48,080 nt of DNA from a virus: positions 1-48,080 of IMG/VR virus record IMGVR_UViG_3300049215_000599; one strand, written 5' to 3'. The translations under genes and the position numbers were made by a program. Under the pieces are notes generated by a model. It did no database searches. It saw nothing but the letters and a program-made list of their open reading frames with translations, and had not been told where the DNA came from. Below, piece by piece: positions 1 to 48,080 of this stretch; position 1 is the stretch's first letter, and each line of letters opens with the position of its first letter.

Positions 1-57
1 AGCTTCCTGGACAGCGCCTCCAGGACGGCCATTCTCAAGCTTGTGCAGCCACAGTAG
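1..57 (+). CDS. 3' end of tail hub-like protein (split by linear opening of circular genome)
   Basis: These bases encode the last 18 residues and the TAG stop of the 735-residue tail protein whose full copy lies at 45806-48013. The sequence is identical to 47957-48013. The fragment exists only because the circular genome was opened inside this gene, so it is not a separate gene. Confidence 0.9.
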   Translation, partial: SFLDSASRTAILKLVQPQ

Positions 58-124
58 AAAGGGATAATAGATCCATGTCATTCCTCCAGACCTGGGGTCG
101 CCCTGGAGTCGGGTATCTTGTCCT
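1..124. repeat. Terminal redundancy of a circular assembly (copy 1)
   Basis: Bases 1-124 match 47957-48080 with one difference, G at 97 against A at 48053. A perfect overlap at both ends of a contig is the usual sign of a circular or circularly permuted phage genome, giving a unit of about 47,956 bp. The mismatch changes residue 8 of the gene at 75 from Gly to Asp, so the overlap probably captures two alleles in the sampled population. Confidence 0.9.
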
Positions 125-767
125 TCGCCACGACAACTATGACCAGCAGGGGTGGGACCTGGCTTCAAGGGCGAGTCTCCATGTCGTCAAGGTTACGGGA
201 CGAAGGGATACGGGGGATGGGCTTGGCCATTGGACAGAAGACCCAGCCTTCCGCGGGGATCTCACCAACGCCGTCTTCTGGCCTGCAGCTTCGAGGCAGA
301 TCGGAGGATGGTCTTTCGCATGGTCGACCGAGCTCCGCACCGAAGGCGGAAAGGACGTGGCCACGGGACCGGCCGGCGGGACATCCAAGAAGCTTTCCCG
401 AAACCAGAATGCCATTCCCAAGGGATCCGGCGGAGAAGCGGACGGTCGCTATCAGCCAAAACCCGTCATCATCCCCCTGAAAGACGGAGCTCCTGGAGGA
501 GACCCCAATGGACCTCTCACGAATCTTCCTCCAGCAGTTCCCAACGCCCAGGAAGCCGGTGATCCCAATGTGCTCATCCTGGGGATCGGAGGATCGATCG
601 GCAACTTTGGAGGCCCAGGAGTCGGGACCGGGTCGGGCTTCGCTCAGTTCCAGGGGGTGAGAACCGACTTCGGTCATTCGAACTTCCCGAGCTTCTCGGG
701 AGTCCGGACTGACTTTAGCGGGTCGAGCTTCCCCAAATGGAGCGATGTCGTCAAGAAGAAGAGCTAG
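75..767 (+). CDS. Putative tail/baseplate protein, unknown function
   Basis: A 230-residue protein starting at an ATG 17 bases after the stop of the tail hub-like gene and ending directly against the next ATG (768). It has no recognisable family. The N-terminal half is globular and Trp-rich. The C-terminal half is low-complexity Gly/Pro/Asn, with a short repeat GVRTDF seen twice near residues 194 and 209. Its place between a tail hub-like protein and fibre-like proteins suggests a virion tail component, an inference from context only. Residue 8 is Gly here but Asp in the redundant copy at the other end of the window. Confidence 0.7.
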   Translation: MSFLQTWGRPGVGYLVLRHDNYDQQGWDLASRASLHVVKVTGRRDTGDGLGHWTEDPAFRGDLTNAVFWPAASRQIGGWSFAWSTELRTEGGKDVATGPAGGTSKKLSRNQNAIPKGSGGEADGRYQPKPVIIPLKDGAPGGDPNGPLTNLPPAVPNAQEAGDPNVLILGIGGSIGNFGGPGVGTGSGFAQFQGVRTDFGHSNFPSFSGVRTDFSGSSFPKWSDVVKKKS

Positions 768-2834
768 ATGGCCGAGAAAGTAAAGAAACTTCCGAACGGT
801 ACTCTTGGAATCACCCTGGCCCTTACCAATGAGAGCCAGGAGGAGGACGCCTTTCATCCCACGGATCCTCGCTTGACGGCCGTCAACGTCAATGGAGATC
901 CAGAATGCGGCTCCCTCGTCTACGATTTGAACGATCAATCCGAATTCGACCGGGACCGTGGCGCGCGTCTCCAGTCCGCGTTCAGGGTGATCAAGGAACC
1001 CCTGGGCATGGACAACGCCATCGGTTTTCAGCTCTCGGATTCAGGGCAGGGAGATACCTCCGGAGGCTGGTTCATCGATAAGCCCGATGGAGTTCTTATC
1101 TTGGAAGGCAGGGGAGCCGTCCAGGTAGGGAACCAGATCGGGATCGGAATGGGATCCCATCGGGCCAACGGCCCCTTCCACGTCGGGAGCGCCGAGGACA
1201 AGCACCAGAAGGGCCAGGATGCCGATGGCAACCCCATCAACTGCCTCCATATCGCCCACGATTTCAACCTCTACCAGGACAAGACAAAAGACGGCCCTCT
1301 CTTCATCGAGACCTTCCTGCCTCCGGGGCCCGATCTCGACCAGAGGGTGCCGGTCCACTTCGGGTACAATTTTGCGAGCGACGACTGGAGATGGTATACA
1401 ACCTCGGCTCTCTACCCGATGCCGACGCCTTTCCCGATCCCGCTCCCTCTTCCAAAGGATCTCCCGCTCCAGTTTGACCAAGGGCCGGGGCAGCCCCTCC
1501 GGCCTCCCGTCCCCACTCTCTCCAATGTGGTTACCGGGTCGAGCCTGACGGGAGCGGCCCTCCGCCTCATGGCTTCTCTCTCGACCCTGGTGTGTCCTGC
1601 CGTAGCCGTACGCCCACAGAACTATCAGACGGGACAGGCGAACAGCGGAATGTTTGAAAGTCCTCCCGTCGCCACCCCAGGATCGGTGAGCGATGACGAG
1701 GCCCAAAACGCCATGGCCCAGATGGGCGAGGAGCGCCGAAAGAAAGCCGATAACTCGAGTCCTTTGACCGGCATGTGTTCTGGTTTTGGCGCCCAGGGGG
1801 GCACCTATCAGAATTCAGGATCGAATGGGCCCGACTATCATGGATCGGAAGGGGATCCGTGGGTCTATACGACTATTCCCAGGGGGTCCAACCAGACCTC
1901 GAAACCCACGAGCAAGTTCCCCGGAGGAACCGCCTCGGGCGGGATTATCTATCATCCCCCCGAGACGGATCTCCGAGATATTTCGGTGGGCCTTGTGCCC
2001 CCCAATACCAGCCTCTCGACCATGTACATCCTGGTCGGTCCCGGGGCCTTCTTTGGAGCCGGCCTTCCCCAGCTCGTAACGGGAGGATTGAAGGACGGCT
2101 GGTCCTGGGGCATGGACACCTCGACAGCGGATCTCAAGTTCCGAACGCATGTGTCGAGCGGCAACCCTTCTACAGGGATCGTCTTCGTCAATAGCTCACA
2201 GAACATCCGCTGGTATTCCGGGCAGAGCACCTATGGCGAGTTCGATCATGCGAACTCCGCCAATCGCACCTACACCTTCCCAGACAAATCCGGCACCGTC
2301 GCCATGACGAGCGATATCTCGAGTGGATCCTCAGCCCTCTTCACGGCCACCGCCACCGTCACCTATTCCGGCAGCGGGTCCGACACCACTCTCGTCGGCG
2401 CGGGTCAAGGGTCGATGACGCTCCCGGCGGCCTATCCCACAGTCGGCAAGACCGTCCGCCTGACGGCTCGTGGATACTATTCGACCGTTGCCGTGCCAGG
2501 AAATCTCAACATCAAAGTCACCGTCGGCGGCGCGACCTTCGGGCAGACCGGCAATCAGGCGCTTCCAGCCCTCATGACGAATCAACTCTGGAAGGTAGAG
2601 CTGATCTTTACGTGCTATACGACGGGAGTTGGCGGCACCGCCTGGTCGCAGGGAGATTTCACGCACATGGAAACGGCTGGATCCGTCGGAAGCCCAACGC
2701 TCTGGGAACTGATTCGCACGGCTGCACAGGGAATCGATACGACCAGCACGAATCTGGTCGACCTTCTGGCCAATTTCGATACTGCAGGGAACTCGATCAC
2801 GATGACGAACCTCGTCCTCGAAGGACTCAATTAA
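768..2834 (+). CDS. Putative tail fibre / receptor-binding protein
   Basis: A 688-residue protein whose ATG abuts the stop of the previous gene. The middle is Gly/Pro-rich. Near residue 505 it carries a TYTFPDKSGTVA motif, a short signature common in phage tail fibres just before the distal domain. The C-terminal 170 residues are Ser/Thr/Val-rich and probably beta-structured, as expected of a trimeric receptor-binding tip. The next gene follows after one base and also has fibre motifs. A structural tail role is well supported, but the receptor is unknown and the fold cannot be assigned from sequence alone. Confidence 0.7.
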   Translation: MAEKVKKLPNGTLGITLALTNESQEEDAFHPTDPRLTAVNVNGDPECGSLVYDLNDQSEFDRDRGARLQSAFRVIKEPLGMDNAIGFQLSDSGQGDTSGGWFIDKPDGVLILEGRGAVQVGNQIGIGMGSHRANGPFHVGSAEDKHQKGQDADGNPINCLHIAHDFNLYQDKTKDGPLFIETFLPPGPDLDQRVPVHFGYNFASDDWRWYTTSALYPMPTPFPIPLPLPKDLPLQFDQGPGQPLRPPVPTLSNVVTGSSLTGAALRLMASLSTLVCPAVAVRPQNYQTGQANSGMFESPPVATPGSVSDDEAQNAMAQMGEERRKKADNSSPLTGMCSGFGAQGGTYQNSGSNGPDYHGSEGDPWVYTTIPRGSNQTSKPTSKFPGGTASGGIIYHPPETDLRDISVGLVPPNTSLSTMYILVGPGAFFGAGLPQLVTGGLKDGWSWGMDTSTADLKFRTHVSSGNPSTGIVFVNSSQNIRWYSGQSTYGEFDHANSANRTYTFPDKSGTVAMTSDISSGSSALFTATATVTYSGSGSDTTLVGAGQGSMTLPAAYPTVGKTVRLTARGYYSTVAVPGNLNIKVTVGGATFGQTGNQALPALMTNQLWKVELIFTCYTTGVGGTAWSQGDFTHMETAGSVGSPTLWELIRTAAQGIDTTSTNLVDLLANFDTAGNSITMTNLVLEGLN

Positions 2835-2835
2835 A

Positions 2836-3828
2836 ATGGCAAACTACAAATACTTCATGCTCGACAACCTCACTACACCCATGTCGAGGACGAATGGGGG
2901 TCCGAATCTCCCCTCTCTCTGGCTCTGCGACTCGGATGCTGGAAAGCCGTCCTCGGGTCTCAAGAAGGGGGACCTCTGCTTCTATATCGATACTGGAGCG
3001 CGCTACGAATGCAACAATGGGACATCCTGGACACAGCCATCGGGCGGTGGAGTACCCACCTCGCGGCTCATTAACACGACTTCACCGGTTACCGGTGGAG
3101 GAGATCTGACGGCCGATCGCACCATCGCCGTAACGGTCGGAAGCAGTTCTGGGACTTTATGTGCAGGCGACGATGGAAGGCTCTCAAATGCCAGAACTCC
3201 CACCACCCATGCGGCGAGTCACAAGAACGGAGGGGGCGATGAGGTAGCGGTAGCAGCGGCTGCCGCCAACGCCATCCCAAAGGCGGGGGCTGCTGGGCAG
3301 TTGGGATTCGATTGGCTGCCAGCGGTACACGACGGGCTTAGAAAGCCCGCTTTTTTCGATGCCGCCAATCTGACGACAGTGACGGCCTTTGCGACCAATA
3401 CCAGCTACTTTGTCTATCTCGGCCGTGTCATGACGGCGATTACTACGATAGACGTGCTGACCCGCGTTACGACTTTGGCAGCCACCATCACATGGGCTGA
3501 GGTCGGTGTTTTCAAGGGCGCCCCCGTGGTGAACGGGAACGCTTCCCTGACCCGCCTTGGATTTACGAATGTCGCGGCAACTTTCAATTCCACCGGGATC
3601 AAGAAAACGACGGTCAGCCTGTCTGAGGTAACCCCCGGCGATGAACTTTGGCTGGCCTTTGGATCTCAAGCGACAACGCCGTTTCAGCTCCGGGGAGGTC
3701 TGGCTGACGACATCCAGGCCGGCTGGTATCAAACCTTTGCTGGAAGAATCTCCACTATGAGTATTCCGTCAACATGCACTTTGGCTGGGGCGTCGGCTGT
3801 GCCCCCTTGGTGTTGCGCGAAGGTATAA
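2836..3828 (+). CDS. Putative tail fibre protein
   Basis: A 330-residue protein starting one base after the preceding fibre-like gene. Two segments typical of phage fibres are visible: SPVTGGGDLTADRTIAV near residue 83 and THAASHKNGGGDEV near residue 124. The first half is Gly/Ser/Thr-rich with little predicted helix. The C-terminal 180 residues look like a compact beta domain, possibly a carbohydrate-binding head, and end with the cysteine-containing tail PPWCCAKV. It is probably the distal fibre or tip partner of the 688-residue protein upstream. Confidence 0.7.
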   Translation: MANYKYFMLDNLTTPMSRTNGGPNLPSLWLCDSDAGKPSSGLKKGDLCFYIDTGARYECNNGTSWTQPSGGGVPTSRLINTTSPVTGGGDLTADRTIAVTVGSSSGTLCAGDDGRLSNARTPTTHAASHKNGGGDEVAVAAAAANAIPKAGAAGQLGFDWLPAVHDGLRKPAFFDAANLTTVTAFATNTSYFVYLGRVMTAITTIDVLTRVTTLAATITWAEVGVFKGAPVVNGNASLTRLGFTNVAATFNSTGIKKTTVSLSEVTPGDELWLAFGSQATTPFQLRGGLADDIQAGWYQTFAGRISTMSIPSTCTLAGASAVPPWCCAKV

Positions 3829-3845
3829 TAATAGTAGAGGTAGCG

Positions 3846-3992
3846 ATGGACCTTACGGAACGCGAAAAGCTGATCATCCTGGATCTCATCCTCCTGGCCT
3901 GGAAGAGCGGTTCCATCCGCACGCCGGAGATGTCTTCCGAGATCGAAGCCTTGAAGGCCAAGATCTCCGGGAAGGGGGATAAAGCTCCTTGA
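3846..3992 (+). CDS. Small helical protein, unknown function
   Basis: A 48-residue open frame starting at ATG 3846 behind an AGAGG site. The protein (MDLTEREKLIILDLILL...) is charged at the ends with a leucine/isoleucine-rich helix in the middle, probably amphipathic rather than membrane-spanning. Its TGA overlaps the TTG start of the glycosyltransferase gene, which suggests translational coupling. No family recognised. Confidence 0.55.
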   Translation: MDLTEREKLIILDLILLAWKSGSIRTPEMSSEIEALKAKISGKGDKAP

Positions 3993-4555
3993 GGGTCTGT
4001 ACGTTCCATACGGATTCCGTCTACAAAGCCCACGCTCTCTCGCTTCGGGAAAGCGTGAGCCATCATGGATTCTCGATCGATATCCATGAGATGCCGGACT
4101 TGGGAAGCTGGGGAGCCAATGTCGCCCAGAAGCCGGAAGTCATTCTCCGAACTCTTACGGCCCATCCCCTTGAATCCATACTTTATATAGACGCCGATGC
4201 CTTCATGGTGGAGAAGCCCGCCTTGACCTGGGACGAATCGAAGGACTTCGCGGCCTATTTCGAAAGAAGGCCCCAGGGTAAGATGGCTCCGTGCGGGGGA
4301 ACGCTTTGGATCAGGAATACGCCCGTCATGAAGAATCTCATTCTGTCATGGAAAGCCGCGGCCACGCTCGAGACCCACAAGGCCGACGATTGGGTCCACC
4401 TTTCCGGCCTTCTCTCCGGGATCCCGAAATCGAAGATCGAGCGGCTTCCCCCCTCCTGGCTCTGGCATGAAGCGACCATGCGCCAGAGATTTCCGGGAGT
4501 CAATCCCGTCATCTCCCATGGATGTGTCGGGGCTCACGATTATCTTGAATATTGA
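3989..4555 (+). CDS. Glycosyltransferase-like protein (GT-A fold, DxD)
   Basis: A 188-residue protein probably starting at TTG 3989, overlapping the preceding TGA and lying behind a GGGGGA site. The N-terminus is a short beta-alpha unit, and a DAD triad at residues 68-70 follows a hydrophobic strand (LYIDAD), the usual metal and nucleotide-sugar site of GT-A enzymes. It resembles the glycosyltransferase at 19711 in the large insert: both have a T-x3-Y then L-x2-S-x3-HG pattern near the start, KP near residue 49, and the DAD triad. This one sits alone between fibre and lysis-type genes, which suggests decoration of fibres or cell surface. Donor and acceptor are unknown. Confidence 0.7.
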   Translation: MRVCTFHTDSVYKAHALSLRESVSHHGFSIDIHEMPDLGSWGANVAQKPEVILRTLTAHPLESILYIDADAFMVEKPALTWDESKDFAAYFERRPQGKMAPCGGTLWIRNTPVMKNLILSWKAAATLETHKADDWVHLSGLLSGIPKSKIERLPPSWLWHEATMRQRFPGVNPVISHGCVGAHDYLEY

Positions 4556-4570
4556 TGGAGTAGACATCCG

Positions 4571-4819
4571 ATGAGCGACACTGATACCGTTGCCAAGAAG
4601 AAAGAGGATACGCGCGTCCTCAAGGAACCATCCCCCTGGTGGGTGTCGGAGTTCAAGTGGCTTCTGACGGGGTTCGTCTTCCCCTCCGCAGTTGCCGCCT
4701 TCCTTCTATGGAACTATCAGACGGTGGGCAAAGAGATGGTCTCCACTCTCCACGAAGTATCCGAGAGCCTGAGGGATCTCAGGAAGGCGTTCCCCATGCT
4801 TCCAAAGAAAGGAGATTGA
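4571..4819 (+). CDS. Holin-like single-span membrane protein
   Basis: An 82-residue protein with a charged N-terminus, one hydrophobic segment at about residues 30-47 (WLLTGFVFPSAVAAFLLW) and a charged, helical C-terminus ending KKGD. Its size, single span and position at the end of the tail genes, directly before a small lipoprotein, fit a holin or other lysis accessory protein. No specific holin family is recognised, so the lysis role is an inference from context. Confidence 0.5.
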   Translation: MSDTDTVAKKKEDTRVLKEPSPWWVSEFKWLLTGFVFPSAVAAFLLWNYQTVGKEMVSTLHEVSESLRDLRKAFPMLPKKGD

Positions 4820-4820
4820 G

Positions 4821-5060
4821 GTGAAGAAAAGAGTCCTTATCTACGCGCTCTCTCTAGGGCTCGGGCTGTCCGGATGCGCGCTCTTCTCGAAGAGTCCGGA
4901 CAAGGCGGCCGTAGGTCTTTTGAGAGAGAAGCATCTCAAGTACCAGTCCTTGTTCACGTCCTACATCGATAAAGATGCGTCCTTGGGAGTGCCGGCCCGG
5001 GATGCCCTCAAGGCCGAGATCCAGGCGGAGCTCGATCTCATCGACTCACTCTTGAAATAG
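4821..5060 (+). CDS. Small lipoprotein (possible lysis/spanin role)
   Basis: A 79-residue protein starting at GTG 4821, one base after the previous stop, behind an AAAGGAG site. It has a classic lipoprotein signal: MKKR, a hydrophobic core, then the lipobox LSGC with Cys19 as the predicted lipidated residue. The mature part is about 60 residues, charged and helical. Outer-membrane lipoproteins of this size near holins are often o-spanins, but no partner i-spanin is recognised here. Superinfection exclusion is an alternative role. Confidence 0.6.
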   Translation: MKKRVLIYALSLGLGLSGCALFSKSPDKAAVGLLREKHLKYQSLFTSYIDKDASLGVPARDALKAEIQAELDLIDSLLK

Positions 5061-5068
5061 GAGCCCTC

Positions 5069-5401
5069 ATGCCTCTCAAAGCGGACCTCATCCAGGCCCT
5101 TCTAGGCCCCATCCAGGATAGGTTCAAGACCCTTCTCTCCGAGAATAAGACCGTGGCCGAGAGGCTGGAAGACTGGGGTTCTCGATACGCCGAATGCGCT
5201 ATTTCTCTCCTTCTGGCAGACGCCGGGAAGAAGGCGGAGCTCTCCTTCGAGATGGATACCTTGAAGGATGCGATCGAGCTGGAAGCCATGTCTCTTGAGG
5301 TTGATGACGCTCATGCCCTGAAGAACGCCTTGACCACCGCCCTCAAGGATGCGCTTGGCGTTGCCATGAAGACCGTCATGGCTATCGTTCTTCATGCCTG
5401 A
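5069..5401 (+). CDS. Hypothetical helical protein
   Basis: A 110-residue protein starting at ATG 5069 behind a TAGGAG site. It appears almost entirely alpha-helical, with heptad-like Leu/Ala spacing and many Lys, Asp and Glu residues. It is the last gene of the rightward tail/lysis run. Its 3' end overlaps the end of the opposing gene at 5392 by 10 bp, leaving no room for an ordinary terminator between the convergent operons. Function not recognised. Confidence 0.6.
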   Translation: MPLKADLIQALLGPIQDRFKTLLSENKTVAERLEDWGSRYAECAISLLLADAGKKAELSFEMDTLKDAIELEAMSLEVDDAHALKNALTTALKDALGVAMKTVMAIVLHA

Positions 5402-5796
5402 AGACTGAAGGGCATCGCGGCTTTCGTAAGGGTGATCGAGCCAAGCATGTGGAGGGATCCATCGATGGTAATGCCGTTACTCATGTCAGCATCCTTCCGT
5501 GTAACGGTCAGGGTCGCCCCAGGATTGATGTACGCATTGTCCAGGGTGGACGATCCGTCCCCATGCCCCCAGTAATTGGAGGCCGTCAAGGTTCCAAGAG
5601 ATCCATCCGCTTCACGGACCGTGACCCGGCTCCCCGCTGCAAGCTTGAGCTGGATGAAGTGGAGGCGTATCGCTGGAATTATATCTGGAGACGGGTTGGG
5701 ACGAAAGGTACCCCCCAGGAAACTGTAGCTTTTCTTTGGTACCGAGAGTACTGCTGGAGCCATACCCAGGAACTTAAGGAAGCTTCTCCGGTCCAT
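5392..5796 (-). CDS. Small exported protein with twin-arginine (Tat) signal
   Basis: A 134-residue protein with ATG at 5796 behind GAGGG. The N-terminus reads MDRRSFLKFLGMAP, a near-consensus Tat signal (RR-x-F-L-K plus a hydrophobic stretch to about residue 20). The remainder is beta-rich with Gly/Asn/Thr-rich turns (for example YWGHGDGSSTLDNAYINPG) and ends SLQA. It would be exported folded, or stay anchored by the signal. A second Tat-like protein occurs at 19355. The gene is last in the leftward operon and overlaps the convergent rightward operon by 10 bp. Mature function unknown. Confidence 0.65.
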   Translation of the reverse strand: MDRRSFLKFLGMAPAVLSVPKKSYSFLGGTFRPNPSPDIIPAIRLHFIQLKLAAGSRVTVREADGSLGTLTASNYWGHGDGSSTLDNAYINPGATLTVTRKDADMSNGITIDGSLHMLGSITLTKAAMPFSLQA

Positions 5797-5813
5797 ATCC
5801 AAATACCCTCAGT

Positions 5814-6053
5814 TTAAGGCCACAGAACGATGGCCTTCTTCCCACAGGTCATCACATCCTCATCTGTGTATCCCTGGTCCTTCAGGGACTTCGTCAGCTT
5901 CTCAAGACCCGTCTCTCTGGATTTGGGATCATACATCGCCGTTTCAATCGCGCAGAGTTCACTGAAGCCGTTGCCCTCCTCATCAGAGGACATGACAACG
6001 ATCCGATCTTTGTCCTCTTTACACAGCAGCTCAATCAACTCTTTAACCGTCAT
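5814..6053 (-). CDS. Hypothetical protein
   Basis: A 79-residue acidic protein with ATG at 6053, chosen because GGGAG sits 5 bases upstream; a TTG at 6065 is in frame but lacks that spacing. The start MTVKELIELLCKEDKDR followed by IVVMSSDEEGNGFSEL matches a pattern often seen in small uncharacterised phage and plasmid proteins, an N-terminal helix then a strand with SSDEEGN. No function is established. It is the second-last gene of the leftward operon. Confidence 0.65.
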   Translation of the reverse strand: MTVKELIELLCKEDKDRIVVMSSDEEGNGFSELCAIETAMYDPKSRETGLEKLTKSLKDQGYTDEDVMTCGKKAIVLWP

Positions 6054-6071
6054 ATCATCTCCCAAAAAGGC

Positions 6072-6365
6072 TCATGAATGGATCTCGCACTTCGGGGCAT
6101 AGGAGGCATGAGCGGACCCTCCCATGATGGGATAATGGATGAGCTCCTGGCATCGGCAGACAGGAATGGAAGGGAAGCACCCATTGCATACAGGAGGTGC
6201 TCCTTGGGCAAGCTGAGCCAGGGGCCCATCCCAGACCTCCAGAAATCCATTGCAGACCTGACGCTTAAGGCACCTGAAGCCTGCCTGCCTCACCTCTCCT
6301 CCATCCCCCACCAGGATCCAGGTGACCTCATGAGTGACCGACTGTTCATCCATGGCTAGTTTCAT
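6072..6365 (-). CDS. Cysteine-rich small protein
   Basis: A 97-residue protein whose ATG (6365) overlaps the stop of the upstream gene as ATGA, which decides the start. It holds eight cysteines, including VCNGC and VCRC, in a pattern that suggests one or two zinc sites. The C-terminal part also has several histidines. No family recognised. It is translationally coupled to the 63-residue protein upstream, so the two may act together. Confidence 0.6.
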   Translation of the reverse strand: MKLAMDEQSVTHEVTWILVGDGGEVRQAGFRCLKRQVCNGFLEVWDGPLAQLAQGAPPVCNGCFPSIPVCRCQELIHYPIMGGSAHASYAPKCEIHS

Positions 6366-6553
6366 ATCTTCCTCAATTCGATCTGGTCTTCCCTGGACAT
6401 GAAGTCGATGAAGTCCGCTCCCTCCTCTCGACCGACACATTCGATATATCTCTTTAGAAGTCCATGCAGGGAAATGAGCGCTTCTCGATCTGCGACGGCC
6501 TCGATATGGCAGATCCTGCAGATGAGTTCAAGATGGTTCTCGCATGAGTGCAT
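6362..6553 (-). CDS. Small zinc-knuckle-like protein
   Basis: A 63-residue protein beginning MHSCENHLELICRICHIEA. Cys4, His7, Cys12, Cys15 and His16 could bind one zinc ion, and the rest is a charged helix with acidic C-terminal motifs. Its stop overlaps the ATG of the next gene by 4 bases. Function unknown. It is one of a series of similarly sized paired-cysteine proteins in this operon. Confidence 0.6.
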   Translation of the reverse strand: MHSCENHLELICRICHIEAVADREALISLHGLLKRYIECVGREEGADFIDFMSREDQIELRKI

Positions 6554-6577
6554 ATGGATTGAATCCTCCCTTTTAAG

Positions 6578-6793
6578 CTACATCCAGAAAGGTCCATGTC
6601 CAAGCTCCTCGGGAGTCTTCTCTTTCTCCTCCCTCTTCCATGCGCAATGGCAGCAGCGTTTGACATGGATGGCGGGCATGGAGGTCAGGATCATGAGGGT
6701 ATGGAAACAGTGCCCTTTACATGGAGGTTCAACCCAGCTAGACGACATCGACCAGGTATTATCGCTTCCAGAGCCACATGTTCTATGTGCCAT
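6578..6793 (-). CDS. Cys/His-rich small protein
   Basis: A 71-residue protein with ATG at 6793, 7 bases after a GAAGGG site and overlapping the preceding gene by 11 bp. The motif CKGHCFH at about residues 25-31 and CCHC at about 47-50 could form a compact zinc site. The C-terminus is charged and then ends GHGPFWM. A shorter start at 6748 is possible. Function not recognised. Confidence 0.5.
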   Translation of the reverse strand: MAHRTCGSGSDNTWSMSSSWVEPPCKGHCFHTLMILTSMPAIHVKRCCHCAWKREEKEKTPEELGHGPFWM

Positions 6794-6986
6794 CCTTACA
6801 CCCTTCCTTCTTCCATGGAAACGCCTTCTCTATCAATCTCCACCGGTGGAACCTCTCGTCACTCTCCCATGAGAGAAGATAGGCCAGCGCCGTTTCCAGG
6901 AGGAGAAGCCTTGGCCCATCAAAGATCAGGATGGCCAGCGCCCAGAGGGTCCCCAGGATGAAGTAGATCCATGAGAACTTGATCAT
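6783..6986 (-). CDS. Small membrane protein
   Basis: A 67-residue protein whose ATG (6986) overlaps the stop of the upstream gene as ATGA. A hydrophobic segment covers about residues 2-20 (IKFSWIYFILGTLWALAIL), and a second shorter apolar stretch spans residues 25-36. The C-terminal half is basic and aromatic, probably cytoplasmic. It is coupled to another small membrane protein at 6983-7222, so the pair may form one complex. Function unknown. Confidence 0.6.
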   Translation of the reverse strand: MIKFSWIYFILGTLWALAILIFDGPRLLLLETALAYLLSWESDERFHRWRLIEKAFPWKKEGCKDGT

Positions 6987-7222
6987 ACGGTCTTCATCTT
7001 CCCCTCCTTTTGCGCCGAGGCTTTGAAGAAGGCTGAGGCCAGCCAGCTCAAGGAGAATGCCTCCCAGAATCCGATTTCCTTGAACCCGAACAGGGCTGGC
7101 ATCGCACAGTTCCACGCCCACTTGATCGGGAAGGCGTTGAGAAGCGCAGCTAGCGCGATGGTGGAGACCACCAAGAGCACGGCCGCAACAATGTTGCACA
7201 AGGTCTCTACCAGCTTTTCCAT
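6983..7222 (-). CDS. Small membrane protein, two predicted spans
   Basis: A 79-residue protein with ATG 7222, chosen because the frame upstream is Arg-rich and implausible as protein. Hydrophobic segments lie at about residues 8-27 (LCNIVAAVLLVVSTIALAAL) and about 38-62. The C-terminus is Lys-rich. It overlaps the next small membrane gene by 4 bp (ATGA). Holin-like or membrane-remodelling roles are possible, but no family is recognised. Confidence 0.6.
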   Translation of the reverse strand: MEKLVETLCNIVAAVLLVVSTIALAALLNAFPIKWAWNCAMPALFGFKEIGFWEAFSLSWLASAFFKASAQKEGKMKTV

Positions 7223-7242
7223 GCTTATTCCATCCTCATTAT

Positions 7243-7581
7243 CTATGCCAGAGCCGGACCATCTTCCTCTACAGCGCCTTCGACCAGCGCCCTTTCCCAT
7301 AAGCCGGAAGCCCGGAGCCAGTCTCGGACCCGCGCCCGATCTCTTATCCAACTTCCTTGCCACTTCTCATATACCTTGATCTTCTCCTGCGCGAACACCA
7401 ACGCCAGCCGATCCTTGATGGCCCGCTTTCTAATGTCCTCAATCATCGGATGCAGAGGAGGCTGAATGGGGGCGGCGTCAGCGGCGGCATGGCGTTCACA
7501 GAGAATTACAGGGTAGCCCAAGCCGCCGTAGGATGGACTACAGTAGCCGCACTTCCCGAAATCTTCTTTCAGCCAGTCCAT
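7243..7581 (-). CDS. Hypothetical protein with N-terminal CxxC
   Basis: A 112-residue protein with ATG 7581 behind AGGGGA. Near the N-terminus GKCGYCSPSYGG gives a CxxC at residues 11-14, followed by a Cys-Glu-Arg-His at about 28-31, a plausible zinc ribbon or knuckle. The middle and C-terminus are helical, Arg/Glu/Trp-rich. It appears independent of its neighbours (21 and 12 bp gaps). Function unknown. Confidence 0.6.
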   Translation of the reverse strand: MDWLKEDFGKCGYCSPSYGGLGYPVILCERHAAADAAPIQPPLHPMIEDIRKRAIKDRLALVFAQEKIKVYEKWQGSWIRDRARVRDWLRASGLWERALVEGAVEEDGPALA

Positions 7582-7593
7582 TCGTTAATCCCC

Positions 7594-7839
7594 TCATTTC
7601 TGCATCGCTTCGAGCATCCGGAACGTGGTCCCTGTTTCCCCGAGCGCCGACATCGTGGCGACGATGCTCGCCCACTCGTTCGGCTGGAACTCCGCGAGAA
7701 GTTGGATGGACTCGGGAGCGCCGGGCGCGCCGCGATGCACCTTGTTGATCTGCACGGAGCCGTGGAAGTCGCCGCCCTCGATTCGCACGAACCGCAAATC
7801 GGCCTTGGCCTGGAACGTCACGTACCTGATCTCGCTCAT
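7594..7839 (-). CDS. Hypothetical protein
   Basis: An 81-residue protein with ATG 7839 behind a strong TAGGAG site 7 bases upstream. It has alternating strands in the first half (IRYVTFQAKADLRFVRIEG) and a helical C-terminus (EWASIVATMSALGE). No cysteines, signal or membrane span are present. It resembles small uncharacterised phage early proteins in size and layout, and no function can be assigned. Confidence 0.6.
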   Translation of the reverse strand: MSEIRYVTFQAKADLRFVRIEGGDFHGSVQINKVHRGAPGAPESIQLLAEFQPNEWASIVATMSALGETGTTFRMLEAMQK

Positions 7840-7848
7840 GTTTCTCTC

Positions 7849-8079
7849 CTATTGCGACTCTAGTAGATTCTTCCAAGCCGCTTCAAGTTCCTTCTGATGC
7901 TCGTCGCCTCCGCAGTCGCAAGGCCCATGCACCGTGCGCCCATGGCGGGTGGCCGGGCACTGATACCGATGGACCGCCATCGGTTCAGAGATTCCGATAT
8001 TGAAGCCGGGCCAGTTCTTCGCCTCTCGCTTCCTGAAGAAGACGGCCTTGAACTCTCGGACTGCTTTCTTTGCGTTCAT
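7849..8079 (-). CDS. Hypothetical basic protein with CDC motif
   Basis: A 76-residue protein from ATG 8079; a TTG at 8091 would add four residues. It is basic at the N-terminus (KKAVREFKAVFFRKREAK), then carries YQCPATRHGRTVHGPCDCGG, where three cysteines and two histidines could bind zinc, and ends in an acidic helix. The spacing to the next gene is 9 bp. Function unknown. Confidence 0.55.
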   Translation of the reverse strand: MNAKKAVREFKAVFFRKREAKNWPGFNIGISEPMAVHRYQCPATRHGRTVHGPCDCGGDEHQKELEAAWKNLLESQ

Positions 8080-8126
8080 CTGCTCATTCAAACAGGGCCT
8101 TTGCCTTCAAACAGGCTGGTCCAACG

Positions 8127-8273
8127 TCATGATCCAGGCTCTCCTCTTTCGCTGGATTGGTGACATCGGCACCCACAACCCCACTCTTGTGCGAGATCAT
8201 AATGGGCGCAACAAATTGGACGGAAGATCATCCCGATCCCCATGATTACTGCCAGCGCGATCAGTAGAATCAT
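8127..8273 (-). CDS. Small membrane-anchored cysteine-rich peptide, overlapping gene
   Basis: A 48-residue frame from ATG 8273, preceded by AAGG sites, that overlaps the 3' end of the 8197-8499 gene by 77 bp in another frame. It begins with a hydrophobic span (MILLIALAVIMGIGMIF), followed by cysteines in CC and CGCRC. The hydrophobic start and short cysteine-rich tail look like a genuine exported or membrane peptide. It is too short for homology judgement. A frameshift joining it to the upstream frame cannot be excluded. Confidence 0.45.
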   Translation of the reverse strand: MILLIALAVIMGIGMIFRPICCAHYDLAQEWGCGCRCHQSSERGEPGS

Positions 8274-8499
8274 CCTTGCGTCCTTCTTGGGATTCGCGCA
8301 ACCATCCGTTCTCTCGCGCCCACTGCTGATTGATCCCCGGCTCCTTCGCTACGCACCGCTTGCACGTCGCGGGAGGCATCCAGAGCCCGGCGAGGACCGC
8401 CCATCTGCCATCGAGCGAGAGCGGCCAATCCGCGTTCTCCACCCAGAAGTGCGAACAGGCCGCCGAGAAGAGGGACTTGAGCCAGCGGGGGAGCCTCAT
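8197..8499 (-). CDS. Hypothetical protein
   Basis: A 100-residue protein from ATG 8499. The first 75 residues look like natural protein (tryptophans at regular intervals, CKRC at about residues 47-50). The last 30 residues are hydrophilic with a composition typical of an overlapped frame, and in that stretch another frame encodes a membrane peptide (8127-8273). The true C-terminus may therefore be shorter if a frameshift is present. Function unknown. Confidence 0.5.
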   Translation of the reverse strand: MRLPRWLKSLFSAACSHFWVENADWPLSLDGRWAVLAGLWMPPATCKRCVAKEPGINQQWARENGWLRESQEGRKDDSTDRAGSNHGDRDDLPSNLLRPL

Positions 8500-8527
8500 G
8501 CCTTATTTCTCACCTTCGGTTCCCCAT

Positions 8528-8947
8528 CTAATTAGATTCTATATCATCCATGAGGATCTTCTTCAGGATCTCCAGGCCCAGAGCTTCCTGGGCTCTCACT
8601 TCCTCCATGAATAGAGCCATCCGCCTGGCTTCAGTCAAAGTCCTCGATATCGCGCAGTCTTTGCATTCGCACCTGAAGATGCCACGCTTCCCTTCTCGGA
8701 ATTCATGGACACATCGGGAGATGATCGCTTCGGCTTCTTCCACCGGGATCCATCCGGCACTGGGCCATGGGCCGATGTAGCCAGCGCTCAGGTAAATGTG
8801 ATCTTCTCCCGCCGGATCTACCCCTGGAATGGAAACCGCAAAGGTCCAATGGCTTCCTCGGCTACGAAAGTAGTAGGGATGGTCATCGATATAACCTTCC
8901 GACTGGACCGGGCAGTTGCCCACGGGAGGTCCTATCTCGTTTCTCAT
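8528..8947 (-). CDS. Hypothetical protein with CEC/C motif
   Basis: A 139-residue protein; ATG 8947 is preferred over the adjacent TTG at 8950. The N-terminal 70 residues are beta-rich and aromatic (YIDDHPYYFRSRGSHWTFAV). After about residue 90 come CECKDC and a long charged helix to the end. The paired cysteines plus nearby histidine suggest a small metal site. Function not recognised. Confidence 0.6.
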   Translation of the reverse strand: MRNEIGPPVGNCPVQSEGYIDDHPYYFRSRGSHWTFAVSIPGVDPAGEDHIYLSAGYIGPWPSAGWIPVEEAEAIISRCVHEFREGKRGIFRCECKDCAISRTLTEARRMALFMEEVRAQEALGLEILKKILMDDIESN

Positions 8948-8993
8948 CAATTTTAAGGCCTGCTTGACTCTCTACAAGCAGGCGTTTCCCTCT

Positions 8994-9206
8994 CTACCCC
9001 GTCTTCCGGGGAGCCTGCTTCCCGAGCCGAACATAGTTCAGCTCCCTTTGGATCCCGTCTTTCATGGCTCCGATCAGATCCAGGATCGCGTGCTCCGTGT
9101 TCTTGATCAGGATCTTGAGGCGCTTCTGGGCCTGCTCCTGACGGTAGCGGCCACGGATATACGCCGCCCACTTTGCCCTACTGGCTTTCGTCGACAACTT
9201 GGTCAT
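8994..9206 (-). CDS. Small basic helical protein
   Basis: A 70-residue protein, ATG 9206, four bases behind GGAGG, which decides the start. It is strongly basic and helical (RAKWAAYIRGRYRQEQAQKR then a hydrophobic/charged heptad pattern), with a pI suited to nucleic acid binding or a coiled coil. Function unknown. The 46 bp after it before the next leftward gene hold no recognisable signal. Confidence 0.55.
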   Translation of the reverse strand: MTKLSTKASRAKWAAYIRGRYRQEQAQKRLKILIKNTEHAILDLIGAMKDGIQRELNYVRLGKQAPRKTG

Positions 9207-9235
9207 GATGCCTCCAAAGAGAAGAGAAACATACC

Positions 9236-9505
9236 TTAACTGGACTTCTCTCCCGACTCCTTTCCAAGCCTTTCGTGCTTCAGCATGACGTGATCGTAGG
9301 CCTTCCCGACCTCGTCCCAGATCCACCACCTGAGCTCACGGAGGACCGGGAGGATCTTACGATTGAGCTCCTTCACCACGTCCTCCCGGATGTCCCTGCA
9401 TTCCATGCAGACATCGACCGAGATCGTCCCGCCATCGAGGATCTCGGCATCGGTCCTCACTCCACAGGTACGGCACTTCGCTCCACGATCTTCAGGATGA
9501 TTCAT
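9236..9505 (-). CDS. Zinc-ribbon-like small protein
   Basis: An 89-residue protein from ATG 9505 behind GGAGGAA. CRTC at about residues 11-14 and CMEC at about 33-36, separated by about 18 residues, give a textbook four-cysteine zinc ribbon, followed by a long helix rich in Trp, Arg and Glu. Phage early proteins of this type often bind host RNA polymerase or DNA. That role is only a family-level expectation. Confidence 0.65.
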   Translation of the reverse strand: MNHPEDRGAKCRTCGVRTDAEILDGGTISVDVCMECRDIREDVVKELNRKILPVLRELRWWIWDEVGKAYDHVMLKHERLGKESGEKSS

Positions 9506-9525
9506 CCGTTCCTCCTAGAAACTCT

Positions 9526-9786
9526 TCACGTAGAGAGCAAAGAGCGGGCTTTCCATGACTTCCCGCTCACGCTCCCCACTTGATTCATGGAAACGGCCAC
9601 GACCTCTTCAGGCTTTACCGTGAAATAGGATCTCTCGGCCTTCTTCATCTCAACCTGATGGCACTCGAAGCACAGGAATCGTCCCATGGAGGACTCCTTC
9701 AGGGAATGATTCGCCTCCACTCGGCCACAGTCCCCTTGGCAGGAGAGCATCCCTGGCTTCCAGTCGAAATCGCAGTCACTGCACAT
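9526..9786 (-). CDS. Zinc-finger-like small protein
   Basis: An 86-residue protein with ATG 9786 behind AAGGAG, overlapping the upstream gene by 11 bp. It holds CSDC at residues 2-5, CQGDC at about 16-20 and CFEC at about 39-42, six cysteines able to bind one or two zinc ions. The C-terminal 40 residues are beta-rich (YFTVKPEEVVAVSMNQ). Function unknown. Confidence 0.6.
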   Translation of the reverse strand: MCSDCDFDWKPGMLSCQGDCGRVEANHSLKESSMGRFLCFECHQVEMKKAERSYFTVKPEEVVAVSMNQVGSVSGKSWKARSLLST

Positions 9787-9991
9787 GGAGGATCTCCTTC
9801 AACTTTCCGATCTCCCCCTGGATCTTTTCGAGGAGGGAGATGACCTCCGGAAGGTGGCTCTTGACCTCCCAGCGGATCTTCCTGCCGGCCTTCTTGAAGG
9901 AGGTTCCGCGGGGCCCAAAATCATTCAGGCTGAGGACCGCCTTCTCGATGGCATCGTCGATTAAGGCGATGGCGCGCGTGTTCTTCTTCAT
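9776..9991 (-). CDS. Small helical protein
   Basis: A 71-residue protein whose ATG (9991) overlaps the stop of the HTH regulator gene as ATGA, with GGAG upstream. It is basic at the N-terminus (MKKNTRAIALIDDAIEKAV) and ends with a leucine-heptad helix (LPEVISLLEKIQGEIGKLKEIL), probably a coiled coil. Coupling to the regulator suggests a partner or anti-repressor role, which is inference. Confidence 0.6.
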   Translation of the reverse strand: MKKNTRAIALIDDAIEKAVLSLNDFGPRGTSFKKAGRKIRWEVKSHLPEVISLLEKIQGEIGKLKEILHVQ

Positions 9992-10245
9992 ACCTTCTCC
10001 TTTCCACAGGCGGGACAACGGCCGGTCTTCCATACGTTAAGTCCGAGGCGATCCAGGATCTTCCTGACCGTCGCGGAGTGGAAGGACTTTTTCCTTCCCG
10101 TTACGAAGCTCCAGAGGGTCACGTAGGCGATCCCGAGCTCCTGGGCCAGGGAATACGTGGTCATGGACCTCTCCTCCATGGACTTTTTGAGATCAGCCTT
10201 CAATTTCTCGAAGTCGATCTCGGACACGATGTTCATGGGCATCAT
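9988..10245 (-). CDS. HTH (Xre/Cro-type) transcriptional regulator with C-terminal CxxC
   Basis: An 85-residue protein; ATG 10245 is favoured by AGGAGG five bases upstream. After a 28-residue helical lead it has a helix-turn-helix of the Xre/Cro class: SLAQELGIAYVTLWSFVTGR, with a turn at GIA and the recognition helix following. It ends with CPAC and basic residues. It is the first gene of the leftward operon of small genes. The 115-bp gap upstream holds repeated TTAGC/GCTAA half-sites in dyads, so autoregulation is likely. It would act in the cytoplasm as an early/late or lysogeny-type switch. No integrase is present to support lysogeny. Confidence 0.75.
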   Translation of the reverse strand: MMPMNIVSEIDFEKLKADLKKSMEERSMTTYSLAQELGIAYVTLWSFVTGRKKSFHSATVRKILDRLGLNVWKTGRCPACGKEKV

Positions 10246-10251
10246 GGGCAC

Positions 10252-10360
10252 CTCCTGGGTAAGGATATTAGCAAATTAACTGCCAAGTTAAATACGCTAA
10301 ATTTGAGTTTATTTGCATATCAAACTTAGCGATTAACAAAATATGTCAACAAAACTGTTT
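10252..10360 (-). promoter_or_regulatory. Promoter/operator region of the leftward small-gene operon
   Basis: This A+T-rich gap lies between the primase-polymerase stop and the regulator start. On the minus strand TTGACA occurs at 10349-10344, with weak -10 candidates downstream and a TAATAT at 10270-10265 close to the Shine-Dalgarno AGGAGG. Two dyads are visible: TTAGC (10268-10272) with GCTAA (10296-10300), enclosing TTAACT and AGTTAA; and a 13-bp imperfect inverted repeat 10295-10307 / 10319-10331 with 11 of 13 matching. Shared half-sites fit cooperative binding of the adjacent HTH protein. The exact start of transcription cannot be fixed. Confidence 0.6.
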
Positions 10361-12598
10361 TTAGTGACACTTTTTGTCATCCGCTATCCATCTTTCCTCA
10401 GTCTTCATGGAAAGACCGTTCTTTACCATCACCCTTTTGAGCTTACCGGCTTTCCCGAGAGGCCCGAGAAGTCCGTGAATCCACAGAGTGTCTTTATTGT
10501 TGCTGTAGAAACCGTGGATCTCGGTCATTGAGGCTCCGTCTTTCCCCTTGCTCAAGATGAAGTGGAAGAGCTTTTCTCGATCAGACCGACCTGACCAGAT
10601 GTATCGGACCGACGCTTCCACGTATCGGATGATGGCGTGGGCCGCCTTAAGATGGATGGGTTCGATTTTTGGGGTGCCGTCGAGAAGGGCGTAGATCGAA
10701 GCAACACGGAGGCACTGAGGAGCGGCTCTGGAAAGGATGGAAGCCGTGATTTCACCAAGATCTTCACGGCTACGGGTCAGATCTTCGTAGATGGGAATCC
10801 ATGCATCCTCGGCGGTCGTCGAAAGGGAGATGATCGGGATCTTCCCGGCTTTCTCAAGGATAGGTTTCAGCTTCCTGGCCATATCCTTATATTCAAGCTC
10901 AAGTGAAGCCCCACCCAGGGGAAGCGACTTCGATCTTCTAGACATGATCCAGAGAATCCGGTTGGCTGTCCCGGATCCCTTGTCTATCTCCGTCAATTCG
11001 CGGCGGATCTCGACGGGGGTGATATGGCCCACCAGGCTGATATGATGGTTATCCACCTTGAGCGGATCTTTCTTGGTCAGGACTTCGAGTCCGGAGCCGT
11101 CCCATCCTTGCCTCAGCACTTGCGACAGCTGATTCCCCTCGCGCTTCATGACTCTCAAGGTCGAGGCGAACTCGCTGTTCTGGATCAGGAACCTTGGATC
11201 TCTTTCGGCAGCATCCGGGATGAGATTTCCATCCTGGTCCCTTGGAGGTGAGAGACGGGCGATCACCCCCTCTCCCGAGGATAGATTGGTCCCTACGCAT
11301 GTCTTCAGGTAAGCGCCGCCATCCATATGTTCAAAGAGCCGGAGAACCCGGTCACTTCCCGTCCCCTTGCGACCCTCTCCTGAAGCAGCCACGATGACGG
11401 AAAAGAGATTCATGCGGTGAAGGGTCGATTCAATCCTGTAGGCGGGCTTCCGTCCAAGGTGATTTCCGGCGATCGTGAGGAAGGTGATGAGGAGGTTGAC
11501 GGGATCCGCTTCTGTCTGGGGTTCCGTCAGGCGCACGAAGTCTCCCGCGATCCCATGATAGGCCAAAGACTCCATGATGGGCCAATGAGCCTGAGTAGTC
11601 TCGGGATCTTCCTGTGGTTCTTTCGGCCATGGCACTCTGGCTGTCTCAATCTTTTGGCCATACCCCTCTTTCGAAAGCCATGAAGCCGCCTTCGAATAGT
11701 CTCCTTCGAATCTAAGGAGGGTCAGGACATGGAAGCGATCATAAGCCTTTGCGTCAAATGGAGATGCGTTTGTAGAGAACACCTTGAAGAGCGGCCTACC
11801 GTCTTTACCTTTACAGTATCCAGTGGTGGCATGACAGTCATTACTCCGACCCGGCTTGCACCAGAGAATACCCTTCTGGGTCTCTCTCGAGATGGTCCAT
11901 CCAGCTGGCTCAAGAAGGGTGGCGAAGTCAGGGCCCGAGAGAGCATAGTCATCTCCAGGCCTGAGATCTCTCTCTTCAAGGATGGGGCGCTCCGGCTCAT
12001 GAGACTTCCCGTCTTCTTGATATTCGTCAAGAGATGAGGCGGCCAGGAAGAGGGCTTCCCTTCCCTCTTCATCGATCATAGGGGTATCTTCAATGGCCAC
12101 ATCTCCTTCCACAACATAGGGGCGCCTGGAAGGATGAGCTCCAAGTTCTGGAGAAGGGGCGATGGCATAGGAGCCCTCTCCACGAGTTTCGATCAAGACC
12201 TTCTTTTCACCGTCCCGAAAACCCCGCGCCAGGACTTCACTCCCCCCGAAGGACTGGCACCGGAAGTAAATATGGAGGCCGCCTCCATCCCTTGGAGTTT
12301 TGACCTTGGGAAGCCTCCCCAAGAGACCCGGAGCCATCTCTTCAACCACCGAAAGATAAGGTTGGACGACCAGAGGATCGTCAATATCGATGATCGTCAG
12401 GCCTCCGGAGATCCAGCCTCCTACAATGCCAGGGGCAGCCCCCCCTTCCATGAAGTGGACCTTGACTTCTTCGTCGGTCATATGGATTCCCTGGAAGCGC
12501 TGCCAACGACAGACGGGGGTCTTGGTCCCATCGGCCTTGACGGGGATGACCGAGAACCCGGCTTTTAGATAGCTCTTGGCCACTTCAAGGGTGGTCAT
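10361..12598 (-). CDS. Primase-polymerase / helicase-like replication protein
   Basis: A 745-residue protein; ATG 12598 overlaps the stop of the HTH gene upstream (ATGA), which decides the start. The N-terminal ~250 residues match bifunctional primase-polymerase (Prim-Pol, archaeo-eukaryotic primase type): WISGGLTIIDIDDP with DID at 71-73, TPRDGGGLHIYFR with His109, and ETRGEGSYAIAPSP at 137-150. A Cys/His cluster (CKPGRSNDCHATTGYC) lies near 247-262. The C-terminal half resembles DUF3987-type helicase-like domains, with a P-loop ASGEGRKGTGS at 405-415. It would prime and possibly unwind DNA for phage replication. The iteron-rich region next door is the probable origin it serves. No separate replicative DNA polymerase is visible. 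Confidence 0.85.
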   Translation of the reverse strand: MTTLEVAKSYLKAGFSVIPVKADGTKTPVCRWQRFQGIHMTDEEVKVHFMEGGAAPGIVGGWISGGLTIIDIDDPLVVQPYLSVVEEMAPGLLGRLPKVKTPRDGGGLHIYFRCQSFGGSEVLARGFRDGEKKVLIETRGEGSYAIAPSPELGAHPSRRPYVVEGDVAIEDTPMIDEEGREALFLAASSLDEYQEDGKSHEPERPILEERDLRPGDDYALSGPDFATLLEPAGWTISRETQKGILWCKPGRSNDCHATTGYCKGKDGRPLFKVFSTNASPFDAKAYDRFHVLTLLRFEGDYSKAASWLSKEGYGQKIETARVPWPKEPQEDPETTQAHWPIMESLAYHGIAGDFVRLTEPQTEADPVNLLITFLTIAGNHLGRKPAYRIESTLHRMNLFSVIVAASGEGRKGTGSDRVLRLFEHMDGGAYLKTCVGTNLSSGEGVIARLSPPRDQDGNLIPDAAERDPRFLIQNSEFASTLRVMKREGNQLSQVLRQGWDGSGLEVLTKKDPLKVDNHHISLVGHITPVEIRRELTEIDKGSGTANRILWIMSRRSKSLPLGGASLELEYKDMARKLKPILEKAGKIPIISLSTTAEDAWIPIYEDLTRSREDLGEITASILSRAAPQCLRVASIYALLDGTPKIEPIHLKAAHAIIRYVEASVRYIWSGRSDREKLFHFILSKGKDGASMTEIHGFYSNNKDTLWIHGLLGPLGKAGKLKRVMVKNGLSMKTEERWIADDKKCH

Positions 12599-12801
12599 AC
12601 TTTCCTCTCGATTCTCCTTGAGGCAAGCCAAGCATCCACTTCGGTCTTGGGCCACCTGAGAGAGGCATTTCTCCCGACACCCACCCTGACCTCCGTAATA
12701 CCCGCTTTCCTTAGGACTTTCAGGATGGTCTGCGGGGCAACTACGAGGATCTTAGCCAGAGTGGATGTGGCATAGTATTCTGGCTCTACGTGTTCAGCCA
12801 T
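12595..12801 (-). CDS. Small HTH DNA-binding protein (AlpA/excisionase-like)
   Basis: A 68-residue protein from ATG 12801 behind AGGGGA. The sequence YYATSTLAKILVVAPQTILKVLRKAG is a helix-turn-helix, followed by a wing-like strand pair and WPKTEVDAWLASRR, the pattern of the MerR/AlpA-like HTH_17 class. It is coupled to the primase-polymerase by a 4-bp overlap and lies beside the iteron block, so origin recognition or control of the replication operon is plausible. No integrase accompanies it, making a true excisionase role unlikely. Confidence 0.7.
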   Translation of the reverse strand: MAEHVEPEYYATSTLAKILVVAPQTILKVLRKAGITEVRVGVGRNASLRWPKTEVDAWLASRRIERKV

Positions 12802-12830
12802 TCGCTTCCCCTAAAAAAGTAAGTGGTCTA

Positions 12831-12859
12831 TTGATACACTATCTCCAGCTCGATGTCAA
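12831..12859 (-). promoter_or_regulatory. Predicted sigma70-type promoter for the replication operon
   Basis: On the minus strand TTGACA (12859-12854) is followed by exactly 17 bases and TATCAA (12836-12831). Transcription would begin near 12824, giving a leader of about 23 bases with an AGGGGA ribosome site before the ATG at 12801. It drives the HTH gene and the primase-polymerase leftward from the presumed origin. Confidence 0.65.
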
Positions 12860-12927
12860 TAGAGAAAAGAGCTATCCTTTATAATCGTTAGATTCTCTAC
12901 TTGCGCTATTAGATCTAAAACAGATTC

Positions 12928-12967
12928 GCCTAATTCGTCAATTCGTCAAATTCGTAGTTCGTAGGGA
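12928..12967. repeat. 40-bp direct repeat, copy 1 (TTCGT iterons)
   Basis: This 40-bp unit begins GCCTAATTCGTC and ends TTCGTAGGGA. It contains four TTCGT elements and is repeated identically at 12981-13020, 13 bp further on. It is part of the probable replication origin. Confidence 0.85.
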
Positions 12968-12980
12968 GACGCCGTAACTA

Positions 12981-13020
12981 GCCTAATTCGTCAATTCGTC
13001 AAATTCGTAGTTCGTAGGGA
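12981..13020. repeat. 40-bp direct repeat, copy 2 (TTCGT iterons)
   Basis: Identical over 40 bp to 12928-12967, with four TTCGT elements. A partly matching inverted copy (TCCCTACGAA... ACGAATTTGACGAATT) lies at 13211-13239 on the other side of the A+T-rich core. Confidence 0.85.
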
Positions 13021-13351
13021 AGATACCTGGATACGGGTCTAAGGTAGAGTGTATCCATGTATTCGTATATTCGTATATTCGTTTATACATTTTTATATAT
13101 AAATTATAATATATAATATATATATTTATATGTATATAATATATAAGAATATACTAATAGACCAGCCCAAACCGAAGAACCAAGAACACCAAGAGTGAGC
13201 CTGTGTATCTTCCCTACGAATGACGAATTTGACGAATTTACGAACGAAGGGAATCGGGCGCCCAAGCTCCTCCAATTCAGTCCTTTCTTTTCTTCGTCGG
13301 TTTGGGTTAGCTCGTGAGCCGCGAATATTGATTATTAAATCACTTTAGGTA

Positions 13352-13379
13352 TTGACTTTTAGCTGTTATACGTTAAAGT
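13352..13379 (+). promoter_or_regulatory. Possible promoter for the rightward operon at 13402
   Basis: TTGACT at 13352-13357 and TAAAGT at 13374-13379, separated by 16 bases, lie just upstream of a strong TAGGAGG ribosome site and the ATG at 13402. The -10 hexamer is only a 4/6 match, so this is tentative. Confidence 0.4.
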
Positions 13380-13401
13380 AGATGAGGTAGGAGGAAGGCA
13401 C

Positions 13402-13722
13402 ATGATTGAAATGGCATCTCTGGCGATCATGGTTATTTGGGCGGCCTGGAAGCTCATGACGTTTTTGGTCAAGAGATGGGAGGTCTTCGTATGGAATCAT
13501 ACGGTACATGAAGTAGAGCTTGGGGATGTGATGCTCCAGGCGCATCTCAGGAGGAGCTATCGGTTGAGCCAGAGGAGAAAGTGGGAAGCCAGGAAAGCAT
13601 GGCTCAATCAGCTTGATGAAAGGATGGCTTTCGAGAGAGAAAGGATGGAGAGGCTGAGGCCCTATTTGAGCGAGATCAAGTTCAAGGACGAGGTTGAGTG
13701 GAAATCGATCAAGGAATGCTAG
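13402..13722 (+). CDS. Small membrane-anchored protein with charged coiled-coil tail
   Basis: A 106-residue protein from ATG 13402 behind TAGGAGG. A hydrophobic N-terminus (MIEMASLAIMVIWAAWKLMTFLV) should anchor it in the membrane. The remaining 80 residues are a long, highly charged helix rich in Arg, Glu and Trp. It is the first gene right of the probable origin. The layout recalls i-spanin-like or membrane-tethered replication/partition proteins, but no family is recognised. Confidence 0.65.
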   Translation: MIEMASLAIMVIWAAWKLMTFLVKRWEVFVWNHTVHEVELGDVMLQAHLRRSYRLSQRRKWEARKAWLNQLDERMAFERERMERLRPYLSEIKFKDEVEWKSIKEC

Positions 13723-13732
13723 GAGGACAGTC

Positions 13733-14108
13733 ATGGTGATCCTTGTTGTGGCGCTTCTCGCAGTTGCTTTGGGGGCGCGGAGTTTATTTCTCGGGTAGAA
13801 ATAGTGGCGAAGGAGTCTACGCCGCCTCATGGACTGTCCTTGTCGTGGGGAGCTTCATCTTGCTCGCTATCGCAGGTTCGATAGGAGAATCGCGCCTCCA
13901 TGCTCGCGAGAAGGTCTTCCAGTATGGAGCCGTCAAGCTTACGATCGAGAAGTCAAGAAGGCTTGCGCTCTCCGAGGTTGAGAGGGCGGCCATCCTGAAA
14001 GAGATCGTGGACTGGAATACATGGATCTCGAGCCAGCGCTTCATGAGGACGACTCAGTGGTCTTGGTGGCATCCAGAAGAGGGGGCGAACCTCGAGTTTC
14101 TTGAGTAG
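13733..14108 (+). pseudogene. Small two-span membrane protein, apparent single-base frameshift
   Basis: ATG 13733 lies behind AGGAGG and encodes MVILVVALLAVALG, then stops after 21 codons. Past a run of five G (13771-13775) a second frame continues as GRGVYFSGRNSGEGVYAASW, a second hydrophobic span (TVLVVGSFILLAIAGSI) and a charged tail to 14108. Dropping one G from the run would join the two into one protein of about 124 residues with two membrane spans and no break. Either the assembly has an extra base or the gene is frameshifted in this population. The function of the restored protein is unknown. Confidence 0.6.
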
Positions 14109-14118
14109 TGAGGGGATC

Positions 14119-14460
14119 ATGTTCTTTCGCAGGATCTTGGATACTCTCCTCAAATGGCTTCGATCTTCATGGATTCGGGAGCCGAAGGGGGCGTGTGAGG
14201 GTCGCCGTAGCTTCTTCAGGGTTGCCGCAGGACTGACGGTACTGGCCGCTACGGCTCCCAGTATCCTTTTTGACCCCGCGAGCTCGTCTGGGAACCTCCT
14301 GACTCAGGCGGGGGCCCTCCGGACAGCGGGCATGACATGGGTGCCGCTCCAGGAAAGGATATTCTTTCGGCTTCTTACGGGTGAGATGGATCCGGAGCTT
14401 CTTCCGTCTATTCCAGAAGCTCCCGACGGAACCGCTATTTTTTGGAGTAAAAAGACATGA
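14119..14460 (+). CDS. Hypothetical exported or membrane protein
   Basis: A 113-residue protein; ATG 14119 with GAGGGG upstream is chosen over the TTG at 14101. A basic N-terminus is followed by a moderately hydrophobic stretch FFRVAAGLTVLAATAPSILF at about residues 33-52, a possible internal signal-anchor. The rest is mixed. Its TGA overlaps the ATG of the HExxH lipoprotein gene, so the two are coupled. Function unknown. Confidence 0.55.
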   Translation: MFFRRILDTLLKWLRSSWIREPKGACEGRRSFFRVAAGLTVLAATAPSILFDPASSSGNLLTQAGALRTAGMTWVPLQERIFFRLLTGEMDPELLPSIPEAPDGTAIFWSKKT

Positions 14461-14990
14461 AGCCGCTCTACGCGCTCATCCTCTTGGCCGGATGCCAGAA
14501 GGATCATATCGACCAAGAGCCCTTCCTGATAACCGACGCGGGCTACGCCGTCCGCTGGCAGGACGACGGCACGTTGGACCAAGGCCTGTACACGAAGGCG
14601 GAGCTCTACGCCGCGTTCGACGCGGCCGTGGAGCGCTCCGCCGGTTACCTCGCAAAGTACGGGGCCCAGCCCAGCCAAGTGCTCGCCGCCGCGCACGGGT
14701 CGGCCTTCACCCTAATCGACAACCGGCGCTTCTGGATGCCAAGCACCTGGGTGTCGGGGTGCAACAGCATGACTGGCTCCATCATGGTCGTCTACTGGGG
14801 TACGAAGACGGGCGCGACTCTGCCCGTGGACCTTGCCTGTCCTTGGACAGCGGCGTTCAACCCGGCCAACGGCCTTTGGTACTGGGGCATCGACCCGAAG
14901 CCCTACCCGGCGCTCGGCCACGAACTCGGGCACTCCCTATATGGCGCGACGTTTGAGCACCCGGAACTTGGATGGAGGTGGCCCCAGTGA
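14457..14990 (+). CDS. Putative lipoprotein with HExxH zinc-metallopeptidase motif
   Basis: A 177-residue protein with ATG 14457 overlapping the previous stop. MKPLYALILLAGC is a short lipoprotein signal with Cys13 as the lipidation site. HELGH at residues 155-159, preceded by a hydrophobic PAL and followed by His168, is the zinc-binding motif of many metallopeptidases. The body is 70-95 residues longer than minimal protease domains usually need upstream of the motif. It could be a cell-envelope protease or a peptidoglycan-active enzyme, and no canonical endolysin is seen elsewhere. Base composition is higher in G+C than its neighbours (about 70% over 14581-14700, hand count), consistent with recent acquisition. 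Confidence 0.6.
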   Translation: MKPLYALILLAGCQKDHIDQEPFLITDAGYAVRWQDDGTLDQGLYTKAELYAAFDAAVERSAGYLAKYGAQPSQVLAAAHGSAFTLIDNRRFWMPSTWVSGCNSMTGSIMVVYWGTKTGATLPVDLACPWTAAFNPANGLWYWGIDPKPYPALGHELGHSLYGATFEHPELGWRWPQ

Positions 14991-15027
14991 TCGCGCTTGA
15001 GATGTCTCCCATGAAGTTGAAAGAAAG

Positions 15028-15056
15028 TTGACTTCTAAAGATGATTCTGTTATAGT
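15028..15056 (+). promoter_or_regulatory. Strong predicted promoter for the terminase operon
   Basis: TTGACT (15028-15033), 17 bases, then TATAGT (15051-15056) preceded by TG at the extended -10 position. Transcription would start about 15062-15063, only 3-4 bases before the ATG at 15066. The mRNA would be effectively leaderless and has no Shine-Dalgarno site. This is likely the late promoter for terminase and portal. Confidence 0.65.
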
Positions 15057-15065
15057 TTTAAGTGG

Positions 15066-15449
15066 ATGTATCCACTCGGTAAGCCTACGGGACGAAAGAA
15101 GTCGGGAGGCCGGCAGAAGGGCACTCCCAATCGGAGGACGTCCGAAGTCAAGGAAATCCTCCGGGAAGCCTTCGAGGGAGTTGGGGGAGTCCAGGCCCTC
15201 ATCGCCTGGGGTAAGAGGGAGGAAAACCGCACCGAGTTCTACAAGCTCTGGGTGAAGATCATCCCGGCTGAAGTCCATCATTCTGGTATCGACGGGAAGG
15301 CCATCCAGGTCGAGCAGAAGATCGACTTCTCAAAAGTACCCTCAGACGAGCTTATTGAATATGAATCTGTCCTTGCCAAGCTCCGTTCAAGATCTGGAGA
15401 GACAGCTTCGTCTGGTACGGACGGAGATCTGCCGCAGGGAACTCACTGA
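15066..15449 (+). CDS. Small terminase-like DNA-binding protein (DUF5681-type)
   Basis: A 127-residue protein from ATG 15066. The N-terminal GRKKSGGRQKGTPNRRTSEV, with GRQKGTPNR at 15-23, is the signature of DUF5681-type proteins that often sit directly before large terminases. The remainder is helical and acidic. It probably recognises the packaging site and recruits the large subunit. It overlaps TerL by 89 bp, which is long. With no ribosome site ahead, translation may start on a leaderless transcript. Confidence 0.7.
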   Translation: MYPLGKPTGRKKSGGRQKGTPNRRTSEVKEILREAFEGVGGVQALIAWGKREENRTEFYKLWVKIIPAEVHHSGIDGKAIQVEQKIDFSKVPSDELIEYESVLAKLRSRSGETASSGTDGDLPQGTH

Positions 15450-16971
15450 GTTCGTCAGGCGCGCATGGCCGATCGTAGAACCTGGAACGAAGCTTCTGTG
15501 GAACTGGCACCTGGATGCGGTCTGCCAGCATCTCCAGTGCATGTATGAGGGGGTGATCGAGAAGCTCATCGTCAACCAGCCTCCCAGAACATCCAAGAGC
15601 CTGATCGCGAGCGTGATGTTTCCCTGCTGGCTGTGGACCCGGAATCCTTCCCTTGCCTTCATGTTCGCAAGTTACAGCTTTTCTCTCTCCAAGGATCATG
15701 CCTACAAGCGGAGAGCCATCCTGGATTCTGACTGGTATCAAAGCCATTTTGGGATCCACCCTTCGGAGGACCGGCACAATATCGTCGAGATCTCAAACAC
15801 CCTGCATGGACTCATGTATACGACGAGCTTGACGGGATCGACCGTCGGGCGAGGGGGCGATTATCTCATCCTGGATGACCCCAATAATCCGAAGGAGACC
15901 GAGAGCGAGACGATCCGGGAATCTACGCTCCAGTGGTTTCGGATGAACTGGTCGACGAGAGCCAACCAGAAGTCGACCAAGTGGCTCGTGATCCAGCAGC
16001 GGACGCATATGAACGACATCACGGGCTTCTGCATCTCCCAGGGGGATTGGGTGCACCTGAAGATCCCGATGGAAGCGGAGGAGGGGACGCATACTTCGAT
16101 CGGGTGGAAAGATCCAAGATCCAAGCGTGGAGAACTCATGTGGCCCGAGCGTTTCGGGCAAAAAGAGGTGCTCTCGCTCAAGAAGTCTCTCGGCCCCTAT
16201 GGTTCATCGGGGCAGCTGCAGCAGGCTCCCGCGCCCAGTGAAGGCGGCATCATCAAGAGAGACTGGATCGGTCACTACGAGGTGAAGGAATCCCAGTACG
16301 TCATCCGTGACGTGAAGGGGGAGATCGAATACTCGATCGATCCATGGAAGTGCTTGAGGTTCGCGACCGTAGATCTCGCGGTCACGAAGAAGGACACCGC
16401 CAAGGCGGATCCAGACTACACGGTCATTGCTGCGTGGATCGCTTTCCTTTCGAGCCGCGGCCCGATCCTCCTTCTCCTGGATCAGAAGAGAGATCGTCTC
16501 GAGGGCCCGGATATCGAGAAGGAAATCGTCAAGATGCATGAGAAGTGGAAGTTCTCGATCATCGCGGTAGAGCAGATCGCTGGATTCATCGCGCTTGGGC
16601 AGCAATTCAAGCGCTCCAGGCTTCCGATCCGGGATATCGGGACCTCGAAGGATTCGTTCGTGAGACTGGAGGGCGATAAGCAGGCCAGGGCCTATGGCGC
16701 GACTCCCCTCATGGCGGACCGAAGATTCTTTGCCCCCGCGTTCGCCCCATGGCTCGGTGAATATATCCACGAGCTCACCATGTTCCCGAACTATGGGCAC
16801 GATGACTGCGTGGACTGCACCTCGAGTGCGGTGGCGGTGGCCGAGAAGTATTGCAAGGGTGGATATGGGGAAGTTGACGCAAATCCTGGGCAGGAGAGGT
16901 ATAATCGCCAGAAGCAGGATGATCCGGGGACTCAAGATCCCTGGAAAGAGAGAATGCTCATCCAGCCTTGA
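15361..16971 (+). CDS. terL: Terminase large subunit (packaging ATPase-nuclease)
   Basis: A 536-residue protein; ATG 15361 is used, with a TTG six bases upstream as an alternative. ATPase motifs: Walker A-like PPRTSKS at 74-80, Walker B YLILDDP at 168-174, and a coupling-type QQRTH at 212-216. The nuclease domain follows with Asp338 (ATVDLA), Glu404 (AVEQ) and Asp481-Asp482 in HDDCVD, the metal-binding acidic set of terminase RNase H-like nucleases. It translocates and cuts DNA into proheads at the portal encoded 12 bp downstream. It overlaps the small subunit gene by 89 bp. Confidence 0.93.
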   Translation: MNLSLPSSVQDLERQLRLVRTEICRRELTEFVRRAWPIVEPGTKLLWNWHLDAVCQHLQCMYEGVIEKLIVNQPPRTSKSLIASVMFPCWLWTRNPSLAFMFASYSFSLSKDHAYKRRAILDSDWYQSHFGIHPSEDRHNIVEISNTLHGLMYTTSLTGSTVGRGGDYLILDDPNNPKETESETIRESTLQWFRMNWSTRANQKSTKWLVIQQRTHMNDITGFCISQGDWVHLKIPMEAEEGTHTSIGWKDPRSKRGELMWPERFGQKEVLSLKKSLGPYGSSGQLQQAPAPSEGGIIKRDWIGHYEVKESQYVIRDVKGEIEYSIDPWKCLRFATVDLAVTKKDTAKADPDYTVIAAWIAFLSSRGPILLLLDQKRDRLEGPDIEKEIVKMHEKWKFSIIAVEQIAGFIALGQQFKRSRLPIRDIGTSKDSFVRLEGDKQARAYGATPLMADRRFFAPAFAPWLGEYIHELTMFPNYGHDDCVDCTSSAVAVAEKYCKGGYGEVDANPGQERYNRQKQDDPGTQDPWKERMLIQP

Positions 16972-16983
16972 TAGGAGGAGTTC

Positions 16984-18393
16984 GTGGCGACGTTGACTGG
17001 GCAGAACCCTCTTCTCTATGCGAGCACCTCGGATCTTCTCTACGATTACGCTCTCAGCTCCGCTTATCGACGGAGCTTCGTGTACGATCCTTCTTTTGCC
17101 CTCTCTCGCACCCCCGACATCTGGGAGATTGTTCGCTCAGATGTCGGGTTCTCCGCCTCTATTGACCGTTATACCAACCAGGTCACGCGGCCATGGCATG
17201 TCGAGGCTCCCAAGAAATCCAAGAAGAAGGATGATCAGCGCATGGCCGCGATCGTCGAGGATGCCGTAGGCCAGATCTACGACTTCGACAATGCGAGGAG
17301 GATCTTGAGCGAAGCCGCCTTCCTCGGACGTCGCTATGCCTATATCGAGAGCGACCGGAAGGTCATGGATCTTGGGGGCGAGGAGGAAATGGAGTGGATC
17401 GTTCCTACTCTCCTTCGGGATGTCGATCGCAGGCGCTTCCGCTGGGTTCCCCAGCTCGTCGGGGAGCCCGGAAGGCAGGAGCGCGTGATGCACCTCGCCT
17501 TCTTCAATACGATCCAGAATCAGTGGCAGGAAGCGTCCCCGTGGTTCCGTTCGGCTCTCATCGAATTCATCTGGTATAACACGGAGGAGAGAGTCGGAAA
17601 CGGGCGCGGATGGCTTGAGCAAATCTATTTCGCGCACTTCATGAAGTCGACCGCGGTCACCAAGGTTGCGGACGGAGTCGATCGCTGGGCGAAGGGCATC
17701 TGGCTGGGGACGATCGACGGACTCCGCAATGCTTCGACCGGCAAGACCAACGACGATCTCATGGCGGGGATGAAGAGCATGCTTCGCACGATGCGTGAAG
17801 AGCATGTGGGCGTCATCGAGAATGTGGATGACGTCAAGATCGTCGAGACGAGCGGGACGGGCCATGAGATCGCCATGGATTTCATCCATTACTGGGATAA
17901 TGGAGTCGAGCGGCTGGTGAACGGATCCGTACGTCCCACCGGTCTCGGAGGTCAGAAGACGGGCGGTCGCGCCCAGGCGGAGACGGAAGAAGATTCGAGC
18001 GAGGCCCACTATCAGCCGGCGCGGGATACCGGGGATGCGGTCGTCAATCGGGATCTCATCGGATGGTTCCTCTCCCAGCCCCTCAATCGCCAGAACCTTG
18101 AGAAGCTCGGCCTTGGAAGGGCGAAGCGTTCGGTCTTCCATTCCCGCCAGGAGAAGCGTGAGTCGATCCAGGATATCGTGACGACCGCAACGATGTTCAT
18201 GGATCGCGGAATCCCCCTCGTCGAACAGGAAGTCTATGAACGCGCGGGCGGATGGGCTGTTCCGGGTCCTGGAGACAAGACGATCAGGGGACGCCAGGAT
18301 GCGTTCGGAAGCCTCGATCAGGCCGAGCGGGAGAACGGGAAGTGGCAGAAAGGCAAGGGAGCCGGCGGGGCCGATAAGGGGGACGAGAGCTAG
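16984..18393 (+). CDS. Portal protein (DUF935/Mu gp29-like)
   Basis: A 469-residue protein starting at GTG 16984 behind TAGGAGGAG. The N-terminus includes SRTPDIWEIVRSDVGFSASI and a charged linker, followed by a mixed core. The C-terminal third (HSRQEKRESIQDIV..., DRGIPLVEQEVYERAGG) matches the layout of Mu-like portals, ending in a Lys/Gly-rich tail. Twelve such subunits would form the vertex through which DNA enters. In Mu-type head operons the next gene is usually the F-like minor head protein; here a 13 kb insert intervenes. Confidence 0.85.
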   Translation: MATLTGQNPLLYASTSDLLYDYALSSAYRRSFVYDPSFALSRTPDIWEIVRSDVGFSASIDRYTNQVTRPWHVEAPKKSKKKDDQRMAAIVEDAVGQIYDFDNARRILSEAAFLGRRYAYIESDRKVMDLGGEEEMEWIVPTLLRDVDRRRFRWVPQLVGEPGRQERVMHLAFFNTIQNQWQEASPWFRSALIEFIWYNTEERVGNGRGWLEQIYFAHFMKSTAVTKVADGVDRWAKGIWLGTIDGLRNASTGKTNDDLMAGMKSMLRTMREEHVGVIENVDDVKIVETSGTGHEIAMDFIHYWDNGVERLVNGSVRPTGLGGQKTGGRAQAETEEDSSEAHYQPARDTGDAVVNRDLIGWFLSQPLNRQNLEKLGLGRAKRSVFHSRQEKRESIQDIVTTATMFMDRGIPLVEQEVYERAGGWAVPGPGDKTIRGRQDAFGSLDQAERENGKWQKGKGAGGADKGDES

Positions 18394-18482
18394 TTTTGAC
18401 GTCGTCCTCCATGAAGTCGGAGACGCTGTAAATACCGCTTCTTGATCCATCTGACTTTCTCTCGCGAAATCATATTAATATA
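18394..18482 (+). other. Intergenic region after portal; no gene, no clear terminator
   Basis: No open frame with a ribosome site is visible. A weak stem with one bulge (CGTCCTCC/GGAGACG) near 18401-18428 lacks a following T-run. The last 20 bases are A+T-rich and lead into the cassette promoter. Confidence 0.5.
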
Positions 18483-18512
18483 TTGACATCTATTGATACC
18501 GCTTGGTATACT
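18483..18512 (+). promoter_or_regulatory. Strong predicted promoter of the glycan cassette
   Basis: TTGACA (18483-18488), an 18-base spacer, then TATACT (18507-18512) with TGG directly before it as an extended -10. A start about 18519 would place the 5' end of the RNA one or two bases before the first stem of the structured leader. The cassette therefore has its own promoter separate from the terminase/portal transcript. Confidence 0.7.
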
Positions 18513-18518
18513 CTCTCC

Positions 18519-18630
18519 CAGAGATGAAGTGGAAGCCGGCTCTCCCCAAGGCCACACGACGCAAAGACAGTTCCCGCTTTTCCGCTTCATCTCGGAATAC
18601 GGGCGTGTCGTGTGGCCTTGATGGGAGTTT
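18519..18630 (+). promoter_or_regulatory. Structured 5' leader with interleaved stems (A-B-A'-B', pseudoknot-capable)
   Basis: Two long inverted repeats cross each other. Stem A: 18521-18535 pairs with 18579-18593 (GAGATGAAG with CTTCATCTC, then GGAA with TTCC, two G-T wobbles). Stem B: 18547-18562 pairs with 18605-18620 (CAAGGCCACACGAC with its exact complement, 14 bp perfect, two more inward pairs with one wobble). Loops between are 11, 16 and 11 bases. The order A-B-A'-B' is that of an H-type pseudoknot; the stems share no bases. B' ends 2 bases before GGGAG, a possible ribosome site, and 7 bases before a TTTTT run. No known riboswitch family is recognised. Confidence 0.7.
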
Positions 18631-18645
18631 TTGGATTTCACGCCC

Positions 18646-19365
18646 ATGAAGCTGAAAGCGGGAGCTTGGAATCAGGAATCGGTCGTCCTTGTGGGAGGGG
18701 GGCCGAGCCTCAAGACTTTCGACTGGAGCATCCTTCGCCGGTGGAAGGAGCGTGTGATCGTGGTCAACCGTGCTTTCATTGATGTCCCCACGGCGGATCT
18801 CTTCTTCACCGAAGATGCACGGTTCATCACCCGCTTCGCGCGCGAATATTCCTATGCCTGGAAGACCTTCAAGGGGCTCAAAGTCTGGAACTGCCTCTCC
18901 GAGTCGGAGATCCCCGAAGTGCTGGCAGTAGCACCCGAGATCCAGATACTCACGAAGAAGAGAGACGATAAGTTCTGGTCCACCTCCTTCGAGGAGGGTC
19001 TTGGCTATTCATCCAACAGCATGGTCGGAGCGATGAACATCGCATGGCTCATGGGTGGAGAGCCGCTCTATCTGCTTGGGGTGGATGCGCGAACGTCTGG
19101 CCTCAGGATGGAGAACTACCATACGGATTACCGGTCCGACCCTATGTGGGAAGTGGGGGCCAATGCAGCGGACAACTTCAAGAACGATTTCGAGGGATGG
19201 GTCGCTCCCCATGTGAAGGATCGGGTCGTTCTCAATCTGGTCGATCCGGATCCAGACCGCATCTCCGCGATCACCTCATGGCCAAGGGTGGACCGGGACA
19301 AGTTCTTCCAATCCAGGTTCGATTTCGAAGCTCTCGATAAAGGAGGAAAGAAGAATGCTTCGTAG
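18646..19365 (+). CDS. DUF115/MptE-like Rossmann protein, putative glycosyltransferase-like
   Basis: A 239-residue protein. ATG 18646 is preferred; an in-frame TTG at 18631 lies only three bases after GGGAG. Early in the chain VVLVGGGPSL (GGGPSL at 17-22) is the nucleotide-binding loop of DUF115/MptE-like and related sialyltransferase-like proteins. SSNSMVGAMNIAW at about 122-134 and LYLLGVDA at about 141-148 match the second conserved block of that group. In bacteria such proteins work in surface or flagellin glycan modification. As first gene of the cassette it is probably a transferase or accessory in the same pathway. Substrate unknown. Confidence 0.7.
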   Translation: MKLKAGAWNQESVVLVGGGPSLKTFDWSILRRWKERVIVVNRAFIDVPTADLFFTEDARFITRFAREYSYAWKTFKGLKVWNCLSESEIPEVLAVAPEIQILTKKRDDKFWSTSFEEGLGYSSNSMVGAMNIAWLMGGEPLYLLGVDARTSGLRMENYHTDYRSDPMWEVGANAADNFKNDFEGWVAPHVKDRVVLNLVDPDPDRISAITSWPRVDRDKFFQSRFDFEALDKGGKKNAS

Positions 19366-19711
19366 AGAGTTCCTTCAGTGGGCCTCTTCGCTTCCCGTCA
19401 TCGGAAGCGGTATTCCGGTGCTTCTTGGAAGGAAGTTCCGCTCCGTGCCCATGGCGACCTTCATCGAGATGGATTCGGGTACCTGGCCCAACAAGGTAGG
19501 AGACAGTCTCGAAGTCGAGGATGTTCGTACCCAGGAGTTTGAATACATGGAGTGGATTCCCACGAGAGTCGAGCAGGGAAAGAGGACGGTTGTGAGGTGG
19601 GACGGGAAGAAAGCCAGGAAGACCGTCACCTGGATCAGGCTCAAGGGACGAAAGTGCGAGGTCAATGGAAGGGCGGTCAAGCTCTGGGTCAGGCAGGAGG
19701 AGATCCGGTAG
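19355..19711 (+). CDS. Small Tat-signal protein in glycan cassette
   Basis: A 118-residue protein overlapping the previous gene by 11 bp. It begins MLRREFLQWASSLPVIGSG, a twin-arginine pattern (RR-x-F-L) with a hydrophobic region to about residue 27, similar to the start of the protein at 5392-5796. The remainder is beta-rich and basic (GKKARKTVTWIRLKGRKCEV). Export through Tat would place it in the periplasm or membrane. No family recognised. Its TAG shares one base with the GTG start of the following glycosyltransferase. Confidence 0.65.
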   Translation: MLRREFLQWASSLPVIGSGIPVLLGRKFRSVPMATFIEMDSGTWPNKVGDSLEVEDVRTQEFEYMEWIPTRVEQGKRTVVRWDGKKARKTVTWIRLKGRKCEVNGRAVKLWVRQEEIR

Positions 19712-20346
19712 TGCTGAAAGTCGTCAGTTACTATACGAACGACTTCTACCGGCAGAGATCCATTGCCCTCACCCGGTCTCTCGATAGGCACGGAGTCTAT
19801 TATGAAGTCTCCTATGTCAAAGGGAAAACGAGCTGGGTTGAGGCCGTTTGTCACAAGCCGCAATTCATCGCCGAGTCTCTCGTCCGTTCGTCGTGCGATC
19901 TTCTGGTCTGGACTGATGCTGACAGCATCCTGGAAAGGCCTATTCCTTTCGAAGAACTTGGGAAAGGGGACATCGCTTTCGTTGGATGGCAAAGATCCCC
20001 TCATCACGACCGAGAATATCTTACGGGAACTATGGTCTTCAAGAATTCAACGAGAGTAAGGGACTTCGTGGAAGAATGGGCTCACCTGACGCCCACGTAT
20101 CGGAATACCTTTACGCCTGAGCAGATGAGCCTGAAGGAGCTCCTTTCGCAGAAGACCGAGATCGCGATCCAGGAGCTCGATCCATCGTGGTGCTTCATTC
20201 AGGACGATATGAGGGAGATGTATCCGAATGCGAAAGAAATCTTCCGCCATACGCAAGCGAGCCGGACCTACAAGGAAATCGAAAGGAAAGCGGCTGAAGA
20301 AGCGGAACTTTCTCGAAGACTGGCTGAAAAGGAGTCCGGGAACTAA
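19711..20346 (+). CDS. Glycosyltransferase (GT-A fold, DAD motif)
   Basis: A 211-residue protein starting at GTG 19711, which overlaps the preceding TAG; GGAGGAG lies 10 bases upstream. It has a nucleotide-sugar transferase layout: first strand VVSYYTN, a conserved KP at 49-50, then LLVWTDADS with DAD at 69-71 for metal and donor binding. The C-terminus is a charged helix (ERKAAEEAELSRRLAEKES), perhaps a coiled coil for assembly. It is paralogous by eye to the protein at 3989. Donor and acceptor unknown. Confidence 0.8.
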   Translation: MLKVVSYYTNDFYRQRSIALTRSLDRHGVYYEVSYVKGKTSWVEAVCHKPQFIAESLVRSSCDLLVWTDADSILERPIPFEELGKGDIAFVGWQRSPHHDREYLTGTMVFKNSTRVRDFVEEWAHLTPTYRNTFTPEQMSLKELLSQKTEIAIQELDPSWCFIQDDMREMYPNAKEIFRHTQASRTYKEIERKAAEEAELSRRLAEKESGN

Positions 20347-20367
20347 CGACTACATCGTGGACATGTG

Positions 20368-21267
20368 ATGAGATTGCTGGTGACGGGGGCTCATGGATTC
20401 CTGGGTCAGCATCTCGTTCCTCTTCTATCGGAATATGATCTCATCCTGCCCGAACGTCGTGAGTGCGACTGGAGGAACAAGAACCATGTGATCGCTTTTT
20501 TCCAATCCTATGTCCCCCATGCGGTCATCCATCTTGCCGCGAATGTGGGAGGGATCGGATACAACCAGAAGAATCCGGGAACCCTCTGGCGGGACAACCT
20601 TGAAATGGGAATCAATATCCTGGAGGCCTCGAGAATTTACGACGTCGAGAAGCTGGTCATGGTTTCAACCACCTGCGCCTACCCGAAGTTCTGCGAGACC
20701 CCGTTCAAGGAGTCGTCTTTATGGGATGGATACCCTGAAGAGACGAATGCCCCCTATGGGATCGCCAAGCGTGCTCTCATGACCGGCGCGCTGGCCTATC
20801 GGAAGGAATTCGGACTGGATGTCGTTACCGCCATTCCGACCAACCTCTACGGAGAAGGGGACAACTTCAGTTACGGCGATTCGCACGTCATCCCGGCGCT
20901 CATCCGGAAGTTCACGGACGGCGAGGATTCCGTTACCCTCTGGGGGAGTGGGAAAGCGACCCGGGACTTCCTCTATGCGGGGGACTGTGCCCGCGCCCTG
21001 GTCAGGATGCTTGAGGACTACAGCCGGAATACCCCCATCAATCTCGGAAGCGGCGAGGAGATCTCGATCGGGGAGCTTGCGGTCAGGATCTCGAAGCTAT
21101 GCGGGTGGAACGGAAAGATCCACTGGGATTCCTCGAAACCCGATGGTCAGCCCAGAAGGCTTCTTTCGACCACGAATGCCAAAGCGGCCCTTCATTGGCA
21201 TGGAGAGGTGAATCTTGAGGAGGGACTTAAGAGGACGATCGGGTGGTGGAGGGCGAACCGATGCTAG
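20368..21267 (+). CDS. fcl: GDP-L-fucose synthase-like epimerase/reductase
   Basis: A 299-residue extended short-chain dehydrogenase; ATG 20368 is used. NAD(P) motif GAHGFLG at 7-13; LAANVGGIG near 57-64, STTCAYPK at about 100-107 and YGIAK with Tyr130/Lys134 are hallmarks of GDP-fucose synthase (3,5-epimerase-4-reductase). NLYGEGDNFSYGDSHVIPAL and VTLWGSGKATRDFLY are the other characteristic blocks. It would turn GDP-4-keto-6-deoxymannose into GDP-L-fucose or a close relative. No GDP-mannose 4,6-dehydratase is seen, so the precursor must come from the host or the epimerase at 28548. Confidence 0.85.
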   Translation: MRLLVTGAHGFLGQHLVPLLSEYDLILPERRECDWRNKNHVIAFFQSYVPHAVIHLAANVGGIGYNQKNPGTLWRDNLEMGINILEASRIYDVEKLVMVSTTCAYPKFCETPFKESSLWDGYPEETNAPYGIAKRALMTGALAYRKEFGLDVVTAIPTNLYGEGDNFSYGDSHVIPALIRKFTDGEDSVTLWGSGKATRDFLYAGDCARALVRMLEDYSRNTPINLGSGEEISIGELAVRISKLCGWNGKIHWDSSKPDGQPRRLLSTTNAKAALHWHGEVNLEEGLKRTIGWWRANRC

Positions 21268-21947
21268 AAGCATGGGTTGTCTTTCCGTCGGCGGACAGGG
21301 AGAAGGCCGATCAAGCCGTCCGAGCGTGGTCACGGAAGGGATACCGGACTCTCGTCATGCAAGATCCTGGAAAAGATCGTTGCTCTGCCGACCTTGTCCA
21401 TATCTCCCCTTTCACAGGCTATTACCGCTCGATCAACCTCCTGGTGGATCAGGCACTTTCTCTCGGAGCCGACACGGTCACCTGCGCTGCGGATGACATG
21501 GATCCTGATCCCGTAGCTACCGCCCAGGAGATTGGGAAATCCTATCTCGAGCGGTATCCCGATGGAGACGGAGTGCTCCAGGCCTGCGGAGATATGCAGG
21601 GAATGGATGGATCAGGAAGACAGGCTTCAGCGAGGATCTGCGGAAGTCCGACCTTCGGTAGAGGGTGGATCGAAAGAAGCTACGAAGGCAATGGGCCTTT
21701 CTGGAGCGGATATAGGAGTTTCTATGGGGATGAGGAGCTTTACAACGTAGCGCTCTATCATGGGCTTCTGTGGATGGCTCCTGAATATACCTTCCTCCAT
21801 CGCCACTGGTCCTTTGGGTGGAGCGAGCAGTCGAGTTATCAGAAGAGGAATTCGGATACCTGGTGGAACGAGGATAAAGCTCTCTTCGATGTAAGGATAG
21901 AGGCTGGATTCCCCAGGAGCGGCCTTCTTTCGAAGGATGGACACTGA
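21261..21947 (+). CDS. Putative glycosyltransferase
   Basis: A 228-residue protein; ATG 21261 overlaps the end of the previous gene. VVFPSA opens a Rossmann-like half and AADDMDPD at 77-84 has the acidic cluster expected of a GT-A active site. A later aromatic-rich region (FWSGYRSFYGDEELYNVALYH) with a second acidic pair (DEE) could bind the acceptor. The family cannot be named. Overlaps of one to seven bases with both neighbours tie it to the pathway. Confidence 0.7.
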   Translation: MLEAWVVFPSADREKADQAVRAWSRKGYRTLVMQDPGKDRCSADLVHISPFTGYYRSINLLVDQALSLGADTVTCAADDMDPDPVATAQEIGKSYLERYPDGDGVLQACGDMQGMDGSGRQASARICGSPTFGRGWIERSYEGNGPFWSGYRSFYGDEELYNVALYHGLLWMAPEYTFLHRHWSFGWSEQSSYQKRNSDTWWNEDKALFDVRIEAGFPRSGLLSKDGH

Positions 21948-22702
21948 TGCTGTCAGCCTACTGGGCCGTCTCCAACAACTTCGGCGATCTCATCGGTCCC
22001 TGGATGATCGAGAAGATGACGGGACTATACCCTCTCTATGCGGAGCCGAATGCACAATATTCCTATCTCTGTCTCGGCGGGTCCATCATCAATCACGTCA
22101 ATTCATCGGCGGAAGTCTGGGGCGCCGGCCTTGGAACGATTACCGACGGGATCAATCCTGATGCACGCATCCATGCGGTGAGAGGACCCATCTCGAGATC
22201 GAGAGCTCTTTCTCTGGGGATCAAGTGTCCGCCCATCTATGGAGATCCAGGGCTTCTTCTGCCTATCTTCCATAAGCCATCCCTCAAGAGGCAGCCAAGA
22301 GTAGGAGTCGTTCCTCACTACGTAGACCAGTACAGGGCCTATGACCGATACCGCTCGAGCGCCCATGTCATCAATGTCTTCAAATCCATCGAATGCGTGG
22401 TGGATGAGATCTGTTCCTGCAGCGCCATCATTTCGAGCTCCCTTCATGGGATCATCGTCGCCCACGCCTACGGGATTCCGGCCCTCTGGGTCAAGATCTC
22501 CGACAGCCTGGGCGGCGATGGAACCAAGTTCCGGGATTACTTCCAGTCGGTGGGGATGGACATTCCTCAAGCAATCGACTTGAGAGAGGGCGGGCCGCTC
22601 CCCGAGGTCCCGAACTTCGTGCCATCCATCGATACCAAAGCGTTCTTTGATGCATGTCCCATCCCGAAAGAGAAGAGAGTGGGTTTCCAATATTATGTAT
22701 AG
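21947..22702 (+). CDS. Polysaccharide pyruvyl transferase family protein
   Basis: A 251-residue protein starting at ATG 21947, one base into the preceding stop. The family pattern is clear: NNFGDLI near the start, CLGGSIIN at 42-49, WGAGLG at 58-63, AVRGPISR at 77-84, YGDPGLLLP at 98-106 and SSSLHGIIVAHAYGIPAL at about 163-180. Members transfer pyruvate from phosphoenolpyruvate to sugar units in cell-wall polymers and exopolysaccharides, giving acidic ketals. Phage-encoded copies are unusual. It probably modifies the glycan built by neighbouring enzymes. Confidence 0.85.
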   Translation: MLSAYWAVSNNFGDLIGPWMIEKMTGLYPLYAEPNAQYSYLCLGGSIINHVNSSAEVWGAGLGTITDGINPDARIHAVRGPISRSRALSLGIKCPPIYGDPGLLLPIFHKPSLKRQPRVGVVPHYVDQYRAYDRYRSSAHVINVFKSIECVVDEICSCSAIISSSLHGIIVAHAYGIPALWVKISDSLGGDGTKFRDYFQSVGMDIPQAIDLREGGPLPEVPNFVPSIDTKAFFDACPIPKEKRVGFQYYV

Positions 22703-23279
22703 CCAGGACGACGAGGAGAAGTTCATCCTGGAATGCTTCGGGGAGGAGAAGGGATACTTCCTGGATATCGGGGCGGCCGGAGGCATCAGGTTCTCGAATA
22801 CGAGGGCGCTCGTCGAGAGGGGCTGGCGCGGCATCATGGTCGAGCCGTCTCCCAAACAGTTCCTTGAGCTCTTCGAGGTCTATAAAGACAATCCCGAAAT
22901 CGTGCTTCTTAACGCGGCTCTTGCATGCTCGGCATCTCCAGAGAAGTTCTATTTCTCTCCCGAGACGGTCGTTAACACGATCAACCGTGAGGTGAAGGAG
23001 GAGTGGTCGAGGAGCTTCAAGTACTGGAGTTGGTTCATCTTCACGATGCCGGTCACGCTTTTTGTGGGGACGATGGTGAAGTTCAACGTTGACTTCGTCT
23101 CCATCGATGCGGAGGGGGAGAGCTGGGCGATTGCCATCGAGCTCATGAATCTTGGGTGTCGGCCAAAGATGTTCGTGGTCGAACACGACCATCTCCAGGA
23201 AAGAGGGGAAGCGGTGTTCGGTTCCAGGGGATACAAGAAGATCCATACGACCGGTAACAATACGATCTGGACACGATGA
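22695..23279 (+). CDS. FkbM-family SAM methyltransferase
   Basis: A 194-residue protein; ATG 22695 overlaps the preceding stop by 8 bp. Motif I FLDIGAAGG at 22-30, IMVEPSP at 47-53 (acidic loop after strand 2), and VSIDAEGESW at about 135-144 match FkbM-type methyltransferases, which methylate hydroxyl groups of sugars and other metabolites in the cytoplasm. The Asp-Ala-Glu-Gly signature is the key FkbM feature. A second FkbM-like protein lies at 27967. Likely role: O-methylation of the glycan or nucleotide sugar. Confidence 0.8.
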   Translation: MYSQDDEEKFILECFGEEKGYFLDIGAAGGIRFSNTRALVERGWRGIMVEPSPKQFLELFEVYKDNPEIVLLNAALACSASPEKFYFSPETVVNTINREVKEEWSRSFKYWSWFIFTMPVTLFVGTMVKFNVDFVSIDAEGESWAIAIELMNLGCRPKMFVVEHDHLQERGEAVFGSRGYKKIHTTGNNTIWTR

Positions 23280-24064
23280 TGAACGTCTTCTCAGTCGCTT
23301 TCTTCAGGAACTGGGCTTCTGGATACGAGTCTGAAAGGGCCGGCGCGGGTCGCGGGGTCTTCTTCGTCAACTATCTCAGGAGCCTGGTCCGGAATCATTG
23401 GGCTGTCTGGAGCGACTGGAAACTCTGGATCCATCATGATGAGAAGGCCAGGGAATTCCCTTATTGGAAGTGCATCGAGAAGATGGCGGATCGAGGTCTT
23501 CTCCGTATTTTCTACATGGGTGAGGCCAAGAAGCTCTGTGAAGCGATGCTCTGGAGGATGATTCCGTGCTGGAATACGGACGTCTCAAGAGTCCTTTGCC
23601 GCGATCTTGATTCCCTCTCCACTCCACGGGAGAGGAGAGCCGTCGATAAATGGATCTCTTCCGAGAAGGCCGTCTCCGCCCTTCATGACAGCGAGAGCCA
23701 TAGCTCCACAGCTCTCATGGGAGGTCTGGTTGGATTCAAATCGGAGTGGGTGAGGGAGCATTGGAATACCTATCTCTATTTGATCTGGAAGGCAAAGGCT
23801 CACGGGATCGATCTCACCTACCATGGATCGGATCAGAACCTTCTCAATACCGAAGTCCTTCCTTACGCCCTTGCGGAGGGGCAGCTCTTAAGCGAGGACA
23901 GATTGAGTCTCGGGCCGAAGGGCCATATACTGGATGCCCTAGGGACACATTGCGGGGGAGCCATGCACGTAGATCCTGTCGTCCACTGGTTCAAAGAGCA
24001 TCGTGACTATTGTCCGAAACTCGACGTGATCGAGGAATGTGAAAAGGATTGGAAGCAGACATGA
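23276..24064 (+). CDS. Putative glycosyltransferase (DLD motif)
   Basis: A 262-residue protein from ATG 23276, overlapping the previous stop. VLCRDLDSLS with DLD at 110-112 follows a hydrophobic strand, the position of the donor-binding triad in GT-A enzymes. A downstream segment HGSDQNLLN near residue 183 resembles the conserved DQ element that follows in many small GT8/GT-like proteins. The N-terminus has a FRNW plus Arg-rich start. Sugar specificity unknown. Confidence 0.7.
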   Translation: MMNVFSVAFFRNWASGYESERAGAGRGVFFVNYLRSLVRNHWAVWSDWKLWIHHDEKAREFPYWKCIEKMADRGLLRIFYMGEAKKLCEAMLWRMIPCWNTDVSRVLCRDLDSLSTPRERRAVDKWISSEKAVSALHDSESHSSTALMGGLVGFKSEWVREHWNTYLYLIWKAKAHGIDLTYHGSDQNLLNTEVLPYALAEGQLLSEDRLSLGPKGHILDALGTHCGGAMHVDPVVHWFKEHRDYCPKLDVIEECEKDWKQT

Positions 24065-24906
24065 CGACCTATGCCGTGATCGCCACCAACCATTCTCACA
24101 GCTATCAGTTCTTCGCTCCCTTGACAGCTCTCATGTGGAGGGAGGTGGTGGGTTTCAATACCCTTTGCTTCCTGACGGGCAATGAGAGGGATTGGCAGGA
24201 CAAGGCTGCGAAGCTCGTGGCTTCCAAGGTCCAGGAAGTGGGAGCTCGAGTCCAATATATCGGTCTTCTTGAAGGCTATCGCGACAGCCAGGCGGCCCAG
24301 TCGTCCCGCCAGCATGCCGCTGCGCTCGATCTTCCCGAGAGCGACCTCCTCATGACGGGCGACATCGACATGTGGCCTCTCTCCAGGGAATGGTTCAGGC
24401 AGTTTGACCTCGATGGATACGATTTCGCCTCCTTCTACAGCAATGCCTATGGCTGGCCCCATCCACCTTTCCTTCCGACTCCTTACATCGTGGCCACGGT
24501 CAAGAACTGGCGAAAGGTCATGCAGCTCGAGTGTCGTGGGGAGATCCTGACCCAGATGCAGGCAAACTTTGACCGGACGCTCGGGCGTTACCATGATTCA
24601 TGGACGGCATGGTGGCAGGATGAGGTGTACTTCAATTCGAAGTTGAGAGAGTGGGATGGCTGGCCCAAGAGAGTCCAGATGATCACGCGGGATGGATGCC
24701 CTCCTCACGATCGCATTGACCGCGGGTGCTGGCCTGCCGTTATCGACTGGTCGAAGCCTCTGGCAGACACCCACCTCGTCAGGCCTGGGGCGACCCCTGA
24801 GAACTGGTCCCGTATCCGGCCGATCCTTGAGCATTTCGTCCCAGACCATATGGATTGGGTGGATTCCTATCACAGAGCTTATTCGGAGGCCAAGTACAAT
24901 GCGTAA
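24061..24906 (+). CDS. Putative glycosyltransferase (DID motif)
   Basis: A 281-residue protein; ATG 24061 overlaps the preceding stop (ATGA). It starts with a beta-alpha unit (TTYAVIATNHSHSY), has an Arg-His-rich loop and LLMTGDIDMWPL with DID at 101-103, then WQDEVYFNSKL at about 187-197 with acidic residues suited to catalysis or acceptor binding. Size and order match small GT-A transferases. Its 3' end overlaps the small gene at 24899. Confidence 0.75.
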   Translation: MTTYAVIATNHSHSYQFFAPLTALMWREVVGFNTLCFLTGNERDWQDKAAKLVASKVQEVGARVQYIGLLEGYRDSQAAQSSRQHAAALDLPESDLLMTGDIDMWPLSREWFRQFDLDGYDFASFYSNAYGWPHPPFLPTPYIVATVKNWRKVMQLECRGEILTQMQANFDRTLGRYHDSWTAWWQDEVYFNSKLREWDGWPKRVQMITRDGCPPHDRIDRGCWPAVIDWSKPLADTHLVRPGATPENWSRIRPILEHFVPDHMDWVDSYHRAYSEAKYNA

Positions 24907-25144
24907 AGCCACGGTTGGAGAGATTGTCCTTTATCGCCCAGCCATCGATGACCAGAGATTCCATGACAAAGGCCATCGGGAGATCCTCCCTGCGGTCGTG
25001 ACGAAGATCTGGGATGGAGTCGAGAATCTTCAAGTGCTCCCGGCCATGGATCTCCATGTCCTTCAGGATGCCCAGGTGCCGACGACCTTTGTCCCCTTCG
25101 TCCGTCAGGGGTCAGGAATCGGAGAGTGGAGCTTCCGTGATTAA
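24899..25144 (+). CDS. Small beta-rich protein, unknown function
   Basis: An 81-residue protein from ATG 24899 overlapping the previous stop by 8 bp. It reads as a compact beta domain: GEIVLYRPAI, ILPAVVTKIWDG, LQVLPAMDLHVL, then GSGIGEWSFRD. Small SH3-like proteins of this type occur in many phages without known function. In the middle of the glycan cassette it may bind or regulate a partner. No catalytic motif is visible. Confidence 0.6.
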   Translation: MRKATVGEIVLYRPAIDDQRFHDKGHREILPAVVTKIWDGVENLQVLPAMDLHVLQDAQVPTTFVPFVRQGSGIGEWSFRD

Positions 25145-25481
25145 AGCTTTTGACAGGGGGGGAAGTATCGTTGGGCATATTTGCCTGACCCATATTCTGG
25201 ACGGTGTCCTTCATGGGAAGATCGTCCCCCTGTTCAATCCGGAGGTAGGACCTCTCTATGGCATCGCGGAATTCAATCTGTCGAAGCCGTGCATCCATGC
25301 GCTCCGCCTCTCCGGCTCTCCCGGTCTCTTTGGACCTTTGGATGAGCTGAGCGATGTGCCTCTGGCCTATCCAAGGAAGATGGAGAGCTACGAGATAACA
25401 GCGGAGATCCTGGAGAAGATCCTGGTCGATGCCAAAGAGCGCGAGAAGGAGGGCTGGTTCGCTCCAGTCTATATCGAGTGA
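25137..25481 (+). CDS. Hypothetical protein
   Basis: A 114-residue protein probably starting at GTG 25137, which overlaps the previous TAA, with GGAG upstream. It has strands GSIVGHICLTHIL and GKIVPLFNPEV, then an aromatic C-terminal helix (EILEKILVDAKEREKE). Its stop overlaps the GTG start of the phosphatase-like gene. No motif identifies a function. Confidence 0.6.
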   Translation: MIKAFDRGGSIVGHICLTHILDGVLHGKIVPLFNPEVGPLYGIAEFNLSKPCIHALRLSGSPGLFGPLDELSDVPLAYPRKMESYEITAEILEKILVDAKEREKEGWFAPVYIE

Positions 25482-25831
25482 AGAAGAAGGTCCTCACGGT
25501 CTGCAACGGAGGCAATGTCAGAAGCACGATGCTCGCCGAAGTGCTCAAGGGTACATTCGGGTGCGATGCCATCAATATAGGGACTTACTGGGCTTCCCAT
25601 GAGACGATAGGGATGCTTGCCTCGTGGGCCGATCTCATCGTTCCTGTAGAACCTCGCTTCACGGCCAAGCTCCCAGAGCCGGATCTTCGATATTGGATCG
25701 ATTCACCCATCTGGAACTGGCCTGAGAAGATCAGGATCGCGAAGATCGGTCCTGACGCATGGGGGCATGAGAAGTGGAAGGAATTGAAGGAAACTTGTGT
25801 CATTGCTGCCCAGGAGATCCTCCATGGCTAA
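25478..25831 (+). CDS. LMW-phosphatase-like protein (CX5R loop), copy 1
   Basis: A 117-residue protein from GTG 25478. VLTVCNGGNVRSTM contains Cys9-x5-Arg15-Ser, spaced exactly as the phosphate-binding loop of low-molecular-weight tyrosine phosphatases and arsenate reductases. Near residue 93, GPDAWG resembles the general-acid loop (Asp followed by an aromatic) of that family. It is shorter than typical members (about 150). Target could be a tyrosine kinase or regulator of polysaccharide synthesis, as in Wzb/Wzc systems, or a sugar phosphate. A related copy lies at 26947. Activity is inferred from residue spacing only. Confidence 0.65.
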   Translation: MKKKVLTVCNGGNVRSTMLAEVLKGTFGCDAINIGTYWASHETIGMLASWADLIVPVEPRFTAKLPEPDLRYWIDSPIWNWPEKIRIAKIGPDAWGHEKWKELKETCVIAAQEILHG

Positions 25832-26459
25832 CGAAGTCCGTGATAACGGGAAGATCCTGATCCTGGACATCATGGGGGGATGTCCCATGGTAGTGGATCC
25901 CCAGAAGCCGCATCTGGGCGGAAACATGAACGGCGGGGATAGTGCCACGGATTTCTCGACGGATCTCTTTCCATGGCTGGTCAAGACCTTCTCGATCGAA
26001 AGCCTGATCGATGTGGGATGCGCCCAGGGCCATGCTCTTCATGCCTTCCGGGCTCTCGGAGTCAAGAAACTTCTGGGGATCGAGGGATTGAAATACAACG
26101 CGGACTTCTGCAAGGTGCCCGTTGTGGTCCACGATCTCACGAAAGGCCCTCACATCGTGGAAGGCTACGACTTTGTGTGGTGTTCGGATGTTGCGGAGCA
26201 CATCGAAGAGCAGTTTGTCGACAACCTGCTTTTGACTCTCGCCAATGGAAAGATTCTGGCGATGGCGCAAGGCGGTCCGAACATGGGCCATAGTGGCTGG
26301 CACCATGTGAACAACCAGCCGGAGAGCTATTGGATCGAAAAACTGAAGTCCGTGGGCATGGAGACAGACGTTGAGCTCACCGAGGTAGCCCGCCGTCAGA
26401 CCAACCGTGGCATCTGGCCTGAGTTTGGGCGGATTTACAGGAATGTGAGGAATAAGTGA
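25824..26459 (+). CDS. SAM-dependent methyltransferase (class I)
   Basis: A 211-residue protein; ATG 25824 overlaps the previous stop. SLIDVGCAQGHALHAF (DVGCAQG at 63-69) is motif I, GIEG at 85-88 follows strand 2, and VWCSDVAEHIEEQ at about 118-130 is motif III/IV-like. The overall pattern matches small methyltransferases of type 11/23 common in surface-glycan operons. Its position between two CX5R phosphatase-like genes is notable. Substrate unknown. Confidence 0.8.
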   Translation: MANEVRDNGKILILDIMGGCPMVVDPQKPHLGGNMNGGDSATDFSTDLFPWLVKTFSIESLIDVGCAQGHALHAFRALGVKKLLGIEGLKYNADFCKVPVVVHDLTKGPHIVEGYDFVWCSDVAEHIEEQFVDNLLLTLANGKILAMAQGGPNMGHSGWHHVNNQPESYWIEKLKSVGMETDVELTEVARRQTNRGIWPEFGRIYRNVRNK

Positions 26460-26950
26460 CGCAAGACCTCGGAGTAGGCAGTCATGTTCCCGTTCTTGCC
26501 TCAGCCGTGGCCAGGACGACGGGGGCGGTTTACGAGTTCGGCATGGGACATTGGTCGAGCTGGATGTTGCACCTCATGTGCGTTCCGGACCGTCCTCTCA
26601 TCAGCTATGAATCAGATGCGGAGTGGATCGGAAAGTTTACGGGACTCATCGACAGGAACCATCTGGTGAGGCATGTGCTCGATTGGGAGAAGGAAACGTC
26701 GATCGACTATGCAGAGGGAGACGTAGCCTTTGTGGATCATTCTCCTGGAGAAGAGCGGATCAGGACCATCATGCGCCTGAAGGGCCGCTTCAAGTACATC
26801 GTGGTACACGATACTTGCGCCGACCTTCCTGGCTCCGGCGGCAATTACGGCTGGAAGCACCTCGACGGGAAGTTCAAGCACCAGGTCATCTACAAGCAGG
26901 TGCGGCCCTGGACGACCGTCTATTCGGATGTCGAGGAGTTCGCGCTATGA
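26456..26950 (+). CDS. Methyltransferase-like protein
   Basis: A 164-residue protein from GTG 26456. VYEFGMGHWSSWMLHL (EFGMGHWS at 27-34) resembles a glycine-rich SAM loop, SYESDAEW at about 50-57 supplies the next acidic residue, and VAFVDHSPGEER near 89-100 the following strand. Phage and bacterial proteins of this type are annotated only as methyltransferase-fold. The catalytic subtype is not recognised. It overlaps both neighbours by four bases. Confidence 0.6.
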   Translation: MTQDLGVGSHVPVLASAVARTTGAVYEFGMGHWSSWMLHLMCVPDRPLISYESDAEWIGKFTGLIDRNHLVRHVLDWEKETSIDYAEGDVAFVDHSPGEERIRTIMRLKGRFKYIVVHDTCADLPGSGGNYGWKHLDGKFKHQVIYKQVRPWTTVYSDVEEFAL

Positions 26951-27279
26951 ACATTTTAGTCGTCTGCGAAGGCGGTAATAGCCGCAGCGTCCAGTTTGCA
27001 ACTATCCTTAAGACGGAATTTGGACATAACGCGGTGGCTATCGGGACGATGTATGCGCTCGATGGGGCGAGGGGTCGAGAGCCCGGAACGATGCTTTCCC
27101 GATGGGCCGATCGCATTGTTTTCATGGCCGCCTATATTGTGAATAAAGAACTCATTCCTCAGGATTGCTGGGACAAGATCCGGGTCTGCGAGCTCGGGCA
27201 GGATGTCTATGGGCGCGGACTGAATGAGGATCTTTCCCGCAAATGCCATGATTTCATGAATACGAATGGGTTGGCGTGA
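26947..27279 (+). CDS. LMW-phosphatase-like protein (CX5R loop), copy 2
   Basis: A 110-residue protein from ATG 26947, overlapping the previous stop (ATGA). NILVVCEGGNSRSVQF has Cys7-x5-Arg13-Ser, the same loop spacing as the copy at 25478. LGQDVYGR, with Asp86 before an aromatic, parallels the GPDAWG of the other copy. Its N-terminal strand and helix match too, so the two are paralogues about 1.1 kb apart with two methyltransferase-like genes between. One may be catalytic and the other regulatory, which is unknown. Confidence 0.65.
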   Translation: MNILVVCEGGNSRSVQFATILKTEFGHNAVAIGTMYALDGARGREPGTMLSRWADRIVFMAAYIVNKELIPQDCWDKIRVCELGQDVYGRGLNEDLSRKCHDFMNTNGLA

Positions 27280-27280
27280 G

Positions 27281-27982
27281 ATGAAAGACAGGGCCATCGT
27301 CACCTGCTGCTACTCGGTGAATAATCGGGAATACTACACCTCGTACTTCGAGAGGTTGAAGACGAGCCTGGATATCCATTCGAAGAATGCATCGCTCATT
27401 GCATGGACAACCGAGTGGCCGACGGGCTCTCCTCCTCATCAGTCGATGCCGTACGCCTTCAAATACTATGCCGTGAAAGATGCCTTCGAGAGAGGCTTCC
27501 AGAAAGTCTTGTGGCTCGACGCGGGAACGCAGGCTGTCTCATCCATCGAGCCCTTGTGGGACAGGGTGGATAGTCATGGCTATGCCCTCCTCCGTGGGGC
27601 TGATAACCTTGGAAAGTGGATCAGCGATTATGCTCTTGCGAAGTATGGATACACCCGCCTGCAGGCGAAGGAGATGACCCTTGCAGGCGGGTGTCTCGTG
27701 GGTCTCGACCAGAAGAGCAAGATCGCCATGGAATTCTTCGAGAAGTGGGAAGAGATCGCCCGCGACAGGAAGCTTCTCATGGGAGCCAATAGAAGGCCAA
27801 GGGAGCACGGTGGCGTCATGCGCTCCCTCATGCTTTCCGATGCGGATCAGTCGATCATCTCGGAAGATCCATGGGTGGAAGGCCACAGATCCGATGAGAG
27901 TTGCTTCACGCTTCTCATGGACAGGATGAAGATGGAACCGATCACCTATACCGATTGGCTCAAGGTATGCAAAACGTACTAG
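27281..27982 (+). CDS. Putative glycosyltransferase (LDAGTQ motif)
   Basis: A 233-residue protein from ATG 27281, two bases after the previous stop. VLWLDAGTQ at about 77-85 places Asp80 and an unusual AGT where GT-A enzymes have DxD, so the metal site may differ. Further on, HRSDESCFTLLM near residue 205 supplies an acidic pair. The sequence has the alternating beta-alpha start of the family (IVTCCYS). Its 3' end overlaps the next gene by 16 bp. Function inferred from fold pattern and context. Confidence 0.65.
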   Translation: MKDRAIVTCCYSVNNREYYTSYFERLKTSLDIHSKNASLIAWTTEWPTGSPPHQSMPYAFKYYAVKDAFERGFQKVLWLDAGTQAVSSIEPLWDRVDSHGYALLRGADNLGKWISDYALAKYGYTRLQAKEMTLAGGCLVGLDQKSKIAMEFFEKWEEIARDRKLLMGANRRPREHGGVMRSLMLSDADQSIISEDPWVEGHRSDESCFTLLMDRMKMEPITYTDWLKVCKTY

Positions 27983-28551
27983 TCATCGACAATCACTCCG
28001 TGAGAACGGACCTTCTCGTCAAAGGCCCGGTGCTCGACGCTGGTTCTCGAGGGCTTGCGTTTTCAAGGTGGTTCGCGGCTCGTGGGCATAAGGTCGTCGC
28101 GCTTGATGCCGGAGAGGATGAAAAGGCCGATGGAGTGTCGACTCACAAAATGGCTCTTGTCCATTCAAAGTGGGCAGGGGGCAATGTGGCCCTGGCGCAA
28201 ACCAGCGATCTCAATGCGCGATATATCGAAGGGCAATCAAGCGAAGGGGTATACGGAATCAGCATTCCAGTCCTGATGCATGATTATGGGATTGTCAAGT
28301 GGGACGTCATCAAGCTGAATATCGAGGGAAGCGAGTACGACATCCTGGATGAAATCGATGGTCCGATCTCAAGACAGATCGTCTTTGGGATGCATGAACA
28401 TACGCAGGCGGCCAGAGGCAGAGCCGAGTGTGACCGTATCATCGATAAGCTGCGCCAGTGGTACACGATCCATAACCAAGTCTGGGAGAGGCGCTACGGC
28501 TGTATCGAGTCCTACTGGGATGTGCTTTGCATCGAGAAAGGGATCCAATGA
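27967..28551 (+). CDS. FkbM-like SAM methyltransferase
   Basis: A 194-residue protein from ATG 27967, overlapping the previous gene by 16 bp. VLDAGSRG at about 22-29 serves as motif I, VVALDAGED follows strand 2, and WDVIKLNIEGSEYDIL at 112-127 is the FkbM signature (Asn-Ile-Glu-Gly in place of Asp-x-Glu-Gly). It is diverged from the copy at 22695. Probably O-methylates a sugar. Confidence 0.75.
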   Translation: MQNVLVIDNHSVRTDLLVKGPVLDAGSRGLAFSRWFAARGHKVVALDAGEDEKADGVSTHKMALVHSKWAGGNVALAQTSDLNARYIEGQSSEGVYGISIPVLMHDYGIVKWDVIKLNIEGSEYDILDEIDGPISRQIVFGMHEHTQAARGRAECDRIIDKLRQWYTIHNQVWERRYGCIESYWDVLCIEKGIQ

Positions 28552-29483
28552 GAGCTTTTGTCACAGGAGCCACGGGTTTCCTGGGCTCTCACCTGGTCCC
28601 AAGGCTTGGCCCAAAGACCGTCTCTCTCATTCGGGATCGCGCCACCTATCTCTCTTCCGGCATGAAGGTGGATACGACCCCCCTCTCCACGGTCTGCCAT
28701 GGCGACCTTTCTGACCTTCCTAATCTTGAGAGGATCCTTGCGGAATACAGGATCGATACCGTCTTCCATCTCGCCGCTCAGACGGAGATTGCGGTCGGGT
28801 CCAAAGACCCGATCGGGACCTTCGAGTCCAATATCCGCGGGACCTGGAATGTCCTTGAGGCCTGCCGCCGTCAGAGGGTGGGGAGAATCATTGTCGCCTC
28901 GAGCGATAAATGTTATGGACGCAGCAAGCCTCCCTACAAGGAGACGATGCCCCTCCTTCCCGATCGTCCCTACGAAACTTCTAAAGCCTGCGTCGATCTC
29001 CTGGCCAAGACCTATGCTGAAACCTACGCGATGTCGATCGCGACAACGCGCTCGGTCAATCTCTATGGCCCTGGATGCCTCAGTCTCTCGACTCTTGTCC
29101 CCAATACGATCAAAAGGCTCCTTCTTGGGGAGAAGCCTATGGTCCGGAACGGGGGGGTCATGAGGCGAGACTGGCTCTATGTGGAAGATGCCGTCGATGC
29201 CTACATCAAGCTGTCGAGCAGCAGTTATGTCGGACCCATGAATATCGGCGGAGGAGAGGGCATATCGGTCCGTCAGGTGGTTGATATCATCATGGATCTG
29301 ATGGGCAAGAAGGTCGATCTCGTCGATGAGGTCGACACTCATGGTGAGATCGTCGATCAGTGGACCGATGCCTCGCTGGCCAGAAAAGTCATCGGATGGA
29401 CTCCCGCCCATACGCTTAAGGACGGACTTCGGAAGACGATCGAATGGTACAAGATCTACTTTGCGGAGGCCCCATGCGCCTGA
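28548..29483 (+). CDS. NAD-dependent sugar-nucleotide epimerase/dehydratase
   Basis: A 311-residue extended SDR; ATG 28548 overlaps the previous stop. GATGFLGSH at 7-15 binds NAD, HLAAQTE at 74-80, SSDKCYG at 118-124 and PYETSK with Tyr142/Lys146 are catalytic-region motifs. SSDKCYG and NGGVMRRDWLYVEDAVDAY recall CDP-glucose and related 4,6-dehydratases rather than simple 4-epimerases. It could supply a 4-keto-6-deoxy sugar to the GDP-fucose synthase-like enzyme, although nucleotide specificity cannot be judged. Confidence 0.8.
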   Translation: MRAFVTGATGFLGSHLVPRLGPKTVSLIRDRATYLSSGMKVDTTPLSTVCHGDLSDLPNLERILAEYRIDTVFHLAAQTEIAVGSKDPIGTFESNIRGTWNVLEACRRQRVGRIIVASSDKCYGRSKPPYKETMPLLPDRPYETSKACVDLLAKTYAETYAMSIATTRSVNLYGPGCLSLSTLVPNTIKRLLLGEKPMVRNGGVMRRDWLYVEDAVDAYIKLSSSSYVGPMNIGGGEGISVRQVVDIIMDLMGKKVDLVDEVDTHGEIVDQWTDASLARKVIGWTPAHTLKDGLRKTIEWYKIYFAEAPCA

Positions 29484-30319
29484 TCGGTCTCATGGTTGTA
29501 AGGAATGAATCATGGGTGCTTGAAGCCTCCATGAAGGCGGCGCTTCAGTGGGTGGATGGCCTGGCGATCTATCTCGACCGATGTACGGACAATACAGTCG
29601 AGATCGTGAAGAAGATCGCCAAGGGATGCAAGAAGGACATCCTGGTCAACGAGTCGGATCCCGATGCCTATTGGCAGGAGATGGATCATCGCCACAAGAA
29701 TCTCCAGGATGGAAGAGGGATGGGAGGAACCCATTTCGCCATCATCGATGCGGATGAGATCCTCACATCCAACCTCCTCCCCTGGGTTAGAGGGTGGTGC
29801 GAAGAACTCATGCCGGGCCAAGTGCTCGACCTTCCCATGGTGGCTCCCTGGGGAAACCTTGACTTCTATTCTCCGAATACCCGCTCCGTCATGACCGTCG
29901 CATTCATGGACAAGTCTGATCTCGGGTGGGCTCCGAGAGGGGAAGAGAAGTACCACCACCACAATAGGCCACCTCATGGATTCACCGGAAGGATGTCTCC
30001 CTTGTCTCTTGAGGAGGGAGGCTGCTTCCATCTCCAGTGGGCTTCGATCCAGAGGAAGATCTGGAAAGACCGCCATTACATGATGACGGAGCTCCTGAGG
30101 TGGAATTATCCGGAAGACGCCATCAATGAGAAGTATCATTGGTGGGACAAGCTCCCTCACGGAGCGGATTTGAAAGCAGTTCCTCCTGGATGGTGGGCCG
30201 GATACGACAAGTCCTCTATCCGGCCCACCCAACCTTCCTGGTACGAATGGGAAGTCAAGAAACTCATCCGTGAGCATGGTCGTGAGCGCTTTTCAAAACT
30301 CTCTCTTTTTGGATTATAA
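29474..30319 (+). CDS. Glycosyltransferase family 2-like protein
   Basis: A 281-residue protein from ATG 29474, overlapping the previous gene by 10 bp. LIGLMVVRNE at 3-12 is the family-2 opening (RNE), YLDRCTDNT at about 33-41 the second block, and FAIIDADEIL with DADE at 92-95 the donor-metal site. The C-terminal part is Trp/His-rich (HHHNRPPHGF; KYHWWDKLPHG). This is the most clearly classified transferase of the cassette and the last of its glycan genes. Confidence 0.8.
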   Translation: MRLIGLMVVRNESWVLEASMKAALQWVDGLAIYLDRCTDNTVEIVKKIAKGCKKDILVNESDPDAYWQEMDHRHKNLQDGRGMGGTHFAIIDADEILTSNLLPWVRGWCEELMPGQVLDLPMVAPWGNLDFYSPNTRSVMTVAFMDKSDLGWAPRGEEKYHHHNRPPHGFTGRMSPLSLEEGGCFHLQWASIQRKIWKDRHYMMTELLRWNYPEDAINEKYHWWDKLPHGADLKAVPPGWWAGYDKSSIRPTQPSWYEWEVKKLIREHGRERFSKLSLFGL

Positions 30320-30322
30320 ATT

Positions 30323-31114
30323 ATGGCCATGGTCCGCTCGGTCATCAACGATCTCTCGTCCAAGCTCTCGATCGACGAGATCCAACCGCAAGGAGATCAT
30401 ATTCTCATCGAGGTTCTTGAGAGGAACCGCTCCAAGGCCGGGATCATCATTCCCGGAAAGGAGAAGGCCGAGTGCCTCTATGGGAAAGTCCTCAAGGTCG
30501 GCAATGGGGAATGCAGCCCGGAGACGGGAGAGTACTACGGACCAGGAGTGAAGGCCGGAGATATCATCATGTCGGTGCAGTACATGGGAGAGAAGATCCA
30601 GGCCATCGGTAAGAATTACAGGCTTCTCCGGGAGCATGGGATCTGGGCGACCCTTAAAATAGAGAGGAAGTCGGAATTCGATTTCGAGATCCTCGAGATC
30701 CATCCCTATCGGGACCATATCCTCCTTAAGATGGCCAAGGAGGAGAAGACGCTAAAAGGGCATCTCTTCCTCCCATCAAACCCTCAAGCCATGTTCCGCA
30801 TGGCGGACGTGGTTTCCACGGGTCCCGGAGAGAGAAGGCTCGCGACAGGCGTCGTCATCCCGCCATCCGTCAAGGCGAAGGATCGCGTCATCGTCATGCG
30901 CTATACGGGGTGCATCATGCATATGAAGGGTATTGAATATCGCCTGTCGAGCGAGGAGGATATCATGGCGATATTCGAGGGCCTTGGGGACGTGGACTGC
31001 ATTGCCGGCCAGCATGCTCTTCCTCGGGCATCGGACAACTATGGAGTCATGTCGGATGCGGAAATGAACGAGTTGAATCGAAAGACGATCGTGGATTCTG
31101 GAGGTGAAGCGTGA
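30323..31114 (+). CDS. Tandem two-domain GroES-like co-chaperonin
   Basis: A 263-residue protein from ATG 30323. Residues 19-112 read like GroES: IQPQGDHILIEVLE, GIIIPGKEKAECLYGKVLKVG, GVKAGDIIMS... and YRLLREHGIWATL. Residues 122-219 repeat the plan: EIHPYRDHILLKM, GHLFLPSN, ADVVSTGPGE, VKAKDRVIVMRY... and YRLSSEEDIMAIF. GroES is normally one such domain of about 95 residues; a fused pair occurs in plastid Cpn20. Phage co-chaperonins (T4 gp31 type) cap host GroEL to fold the capsid. Placement directly before head genes supports that role. The mobile-loop regions (36-46 and 143-152) differ from each other. Confidence 0.8.
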   Translation: MAMVRSVINDLSSKLSIDEIQPQGDHILIEVLERNRSKAGIIIPGKEKAECLYGKVLKVGNGECSPETGEYYGPGVKAGDIIMSVQYMGEKIQAIGKNYRLLREHGIWATLKIERKSEFDFEILEIHPYRDHILLKMAKEEKTLKGHLFLPSNPQAMFRMADVVSTGPGERRLATGVVIPPSVKAKDRVIVMRYTGCIMHMKGIEYRLSSEEDIMAIFEGLGDVDCIAGQHALPRASDNYGVMSDAEMNELNRKTIVDSGGEA

Positions 31115-31455
31115 GCAAGTGGTGGTTCTGTTCCGTAGGAGGGATCGGAGACTGTCTCATGGAGACTGACACGGATCTCTCGAATCAGTTCAATGATGAG
31201 GATTGGATCGAGTTCCATAAGTTGACGGTCGTGGTCATCTCTCCCTCCGGTCAGATGGGATTCGTCAAGCACCTGGCTTCCAATCCGAACTTCTCCAATG
31301 GTGGAGGGATGCTGCGCCGGTCGGCAATCGCCCTCTTTGCGGAGGCGAGGCCTTCCGTTGTCAAGGAAATGGAGGAGCGGGTATGGGCTGAGAGGCCCGT
31401 GGGTGGGATCGCCCTCCCTACGGCAGATGATGTCGCGAGGTTCAAGAAGCTGTGA
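31111..31455 (+). CDS. Hypothetical protein
   Basis: A 114-residue protein from GTG 31111, overlapping the co-chaperonin stop (GTGA). It has a Cys-Gly-rich start (WWFCSVGGIGDCLMETDTD), a beta-rich middle (LTVVVISPSGQMGFV) and a charged C-terminal helix. Its stop overlaps the GTG of the minor head gene, so it belongs to the head-operon side of the junction as much as to the cassette. No family recognised. Confidence 0.6.
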   Translation: MSKWWFCSVGGIGDCLMETDTDLSNQFNDEDWIEFHKLTVVVISPSGQMGFVKHLASNPNFSNGGGMLRRSAIALFAEARPSVVKEMEERVWAERPVGGIALPTADDVARFKKL

Positions 31456-32327
31456 TTACCGCCCAGCAGGAAATAGACCGATTCCTCGATCGGAGATCGA
31501 CCGTCTTCTTCGATGCGATGATGAACCTGGGCATGGCCCACCTGAAGGGGGACAGCCTTCCCTTGGCCAGGAAGGATATGGCCGAGGTCATCCAGAGGAC
31601 TCTCATCCTGGCGGATCTGGCGGGAAGGAGAAGGCTGCTTCTCGAAGCGGATCGTGCGCGATCTCAGGAGATCGCTCGCTTCGCAGATATTCCGGAGACC
31701 TCTCCGATCGTCCCCGGTCTCATCTTCGAGGAGGCCGTGGCGGATATGTTCCGCAGGGAACCGAGGCTCGAGAAGAGCTCAGCCGAGATTGGAAGGATGT
31801 ACTCGAATGACCGAGTTTTCGCCATGGCCCACAGTGCCGATCTCCACCTTACCGAACGGGTCCAGAAAGCCATCGTGGAATACATGCAGAAGGGCGGCTT
31901 CTTCCCCGATATCGAATCCAGGATCGTGAAGATGGCCGAGGAGCACCTGACTCCCTTCGCCAGGAGCTATGCGGCGACGGTCTTCAGGACCAACGCCTCG
32001 ACAGCCTATACCAATGGCCGTCTGGCCCAGGCCATGGATCCCGATGTCTCTGAAATCATCGTTGGTTTCCATTATGTCGGGATCGATGACACGGAGACCC
32101 GGCGGAACCATAGAAGGGGATTTGGAACCATGGCTCCGACGACGGATCCGCTCTGGTCCCACTTCAGGCCTCCGAACGGCTTCCAATGCCGCTGTGGGCT
32201 TAATTACGTCAGTCGTTTCGAAGCCGAGAGACTTGGCCTTTGGAAGGATGGGAAGATGATTCCATTCTACTCAGCTCCCCCAGACTCTCTCCATCGAGAC
32301 GTCGGCTTCCAGGGAGGTGTGTTTTGA
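31452..32327 (+). CDS. Mu F-like minor head protein
   Basis: A 291-residue protein from GTG 31452. The C-terminal half carries the Mu F pattern: YAATVFRTNASTAYTNGRL, a DDTETRRNHRRGFGTMAPT segment, and WSHFRPPNGFQCRCGLNYVS with the paired cysteines typical of this family. The N-terminal half is helical and charged. It probably sits at the portal vertex and is injected or used in assembly. It is separated from its usual portal neighbour by the 13 kb insert. Confidence 0.85.
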   Translation: MITAQQEIDRFLDRRSTVFFDAMMNLGMAHLKGDSLPLARKDMAEVIQRTLILADLAGRRRLLLEADRARSQEIARFADIPETSPIVPGLIFEEAVADMFRREPRLEKSSAEIGRMYSNDRVFAMAHSADLHLTERVQKAIVEYMQKGGFFPDIESRIVKMAEEHLTPFARSYAATVFRTNASTAYTNGRLAQAMDPDVSEIIVGFHYVGIDDTETRRNHRRGFGTMAPTTDPLWSHFRPPNGFQCRCGLNYVSRFEAERLGLWKDGKMIPFYSAPPDSLHRDVGFQGGVF

Positions 32328-32497
32328 GCTCGACGAGTAAATATATCCCGATGACCATCCGCCTCAAGAACGAGATGTACATCGAATTCAGGGACCGGGT
32401 TGCAGCGAGAGGCGGAACTCGAGTGGGGATCTTGAGGCTTCTCATCAAGCAATTCCTGGATGAAGAGGCCCGGCAGAGCCGGATCAAAGTTCGATAA
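32324..32497 (+). CDS. Small ribbon-helix-helix-like DNA-binding protein
   Basis: A 57-residue protein probably from TTG 32324 (overlapping the previous TGA); ATG 32351 is the alternative start. YIPMTIRLKNEMYIEFRD followed by a turn and GILRLLIKQFLDEEARQ gives a strand-helix-helix of the CopG/Arc type. Such proteins bind DNA as dimers and often regulate their own operon. It lies inside the head operon, so it could be a late-gene repressor. Confidence 0.55.
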   Translation: MSSTSKYIPMTIRLKNEMYIEFRDRVAARGGTRVGILRLLIKQFLDEEARQSRIKVR

Positions 32498-32577
32498 GGT
32501 GGCTTCAAGAGATACCGATAGGCGTATCCCCTCCTTCCTCTCTTGTCTTGAGCTTCTCCTGTGTAATAATCGGGCGA

Positions 32578-34065
32578 GTGGGGAAAACAATCGCGCCGGG
32601 TACTACACTGACCTGCGGCACGGGACCGTGCCTCTCCAAAGAGGAACTTGAGGCGGCTTTCGCTTCAAGCGACTACTCGATCTTCTCTTTCACCCCCGAC
32701 GAGCAGGAATGCATCTCCAGGAAGATGCATGTCATGAAGGATGAAGATAAGCCACAGGCCCAGAAGGTCGCCATCGCGATCTCCACCTGCGCGCCCTCGA
32801 AACAGAAGAGCGCGAATGCCTCGTCTAATTACGAAGCGACACGCATCAACATCAAGGGTGCCGACTACTCTTCCTTCGATACGGGGGATGGGTATGTCAC
32901 CGTCAGGGATGTCATCCTGTGCGGGGAGATCAAGAAGGGGACGCGGGATGCTCCCAGGGATTATGGCCAGAAAGAGCTTCAGAGCCTGGTCGACTATTCG
33001 ACGCGCCTGTATGACAAGGGGAGCTTCTGCTCTTCAGCCCATAAAGGTCACAACAAGCAGCTTGAATTGCAGGACCCGGAGTTCCTCGGCTTTGTGCTGC
33101 CCAAGAAGGTTGACCGGGCGGTTATCGACGCCGAGTCCCAGTGGGCGGTCTATGGAGATGTGAAGCTCAAGGCTGCCGCCTTTGAGAGAGCCCTTAAGGG
33201 TGAGCTTCCATTCATTTCTCCCGAGATTTCCTGGGGCGATAACCATATCCGCTCCATCGCGTTCCTGGATTCAAAGTGCCCTCACTTCAAAGCCCCTCTT
33301 TTCACGGTCCAGTCTCCCCTCAAGGATGTGACGGCGAAGTTCGAAGCCGTCTTTGAGCGATTCGAGACGGATGTCAAAGAGGAAGAGAGGGAAGAGAAGG
33401 AGCTTCACCTCTGCGACAGTTGTGGCACGAAGATCAAAAAAGAAGAGGGTTTTATGGCTGAGAAAGATCAGGCGGGCAAGCCCAAGGCAGCTCCGGTCGA
33501 ACAGGCTCCTGGAGCCAAGCCGGTGAACGAGATCGCTCCAGTGGTCTCCAGGATGGAGGCGAGCGATGACCCCAAGATGGCGGCCAAGTTCGCCGCCTTC
33601 GAGGATGCCAATGCAGAGCTCAAGAAGCGTCTCGACGAGCGGGATGCTCTTGACCGTGCCAAGGCCCTTGAAGCCTGGGGTCTTGAAGAGATGAAGGGCT
33701 ATCAGATCGGGCAGGCCGCCAAGAAGTCGATCGCCAAGTTCTCAGCCCATGGCGAATCGCAGCTCAAAGAGCATATTGAGATGCTGAAGGAAGTGACCCC
33801 GAAGGATTCGCCGCGCACGTTTGCGGCGGCCGAAGCGGCCAGTTCCGTGGCGATCAATGATCCCGCCCTGGCCAAGTTCGCTCAGGGAGGTCCTGAGAAG
33901 GCGGAGATGGCGGCTCGCTTCGCATCTGAATACCGGACCCTCAAGGCTCATCCTGCTGGGCGCGGCATGCAGATCAAGGAAGACGAGTACATCAAGTTCC
34001 AGATGGAGGCGCTGGAGAACTCCGAGGGAACCCACTGGGGCGTCAATCTCGGGTTCAAGAGCTAA
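32578..34065 (+). CDS. Prohead protease / scaffold fusion (Mu I-like)
   Basis: A 495-residue protein if it starts at GTG 32578; TTG 32548 is also in frame. The first ~50 residues include DEQECISRKMHVMKDE and VAIAISTC, a segment common near the N-terminus of Mu-type head maturation proteins. Residues ~130-260 hold the protease-like region (CSSAHKGHNK, LQDPEFLGFVLP, WGDNHIRSIAFLD). After LCDSCGTKIKKEEG comes an Ala/Lys/Glu-rich helical tail, the scaffold. An internal ATG at 33454 behind GAGGG could make the scaffold alone, as Mu Z arises from gene I. Confidence 0.75.
   Translation: MGKTIAPGTTLTCGTGPCLSKEELEAAFASSDYSIFSFTPDEQECISRKMHVMKDEDKPQAQKVAIAISTCAPSKQKSANASSNYEATRINIKGADYSSFDTGDGYVTVRDVILCGEIKKGTRDAPRDYGQKELQSLVDYSTRLYDKGSFCSSAHKGHNKQLELQDPEFLGFVLPKKVDRAVIDAESQWAVYGDVKLKAAAFERALKGELPFISPEISWGDNHIRSIAFLDSKCPHFKAPLFTVQSPLKDVTAKFEAVFERFETDVKEEEREEKELHLCDSCGTKIKKEEGFMAEKDQAGKPKAAPVEQAPGAKPVNEIAPVVSRMEASDDPKMAAKFAAFEDANAELKKRLDERDALDRAKALEAWGLEEMKGYQIGQAAKKSIAKFSAHGESQLKEHIEMLKEVTPKDSPRTFAAAEAASSVAINDPALAKFAQGGPEKAEMAARFASEYRTLKAHPAGRGMQIKEDEYIKFQMEALENSEGTHWGVNLGFKS
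33454..34065 (+). CDS. Nested scaffold protein (in-frame internal start)
   Basis: A 203-residue product from ATG 33454, in the same frame as the protease-scaffold gene, with GAGGG four bases upstream. It would comprise only the helical, Ala/Lys/Glu-rich assembly scaffold. Mu gene I contains the same arrangement (scaffold Z), so the nested start is plausible, but it is an inference. Confidence 0.55.
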   Translation: MAEKDQAGKPKAAPVEQAPGAKPVNEIAPVVSRMEASDDPKMAAKFAAFEDANAELKKRLDERDALDRAKALEAWGLEEMKGYQIGQAAKKSIAKFSAHGESQLKEHIEMLKEVTPKDSPRTFAAAEAASSVAINDPALAKFAQGGPEKAEMAARFASEYRTLKAHPAGRGMQIKEDEYIKFQMEALENSEGTHWGVNLGFKS

Positions 34066-34082
34066 ATAGGAGGTAATCGATC

Positions 34083-34565
34083 ATGTCTGCCCTCTCTCAG
34101 GCCACCCAGCGCCGCACGAAGCCCATCATGAGCTGGGTTCAGAACTACGTCGTTCTCAACAGCGGCGTCCTCTATGTCGGGTCGTTCGCTGGTATGCTGA
34201 ACGGCACTTCGACCGCCCAGCGAGGCTATGCGAAGGCCTATGCGGACCAGAACTCGATCAAGTACCTGGGACTCGTGATCGGGTCTCCGTTCAGCCTCTC
34301 CACCACCCTGACCGTGACCGGGAATACCAGCGGCACTCCGGTTCCTCAGGTTACCGTAGAGGCGGGTCCGTTCATCATGCAGTCCTATACGGTGACGGGC
34401 TCGTCGGCTTTCACGGATGTGGGCCGTCAGGTCTATCTCCGAAACGACAACGATATGAACGTCACGCAGATCCTGTCCCCCAGGATCGGGCGCATCGAGT
34501 ACTGGTACACGAGCACCACCTGTGACGTGCTCGTCTACGGCAACCTGGCGAGCGAAGTCATCTAG
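34083..34565 (+). CDS. Putative capsid decoration/cement protein
   Basis: A 160-residue protein from ATG 34083 behind AGGAGG. It is rich in Thr, Val and Gly with alternating strands (LSTTLTVTGNTSGTPVPQV, VTVEAGPFIMQSYTV), typical of beta-barrel decoration proteins. It is encoded between the scaffold and the major capsid protein, the usual place for a head decoration or cement protein in Mu-like and lambda-like phages. No specific family recognised. Confidence 0.65.
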   Translation: MSALSQATQRRTKPIMSWVQNYVVLNSGVLYVGSFAGMLNGTSTAQRGYAKAYADQNSIKYLGLVIGSPFSLSTTLTVTGNTSGTPVPQVTVEAGPFIMQSYTVTGSSAFTDVGRQVYLRNDNDMNVTQILSPRIGRIEYWYTSTTCDVLVYGNLASEVI

Positions 34566-34580
34566 TTTAGGAGATAAGCA

Positions 34581-35573
34581 ATGCCCGCTCCTGTCAATAT
34601 CGGCGCCCTGGTCACGGCCGGCCTCCGCGCTGATTTCTCCCAGGCGTTCAACCCGAGATATCAGGGCGTGATGGCCCGTATCGGATCGGTGGTCGGAGAG
34701 GTCACCTCCGACAAGCTGACCGAGATCTACGGCGCCCTCAAGAGCCCGATCTATCCCATCCGCTGGGATAACGGGACGGACATTGCCTCGAAGGATGTCC
34801 TCTCGATCCAGATCTCCGTCACCAACCTGGATTGGGGTCGACGGGTCTATCTGCCCAGGAACTGGGAAGATGACCAGACGAAGACCGCATGGCAGGTGGC
34901 CCGCGGACTGGGGCAGAACTGGGCGACGCTTCCCGAGCGTCTCTTCTACCAGTTCATCCAGTCGTCTTCGGATCCCGACCTCCTCCCGGTCATCACGACC
35001 TCCTATGACGGCACGGCGCTCTACTCGGCTGCAGCCCGTGAAGGCGCGTCGAGCGGCAACATCGTGACCCAGACGGGATCGACCACCGTCCAGCAGGTCA
35101 TCACGGACTTCTTCTCGATGGATGCCCGGTACAACGATCTCCAGAACTCGGAAAGCCAGCCCTTCTGGGATCCTGCGGATCTGGGCCACTACACCATCTT
35201 CTATGGCACCGCCATCAACCTGGTCATGATGCAGGCGGCCAAGCAGATGACGGTCCAGGGCAAGATCACGGGAACATCTACGACCGATGTCTCGACGTCG
35301 GCGGGCGTTTCGAACACGATCCTGGCGTCCGGCAAGCAGGTTTCCTGGCAGATGAGCCAGAGGATCACGAATACGGCCATCTATACGTTCCTGACGGGAA
35401 TCCCCAACGAGTATCGTGCGGTTGCACGTCAGCTCCGCAAAGGGATGAACGAGGCGATCGGGAACTGGGAGACCTCGGACTCGACCCGCACGACCGGTCA
35501 GCCCTATGTCCAGTACGACAACCGCGAGACGATCTTCAGCTTCCTCTTCCAGTCGACGGTGAAGATCGTCTAG
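34581..35573 (+). CDS. Major capsid protein (Mu gpT-like)
   Basis: A 330-residue protein from ATG 34581. Size, position after protease/scaffold and decoration genes, and motifs such as FNPRYQGVMARIGSVVGEV, WGRRVYLPRNWEDDQTK and the C-terminal YVQYDNRETIFSFLFQ fit Mu gpT-type HK97-fold capsids. It forms the icosahedral shell. Long open frames on the opposite strand here are codon-bias artefacts. Confidence 0.85.
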   Translation: MPAPVNIGALVTAGLRADFSQAFNPRYQGVMARIGSVVGEVTSDKLTEIYGALKSPIYPIRWDNGTDIASKDVLSIQISVTNLDWGRRVYLPRNWEDDQTKTAWQVARGLGQNWATLPERLFYQFIQSSSDPDLLPVITTSYDGTALYSAAAREGASSGNIVTQTGSTTVQQVITDFFSMDARYNDLQNSESQPFWDPADLGHYTIFYGTAINLVMMQAAKQMTVQGKITGTSTTDVSTSAGVSNTILASGKQVSWQMSQRITNTAIYTFLTGIPNEYRAVARQLRKGMNEAIGNWETSDSTRTTGQPYVQYDNRETIFSFLFQSTVKIV

Positions 35574-35586
35574 TTCTGGGTAACGG

Positions 35587-35593
35587 TTTTTTT
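35587..35593 (+). other. T7 tract after capsid gene
   Basis: Seven T follow the major capsid stop, but no stable stem precedes them, and AAAGGAG of the next gene begins a few bases later. I do not read this as a terminator. It may act as a weak pause site. Confidence 0.25.
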
Positions 35594-35610
35594 GGGAAAG
35601 GAGATGCGCG

Positions 35611-36321
35611 ATGGCTCGTCCGAAGAAGCAGCCCACATTCCAGGAACTTAATCCTGACGCCACGAGTTTCGAGGAAGTCACCTCGACGTCCCTCTACTGG
35701 TTCGGGATGCTTCCGGCAAAGCAGCCGTTTCGCATCAAGAAGCCCTGTCGGGACAAGGACCCAAAGACCGGCGACTATTACACCTACATGGAAACAACTT
35801 CCCAGGAGCTCTGGGAAGGCGATGTCAACCAGTGGATCGGCAAGTGCCCCTGGAAGCAGAGCCTGTCCGTCAATGGGCTCGGCTTTGACGCTTTCACCGA
35901 GACCCTGATGCGTCCCGTTGGAACGCAGGGCGAGATCCTGAACAAGCTCTCCTGGCCCGGAGCCATCCAGGAGATGGAAGACGACAAGGCAAAGCGTGCC
36001 ATCGAGAACTGCTACAAGAACGTGATGCGGATCCAGAACGGTCTCGGGAAAGAGATCAATCTGGACCAGCCCAGGTCCTATACGATGTCCGAGAACGGCA
36101 TCGAGAAGGTGACGAAAGAGGCGTTCAGCCCCAGGACGGATACCTATTTCGCCCACTATGTCTATCTCATCAAGCTTGAGGCCAAGCCCGATGACTATGA
36201 TCGTTCGACCTACTATCGCCTGGCTTTGAGCTGGGACGAGTTCTTCAAGAGTCCTCCCGCTTCGATCGCGGAGATGTACCCGAGGACCCAGGCGCCCACG
36301 ATGGAGGTCGCCAAGAAATAG
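35611..36321 (+). CDS. Hypothetical head/neck protein
   Basis: A 236-residue protein from ATG 35611 behind AAAGGAG. It is hydrophilic with a basic start (ARPKKQPTFQELNPD), a tyrosine-rich middle (YYTYMETTSQELWEG) and a KLEAKPDDYDRSTYYRL segment before the end. It sits between the capsid gene and a likely structural protein, the place of head-completion or minor head genes. No family recognised. Confidence 0.6.
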   Translation: MARPKKQPTFQELNPDATSFEEVTSTSLYWFGMLPAKQPFRIKKPCRDKDPKTGDYYTYMETTSQELWEGDVNQWIGKCPWKQSLSVNGLGFDAFTETLMRPVGTQGEILNKLSWPGAIQEMEDDKAKRAIENCYKNVMRIQNGLGKEINLDQPRSYTMSENGIEKVTKEAFSPRTDTYFAHYVYLIKLEAKPDDYDRSTYYRLALSWDEFFKSPPASIAEMYPRTQAPTMEVAKK

Positions 36322-36342
36322 ACTCAAGGGAAGGAGTTATTT

Positions 36343-37671
36343 ACGGCTACCCCTACCAGAGCGGCCATCTATAGCCAGATTCAGGCTACGGTGGATATTC
36401 TCGAGGAGATGCGCAAGTTCGGGCGCGTCAACTCGAAGAACATCATCTCTCTCATCAACTCCATCCAGACCATCTCGGCGGGAGACTGGGTGGTCGATGC
36501 GGAGAACGCCCTCCAGACGTTCCGATCGAATGCCGCCGCCAATGTAAGTCCGTCTTTGGCCGCTTCGATGCTTCGTCCGCTTCTCCAGACGCTGTGCAAG
36601 AGCGTCATCGGGAGAGGGGATACGTCCTCCGATCAGTCGATGAACTTCGAGATCTACAACTACTTCATCAACAATGCCCAGAGGGTCCAGTCCCGGGGAA
36701 TCACCTACGGCCTTCCGGTGGCTGCTGCGGCCAATTATGGCAACGGGCAGATTGTCCGTCTCATCCGGGATCCCTACAACTTCAATGCAGAGAACGTCTT
36801 CCTGGACTCGAAGAGGCTTCTGTGTGTTGCGGACTATCAGACCGGAACCCAGAGAGGACAGGAAGTCTTCCAGCTCGTGGGGCAGACTCCCGCTCGAGAC
36901 AACCTCGAGAGGAGCGGTTCCGGAGCGAGCGCGATCGTCATTGGACGCACGACCGATGATTCGCTCCTCTTCAATGCGAGTTTCGACCAGTTCTCTGGAA
37001 CCGCCTCGGCTCCTACGGATGTCACCAACTGGACGCTGACTACGCTTGCGGGAGTGTCGGTCACCGTTTCCAGCACTTACTGCGCGTTCGACGGGACGAA
37101 CTACTTCCGTCAGGCTCCGAACGGAGCCACCCCCTATGCCATCAAGCTCAATTCGTCCGTCCGGATGACCCAGGCTCTCTCCGTGAGAGGAACGAAACTC
37201 CGTACCGACCGCCCTTACCTCCTGGCCATCATCTGGAATAGCGCGGTCAACAGCGCCCAGGGAACCCTTGTGGCCAGGATGGGGCTGACGAACCGTTCGT
37301 TCAGCGTAACGGGAGCCAGCGGATGGAACGTCACCCTCATCCCCGTCACGGCCGGAGGTTTCGCCCAGCAGTCATGCTGGCCCAGGAACATGGAAACCGA
37401 CCAGATGTCGATCTCGATCGACTGGACTCAGACAGCGGGCGGCCTTCTCATCGATGACGTCCTCTTCTGTGAAGGGACGCCCGCGGATGGATGCTTCTAT
37501 TGGTCCATCCCCGCTTCGGCCAGTGCCTGGAAGCCCTCGAAGTACTTCGATCAGTATACCTTCGCGGACTTTGCCGCCAGCGATTCGAAGATCCAGAAAT
37601 GGATCTGGTGGGCTTTCGGGGCCTATTGGCCTTCCAGCCTGGGATCCTCGATCACCCTGTCTGATCCTTAA
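36343..37671 (+). CDS. Structural protein with beta-rich domain; non-canonical ACG start
   Basis: A 442-residue protein if translation begins at ACG 36343, seven bases after GGAG (AAGGAG); the conventional GTG at 36391 would lose 16 residues. The start context reads as ATG GCT ACC with the T changed to C. The N-terminus is helical (TRAAIYSQIQATVDILEEM). A Gly/Thr/Ser-rich domain with FNASFDQFSGTASAPTDVTN follows, resembling a carbohydrate-binding beta sandwich. The function is likely virion surface or neck, unproven. Confidence 0.6.
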   Translation, partial: TATPTRAAIYSQIQATVDILEEMRKFGRVNSKNIISLINSIQTISAGDWVVDAENALQTFRSNAAANVSPSLAASMLRPLLQTLCKSVIGRGDTSSDQSMNFEIYNYFINNAQRVQSRGITYGLPVAAAANYGNGQIVRLIRDPYNFNAENVFLDSKRLLCVADYQTGTQRGQEVFQLVGQTPARDNLERSGSGASAIVIGRTTDDSLLFNASFDQFSGTASAPTDVTNWTLTTLAGVSVTVSSTYCAFDGTNYFRQAPNGATPYAIKLNSSVRMTQALSVRGTKLRTDRPYLLAIIWNSAVNSAQGTLVARMGLTNRSFSVTGASGWNVTLIPVTAGGFAQQSCWPRNMETDQMSISIDWTQTAGGLLIDDVLFCEGTPADGCFYWSIPASASAWKPSKYFDQYTFADFAASDSKIQKWIWWAFGAYWPSSLGSSITLSDP

Positions 37672-37689
37672 AGAGGAGAGTTGAACGTC

Positions 37690-38028
37690 ATGGCTACCCT
37701 TGCAGGCTCGGCTACGATCGCTTCGGGGGCGACGACATCCAATGCCATTGATCTGGGCACGGTCAATGCATGGAACGGCTTCCTCGGGTTCGTGATGCCG
37801 GCAGCCTTTACGGGAGCAACGATCTCATTCCAGGTCAGCCTGGATGACGTCACCTACCAGGCCTTGAATGACAGCTCCAATAACGCCATCTCCATCACGG
37901 TCACGGCCTCGAAGACTTATGGGTTCAAGGCGGATGTGAGAGCGGCCCTTTCTCCCTGGAGATACATCAAGATCGTCAGCGCCTCTGCCGAGGGCGGGTC
38001 GAGAACGATCCCGCTTCTCATCAAGTGA
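37690..38028 (+). CDS. Small beta protein, paralogue of C-terminal domain of the 862-residue repeat protein
   Basis: A 112-residue protein from ATG 37690 (TTG 37681 is in frame but too near GAGGAG). Almost the whole chain aligns with the last ~110 residues of the protein encoded at 38264: shared blocks SNA-I/V-DLGTVNAW, FTG, FQVS, DSSN, SITVT, YGF, WRY and EG-x2-RTIPL. Roughly 60 of about 104 aligned residues are identical by eye. The domain is probably a self-contained beta sandwich used to attach or bind, possibly decoration. Confidence 0.7.
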   Translation: MATLAGSATIASGATTSNAIDLGTVNAWNGFLGFVMPAAFTGATISFQVSLDDVTYQALNDSSNNAISITVTASKTYGFKADVRAALSPWRYIKIVSASAEGGSRTIPLLIK

Positions 38029-38264
38029 TCGTCTTTGAAAGACCTCCTGGGAGAGATACCGCTTTCGAAAGCAATCTCAAGGGAAAGCCGTGGGCTGTCA
38101 TGGTTGTCGAATCGATCAAGCACTTTGGCAAGGTTCTGACCTGCCCTACCCTTAAGAAGGTCGAAAGGACCTACCGTATCATGGCACGGGATCAGGCCGA
38201 AGCCATTGAGATCGCCCAGAAACGCTGGGCTGGATGCACCATTTCCATTCGAGAGATGAAGTAA
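38025..38264 (+). CDS. Hypothetical small protein
   Basis: A 79-residue protein from GTG 38025, overlapping the previous stop (GTGA). It has a basic N-terminal half (IKHFGKVLTCPTLKKVERTY) and a helix DQAEAIEIAQKRW before a short strand ending ISIREMK. Its TAA overlaps the ATG of the large repeat protein. Function unknown. Confidence 0.55.
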   Translation: MIVFERPPGRDTAFESNLKGKPWAVMVVESIKHFGKVLTCPTLKKVERTYRIMARDQAEAIEIAQKRWAGCTISIREMK

Positions 38265-40852
38265 TGGCCGCCACCAAATGGTCCAATGGCGCTGCGGATA
38301 ACAAATGGTCCACGGTCGGGAACTGGACCGTCAACCTTCCCGCCACGACCGATCCCGTGACCTTTGATTCCACGTCTACGGCCAACTGCACGATTGACGC
38401 CTTGGGAACCTGGAGCGGTGGAACGCTGACGATTGCTTCCACCTATTCCGGGACGATCACCCAGAACACCGGAATCAACATCACGACGGCTGCTTACTCG
38501 CAGGCGGCCGGGACCTTCACCTGCCACAGCGCGGCGACCTTCACCTCGACGACCTTCTCGGTCACGGGCGGAGAGTTCGATCAGGGCGGCTCCTTTGTGT
38601 CGACCACTTTCGGATGCACGTCGACCGGGATTTACGGCGGTTCCAGCGGGGCCATGTCGACCACCGCCGTCACGTTCAGTGGCACGGCTGCGCTAAAGGC
38701 CACCTCAGGAAACTGGCAGCTTGCCGGCTCATGGACGCAGAGCGGCGCGACGACGACGTTCACCCACAACTCAGGCACGATCACGATCACGGCCGCTTCG
38801 ACGTTCAATGACGCGCGCTCAAGCTTCAACCTCATCAACTGGTCGACATCGAATGCCGCCATCACGATCTCAGCCTCGACGACCTGCCCGCTTGGGGCAA
38901 ATCCGACAACGACCGTCGGGACGTCCACCGTCACGATTGCCGGGATCGTCTCCTGGGCTGGAAACTTTACGCATACGGGCAACATCACCACCAACAACGG
39001 CTCGACCCTGACGGGTACTTCGACGCCGACCCTGACTCTTGATCGTTCGCTGAACATCGGGGCGACGACCACGGTCACCAATGCCATCGGGACCGTGTCT
39101 CTCGTGGGTGCGGCGCTCTTGACCTATACCGATACCGGAGACGCGCTCTCGGGCTCGACATTCGTGATCACCCGAACCGGCTCGAATGCGGCAACCATCG
39201 CCGCGAACACGATCTGTCGCGTTGGGAACAATCCCACCATCACGACATCTGCGGCCGGGCTCACGGTGACGGGCACCCTGAGCGGGACCGGGACGCTGAC
39301 GCGCAGGACCACCTCAACCGGTGCCGGGTTTACGGTCGATGCCACGGGAACCGTGAGCGGTTTTTCTGCATTCATCTTGGATGGCGGCGTGACGGTGACG
39401 GCGGGCGGCACATTCCCAACGGTGCCGATCACGTTCCTGCGGGCCATCGTCACTTCGACCGTAACAGCGACGGCGACCACGCTCGGGACCTGTACCATCG
39501 GCGGGGCCACGAATAACGCCTTTACTGTTGCGGCGAACACGACCTGTCCCTTGGGGGCCAGCCCGACGACAACCTGCGGCACTGGCCTATACACGAGCAC
39601 GGGCACGACCTCGGTCAGTGGAATATGGACCCACACGGGCGCACTCTCCGTGGGTGCGACGGGGGTCATCTCTGGCGCGATTACCCAGATCACTCTTAAC
39701 GGAAACCTGACGTTCAATGCGGCGAGCACGATCACGGCTGGGATTGCCCTGTCTTGTATCGGGTCCACGACACAGACGATCACGGCCACGGCCTATACGT
39801 TCGCGACGAGCGCCGTTGACAAGGGGGCCTTCCCTTCAGCAATCATCGCGGTGGCTGCAAACACCACGCTTCCCCTTGGAGCGAATCCGAGCACTCGTGG
39901 GACATGGACCAGCGTGAGCGGGACCGTGACCTGGACGGGAACGTGGACGAACGAAGACGACATCAACGTCGCTGCGGGCGGAACGATCAGCGGCGGTAGC
40001 GCGATCACCATCACTAACGGCGGCATTGGGTTCAATGCCACGGCCGTTTTCCCGGCCAACCTGAATATCACGTTCAGCTACGACGGGGCGGCCAACGGGA
40101 CCAACTTTACCTTCGCTGGCGGCAATCAGACGGGTTACGGGGCCATTCGTCGAACCGGCATCGGTACGTCCATCGTGACCATCGCCGGCTCCAACACCTT
40201 CTCCAGTTTCCGCGACAATGACGGTGCTGTAGCTCACACGTTGAAATTCACGGCGGGGACGACGCAGACGGTGGGAAGCTTCACGGTTTCGGGGTCTTCC
40301 GGCAATCGGGTCACGCTCCAGTCGACCGTGGGCGGGAGCGCATGGCTCCTGGCTCCCTCCTCGGACTTCACGGCCTCGAATGTGATTGTCCAGGATTCGA
40401 CGGTAGTCAATTACTACGGCTATGCCTCCGGTAATTCGACCCTCGTCTCGAACGATACGCATTGGCAGCTCTCTCAGTCCGCGTCTTCGAACGGGGTGGC
40501 CACGATTTCGAGCGGCCAGACGGTCTCCAATGCGGTCGATCTCGGAACCGTCAATGCCTGGGATGCATTCGTAGGGTTCTCGATGCCTTCGGCCTTCACG
40601 GGAACGGCCCTCACCTTCCAGGTCTCGACGGACGGGTCGAACTTCCAGGATCTTTATGACAGCTCGAATACGCAGGTTTCGATCACGGTGACCGTGTCGA
40701 AGGACTATGGTTTCACGGACGATGTCATGTCCGTCCTTTCGGTCTGGAGATATGTTAAACTGGTCTCCAATGCAGCCGAGGGTGCGGGAAGGACGATCCC
40801 GCTCTATATCGGGCCTTCCAGGATCGTGAGAGCTCCGGTGGAGGCTTTCTGA
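38264..40852 (+). CDS. Large Thr/Ser/Gly-rich beta-repeat structural protein
   Basis: An 862-residue protein from ATG 38264. It starts ATKWSNGAADNKWSTVGNW and is dominated by Thr, Ser, Gly and Ala, with repeated short strands suggesting a right-handed beta-helix. A C-P-L-G-A-N-P motif, or a close variant, recurs at codons near 38885, 39215, 39545 and 39869, spaced 110, 110 and 108 codons. The final ~110 residues (from about 40497) are a domain shared with the gene at 37690. It is likely a head or neck fibre or decoration protein mediating contact with the host. Confidence 0.7.
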   Translation: MAATKWSNGAADNKWSTVGNWTVNLPATTDPVTFDSTSTANCTIDALGTWSGGTLTIASTYSGTITQNTGINITTAAYSQAAGTFTCHSAATFTSTTFSVTGGEFDQGGSFVSTTFGCTSTGIYGGSSGAMSTTAVTFSGTAALKATSGNWQLAGSWTQSGATTTFTHNSGTITITAASTFNDARSSFNLINWSTSNAAITISASTTCPLGANPTTTVGTSTVTIAGIVSWAGNFTHTGNITTNNGSTLTGTSTPTLTLDRSLNIGATTTVTNAIGTVSLVGAALLTYTDTGDALSGSTFVITRTGSNAATIAANTICRVGNNPTITTSAAGLTVTGTLSGTGTLTRRTTSTGAGFTVDATGTVSGFSAFILDGGVTVTAGGTFPTVPITFLRAIVTSTVTATATTLGTCTIGGATNNAFTVAANTTCPLGASPTTTCGTGLYTSTGTTSVSGIWTHTGALSVGATGVISGAITQITLNGNLTFNAASTITAGIALSCIGSTTQTITATAYTFATSAVDKGAFPSAIIAVAANTTLPLGANPSTRGTWTSVSGTVTWTGTWTNEDDINVAAGGTISGGSAITITNGGIGFNATAVFPANLNITFSYDGAANGTNFTFAGGNQTGYGAIRRTGIGTSIVTIAGSNTFSSFRDNDGAVAHTLKFTAGTTQTVGSFTVSGSSGNRVTLQSTVGGSAWLLAPSSDFTASNVIVQDSTVVNYYGYASGNSTLVSNDTHWQLSQSASSNGVATISSGQTVSNAVDLGTVNAWDAFVGFSMPSAFTGTALTFQVSTDGSNFQDLYDSSNTQVSITVTVSKDYGFTDDVMSVLSVWRYVKLVSNAAEGAGRTIPLYIGPSRIVRAPVEAF

Positions 40853-41295
40853 TGGCGACCTTTCTGGCCACCTATCAAGCCCGCTTCTCGACCGAGCTTC
40901 GAACGAACTGGTCGAATCCGCAGAACAGCTCTGCAACGACTCCCAATACGACCCTCGAAGGACTCTCCGATACCGATGTCGTCGGCGAGTTCAAGAAGCG
41001 CGGAATTACTCCGGACTCAACGGATGACCGCCATGTGACGACCGCCATGGGAGGGGTCATCGCGAGACTCATGTTCTATACCCAGGCTCCTGGATGGGAG
41101 GTCTCCTGGGACATGTTCAAGGACGATCTCAAACTTCTGGCCGAGACGACGTCGAGGGACAGGATCATCCCGACCAACGATTCCTATCTGGCTCCGAGTT
41201 ATGATACGATGAATGCCCTGCCTCCTTTCGACCCGGAGAACTTCCAGAACTATACGTCCAATCCTCCACAGGGACCGCCCCCCAATCAGTCTTGA
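40852..41295 (+). CDS. Putative neck/head-completion protein
   Basis: A 147-residue protein from ATG 40852, overlapping the preceding stop by one base. Mixed alpha-beta: a LATYQARFSTELRTNW start, a GVIARLMFYTQAPGWEVSWD middle, then a Pro/Asn-rich tail (FDPENFQNYTSNPPQGPP). Its position between a structural repeat protein and a virion-morphogenesis-like gene suggests a connector. No family recognised. Confidence 0.55.
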   Translation: MATFLATYQARFSTELRTNWSNPQNSSATTPNTTLEGLSDTDVVGEFKKRGITPDSTDDRHVTTAMGGVIARLMFYTQAPGWEVSWDMFKDDLKLLAETTSRDRIIPTNDSYLAPSYDTMNALPPFDPENFQNYTSNPPQGPPPNQS

Positions 41296-41304
41296 AGAGG
41301 ACGT

Positions 41305-41982
41305 ATGGATCACGGATCCCTGAAAGACCAGATCCGGCGCTTCAGGGCCCAGCTTAAGAATCCAGACCGTCCCTTGATGGGCGGGAAGACGCTCATGAGC
41401 TGGATCGGAGCCCTTGGAGTCGCCTCATCGCAGAAAGCGTTCATGGATCAGGCTCTTGGAGACATCAAGTGGTCTCCGAGATATCCCAACCAGGAGCCAC
41501 CGAAGCTCAATATCGCCGGGTTCATCATGGATTTCAAGAGCGGGAGGACGCAGCCGAAGCCGAATCGCTTCCAGGACAGACCGGCCCTGGTAGATGAGGG
41601 GAATAGAGGAGGGATCTGGGGATCCCTGACGTTCCAGGTCCTCGGGGCTCTCGATGTCGCCTGGGGAACCTACAAATCCTACGCAAAAAAGCAGCAGGAG
41701 GGCGGCGTCACCATGATCCGTTATGATGATGCTACGAAGGACAGGATGAGGGACTGGCTCTATACTAAAGACGGGAGAAAGAGGGAGAGCCAGGCGGGGC
41801 GGACGAAGAACCCGAGGTCCGACTATGAAAAGCATGTCCGACCGCTCCTCCGGAAGCAAAAAAGGATCTGGAGCCAGACCGTGATCGCCCGTCCATTCGT
41901 CGGAGTCACCGACCAGCTCCAGTCGGATATCGAGAAAGCCATCAAACTCTATTACGAGAAGGTGCAGCGTGGCGGCCCCTAG
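41305..41982 (+). CDS. Tail completion / virion morphogenesis protein (Mu G-like)
   Basis: A 225-residue protein from ATG 41305. The N-terminus is basic and helical. The C-terminal WSQTVIARPFVGVTDQLQSD is the signature of phage virion-morphogenesis (Mu G/P2 S) proteins that finish the tail or join head and tail. A long Lys/Arg-rich linker with KRESQAGRTKNPRSDYEK precedes it. It overlaps the next gene, a GTG start at 41969. Confidence 0.7.
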   Translation: MDHGSLKDQIRRFRAQLKNPDRPLMGGKTLMSWIGALGVASSQKAFMDQALGDIKWSPRYPNQEPPKLNIAGFIMDFKSGRTQPKPNRFQDRPALVDEGNRGGIWGSLTFQVLGALDVAWGTYKSYAKKQQEGGVTMIRYDDATKDRMRDWLYTKDGRKRESQAGRTKNPRSDYEKHVRPLLRKQKRIWSQTVIARPFVGVTDQLQSDIEKAIKLYYEKVQRGGP

Positions 41983-42448
41983 TGCAAGCTCCGTCATCCG
42001 GATTCCATCGACCATCGTCTTCAACTCCGTGACTCTCGGAGAGTCCAGAGATATCGAGTTCATCCCCCACCCCCAGCTTCGGCCCATCTGGGGCGAGGAG
42101 CTCTCGACCTTCGTCGATGTCATCTATGGAGGCGAGAAGGTGATGGTCAATATCGTCCTCCGATATCCCGATGTCGATGCCATAAGCGCCATCTGTCTCA
42201 ATGCCTCCGGATCGACCTGGGGATTCAATGCCACGGGATCGAACAGGGCCGGCCTCTCGCTCTATACGAGAGCGCAGACGCTCGTCATCACCCCTCGCTA
42301 TTCGGGACACCCATCGGTGACGATCAATAAAGCCATTCCCTTCATGAGCGAGGGAGCGATGCTCCAGTTCGCCTGGAACAAGGAGTTCGGCCTGGCCTGC
42401 AGCTTCTTCGGATCGATGGCATCGAACGGAGCCGTGTATACTGCTTGA
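41969..42448 (+). CDS. Putative tail protein
   Basis: A 159-residue protein from GTG 41969. It is beta-rich (TIVFNSVTLGESRDIEF, VMVNIVLRYPDVD) with few charged residues, as in tail-tube or tube-terminator proteins. The middle region NRAGLSLYTRAQTLVITPRY and its placement after the tail completion gene fit a tail tube subunit. Family not firmly recognised. Confidence 0.55.
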   Translation: MAAPSASSVIRIPSTIVFNSVTLGESRDIEFIPHPQLRPIWGEELSTFVDVIYGGEKVMVNIVLRYPDVDAISAICLNASGSTWGFNATGSNRAGLSLYTRAQTLVITPRYSGHPSVTINKAIPFMSEGAMLQFAWNKEFGLACSFFGSMASNGAVYTA

Positions 42449-42449
42449 T

Positions 42450-42776
42450 ATGAAAGACGACGATAAAAAGGCCGTCCGAGTGGATTGGTTCCTGTGCGAC
42501 ATCGCGCCTGCCCATATCACGGTGACCGATGAGCTCATGGAATCCGCATTCCATCATGCGCTCCAGTATCTCAAGGTCGGACAGATCTCCTGGGAGAAGT
42601 ATAGCCTGCTCTCGGAGTTCTCGCGATTCATCTTCGACAAGGCGCGGGCGATCCTGGACGGAGAAGAGGTGCTTCCCAGGGAGGAATCTCCTTCCCCCGC
42701 CGCGCCTCGGCCTCATGGCCCTGACACGCCTCTCGACAAAGAGGAGCTTTCGAAACCCACTGAAAAGGCGGTTTAA
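42450..42776 (+). CDS. Putative tail assembly protein
   Basis: A 108-residue protein from ATG 42450. Helical, acidic N-terminal half (DELMESAFHHALQYLKVGQISWEKY) and a Pro-rich, acidic C-terminal tail. Its place just before a likely tape-measure gene, with a small tail gene between, is where assembly chaperones are found. No slippery sequence was noticed. The function is inferred from position. Confidence 0.45.
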   Translation: MKDDDKKAVRVDWFLCDIAPAHITVTDELMESAFHHALQYLKVGQISWEKYSLLSEFSRFIFDKARAILDGEEVLPREESPSPAAPRPHGPDTPLDKEELSKPTEKAV

Positions 42777-43280
42777 GTGACCGAGAGCAGTCTCCTGTCC
42801 GCCATCAAGGCGCTCCTTATCGCCCAGACCTGGTCTGGTGGAACGGTGGTCTTTCCCACCGGATGTGTCCATATCAGCGCCAACTCGGATCTCGCCATGG
42901 AAAGCGCGCTTAAGACGATGAGAACCCCCTTCGCCCTCCTTCAGCCCTTGAGCTCTGCGAGCGATCCAGAGTTCGATCAGCTCCCGAACCTCGTACAGCT
43001 CCAGTTCCAGGTAAGGATCCTGGTCATGGTTCCCGGGGACGCCATCGGAGAGAACGCCGTCATGGGAGGCCAGAGAACGGGGGGTTCTACGGCTTCCGAA
43101 GGCATGGGCATCTTCGACGTGGAACAGAGGGTCTTCAATGCCATTGGAACCCTGAATCAGCTTGAGAGCATCATCATCCAGTGCCGGCAGAAGGGCGGCC
43201 TCAATGCCGCGATCGTTGCGGAAAAGACCTATGTTGCCTGGAGGGACCTGACCTTCGAAGCGATCGGGACGTGGATATAG
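42777..43280 (+). CDS. Hypothetical tail protein
   Basis: A 167-residue protein from GTG 42777, abutting the previous stop. It begins with a helix (LLSAIKALLIAQTWSG), then a strand-rich core (LVQLQFQVRILVMVPGD) and a C-terminal AIVAEKTYVAWRDLTFEAIG. Similar size and position to tail terminator or tube proteins. No diagnostic motif. Confidence 0.5.
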   Translation: MTESSLLSAIKALLIAQTWSGGTVVFPTGCVHISANSDLAMESALKTMRTPFALLQPLSSASDPEFDQLPNLVQLQFQVRILVMVPGDAIGENAVMGGQRTGGSTASEGMGIFDVEQRVFNAIGTLNQLESIIIQCRQKGGLNAAIVAEKTYVAWRDLTFEAIGTWI

Positions 43281-44294
43281 ATGGCTACTCGGATCGGAGA
43301 AGGAGTCTGGATCCAGCTTAATCTCGATACCTCGAAGGCCGAGAGGGCTCTGGATCGCCTTGAGCGCAGGGCGGATGCGATCGATGAAGGGACCGGTCCA
43401 AGGGGGCCTGGAGGTCCTGGAGGAGGGGGTCCAAAGGGAGGAAGGGTTCCGAAAGCTCCCTTTGGAAGCGAGGCCATCGAGGCAGCCATTCCTGTCACGA
43501 TCCTTGCTCACAGGAAAGTCCAGAAGAAGAATAGCCCCGTCCTTCTTGCAACGATCGGAAGACTCAAGGAGAACTATAACGACACCTCTGCTCCTCCTCT
43601 GACTCCCAGGGGAGATCCGTTCATGGCGATGGGGGGCTCTTATCTCCAGCTACTCGGGCCCCTGAATCAGTTTGCTCCGCGTGGGACCTGGTATGATGCG
43701 GCCAGATCGGGCGGCGTGAATTGGTTCATGGGAAAGAGGAATGAGCATGCGGTAGTGGACGAGTGGGAGACCTATATCCGGAAGTGGATCGTCGAGCACG
43801 AGCTTCCCAGGAAATGGAAGGTACTCCCCAGAATCATGAAGACCATGGGCAAGTCGAGCGGCCTCATCCAGTCGGCCAAAGATGCCGCCACCTGGCTGGC
43901 ATCGAATCCCCTCAAGGCCTTCATCGGATATGAGGCGGCGAAGGTGGCCATGGCCACTCCGAATGCCCTGGCGATCGGGCTGGCTTCCAATCCGATCACG
44001 TCGGACTGGTCCATCACCCGGCAGATCGAGAGCTTGAGGAATTCCGTCACCTATATCGAGTCTTACGTCAAGACGGCCCTTGATGCCGTCCACAAGACCA
44101 TGGACATGTCGACCGCGATGGCGAGGGTCAACGGAAAAGTCCCGAACATCACGATCGGATATGGGATCTACCGCCAGGCGGAACTGCAGGAAGATCAGCT
44201 CAAGAGGAAGATGGATGAGTTCAAACAGAAGGAAGTGGCGGCGGCCGTCGGAGAATCCATGAGGGAGATCTTCAAGGGCGGTATCAACAAATAA
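43281..44294 (+). CDS. Candidate tape-measure or tail-length protein
   Basis: A 337-residue protein from ATG 43281. The N-terminus IQLNLDTSKAERALDRLERRA is the typical opening of tape-measure proteins. A Gly/Pro-rich hinge (GPRGPGGPGGGG) and long helical stretches with hydrophobic segments (LKAFIGYEAAKVAMATPNALAIG) follow, ending in a charged coiled coil (QLKRKMDEFKQKEVAAAVGE). If it sets tail length at about 0.15 nm per residue the tail would be near 50 nm. A different assembly role is possible. Confidence 0.55.
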   Translation: MATRIGEGVWIQLNLDTSKAERALDRLERRADAIDEGTGPRGPGGPGGGGPKGGRVPKAPFGSEAIEAAIPVTILAHRKVQKKNSPVLLATIGRLKENYNDTSAPPLTPRGDPFMAMGGSYLQLLGPLNQFAPRGTWYDAARSGGVNWFMGKRNEHAVVDEWETYIRKWIVEHELPRKWKVLPRIMKTMGKSSGLIQSAKDAATWLASNPLKAFIGYEAAKVAMATPNALAIGLASNPITSDWSITRQIESLRNSVTYIESYVKTALDAVHKTMDMSTAMARVNGKVPNITIGYGIYRQAELQEDQLKRKMDEFKQKEVAAAVGESMREIFKGGINK

Positions 44295-44303
44295 GAGGTA
44301 TCT

Positions 44304-45809
44304 GTGCCTGTTTCAAGAGAACTGAGCGTCACCTACGCCGGGCTGACCTTTGGCGGATCGACCGCACGTCAGATTGACGGCTATACCGTCGTGGAGAAGG
44401 ACTACGTCACGGCCGCCTTCGAGTTCTCCTTCATCACGACGGCCACGAGCGAATCCGCCTTTGCCACGGAATGTGCCGCGGTCGAAGCCGCCTTCAGGAC
44501 CCCAAGGGGAGATCTCGTCGTCACCCAGGGATCGGCCACCCTCCTTTCCCTCAAACAGTCCAACAATACAGGATTGAATGCCTATCCCACGATCCAGAAG
44601 CAGGGGGATATCGGAGATACAGGAAGGTCCAGGTTCTACAACGTCAGAATCGATTTCGGTCTCCCCGCGGACAATGTCAACACCAATTTCCGCAGGTTCT
44701 CCACCGTCAATGTGGAGTATTCCATCGAGAACCAGAGGACCGTGACCATCTCCGGAACCTACACGGCCAACTCGACGGATGGGACGACGGGAAGCTTCGC
44801 GACCTATCTGGCCAATTCCGGGGCCTATTTCACCTCGGTCCTTACCGGAATCTCGGCTACGGCCGTCTTTGAGCCGGTGGGCGTACCCCGCATCGAGCGT
44901 GACGAGACCGACAAGATTACGAACTTCACGGCTCTCTTCAAGGAGATCATCTTTCCCCAGTCGTCCGCCAATACGGATGAGCCGGGGCTCAAGGATCCCA
45001 CGCTCTCCATCACCGTCGAGAGGCAGGCTCCCGGAGACAGCGACTTCTCATCCATCAGCTTCGGGCAGTCCCAAGGGAATGCGGGGCCTTCCGGCAACAC
45101 CACGGGAGGGAATCGGGACGTGACCCAGACGATGGGCGTCACTCCCCCTCCCGGACTCACGGTAACCCAGGAGCGTCCGAGGCTTGTCACGCTCAGCTAC
45201 ACTGTCGGAATCGATGCCAATGTCATTACCGGCCTTGCCGGGATGCAGGCAAAGTATGTCGGGACGATCCGCCCCTTCCTCCTCCTTCAGGCTTCCCAGG
45301 CTGCTGCGGGTGGCACCGTGGTTCTCATCGACGAGGCTCCTGACTACGGCGATATGTATCGGAACCTGTTCAGTGTCACCATGACCTTCCAGGCCTATAT
45401 TTCCGATATCCTCTCGAAAAGGATCACGATCTCCGATCGGACCAATGAGGGGAAGAGTCTCCGCTTCGTATGGACAGGGAACCCCTATGACTACTATGAA
45501 TACCAGTCTGGCATCGTCCGCCTGAAGACGATCACCGAGGAGTTCGAAGAGGTCGTCAATACGGGAGATTCCAATGCCTATATCGAGGGAAAGGTGATCG
45601 CTGGCCCTTCCCCCCTGGGGATCCCGAACGCCGACAAGTGGACCGTTCTTGAGAGAGAGCCCAGAGGCGGGTCGGTCAAGCGGGGCCTGGTTGGGGGTGC
45701 CCAGGTCTATATCGGACAGTGTATCATCGTGACGGTCATGCAGTTCAGGAACAAGTACGGATCCTCCATTGCCAATGCGGGAGGGATTAGCGGAGGAGTA
45801 GCCACATGA
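44304..45809 (+). CDS. Tail structural protein
   Basis: A 501-residue protein from GTG 44304 behind AGAGG. It is rich in Thr, Ser, Val and Gly with beta character throughout (LSVTYAGLTFGG, TVNVEYSIENQRTVTISG) and a central Gly/Asn linker. It lies between the tape-measure candidate and the 735-residue tail protein, so distal tail or baseplate. Its stop overlaps the next ATG by four bases. No catalytic motif visible. Confidence 0.6.
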   Translation: MPVSRELSVTYAGLTFGGSTARQIDGYTVVEKDYVTAAFEFSFITTATSESAFATECAAVEAAFRTPRGDLVVTQGSATLLSLKQSNNTGLNAYPTIQKQGDIGDTGRSRFYNVRIDFGLPADNVNTNFRRFSTVNVEYSIENQRTVTISGTYTANSTDGTTGSFATYLANSGAYFTSVLTGISATAVFEPVGVPRIERDETDKITNFTALFKEIIFPQSSANTDEPGLKDPTLSITVERQAPGDSDFSSISFGQSQGNAGPSGNTTGGNRDVTQTMGVTPPPGLTVTQERPRLVTLSYTVGIDANVITGLAGMQAKYVGTIRPFLLLQASQAAAGGTVVLIDEAPDYGDMYRNLFSVTMTFQAYISDILSKRITISDRTNEGKSLRFVWTGNPYDYYEYQSGIVRLKTITEEFEEVVNTGDSNAYIEGKVIAGPSPLGIPNADKWTVLEREPRGGSVKRGLVGGAQVYIGQCIIVTVMQFRNKYGSSIANAGGISGGVAT

Positions 45810-48013
45810 CAATCGCCACCTTCGGGGGTAAGCCGCTCCTCAACAGCTCCCCCGTCTCCTGGCCTCTTCTTGCCGGAGTCAAGCCCGCCATCCAGACCTT
45901 TGACGTCACTCCCGATGACGCGCGGGCTCTTGGGCAGTCGAACGGACCTTACCAGCTCGTCATCGATACAGGGCACGGGAATCCTGTGGTAGTCGATAAA
46001 CTCTATCTTCTCAACGTCAGCCCTGGAGAAGACAAGTTTATCTCGAGGATCCAGGTTGCCGATCGACGATGCTGGTGGGGCTATGGACAGACGGGACAGA
46101 TGTGGTTCAACCATCGGAGAAATGTCGGCACCAAGCGGCTCGTGGCCAACAACCAGATTCCTGCCGTCAATCCCACGGCCTTCAAGGTCTCCTATTGGAA
46201 TTGGAGCCTCAATAACGGTCAGGTCTGGGTGACCCGGACCATGCTCGAAGCCGTTCTCAAGAAGGCCCAGCAGGCGGAAGCCAGCATGAACGGACTCCGC
46301 TTCCCCTACGTCATTGATGAACGGGTGGGAGATCAGATTCGGGCGCTTCCCATAGAAGACTTCACGCTGGATGAAGCCTGCGACCAGGGGCTTATGAGGG
46401 CCATGGCCTACCTGCCCGCCGGATCCATCTATGTCGACTATGACGGCACGGTCGTCGTCACGTCCCAGGCTACGGGAGATGAGAAGGGGGTCGTGAAAGC
46501 CCTGTCTCCAGAGATTGCGGGAGCCGGGCATACGGATCTCGTCTTCAACAATCTCATCCGTCCCCGGGCCATCGAGGTGCTCTATACCCGGGAGGTCGAG
46601 CTCGTCTTCGACTTCCACGAGAGCGCCCTTGATGTCGGACAGACGACCACGGATATCGGCGATACGAGGGCCATGGAGAACGTGCTGCCGTCGGTCGATT
46701 ATCAGTTGACGACGGCCAATGGAGTCCCGGACAGCCAGGCTCCGATTGCCCAGGGGACATGGATCACCTTTCCGCAGGCTTTCAACTACTGGGGGAATAT
46801 GCCGTTCATCTCCCAGAATGGAGATGGAAGAAAGCTGGACCATGACATCCTTCAGAGGGCCTTTGTTCCAGGGATGGATCTCGAGGGAGCCCTACTCAGG
46901 GCAGGCAGCCAGCCCCAGAACAACGGACAGATCAAGCCCTGGGTGGCCCGGATCCGCGCGGCCATGGACCATTACCGGACGACCTTCAGGATCGCCCCGA
47001 AGTACATGGACCGGATCCTCTCCATTCGGGCCTATCGGGTCACGACGATCGACCCCCAGAGCGGGACAAGAGCTCCGGCGCCCGCCTATGGGGACTACTC
47101 GTGGCTTTATACGCAGCAGACGCTCTTGAAACAGGTCCGCTCCGCAAGCACCCAGGACGGATCTCCCGACTGGATCATCAACCGGACGGCTTATCCCCAG
47201 AGCGGAGTCCTCGATGAGACGGCGGAAGTTTCCCCGTGCAAGGTGGAGGTGGTGGATCAGGATCAGGGAATCATCCATTTGACCTATATGCCCAATCCCA
47301 TCTATGGGATGAACGAAACGGTGCTTCCTTCCCAGATGGCGGTGGGCATGATGCCGACGGCCGATATCACGAACCGCTCAAGACCCATCAGCTTCGATAC
47401 GGTCATCGGCAGCCTCGTCTGCCCGAAGCTGGACAGCGAGTTCAAGCTGAAGGTCCTTCTTTCATGTGTTCCCGCGGCATCCAACGACAACCAGGGACAG
47501 CTTCACAAGATCACGGTCTATCCCAATGATATCGCCTCCATGGTTCCGAACCCTCTGACCGCAGGCCTTTCTCTCGCCCAAGGTCCCGTGATGCAGGTCA
47601 GGATCGGCCCCCAGACGGAAGTGGCTCGCGTTGCCTGGAATGATGCGAGATCCGCGGAACTCGATCGATGCTTTGGAATTGGAGCTGGAGAGCCGAATCT
47701 GGAAGGTCTCGTGATCAATGAGGGGGCTCCAAGCGATCTCACGAACGGAGCTTCTCTCAATGCCATCGCCAAGGCATCTGCGGCCAGGATCTATGCAGCC
47801 CTGGCCGATCGATTTCAGGGATCCATGGCTGGATATATGAACGGGAAGGTGAGGCCCGGAGGATGGCTGACCGAGGTCCGCCATACGCTCCAGCCCGATG
47901 GAGTGGCCATGACCACGGTAACGATGCCCGTCGAAGTCCCGCAGTGGAGCATCTTCAGCTTCCTGGACAGCGCCTCCAGGACGGCCATTCTCAAGCTTGT
48001 GCAGCCACAGTAG
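45806..48013 (+). CDS. Tail hub/baseplate-like protein
   Basis: A 735-residue protein from ATG 45806, overlapping the previous stop (ATGA). It is probably multi-domain: a beta-rich start (VIDTGHGNPVVVDKLYLLNV), a WYG/Trp-rich stretch (RRCWWGYGQTGQMWFNHR), then long mixed regions. No lysozyme or peptidase motif was found. Its size and place before fibre genes suggest a tail hub or baseplate. Its 3' end is repeated at 1-57 because the circular genome was opened here. Confidence 0.65.
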   Translation: MTIATFGGKPLLNSSPVSWPLLAGVKPAIQTFDVTPDDARALGQSNGPYQLVIDTGHGNPVVVDKLYLLNVSPGEDKFISRIQVADRRCWWGYGQTGQMWFNHRRNVGTKRLVANNQIPAVNPTAFKVSYWNWSLNNGQVWVTRTMLEAVLKKAQQAEASMNGLRFPYVIDERVGDQIRALPIEDFTLDEACDQGLMRAMAYLPAGSIYVDYDGTVVVTSQATGDEKGVVKALSPEIAGAGHTDLVFNNLIRPRAIEVLYTREVELVFDFHESALDVGQTTTDIGDTRAMENVLPSVDYQLTTANGVPDSQAPIAQGTWITFPQAFNYWGNMPFISQNGDGRKLDHDILQRAFVPGMDLEGALLRAGSQPQNNGQIKPWVARIRAAMDHYRTTFRIAPKYMDRILSIRAYRVTTIDPQSGTRAPAPAYGDYSWLYTQQTLLKQVRSASTQDGSPDWIINRTAYPQSGVLDETAEVSPCKVEVVDQDQGIIHLTYMPNPIYGMNETVLPSQMAVGMMPTADITNRSRPISFDTVIGSLVCPKLDSEFKLKVLLSCVPAASNDNQGQLHKITVYPNDIASMVPNPLTAGLSLAQGPVMQVRIGPQTEVARVAWNDARSAELDRCFGIGAGEPNLEGLVINEGAPSDLTNGASLNAIAKASAARIYAALADRFQGSMAGYMNGKVRPGGWLTEVRHTLQPDGVAMTTVTMPVEVPQWSIFSFLDSASRTAILKLVQPQ

Positions 48014-48080
48014 AAAGGGATAATAGATCCATGTCATTCCTCCAGACCTGGGATCGCCCTGGAGTCGGGTATCTTGTCCT
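47957..48080. repeat. Terminal redundancy of circular assembly (copy 2)
   Basis: This stretch repeats bases 1-124, with A at 48053 where copy 1 has G at 97. It also contains the first codons of the gene that starts at 75, here MSFLQTWDRP instead of MSFLQTWGRP. Confidence 0.9.

Follow-up and report, generated by a model that had tools for sequence, protein, structure and literature searches.

A recurrent leader RNA of uncultured phages has a 5' end complementary to its own hairpin loop and may act as a self-antisense attenuator

We analyzed a window of 48,080 bp, which is a complete IMG/VR virus record (IMGVR_UViG_3300049215_000599), and describe in it a promoter-proximal leader in which the start of the predicted transcript is complementary to the apical loop of the long hairpin that follows. 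The same crossing layout, A-B-A'-B', occurs at seven sites, two of them near-identical, on six phage contigs, one of which is the window, and it very probably represents a real, recurrent and uncatalogued RNA element. We propose, with a probability of roughly 0.45, that this self-complementary leader RNA of about 110 nt works as a two-state, self-antisense attenuator, by analogy with the logic of the control RNAs of phages P4 and P1 and with an anatomy of its own.

Results

Crossing repeats start at a promoter ahead of a glycan cassette

The leader sits in the 250-bp gap between the portal gene and a cassette placed between portal and head genes, which encodes NAD-sugar epimerases, a pyruvyl transferase, an FkbM methyltransferase and a glycosyltransferase (Table 1). 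The window also encodes a large terminase and a Mu-F-type head gene. The first cassette gene most likely starts at the ATG at 18646, given that the encoded MKLKAGAW lines up with MILTEQAW and MQLREGAW in relatives.

The crossing repeats at 18521-18627 are real and lie far beyond chance. In a scan for crossing helices of the A-B-A'-B' type, the window leader scored 75, compared with maxima of 54 and 57 among dinucleotide shuffles (n = 5,000 and n = 2,000; 0 out of 7,000 reached the window score), and nothing else in the 48 kb scored above 53, overlapping versions of the same element aside. A preliminary description of this DNA had reported two crossing stems, A (18521-18535/18579-18593) and B (18547-18562/18605-18620), and both are present. 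As RNA, A comprises 13 Watson-Crick and two G-U pairs, and B as first noted (16 bp) comprises 15 and one. That description had let B' end before the sequence GGGAG; B in fact extends over the longer arms given in Table 1, so that this Shine-Dalgarno-like GGGAG (18623-18627) is paired inside the stem and TTTTT comes next. The equal offsets of 26 bases between the stems are arithmetically correct and are not kept in relatives. A short third helix within B (C and C') flanks A'.

The extended -10 promoter claimed directly upstream was confirmed, with TG before the -10 hexamer, and an equally good match in the same register occurs at 0.0001 of positions. Its spacer holds a palindrome (GATACC-GCTT-GGTAT, about 18497-18510); palindromes also lie between the -35 and -10 of cassette promoters elsewhere (TTCGCA-TTTG-TGCGAA, L012 about 775-790), with a related one in G009 (L030 about 6770), and these are possibly repressor operators.

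Table 1. Coordinates of the leader, its neighbors and the corresponding sites in related contigs.
Feature	Location	Strand	Remark
Window
Mu-type portal gene	16984-18393		PF06074
Sigma-70-type promoter, TTGACA-18-TATACT, extended -10 (TGG)	18483-18512	+	11/12 consensus
Predicted transcription start	18519-18521	+	7-9 nt after the -10; inferred from the -10 position
A, 5'-terminal segment complementary to A'	18521-18534	+	reaches 18535 via a G-U pair
41-codon reading frame from the 5'-end ATG	18524-18649	+	TGA overlaps the cassette-gene ATG (ATGA)
B, 5' arm of the long hairpin	18540-18562	+
Antisense stretch, loop and A'	18569-18590	+	complementary to the cassette gene start
C, 5' arm of the inner helix just under the A'-bearing loop	18570-18574	+
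A', part of the apical loop, complementary to the RNA 5' end	18580-18593	+	reaches 18579
C', 3' arm of the inner helix	18594-18598	+
B', 3' arm of the long hairpin	18605-18627	+	last five bases GGGAG
T run right after the B stem, terminator-like	18628-18632	+
Candidate additional target of A', at the beginning of the cassette gene (start codon and the codons next to it)	18646-18666	+	by complementarity
First cassette gene, MptE-like/DUF115-like	18646-19365	+	weak Pfam match of the G001 orthologue
Relatives
G001 site	L002 11036-11142
G005 late site	L012 934-1030
G007 late site	L016 4082-4180		near-identical to G005 late
G005 early site	L011 10804-10702	-
G008 site	L023 19573-19468	-
G009 site	L039 8550-8652

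Regarding the genome as a whole, the terminase matches many cultured phages at about 30% identity. Neither the portal nor the major capsid protein had a match among cultured phages, and alignments of these two proteins gave no relative in sequenced bacterial genomes that would point to a host. The glycan cassette (18646-30319) occupies an unusual site for sugar genes, between portal and Mu-F head genes; it lies at the same place in G005, G008 and G009, and the order of portal followed by cassette is kept in relatives. At its end, adjoining the head genes, is a Cpn10 (GroES-like) gene (30323-31114, 263 aa, two matched stretches). Further upstream, at 12940-13060, the minus-strand sequence CTACGAACTACGAATTTGACGAATTGACGAATTAGGC is present twice in an AT-rich gap next to a Prim-Pol/DUF3987 gene and resembles origin repeats.

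The layout recurs in relatives with different stem sequences

Relatives were fetched via their portal, cassette-gene and capsid proteins. At each of the seven sites, 0 out of 2,000 shuffles reached the score of the site itself. The stem letters differ among the sites and the pairing is kept (A reads GAGATGAAGTGGAA, GATGAGCCGCGAA, GATGAGCAGCCGA, GTGGACAAGCTC and GTGAGCAACGAC); the compensating changes that the preliminary description had proposed to look for were thus found, in that five further contigs keep the crossing layout with different stem sequences. Since the late sites of G005 and G007 are near-identical, we count them as one, which leaves six independent cases. When the window, G005 and G007 were aligned with MAFFT, the stems stayed out of register, and covariation is therefore argued from the replacement of whole stems. 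Between the near-identical copies, there is one clear double change (CAGAGG/CCTCTG in G005 to CAGGGG/CCCCTG in G007), the pairing partner of which is ambiguous.

No other leader of this type was found in the approximately 559 kb of relatives scanned. G020 gave matches of similar score, which fall on GC-rich repeats that lie within or close to coding DNA and lack a promoter; this contig carries tandem 40-bp GC-rich repeats at L064 484-678. That such repeats reach 73 with the same scanner outside any leader is what could be said for a coincidence, namely an ordinary terminator hairpin with a fortuitous match between A and A'. This explanation is already contradicted by the recurrence at seven sites, each beyond all of its 2,000 shuffles and five of them abutting a promoter, with no other such leader in the scanned 559 kb, and we regard it as hardly credible.

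The element also appears to be absent from current catalogs. Rfam covariance models of all families, including manA and wcaG, gave no gathering match in the window or in six relatives, and at E ≤ 10 the leader region of the window gave nothing relevant and no RF01695. The earlier reading as a structured RNA leader directly after a promoter is supported. Compared with the DNA of cultured phages, the window leader had one 25-nt chance match only and the G007 leader had none.

Five of the seven sites are promoter-proximal

At five sites, the -10 hexamer (TATACT in three instances, TATTAT and TAGTAT) ends 6-8 nt before A, which places the beginning of A at about +1 to +3 of the predicted start of a sigma-70-like promoter. 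Per site, a promoter this good in the same register would arise by chance with a probability of 0.0001 to 0.018. Consensus matches are weak (8/12) for G001 and the early site of G005, whose promoters were missed by a simple scan. Three of these five elements (G005 early, G008 and G009) are on an operon divergent from a nearby tyrosine integrase, and the remaining sites precede the glycan cassette. We found no HTH_3 or S24 repressor domain in the G005, G008 and G009 contigs, which may be incomplete, or in the window; this absence does not exclude repressors of other kinds.

Counting against the attenuator that we propose, A is only 9 bp long in the late copies of G005 and G007, which have no U-run and their nearest promoter about 130 nt upstream. 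Ahead of the late element, both contigs additionally hold a promoter-like site and a strong T6 hairpin, almost identical between the two (L012 769-923 and L016 3914-4069). In the three early copies, the element is separated from the first gene by a further hairpin or an inverted repeat rich in GC (L011 10660-10700, L023 19340-19450 and L039 8665-8700). G005 also carries a tRNA gene (L011 1041-1113, minus strand).

Folding points to two alternative states

We folded the leaders with ViennaRNA; the crossed state is outside what this program models. When A and A' were held free, a single hairpin of 26-34 bp (B plus the inner helix) formed at 7/7 sites with A' in the apical loop. Apart from a few bases, this loop is all A', and again at 7/7 sites 0-5 nt separate the end of A from the foot of the hairpin. 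RNA truncated at the end of A', as it would be during transcription, gave an A:A' hairpin at every one of the seven sites (-20 to -31 kcal/mol), so that the order of synthesis would favor A:A' ahead of B.

Some 30 bp of helix measure about 80 Å, a distance that a linker of 0-5 nt cannot bridge, so that the complete A:A' and the complete B hairpin should exclude each other within one molecule, and A:A' would require the outer half of B to be open. Such mutual exclusion makes a classical pseudoknot unlikely, and the earlier suggestion that both stems stand together as a pseudoknot is doubtful for the same geometric reason at all seven sites. A two-state switch or intermolecular pairing fits the modeled geometry better than a static pseudoknot does. 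A variant of the latter, a true 5'-terminal pseudoknot of A with a partial B, might stabilize the mRNA or be bound by an autogenous repressor protein, for which T4 gene 32 is the comparison case. Pairing A with A' on top of the hairpin would be worth 5-15 kcal/mol with no pseudoknot penalty subtracted, and a paired 5' end would resist 5'-dependent decay; the linker, however, is too short for a stem of 26-34 bp, and the loops have no conserved letters that a common protein could bind. We consider this variant improbable.

An HDV-like or other self-cleaving ribozyme, suggested by the order P1-P2-P1'-P2', was rejected on account of the stem lengths and the missing P4-like hairpin; no model matched.

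Output signals lie at the base of the long hairpin

A U-run follows B' at four sites: directly after the stem in the window (TTTTT) and G009 (TTTTTTT), in good form at the early site of G005 (TTTTATTTT), and weakly, after TCA, in G008 (TCATTTTT). It is absent in G001 and at the late sites of G005 and G007. The U-runs of the window, with five T, and of G008 are modest, and a consensus terminator scan did not call these two hairpins, which its loop limit of 3-8 nt excludes. A Shine-Dalgarno sequence lies within B' in the window (GGGAG) and in G001 (GAGGAG, 3 nt before the ATG), and downstream of B' at the late sites of G005 and G007. A U-run or Shine-Dalgarno sequence at the base of B' is the alternation known from riboregulators, which use either a terminator or the blocking of a ribosome site.

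The promoter, the length of about 110 nt and the U-run at four sites would also suit a stand-alone small RNA with its own terminator that acts on other RNAs, its self-pairing guarding the 5' end only. Against this, the elements without a U-run (G001, G005 late and G007) run straight into a gene, and we give this explanation very little weight.

In the window, the loop and A' have a candidate second target at the start of the first cassette gene, to which they are complementary at 19 out of 21 positions with one gap (score 27, compared with a maximum of 25 in 300 shuffles). We found no second target near the element in the other copies and none that was convincing genome-wide, and the one in the window may therefore be special to this phage.

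All five promoter-proximal sites have an ATG or GTG within their first six bases that begins a frame uninterrupted across the element (shuffle chance 0.05-0.10 at each site and about 2e-6 jointly, as a post hoc count). Its stop codon overlaps the next start codon in the window (ATGA) and in G001 (TGATG). Other frames are often open too in this GC-rich DNA, and a common leader peptide was rejected, as the five peptides are not alike. The frame may reflect leaderless translation that feeds the switch, or may partly be a by-product of GC-rich DNA.

These frames bear on another reading in which A:A' and B:B' alternate in cis only, as a kinetic attenuator or translational switch that involves no trans-acting RNA and is set by polymerase speed, by a ribosome on the start codon at the 5' end, or by a phage or host protein. 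The folding of the prefix as A:A', the U-run or Shine-Dalgarno sequence at the base of B' and the 5'-end frames with their overlapping stops are all consistent with it. It leaves unexplained why the loop is complementary to the extreme 5' end, when in ordinary attenuators it would overlap B, and the dissimilar peptides and often open other frames weaken it. We judge a purely cis-acting switch to be unlikely, though it deserves to be taken seriously.

Discussion

A proposed self-antisense switch and its implications

In the attenuator that we propose, the nascent chain would form the A:A' hairpin as soon as the polymerase has passed A'. As long as A:A' persists, B would stay open in its outer half, and with it the terminator or Shine-Dalgarno block, leaving the operon on. 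If A is occupied, A:A' would fail and the full hairpin would close at once, turning the operon off by a stop at the U-run or by a block to translation. The natural occupant of A would be the A' loop of short transcripts terminated earlier at the same site, and the RNA would consequently repress its own operon in trans, in phage-specific letters, as P4 CI and P1 C4 do; this trans action of the terminated leader RNA is proposed by analogy. On the early operons beside the integrase, the leader would serve as a prophage-immunity RNA, and before the glycan cassette it would hold the cassette off until needed. The three early copies divergent from an integrase, in contigs where neither of the two repressor domains was found, agree with such a role.

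More speculatively, these leaders might form a new class of self-antisense phage RNA that provides temperate phages of this group with repressor-free, sequence-specific immunity and, ahead of the glycan cassette, with separately timed expression of surface-sugar genes, a view that we hold only tentatively. As we read the class, each member carries a tag at the RNA 5' end that is matched by the apical loop of a hairpin of about 30 bp, and the letters are rewritten in each phage. Because only the geometry is conserved and not the letters, such a module would be invisible to searches of the Rfam type. Were this so, self-control by RNA alone, of the P4/P1 type, would exist as a compact promoter-proximal module in a large group of uncultured soil phages, and could explain the control of lysogeny in phages without the usual repressor domains. 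It would also provide a switch that is small and portable, with 12-14 letters determining its specificity, and phage glycan cassettes would be switchable separately from the surrounding head genes.

Comparison with known systems

Among structured leaders of sugar genes, manA (RF01745) and wcaG (RF01761) precede sugar or exopolysaccharide genes in cyanophages (PMC2864571). Unlike these, the leaders described here have no Rfam match and no conserved, aptamer-like letters. They resemble riboswitch-like attenuators in that one platform serves as terminator or Shine-Dalgarno mask, and differ from them in having no conserved ligand-binding core and in alternative helices that cross, with letters not shared.

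The put sites of phage HK022 provide another parallel, as putL lies just downstream of PL with its first paired residue at nucleotide 3 (PMC9378689), and putL and putR, like the present element, are structures that start at or near the start of an early phage transcript. This position, together with the early copies and those ahead of the long cassette, would agree with a polymerase-binding RNA that loads at the promoter of a long operon for processive antitermination. The put RNAs, however, consist of two adjacent stem-loops of about 70 nt that share sequence, whereas we observed a single long hairpin with a crossing A and no sequence common to the sites. The same scanner found nothing in the HK022 early region, and a U-run after B' at four sites also argues against antitermination, which we consider very improbable here.

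IsrK of Gifsy-1 is a closer precedent for the trans step, as the read-through form of this RNA is acted on in trans by its own short, terminated form (PMC4825925). In contrast to the proposed leader, IsrK activates, and the passages on it there do not describe self-complementarity between 5' end and loop.

The C4 RNA of P1 and P7 (RF01695) shares with the window leader the arrangement of a promoter, an upstream target, a hairpin with an antisense loop and a downstream target at the start region; the P1 record is annotated in the order promoter-a1-b1-C4-a2-b2-icd, and the same scanner detects the P1 C4 hairpin with its crossing of loop and target (score 55). In C4, variable loops confer specificity (PMC5320573). 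C4 differs in its three stem-loops, its two target boxes of 7-8 nt and its processing by RNase P. Instead of three stem-loops with a' and b' loops, all seven sites have one long hairpin with one antisense loop, and of the C4-like pair of targets the upstream one is present at all sites and the downstream one is convincing only in the window.

Our scanner found no such structure in the P4 genome. According to PMC4825925, the CI immunity RNA of the satellite phage P4 is a short, phage-specific RNA from within the leader that acts in place of a protein repressor and pairs with seqA upstream and seqC downstream to cause premature termination. Our element differs in that its upstream partner is the very 5' end, its complementarity spans 9-14 nt and its carrier is a hairpin of 26-34 bp; in most copies, only the upstream partner was found. 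In the window, as with P4 CI, A' has both an upstream partner (A) and a candidate downstream one, at the start of the cassette gene.
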